Shown piece after piece: positions 1 to 8,151 of a stretch of 8,151 bases of DNA (positions are counted from its first letter, which is position 1; each line of letters opens with the position of its first letter). Both the position numbers and the translations under genes were made by a program. Under the pieces are notes generated by a model. The model had not been told where the DNA came from, made no database searches, and was given only the letters and a program-made list of their open reading frames with translations. This DNA comes from Bacteroidota bacterium (lineage in GTDB: Bacteria > Bacteroidota > Bacteroidia > Bacteroidales > UBA1556): assembly GCA_003648395.1 (NCBI GenBank), contig QMPB01000169.1, positions 1 to 8,151 on the forward strand, written 5' to 3'.

Positions 1-1183
1 TTGTAAGAATATCGCTATGAAGTAGCGTTTTGTCTTGCATTATTTTAGTGGCTGTTTCTACTCCCTCTGGGTCGGAGAATACATACTGCCAATATGGAAT
101 GCGTGATGTAGTTTTTAAAGTTGCTTTTAGTAAATGAACACTTGCTGTAATTGGTAAAATAGCAATTATCAATTGAGAAAATGCTGATTTCCATGTTTCT
201 TTGGCAAAAGTTTTTTTCAAGTATGCAAACAGAAAATAAAATATTGATGGTAGAATAAAGAAAAGCGATACTGCTTTAATTGTCCCTTTTAATCCTCCGC
301 TAATATTCAAACTATGGTTTACCCAATTTGGCAATGCCATTACATAGGCTTTACTTACAGACCATTCTGACAGAATTTCATATACCACAAAAGCACTAAC
401 AATCATAAAGATTGCTATTTCTGCCCATTTAAAATCTATTTTCGTAAATAAATCTTCAGCGATACCACGTTTTTGAATAGCAATATTGTCTTTCGAGCAA
501 GAATTAAAACATTGTCCACAGAGTATGCAATCTCTATTATCCTTTAGCTTTGGAGGGAAAAGCTCTGAAGTACAAGAACGTGCAACAATATTATAATGTG
601 ATTTGCTACTAATACAATCTTTGGTTTTGCAGCTTTTGCATACATTTTCATCTTTCACACGCAATTTACTTGATGAAAGAAGAGAATAAAGACCAATAAT
701 ATGCCCAATGGGACAAACGTGAGTACAGAAAGTCCGTTTCTCCCAGATTAGTCCAACAATAACAGCTGAGGCAAACAAAATAAGCATATAAATAGCCATA
801 TATTGTGGAATGCGATGAATGGCAAGAGTATGAATTCCAAGTACTAATATCATTGCATAGAAAAGAGTACTTATCCAACCAGATTTTAGGAATTTGCCAG
901 GCTTATTTTTTAATCCCATTCTACCAAAGAAAGAAGTTACTAGCTCCATTGGGCATATTGTACACCAATATCTACCAAAAAGTATTGAGCTAACAATAAT
1001 AAATGGCCACCAATACGACCAAACAATAAGATTGGGAAGATTTGTATTACGAAGTACTTTGGCAAAATCTGGGTCGTTGGTTGTAATGCCTATACCACCA
1101 TAGATTAATAGAATAAAAACTATGAGGGTAATGAATTGGGAAGCTAAGATAAAATACTTGCTTTTAAAAACTTTGTTAATCAT
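1..1183 (-). CDS. Membrane polyferredoxin (NapH/NosR-C/YccM-like 4Fe-4S protein), 3' end outside window
   Basis: The minus-strand frame is open from an ATG at 1183 through 394 codons to the window edge, so the C-terminus is missing. Several hydrophobic segments are visible (about residues 11-30, 52-70, 105-122, 128-146, 255-272, 303-322, 336-352). Two membrane-face cysteine motifs, C74-x2-C77-P and C153-x3-C157-P, resemble the CxxxCP pairs of NapH and YccM-type proteins. The soluble domain between them and the later helices carries a canonical ferredoxin cluster C219-x2-C222-x2-C225-x3-C229 and an irregular set C182-x2-C185-x4-C190, with C204 as a possible fourth ligand. The family passes electrons across or along the inner membrane; the partner here is unknown. 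It lies 74 nt downstream of the PH-like gene. A weak -7-like TACTTTTA on the minus strand (about 1236-1243) precedes it without a well-spaced -33 box, so it may be read from the aroB side or on its own. The family call is firm; a specific role is not. Confidence 0.88.
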   Translation of the reverse strand, partial: MINKVFKSKYFILASQFITLIVFILLIYGGIGITTNDPDFAKVLRNTNLPNLIVWSYWWPFIIVSSILFGRYWCTICPMELVTSFFGRMGLKNKPGKFLKSGWISTLFYAMILVLGIHTLAIHRIPQYMAIYMLILFASAVIVGLIWEKRTFCTHVCPIGHIIGLYSLLSSSKLRVKDENVCKSCKTKDCISSKSHYNIVARSCTSELFPPKLKDNRDCILCGQCFNSCSKDNIAIQKRGIAEDLFTKIDFKWAEIAIFMIVSAFVVYEILSEWSVSKAYVMALPNWVNHSLNISGGLKGTIKAVSLFFILPSIFYFLFAYLKKTFAKETWKSAFSQLIIAILPITASVHLLKATLKTTSRIPYWQYVFSDPEGVETATKIMQDKTLLHSDILT

Positions 1184-1257
1184 TGAGGTTGGGATTTAAT
1201 AATGATATTCAATTTGTTAGTAAACTTAAGTGATGTAAAAGTACAAATAAACTTCAA

Positions 1258-1650
1258 TTATACTACCGCAAGACTTTGCTTTTGTTTTTTAATTTCCTCT
1301 ATAAGTCTAAGATAATCATCAGAGTTAGCTCTCATTTTATTAATGGTTATTTTTTTATCCATTGTTCTAATAACTAATTCTCGTCCAGCTTCTTCCATTT
1401 TAATTAGATCAATTATTTTTAAGTTTTTACCAAATGGACCTTTTTTAGAAATAATACCATTCTCAATCTCCACATAGTTATATGCAAACTCAACAAAAGC
1501 CATAACAAAATAGATAATTCCAAATACTATGAAAAAATAATTTATGGATTTTGTTTCACCATAAAAAACATTCAAAGCCCCTACCAAAAACCAAGCTATG
1601 CCCATAAACAGTTTACTATATTTACTTAATTTTGTGTACCTTACTATCAT
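1258..1650 (-). CDS. Small two-helix membrane protein with PH-like C-terminal domain, function unknown
   Basis: This 130-residue protein has two likely membrane helices (about residues 14-31 and 35-56) separated by a short polar turn. A soluble domain of about 65 residues follows (58-123). Its order of short strands (YVEIENGIISKKG, then a KIIDLIKMEE segment, then ELVIRTMDKKITINK) ending in one amphipathic helix (SDDYLRLIEEIKKQK) resembles small bacterial PH-like domains of membrane proteins. There are no catalytic motifs. It starts 14 nt after the aroB stop, so it is probably co-transcribed with aroB, but nothing links it to the shikimate pathway. The domain call rests on pattern reading, not on a profile search. 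Confidence 0.8.
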   Translation of the reverse strand: MIVRYTKLSKYSKLFMGIAWFLVGALNVFYGETKSINYFFIVFGIIYFVMAFVEFAYNYVEIENGIISKKGPFGKNLKIIDLIKMEEAGRELVIRTMDKKITINKMRANSDDYLRLIEEIKKQKQSLAVV

Positions 1651-1664
1651 AATATCATTTTTAT

Positions 1665-2738
1665 TTACAATTCAGAATAATATTTCAATGCTTCAAGAAT
1701 GAGCCCCTCATCGATATTTTGATTAATATGAGCTTTACCAATTTCTGAAATAAGTACAAAACTAATATTAGAATCTGTATTCTTTTTATCTTTTCTCATA
1801 AAATCGATAAGTTGCGGAAAATCTTTCTCTTCAATTGAAAAAATACGAAAATTATCGAGAATATATTGTTGTATTTCTTCTCTTAGAGAATTATTAAAAT
1901 TCAAAATTTTTGAAGAAATATACATTTCTACTATCATTCCCAATGCAATAGCTTCACCATGATATAATTGTCGATTGTGAGGATTCATTGAGAAGGATTC
2001 AAAGGCATGCCCAACAGTATGCCCAAAGTTTAGGATTTTTCTAATGCCTTTTTCCTTAGGGTCTTGTGTTACAATATCATTTTTAATTTTGGCGCATTCT
2101 GTTACTATCATTTCATAATCAGTAATCTCATCAAGCTCTTGATTTTTCAGTATTTCCCATAATTTTTCATCGGCAATGAGAGCATATTTTAGAATTTCAC
2201 CAAAGGCAGAATTTTTATCTCTCTCTGGCAGGCTACTAATAAAATCTATACTAATAAAAATAGCTTCTGGATGGGCAAAAGTTCCAATTTGATTTTTTGC
2301 ATGACCAAGGTTAACTGCCGTTTTACTTCCAATAGCAGCATCAGTTTGAGCAAGCAAAGTAGTAGGAACATTAATAAAAGGAATCCCACGTTTAAAAGTT
2401 GAAGCTACAAAACCTCCCAAATCGGAAACCAATCCTCCACCAAGATTAATAATTAATGTTTTACGATTGGCATTATTCTCCAAAAGGGCTTCCCAAAGCC
2501 CGTTGGCAATTATTAGGTTTTTATTCTCCTCACCTGCATCAATTTCAAGGATTTCAGCATTTTGAAGCAGACTAACATTAGAAAGCAGTTTAGGAATACA
2601 AGTAGTATGAGTATTCTCATCTACAAGGATATAGTATTTTGAGTAATGGTCTTTCTTATTCTCTAAAAAATCATTTAAATACTTCAGACTGTCATCAATA
2701 AATATATCGTAATCGGGATTCTGTAAGACTTCTTTCAT
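1665..2738 (-). CDS. aroB: 3-dehydroquinate synthase
   Basis: AroB is a cytoplasmic NAD- and divalent-metal-dependent enzyme that turns DAHP into 3-dehydroquinate, the second step of the shikimate pathway. At 357 residues it has the usual length. The glycine-rich NAD-binding stretch GGGLVSDLGGF (100-110) is followed by the PTTLLAQTDAAIGSK segment (125-139). The expected metal ligands are present: E181 in GEILKYALI, H240 in NFGHTVGHAFE and H260 in HGEAIALGM. The gene begins ATGAAAGAAG, and this ATGAAA is also the last six bases of a 104-nt hairpin repeat (2733-2836), so its leader is formed by that element. It appears to head a three-gene run with the PH-like gene and the polyferredoxin. No other shikimate gene is in the window. 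Confidence 0.97.
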   Translation of the reverse strand: MKEVLQNPDYDIFIDDSLKYLNDFLENKKDHYSKYYILVDENTHTTCIPKLLSNVSLLQNAEILEIDAGEENKNLIIANGLWEALLENNANRKTLIINLGGGLVSDLGGFVASTFKRGIPFINVPTTLLAQTDAAIGSKTAVNLGHAKNQIGTFAHPEAIFISIDFISSLPERDKNSAFGEILKYALIADEKLWEILKNQELDEITDYEMIVTECAKIKNDIVTQDPKEKGIRKILNFGHTVGHAFESFSMNPHNRQLYHGEAIALGMIVEMYISSKILNFNNSLREEIQQYILDNFRIFSIEEKDFPQLIDFMRKDKKNTDSNISFVLISEIGKAHINQNIDEGLILEALKYYSEL

Positions 2739-2836
2739 ATGTCTAATTTTGTTAATATACTGATACGTAACATTATATAATATAAATAATCATTCTCTTA
2801 TGTGTTAAATAATTATTTTAATTATGAGTGTTTCAT
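2733..2836 (-). repeat. 104-nt hairpin leader repeat, copy upstream of aroB
   Basis: Read on the minus strand, this begins ATGAAACACTC at 2836 and ends with ATGAAA at 2738-2733, which is the aroB start. By hand alignment it matches the 7945-8048 copy without gaps at 87 of 104 positions. The first five codons are ATG AAA CAC TCA TAA (MKHS-stop). An in-frame ATG at 2848 would lengthen this to MKNSMKHS. The stem is retained: the ATGAT/ATCAT pairing of the other copies has become ATAAT/ATTAT, a G-C to A-T exchange on both sides, while the outer stem is weaker (two mismatches). The linker after the hairpin is AT-rich and about 30 nt long. Function is unknown; its place as the leader of aroB suggests a cis-acting RNA or DNA element. 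Confidence 0.85.
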
Positions 2837-2882
2837 AGAATTTTTCATAATAATTATGTTCACGAATTTAATATAAATAATG

Positions 2883-2899
2883 AGCCGTATTAAGCCGTA
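2883..2899. repeat. Short direct repeat AGCCGTA, ten-base spacing
   Basis: AGCCGTA occurs at 2883-2889 and again at 2893-2899, one helical turn apart, in the 88-nt gap between the lipoprotein stop and the aroB hairpin repeat. Same-face spacing is typical of tandem protein-binding sites, but a repeat this short can arise by chance. Nothing else is visible in 2837-2924 apart from the extra ATG at 2848. Confidence 0.3.
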
Positions 2900-2924
2900 A
2901 TAGAAAATAGCAGCTCTAAAATCC

Positions 2925-3359
2925 TTAATGAATAGTTAAATCTAACTCCTTATTAGCCTCTTTCCAACATAAAGAATCACATTTCTGTATACTCTTCTTA
3001 TCCATTTTTACTCCATCTATAGTATACAGTATTTTATCTTCTAGTTTGTAAATAGCTCTAACTGAATAATATTCAGGAATTGGCATATTGTAAGTTACTG
3101 TAGAATTCAAAGCAGTATCGTATACAATTATATTATTCTCATCAAACCCTCCTTTGTAGATTTCAAAAGCAACAGAATGAATATTTTTACTTATTGTAAA
3201 CTTCATTTTCAATTCTGCTTCAAATGGTTCTACTGTATTACAATCGTAATAATTATATGTATCGCAATCTTCGTCGCTAACTGTTTGCTCACAGCCCGAA
3301 AGAAATAGAACTACGACCATTGGTAATAAACCAATTAGAAATAATATTTTTGACCTCAT
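2925..3359 (-). CDS. Small predicted lipoprotein, function unknown
   Basis: With the ATG at 3359 the protein has 144 residues. This start overlaps the preceding stop as ATGA, the same arrangement as the next junction upstream, so I prefer it to the ATG two codons earlier at 3365. A basic MRSK start, a hydrophobic stretch and the lipobox LSGC (Cys 23) mark it as a lipoprotein. The residues after the cysteine, EQTVSDEDCD, are acidic, as in surface-export signals of some Bacteroidota lipoproteins. Four further cysteines fall in two close pairs (Cys 32 and 40; Cys 127 and 131) and could form disulfides. The remaining roughly 90 residues look like a small beta-rich domain that I cannot assign. It is the last gene of the cluster and probably acts at the envelope with the ankyrin/barrel protein. 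Confidence 0.85.
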   Translation of the reverse strand: MRSKILFLIGLLPMVVVLFLSGCEQTVSDEDCDTYNYYDCNTVEPFEAELKMKFTISKNIHSVAFEIYKGGFDENNIIVYDTALNSTVTYNMPIPEYYSVRAIYKLEDKILYTIDGVKMDKKSIQKCDSLCWKEANKELDLTIH

Positions 3360-4768
3360 AACCATAAAGGATAATACTTTTTTGATTTTTGATAAAAAGG
3401 AATATTTACTCCAACGCCAATATTTATTCTGTGGGGAGAAACTTCATAGATATCAAAATTACTATATTGATAAGAAAAATCAATAATTAACATCTGATAT
3501 CTAAATGAAATCCCTAGTTCTGGCACAAATAAGAATGAAGTTGGTTCTTTTTGAGAAACACCATTATAATTCACAAAATGCCATTGAAATTCTGCACCAA
3601 TATATGGTTTAATGGTAAACTCTCCTGCTGGGACATAAAGAAAATTCTTTCTTAAATGAAACCCAACAATATTTCTATGTTCCCAATATTGATAAAATGT
3701 ATTTTCGTTTATCTTCTTTTGAATTGCTTTTTTCGTAAATCTTGTCCCATAAACAAATGAAGCCGACATATTATATCGTACTTCATTAACCCCAAACTTA
3801 AAGAATGAAGTAAAATCTTTTGCATTGAAACTTTCTGAGAATTTAATATGAAAAGAATTAATTAATGGTTTCCAATTTGCAGAATATCCATGATTTTTAA
3901 ATTGAGCTACTAATTTATAGTTTTCTAGACGATATGCCTCTTTTAGTAAATTATCACTTTTCTTCAATTTAAAAACGCCCTTTTGAAAAAAATCCATTAA
4001 CTTTTCAGTAGCGTAATTATTTTCATTCTTAATAGCTGTTTCAAGAAAATCATTCCAGTCGTCATCTTCCGTATTTGCTTGTATTAATTTTTTAAAATAA
4101 AAATTAAAAAGCACACTATCATCATTCTGAATTGCGATAGACATTGGAGAATATCCTTCACTATTTTTTATTTTTATTAGGTTACCTGAGTTTATTAATA
4201 GTTGTGTTAAAGCAGTATCTCCGGTAAAAGAGGCCAATAAAAGTGGTGAAGTCTGATATTTTGCTTTTAATTGAGCATTTGCACCATAAAATAATAGCAT
4301 ATCTACAATATATATATTATCGTAATAAGAAGCATAATGCAGTGCTGTACAGTTGTTCAGATCATGTAAATCAAGCTTCGTTCTTGCATTGTATAGAAGC
4401 AATTGTGCTACATCAAATTTACCCTGCAATGCGGCATTCATCAGTGGTGTAAAACCATCAAAAGTAGCGATATTAGGATTAGCCCCATAATAAAGAAGTG
4501 TTTTAATAACTTCCATATGTGCATTATTTGCAGCATAAAACAATGCTGTTGCTCCATTTGCATCACGATAATTAAGATTAATCCCCTTTAATATAAAACT
4601 ATTAACAGCTTTCACATCACCTCTATCGGCTGCATTTACAAAACTGTAATTTACCTTAGCACTATCACTCTGAGCTGAGCTATAATTACTAATAAACACC
4701 AAATAAATAAGTGGAATCAGCTTTGTAATACTATTAAATATATATTTCTTCCAAAAATCGACTATCAT
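3356..4768 (-). CDS. Secreted ankyrin-repeat protein with C-terminal beta-barrel-like domain
   Basis: This 470-residue protein starts with a basic segment and a hydrophobic core ending near SSAQS (residue 34), which reads as a signal peptide. Residues about 39-230 hold five to six ankyrin repeats. The clearest are 68-101 (GATALFYAANNAHMEVIKTLL, GANPN), 102-135 (GFTPLMNAALQGKFDVAQLLL), 137-168 (CTALHYASYYDNIYIVDMLLF, GANAQ) and 170-202. A charged helical stretch (235-295) follows. From about 300 to 460 the sequence alternates polar and aromatic or aliphatic residues in strand-length blocks (NMSASFVYGTRF, EFTIKPYIGAEFQWHF, ELGISFRYQMLIIDFSYQY, RINIGVGVNIPFY), as in outer-membrane beta-barrels. 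The natural model has the barrel in the outer membrane and the ankyrin stack in the periplasm. Its ATG overlaps the deacetylase stop as ATGA, and its own stop overlaps the lipoprotein start, implying translational coupling. The ankyrin call is firm; the barrel is inferred. Confidence 0.9.
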   Translation of the reverse strand: MIVDFWKKYIFNSITKLIPLIYLVFISNYSSAQSDSAKVNYSFVNAADRGDVKAVNSFILKGINLNYRDANGATALFYAANNAHMEVIKTLLYYGANPNIATFDGFTPLMNAALQGKFDVAQLLLYNARTKLDLHDLNNCTALHYASYYDNIYIVDMLLFYGANAQLKAKYQTSPLLLASFTGDTALTQLLINSGNLIKIKNSEGYSPMSIAIQNDDSVLFNFYFKKLIQANTEDDDWNDFLETAIKNENNYATEKLMDFFQKGVFKLKKSDNLLKEAYRLENYKLVAQFKNHGYSANWKPLINSFHIKFSESFNAKDFTSFFKFGVNEVRYNMSASFVYGTRFTKKAIQKKINENTFYQYWEHRNIVGFHLRKNFLYVPAGEFTIKPYIGAEFQWHFVNYNGVSQKEPTSFLFVPELGISFRYQMLIIDFSYQYSNFDIYEVSPHRINIGVGVNIPFYQKSKKYYPLWL

Positions 4769-5388
4769 GCTAAATGTTCTAAACTTTTAAAGCTATATCC
4801 TAAATTACTAAAATGCTGTAAAGTATTTTCTAAAGCATAGAGCATATTCTTTTCTGCTTTAAGGCTGTCGTGAAAAACAATAATTGAGCCATTCTTTGCA
4901 TTTTTCAAAACATTATTTTTACACTGCTCTTGACTAATTCCTATATCAAAATCACCTGATAAAACTGACCAGAATATAATATTAAACTTCTTTGACAATT
5001 GCTTTAGTTGTATCAATTTTATTTGCCCATGAGGAGGGCGAAATAACTTACTTTCAATGTTTTTTGCAGCTTTCTCAATATTTTCATAATACTCTTTATT
5101 GCTACATTTCCAAGACTTTATATGATTGTATGTATGATTACCAATGGCATGACCAGCATCTTGCACTTCTTGAAATAGATTAGGATGTTTATCAATATTC
5201 TCACCGACCATAAAAAAAGTTGCCTTTGCATTATACTCTTTTAATAATGCAAGAACTTTTGGCGTAACCTCTGGTATTGGTCCGTCATCAAAGCTCAAAA
5301 ATAAGTTTTTCTCAGTGGTTTTAACATTCCAATAAATCAAACTCTTAAAAAGCTTTCTTAATAGATATGGAGACTTTACTGTATACAA
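4765..5388 (-). CDS. NodB/CE4 polysaccharide deacetylase family protein
   Basis: This 207-residue protein is a single carbohydrate esterase 4 domain, whose members remove N- or O-acetyl groups from peptidoglycan or other glycans with a divalent metal. All five family motifs are visible: SFDDGP (32-37, catalytic base D34 and metal ligand D35), HTYNH (85-89, metal ligands H85 and H89), RPPHG (117-121), W140 with the D146/D148 region, and VFHDS (171-175, catalytic H173). There is no signal peptide. The start is TTG at 5388: no ATG or GTG lies before residue 60, and the beginning MYTVKSP resembles the starts I recall for short Bacteroidota homologues. The stop of the preceding gene is TAG at 5394-5392 in the same frame, giving TAG-AAA-TTG. 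The gene ends in an ATGA overlap with the ankyrin gene. The true substrate cannot be read from sequence. Confidence 0.93.
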   Translation of the reverse strand: MYTVKSPYLLRKLFKSLIYWNVKTTEKNLFLSFDDGPIPEVTPKVLALLKEYNAKATFFMVGENIDKHPNLFQEVQDAGHAIGNHTYNHIKSWKCSNKEYYENIEKAAKNIESKLFRPPHGQIKLIQLKQLSKKFNIIFWSVLSGDFDIGISQEQCKNNVLKNAKNGSIIVFHDSLKAEKNMLYALENTLQHFSNLGYSFKSLEHLA

Positions 5389-5391
5389 TTT

Positions 5392-5847
5392 CTATATTAA
5401 TTTTAAAACAGCATCTAAATGTAAATCAAATTCACTTCTTAATTTTGGTATTTTATCAAAAATCTCATTATCAAGTACAGAGCTTAACATAACACCAGGT
5501 ACTGTCTTTATTCTTTTTGCTAACTCAAAAACATAATCATCATCTATTTCCCCATCCATAATAAGTATATAATCAAAAACAATAAAATCTTTTACAAGTC
5601 TTACAGCATTATGCTTATTTGATATTAGGTAATAGTTATGCATATTATCATGGTCAATGTGTATGTACAATGAATAATAAAACTTTTGATTATTAAATGA
5701 AAAAATGAAAGAATCAACCCGTTTAAAATCAAAACCTGACAATTTATTTATAAAGAAATTAAGTTTATAATCCTTTAAGCTACTGCTTATTCCTATGAAA
5801 GAATAGCTAATTTCATCTTCAAAATCTAGCATTAATTTCTTTGACAT
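5392..5847 (-). CDS. IPExxxVDY family protein (divergent), function unknown
   Basis: This is a 151-residue soluble protein. It begins LDFEDEISYSFIGISSSLKDYKL, runs through KLSGFDFKRVD and YYLISNK, and at 85-93 has V-K-D-F-I-V-F-D-Y, which fits the spacing of the I-P-E-x3-V-D-Y signature that names a small Bacteroidota family, with D92 and Y93 kept and the I-P-E part altered. The length and order of segments agree with that family as I remember it. Its members usually sit near fatty-acid synthesis genes and pyruvate kinase; here the neighbour is a deacetylase instead. The biochemical role is unknown. It is first in the minus-strand cluster, with a -7-like box upstream (5891-5898). Confidence 0.85.
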   Translation of the reverse strand: MSKKLMLDFEDEISYSFIGISSSLKDYKLNFFINKLSGFDFKRVDSFIFSFNNQKFYYSLYIHIDHDNMHNYYLISNKHNAVRLVKDFIVFDYILIMDGEIDDDYVFELAKRIKTVPGVMLSSVLDNEIFDKIPKLRSEFDLHLDAVLKLI

Positions 5848-5890
5848 CTTATTAAGATTGACTAGTGAAAATCTTTAATTTTATTAAGCC

Positions 5891-5898
5891 CAAAAGTA
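5891..5898 (-). promoter_or_regulatory. Possible -7 box for the minus-strand envelope cluster
   Basis: On the minus strand this reads TACTTTTG, an exact match to the Bacteroidota -7 consensus TAnnTTTG. It would place a transcript start about 37 nt before the ATG at 5847. No clear TTTG -33 element lies at the usual distance, so this is only suggestive. Confidence 0.4.
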
Positions 5899-5911
5899 GT
5901 ATATTTTTAAT

Positions 5912-5919
5912 TAGTTTTG
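5912..5919 (+). promoter_or_regulatory. Possible -7 box for tatA and the transglycosylase
   Basis: TAGTTTTG fits TAnnTTTG and would give a leader of roughly 17 nt before the tatA ATG at 5943. It lies back to back with the minus-strand box at 5891-5898, as expected for a divergent promoter region. A proper -33 box is not evident. Confidence 0.38.
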
Positions 5920-5942
5920 TTGAGTATTTAAAACAATATATT

Positions 5943-6131
5943 ATGTATAATTCAGTATTATTATTATTTACATTTGGTCCAACGGAGATTATTGTTATTC
6001 TCGTAATTGTGCTTTTGTTATTTGGAGGAAAGAAGATTCCTGAACTTATGAAAGGAGTTGGAAAAGGGATTAACGAATTCAAGAAAGGCACCAAAGAAGA
6101 AGATAAAGAAGATAAAGACAAAAAAGATTAA
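5943..6131 (+). CDS. tatA: Twin-arginine translocase subunit TatA/E
   Basis: TatA forms the pore-like oligomer of the Tat system, which exports folded proteins across the inner membrane. From the ATG at 5943 the protein has 62 residues. A short N-terminus leads to the FGPTEII start of the single membrane helix (about 11-27), then the hinge [10 protein letters not shown], the amphipathic helix [14 protein letters not shown], and a highly charged tail rich in K, E and D. All of these are hallmarks of TatA/E, with Gly-Pro in the place where TatA often has Gly-x-x-E. The frame is open back to a GTG at 5865, but those 26 residues do not resemble a TatA N-terminus and would overlap the probable promoter. 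The stop is 9 nt before a hairpin repeat that leads into the transglycosylase gene, so the two genes probably share a transcript. Confidence 0.93.
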
Positions 6132-6140
6132 TTATAAAAT

Positions 6141-6244
6141 ATGAAACACCCATGATTAAAATAATTATTAAACACACAATGGAATGATTATTTTCATCAT
6201 AAGGTGTTCCGTATCACTAAGTTGATAAAATTAAATATATGAAA
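6141..6244 (+). repeat. 104-nt hairpin leader repeat, copy upstream of the lytic transglycosylase
   Basis: It begins ATGAAACACCC at 6141, nine bases after the tatA stop, and ends with the ATGAAA (6239-6244) that starts the transglycosylase. It is identical to the 7945-8048 copy at 95 of 104 positions without gaps. The mini-ORF is ATG AAA CAC CCA TGA (MKHP-stop). The hairpin has 5' segments 6143-6150, 6152-6156 and 6158-6165 pairing with 6203-6210, 6196-6200 and 6187-6194. That gives about 20 base pairs in three blocks around a 21-nt loop (6166-6186), interrupted by one 1x2 internal loop and single mismatches. No U-run follows, so it is not an ordinary terminator. The stem lies about 28 nt upstream of the gene start. 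It may be an RNA regulatory or processing element or a mobile repeat. Confidence 0.88.
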
Positions 6245-7345
6245 TGGATAATATTTTTTGCCTCATTTTTAATTAGTCTAAACTCTTTTTCTGAAGGAAT
6301 AAAACACTTTAAAGAAAAATCTGAAATAGACTCTTCATCAATAGATTTTTTTATTTCAGATTACCCTATGCTTCGCACTTGTGATAGTATATATGCCAAA
6401 GGCTTTACTTCTGAGGAAGAATTGCATCCTTGGTCATTTAGCTATGAATTTAAAGATGATTCTATCCCTGCATACATAGACACTACATATTTTCTTCGAT
6501 TAAAAAATATGGATATAAAAAGTCCATTTAGCTTTCAGTATAATGATGCAGTACGTTCAATGATTCTTTTCTATAGCAAAAGAAGACCAGCATTAATTAG
6601 AAAAGTACAAATAACAAAGGAGCTATATTTTCCACTATTTGAAGAAATGCTTGATAAGTATCAATTGCCTATGGAGCTTAAATATCTTGCAGTTGTAGAA
6701 TCAGCACTTAATCCTAAGGCAAGGTCTAGAGTTGGAGCCATGGGTTTATGGCAATTTATGCCAGGAACAGGAAGACTTTATGGTCTTCATGTTAATTCTA
6801 CAATTGATGATAGAATGAATGTGTATAAAGCTACTGAAGCTGCTTGTCAATATTTTTCTGATTTGTATGCTCGATATCACGACTGGAATTTAGTACTTGC
6901 TGCATATAATGCAGGTCCGGGAAATGTAAATAAAGCTATTCGTAGAGCCAAAACTTCTACTAATTATTGGGCTATTAGACCATATTTGCCTCGTGAAACT
7001 CAAAATTATGTTCCTGCTTTTATAGCTGTCAATTATTTAATGCAATATTCTGATGCTCATAATATTAAATATGATAAGAACCCGAAAATAAACTACTATG
7101 CTTTAGATACGGTATATGTAAATCAGAAGATGACGTTTAATCAAATATCAGATTGGTTAGATATGGATGTTAAAGAGATTACTAGGTTAAATCCCCAATA
7201 TAAGAAGAAGTATATTCCATCAAGCACAAGAAAATCTTACGTTCTAACGCTTCCAAATTCAAAAATTGGAGAGTTTATTCTTAATAAAGAATTAATTATC
7301 TCTGGAATAAGCAGGAAGAAATACGATACCCAAGCTTCAAAATAG
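6239..7345 (+). CDS. MltD-like lytic transglycosylase (GH23/SLT) with degenerate LysM-like tail
   Basis: Lytic transglycosylases cleave the MurNAc-GlcNAc bond of peptidoglycan, leaving 1,6-anhydro ends. This 368-residue protein has a signal peptide (MKWIIFFASFLISLNSFS, about 1-18), so it acts in the periplasm or at the outer membrane; there is no lipobox. An alpha-helical lead-in (about 95-140) precedes the SLT domain. ELKYLAVVES carries the catalytic Glu 154, followed by GAMGLWQFMPGTG (166-178), AAYNAGPGNV (221-230) and ETQNYVP (253-259), all in the family order. Residues about 291-339 (TFNQISDWLDMDVKEITRLNPQ, then IP and LTLP) have the spacing of a worn LysM peptidoglycan-binding repeat. 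The protein ends about 30 residues later, without the clear LysM copies many MltD proteins carry. The start ATGAAATGG is the last ATGAAA of a hairpin repeat. Confidence 0.94.
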   Translation: MKWIIFFASFLISLNSFSEGIKHFKEKSEIDSSSIDFFISDYPMLRTCDSIYAKGFTSEEELHPWSFSYEFKDDSIPAYIDTTYFLRLKNMDIKSPFSFQYNDAVRSMILFYSKRRPALIRKVQITKELYFPLFEEMLDKYQLPMELKYLAVVESALNPKARSRVGAMGLWQFMPGTGRLYGLHVNSTIDDRMNVYKATEAACQYFSDLYARYHDWNLVLAAYNAGPGNVNKAIRRAKTSTNYWAIRPYLPRETQNYVPAFIAVNYLMQYSDAHNIKYDKNPKINYYALDTVYVNQKMTFNQISDWLDMDVKEITRLNPQYKKKYIPSSTRKSYVLTLPNSKIGEFILNKELIISGISRKKYDTQASK

Positions 7346-7528
7346 ATTATTGATTAGAGATTTTGAAAAGAAATATTTATATAATTATTATATTTCGCTA
7401 AACTTTTATATCTCACAAAGTTGTAGGATTTTGATGGATAGATAATTATACAAATACAGTAAAATAATTGTAACAAATCAGTGTAAATTGCCTTTATTAT
7501 TACAATTATAGTGTACTACGTATATCAC

Positions 7529-7580
7529 TGACCCTGAAAGGGTCAAATACGAATAACCATGGGCGAAGCCCCATGGTTAT
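7529..7580. repeat. REP-like pair of GC-rich hairpins
   Basis: The first hairpin is TGACCC (7529-7534), loop TGAAA, GGGTCA (7540-7545). Seven bases later a stronger one follows: ATAACCATGGGC (7553-7564), loop GAA, then the complementary arm 7568-7580 with one extra C. These are by far the most GC-rich structures in the window. Paired hairpins with CCCTGAAAGGG and GGGCGAAGCCC-like cores are, as I recall, dispersed repeats in many Bacteroidota genomes, comparable to REP sequences moved by IS200/IS605-related transposases. No transposase is present here. It lies about 185 nt after the transglycosylase stop and could also slow or end transcription. Confidence 0.65.
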
Positions 7581-7609
7581 GAATACTAATTCTAGAGGTT
7601 TTGGCGGTA

Positions 7610-7631
7610 TTTTTGCTTTTTTTAGCAAAAA
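7610..7631. repeat. T-rich stem-loop
   Basis: TTTTTGCT (7610-7617) and AGCAAAAA (7624-7631) form a perfect 8-bp stem around a loop of six T. It is weak thermally but exact. It has no GC-rich stem followed by a U-run, so I do not call it a terminator. Confidence 0.4.
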
Positions 7632-7760
7632 ATAGTGACAAAGCACAAATTTTTAATTTCTAATAAAGTGGAAAAGAGGATTTTGATAAACTGATTAGTT
7701 GCAAATAATTTTTGCCTTCTAATAGGAAAATATATTCCAATTTATTTATAGCGTATTTTG

Positions 7761-7775
7761 ATACCAAATTGGTAT
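7761..7775. repeat. Perfect 15-base palindrome ATACCAA-A-TTGGTAT
   Basis: Two 7-base arms flank a central A. Its size and symmetry suit a dimeric regulator, and it vaguely recalls GntR-type TGGTAT sites, but no regulator or adjacent promoter supports this. The nearest downstream gene would lie beyond the window. Confidence 0.4.
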
Positions 7776-7804
7776 AACACATAAAATTATACTCTGCAAT
7801 TTAT

Positions 7805-7848
7805 CAATCAAAATCCGAATATTTTCACACTATAAAAATATTTGATTG
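7805..7848. repeat. AT-rich stem-loop with internal bulge
   Basis: CAATCA (7805-7810) pairs with TGATTG (7843-7848), and AATATTTT (7818-7825) with AAAATATT (7835-7842). A 7-base bulge on the left arm and a 9-nt loop remain. The order outer stem, bulge, inner stem resembles the leader hairpins nearby, but the sequence is unrelated to them. Confidence 0.4.
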
Positions 7849-7880
7849 AAAATAATAAGTTTACATTTGTCGACATATCT

Positions 7881-7895
7881 TCGGAATAATTCCGA
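7881..7895. repeat. Perfect 15-base palindrome TCGGAAT-A-ATTCCGA
   Basis: Two 7-base arms flank a central A, the same geometry as the 7761-7775 palindrome with a different sequence. It lies about 50 nt before the repeat array at 7945 and could be an operator, or the remains of an inverted repeat. Confidence 0.4.
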
Positions 7896-7944
7896 TTATT
7901 TAAGTGTTATTTTTATTAACCATTTAACCTAAATCTCTATTGAT

Positions 7945-8048
7945 ATGAAACACTCATGATTAAAATAATTATTAAACACACAAGGGAATGATTATTTTTA
8001 TCATAAGGTGTTCCATATCACCAAATTAATAGAATTAAACATATGAAA
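7945..8048 (+). repeat. 104-nt hairpin leader repeat, first unit of a tandem pair
   Basis: It begins ATGAAACACTC and ends with ATGAAA at 8043-8048, which is also the start of the next repeat unit instead of a gene. It matches the 6141 copy at 95 of 104 positions. The mini-ORF is ATG AAA CAC TCA TGA (MKHS-stop). The same three stem blocks form, with a T-T mismatch where the 6141 copy has T-C and a T-G wobble in the outer stem. No gene follows directly, so the unit is free-standing or one part of a longer leader. Confidence 0.88.
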
Positions 8049-8151
8049 CGAACATGACAATTTTTAATCGTAAATTGACCCACAAGGTCATGATTAAAAC
8101 ATTGTTATGTGACTCCATATCACCTAATTAATAAATTTTAAACATATGAAA
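8043..8151 (+). repeat. Diverged 109-nt hairpin leader repeat, ends at ATGAAA on the window edge
   Basis: The first bases (ATGAAAC, then CATGA) and the tail (CATATCACC, AATTAATA, TTTTAAACATATGAAA) match the other copies, but the stem between them is new. 8053-8061 and 8062-8069 pair with 8101-8109 and 8092-8099: seventeen pairs with one G-T wobble and a bulged C at 8100. Inside the 22-nt loop a further perfect hairpin forms, TGACC-CACAA-GGTCA (8076-8090). The mini-ORF is ATG AAA CGA ACA TGA (MKRT-stop). The last six bases of the window are ATGAAA (8146-8151), either the start of the next gene or of another unit. Keeping the fold with a different sequence argues that structure matters. Confidence 0.8.

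Follow-up and report, generated by a model that had tools for sequence, protein, structure and literature searches.

Background

IS200/IS605 transposons form single-strand hairpins, keep a fixed orientation and insert 3′ of a short fixed target. The attC sites of integrons conform to the consensus RYYYAAC/GTTRRRY, and the targets of IscB/HEARO are ATGA. According to one account, IS200/IS605 elements carry an internal guide that base-pairs with the cleavage sites, and Bacteroidetes Y1 genes of subclass 2.6 have 'atypical secondary structures' beside them that recur at other places in the genome (PMC6006769). Two other papers describe the Rickettsia palindromic elements, mobile palindromes that are tolerated because gene function is spared (PMC10969869), and the TAACTGA repeats of Beggiatoaceae, which are abundant intergenic direct repeats (PMC4679880).

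Here we describe a family of hairpin elements first seen as four copies in an 8,151-nucleotide stretch of Bacteroidales DNA, referred to below as the window. We think it likely, from sequence comparisons, that this is a non-autonomous mobile element, mostly about 94–143 bases long, which inserts after ATGAAA and regenerates it. We recognised no published description of it in the literature searched, which leaves out most subscription papers and all preprints.

Four copies of a hairpin repeat

The element copies in the window and the genes around them are as follows.

6141–6244, plus strand: element copy 1, 104 nt, ATGAAAC...ATGAAA, in the tatA/SLT interval (fold z −2.9)
6141–6147, plus strand: left box ATGAAAC of copy 1 (from the sequence and the empty site L148)
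6206–6212, plus strand: foot box GTTCCGT of copy 1, family consensus GTTCCAT (from the sequence and family comparison)
6239–6244, plus strand: right end ATGAAA of copy 1, which is codons 1 and 2 of the SLT gene
7945–8048, plus strand: element copy 2, 104 nt (fold z −3.0)
8010–8019, plus strand: GTTCCAT and ATC of copy 2 (from the sequence and family covariation)
8043–8151, plus strand: element copy 3, 109 nt, with another stem and the same head and tail (fold z −4.5)
2733–2836, minus strand: element copy 4, ending on the aroB start codon (fold z −0.5)
5943–6131, plus strand: tatA-like gene upstream of copy 1, 9 nt from its stop to the left ATGAAA
6239–7345, plus strand: lytic transglycosylase gene with an SLT domain (PF01464, 6e-30), host gene of copy 1
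1665–2738, minus strand: aroB, 3-dehydroquinate synthase gene (PF01761, PF24621), host gene of copy 4

The original prediction of three 104-nt copies that align without gaps and one 109-nt relative is borne out by alignment. Copies 1 and 2 are 92% identical over 106 nt with no gap, the minus-strand copy is 81–84% complementary to both plus-strand 104-nt copies over 105 nt, and copy 3 needs one 4-nt and one 1-nt insertion to be aligned with the other three. Direct reading agrees that all four begin ATGAAAC and end ATGAAA. The long hairpin that had been proposed for all of them is found in copies 1, 2 and 3, which fold more stably than their dinucleotide shuffles (z scores as listed), and not in the aroB copy, for which 61 of 200 shuffles fold equally well and which looks partly decayed. 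The copies were also said to end exactly on gene starts, and this is visible for two of the four (SLT at 6239, and aroB at 2738 on the minus strand). Copy 2 ends on the start of the next copy, the two standing in tandem with the ATGAAA at 8043–8048 common to both, and copy 3 stops at the final base of the window, so that the sequence 3′ of it is unseen.

The foot box of copy 1 is mostly complementary to its left box, in which ATGAAA would be the original target and the C the first base of the element. In copy 2, CATAT (within 8010–8019) can pair with ATATG at the right end (8041–8045). At E ≤ 1 none of the element copies in the window has an Rfam match; the sole match in the window at that threshold (5268–5319) lies outside the elements and is far under its cut-off, and a tRNA search found no tRNA in the window. 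Elsewhere in the window, a gene for an ankyrin-repeat protein adjoins a polysaccharide deacetylase gene (3356–4768 and 4765–5388, minus strand).

Distribution and plan of the family

The tail pattern was found at 16 loci in the genome collection, all of them in Bacteroidales/Bacteroidetes MAGs, and gave no match in viral contigs. In six of the pattern-positive genomes a profile, R1, has 18, 33, 4, 18, 22 and 23 matches at E ≤ 0.001, with 150 candidates scored per genome and weak matches counted in. R1 is a sequence-only model because RNAalifold gave no pair on the first alignment, in which two stem types were misaligned. Eleven of 60 relatives of one element-bearing genome have matches at E ≤ 1e-5, five of the eleven being already in the six-genome set. 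A wider survey used the pattern GTTCCATNNNNCN{14,40}AAANNNATGAAA, with both trinucleotides unconstrained, which is present in 73 of 393 genomes sampled from the order of genome G002; the most matches per genome are 78 (G196) and then 36 (G093). As a control, the reversed pattern gave 7 matches in total, and some of the single matches in the survey are thus due to chance. The survey pattern is blind to the other foot type, and G004 (18 profile matches) and G009 gave none. The search for further copies that had been proposed thus found many, and the observation of four copies in the window is beyond chance, since the family recurs in many further genomes.

Diverged members share a plan of ATGAAAC, a hairpin, GTTCCATxyz or a variant of it, an A-rich stretch and z′y′x′ATGAAA, usually with a gene next. 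The constant length noted in the window is not general, and whole elements of the family span the range given above. In G006 an identical 107-nt copy is present at six loci in six different contexts, which points to recent spread. We note that the left end of the window copies can be read as a minimal upstream open reading frame (ATG AAA NNN NNN TGA/TAA); this four-codon frame is absent from other subtypes and was therefore not retained as a property of the family.

GC-rich palindromes (CCTGCCTGCGGTAGGCAGG or close to it; CCCGATAGCTATCGGG) are nested within element copies at L001, L008, L010, L031 and L094 (in the right part of the element) and at L049 and L052, often at one position, 3′ of the hairpin foot and ahead of the tail. 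The element is thus itself a landing site for another repeat family.

Occupied and empty sites

Several loci can be compared with and without the element. In the window the tatA-like gene is followed by 9 nt and then ATGAAA-element-ATGAAATGG, and the tatA/SLT pair of G005 has 9 nt followed by ATGAAAATA and is element-free. The SLT gene is also element-free in G001, G002, G003 and G004, where the gaps are 9, 10, about 160 and 7 nt and the starts are not ATGAAA. A second example is pgk (PF00162), which has one copy in G001 and, in G002, a whole copy with the end of a further one, truncated by the contig end, in front of it. Element-free pgk genes have plain ATGAAATCA in G003, G004 and G007 and ATGAAGTCA in G005; the comparison also took in G010 and G011, which had no match, and G012, in which the start position was not resolved. 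At a further locus, with a left flank common to G003 and G004, a second copy begins in G003 only.

The element adjoins ATGAAA precisely and in one orientation, as ATGAAA-[C...ATGAAA]. There is ATGAAA at both junctions, which reads equally as a target-site duplication or as a target plus an element end. Copies may stand in tandem, with ATGAAA common to neighbours. Of the 121 copies with a head found, 98 have ATGAAAC as their left box, heads having been sought with that pattern. A C directly follows the right ATGAAA in 17 of 130 elements, compared with 52 of 306 in the background, and there is thus no G|TT requirement at the target. The empty sites at two genes, SLT and pgk, demonstrate, as far as comparison of sequences can, a precise insertion after ATGAAA that regenerates ATGAAA. 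Because the last six bases of the element are ATGAAA, a gene that begins ATGAAA keeps its codons 1 and 2, and this choice of target explains how the element can escape harm, the start codon being rebuilt.

Two covarying helices

In a set of 186 right ends that contains some chance matches, complementarity is found in 157 at x, in 157 at y and in 123 at z (1000 shuffles; means 69, 135 and 108, maxima 91, 144 and 120). Reduced to one row per genome and pair type (100 rows, from 61 genomes and still with chance matches), the set has complementarity at all three positions in 50 rows, as against a shuffle mean of 12.9 and a maximum of 24 (5000 shuffles). Fully complementary pairs are of eight types (CTG/CAG, GTG/CAC, ATG/CAT, CCG/CGG, ACG/CGT, CAG/CTG, AAG/CTT and TTG/CAA), and the copy 2 subtype (CATATC...CATATG) forms five pairs with a mismatch at the sixth. 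Such covariation demonstrates a predicted helix in which CATxyz, just 3′ of the hairpin, pairs with z′y′x′ATG at the right end of the same element.

The hairpin base was compared in 87 unique elements with ATGAAAC and GTTCCAT intact. Beside AAC:GTT there is a tandem G.A in 42 of these, both pairs are canonical in 26, and neither is in 19. Canonical pairs occur at the two positions in 30 and 32 of the 87 (shuffle means 19 and 25, maxima 25 and 32), and the changes here establish a predicted hairpin closed by AAC..GTT within the element. Conservation of structure, which had been put forward as a check on the four copies, is therefore found for two helices, each kept by compensatory change: one at the hairpin base, the other between CATxyz and the right end.

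The left ATG and the right ATG are alternative partners of a single CAT, which cannot pair with both at once; from this we infer a role in recognition of the ends. The left flank is complementary to the x of the internal guide in 59 of 120 copies (shuffle mean 37, maximum 51), a set in which some heads are misplaced and some flanks are the tails of older copies. In G110 the expected left-flank base was counted by eye in none of seven copies with the guide GTG.

A mechanism can be proposed in which the element probably moves as a folded single strand. GTTCCATxyz would pair alternately with the left junction ATGAAAC and the right junction z′y′x′ATG, and this alternation would position the cuts, much as the guide sequences of IS200/IS605 do. 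The cuts would be made by a recombinase acting in trans, of either the HUH Y1 type or the tyrosine type. The coupling of the right end to an internal segment by compensatory changes provides a directly testable rule for end recognition. The suggestion in the original prediction of a functional or mobile unit is supported by the dispersed copies, the six exact copies in G006, the empty sites, the tandems and the two helices.

Right ends and gene starts

Gene starts were called by crude open-frame rules. Among 158 right ends, 103 open a frame of 50 codons or more, 19 are at intergenic positions that are not starts and 26 lead into another copy; 4 more are too near an end, and the other 6 were filed inside another frame, although each opens at least 253 codons. 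The same test applied to ATGAAA outside the elements gives 153 starts, 286 non-starts and 718 within other frames. The share of starts is 103 of 122 classifiable element ends compared with 153 of 439 ordinary intergenic ATGAAA (odds ratio 10, Fisher p = 3e-23). Despite this strong bias, ATGAAA between genes is also used. One example is the copy at L014, which lies between convergent reading frames, 8 nt beyond the end of one of them. The genes downstream of copies are unrelated, and include aroB, SLT, pgk and a nucleotidyl transferase.

The enrichment at starts, roughly tenfold over other intergenic ATGAAA, together with a covarying second helix that includes the start codon, could be read as a mobile or once-mobile 5′-leader switch, with copies kept for gene regulation. 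In the mRNA, CAUxyz and z′y′x′AUG would mask the start codon, and pairing of the upstream AUGAAAC with GUUCCAU would free it; the tandem G.A at the foot of the hairpin would be in keeping with an RNA. We regard this as unlikely, given that the downstream genes are unrelated and that orthologues of SLT and pgk are found without the element. Furthermore, 19 copies end at non-starts, the L014 copy is between convergent frames, and some subtypes lack the four-codon frame that opens at the left ATGAAA.

For an element that is mobile and non-autonomous, the bias would reflect selection for harmless sites. Selection against harmful sites may be enough, and a functional gain or a targeting effect may contribute; the second helix possibly adds an effect on translation. 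A broader proposal, which we put forward tentatively and would not bet on, is that these elements are an undescribed, Bacteroidales-wide mobile class that homes to translation starts, moved by some recombinase as a folded single strand, with GTTCCATxyz reading both ends, the start codon rebuilt and a start-masking helix put in place. If this were true, transposition would also rewire translation. Structured leaders have been inserted at the 5′ ends of many Bacteroidales genes, and these matter for the annotation of start sites and for the reading of 5′ UTR regulation in Bacteroidales.

Candidate mobilising enzymes

Y1 transposase genes are present in 12 of 12 element-bearing genomes, and across the order in 269 of 393 genomes (60 of the 73 that are pattern-positive and 209 of the 320 that are pattern-negative). 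G073 and G119 have element copies and no Y1 match. The flanks of 22 of 36 Y1 matches, inspected by eye over 230 nt per side, have other, mostly GC-rich palindromes, and no element ends were seen in them. A profile scan of 30 Y1 loci (89 kb) revealed element copies in two. At L144 (G041) a decayed copy (1362–1460) is antisense and directly beside a broken Y1 frame, and at L124 (G003) a copy is about 0.9 kb from the Y1 gene. Given tens of copies per genome, this proximity is near what chance would give, yet it is a lead, if a weak hint. We also note two palindromes in the window (ACCCTGAAAGGGT and ATAACCATGGGCGAAGCCCCATGGTTAT, 7531–7580) that by eye are like the repeats flanking some of the Y1 transposase genes in relatives (e.g. 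L122).

A REP or MITE family of the usual sort, which duplicates a 6-bp target and is moved in trans by a known transposase, would be expected to look much like the element in being small, dispersed, palindromic and mostly intergenic, and the predominance of ATGAAAC among the heads found, sought though they were by that pattern, agrees with it. It seems quite improbable, since no terminal inverted repeats are visible in the element alignments, the target is a single fixed hexamer, there is a second helix to the right end, and the Y1 genes are mostly flanked by other palindromes.

No integron integrase above the curated cut-off was found in 22 element-bearing genomes, some of which may be incomplete. 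Matches below the cut-off are present in 21 of these 22 and in 14 of 14 control genomes, and weak matches of this kind are expected from any tyrosine recombinase. Among the best of them in element-bearing genomes are tyrosine recombinases of about 545 aa (L311, L312 and L314) with an N-terminal extension and a motif like RWSxTxxxWHxP. Two copies have recombinase neighbours, which could be due to chance: one at a non-start ATGAAA (L100, 998–1103; G006 contig 81) has a gene of the phage integrase family 248 nt downstream of its end, and another, at L313, is about 1.4 kb from a recombinase frame.

These searches bear on a third possibility, that the element is an integron-like cassette without a gene, in which ATGAAAC/GTTCCAT and the 2x2 mismatch correspond to the R boxes and spacer of attC, and the bottom strand is recombined at G|TTTCAT by a tyrosine recombinase. 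The boundaries of the unit and the tandem copies fit, and on the bottom strand the two boxes can form a 7-bp helix that includes a G.T wobble. The top strand is the more stable in only 35 of 87 elements with DNA parameters (p 0.009) and 41 of 87 with RNA parameters (p 0.047), although the asymmetry is small and neither strand is clearly better. We consider such a cassette very unlikely: the boxes depart from the attC consensus, an integrase above the cut-off is found in none of the 22 genomes, and the bases after the right ATGAAA show no G|TT requirement.

An IscB (RRXRR) gene was found in none of 12 genomes, in a search whose control also gave nothing, and HEARO had no Rfam match (the window at E ≤ 1, eight loci at E ≤ 5). 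No transposase-like frame that would mark an autonomous copy was seen upstream of head-less right ends (first 50 residues, by eye), and in the genomes examined no gene for a transposase or a recombinase could be linked to it.

Comparison with described systems

The claim that the repeats belong to no named kind is supported with respect to Rfam families, attC sites and MITEs, while kinship with IS200/IS605 or REP elements may exist. Eight element loci searched against Rfam at E ≤ 5 had only five weak matches, all far under their cut-offs, the boxes do not follow the attC consensus, and no MITE-like inverted ends are visible in the alignments. The Rickettsia palindromic elements sit within genes, whereas the element here stops at the start codon (PMC10969869). 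The TAACTGA repeats are likewise intergenic, and 'start codon' and 'Bacteroidetes' are among the words counted for that paper, but they are 7-nt repeats, with no hairpin element in the portion seen (PMC4679880). With attC sites the element shares a hairpin, boxes of the form xxxxAAC/GTTxxxx, often with a 2x2 mismatch, and tandem copies; it differs in that ATGAAAC...GTTCCAT departs from the consensus, the unit contains no gene, and no integrase passes the cut-off.

REP/REPtron systems resemble the family in their many dispersed hairpins, and the atypical structures reported beside Bacteroidetes Y1 genes (PMC6006769) may overlap with the element. Two Y1 genes, L126 and L127, look like members of subclass 2.6 by the motif YIHxNP. 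They are flanked by other palindromes, with no element copy by profile scan.

The element resembles hairpin transposons that move as a single strand and recognise their ends through an internal segment; the precise insertion and the covariation are observed, and the mechanism beyond them is one that we infer. Although its guide-like segment is 3′ of the hairpin foot, whereas the IS200/IS605 guide is 5′ of it, and although a single segment faces both ends and no Y1 gene was found tied to the element, it is like IS200/IS605 in its hairpin, its single orientation, its place 3′ of a fixed ATGAAA and its internal segment complementary to the ends.
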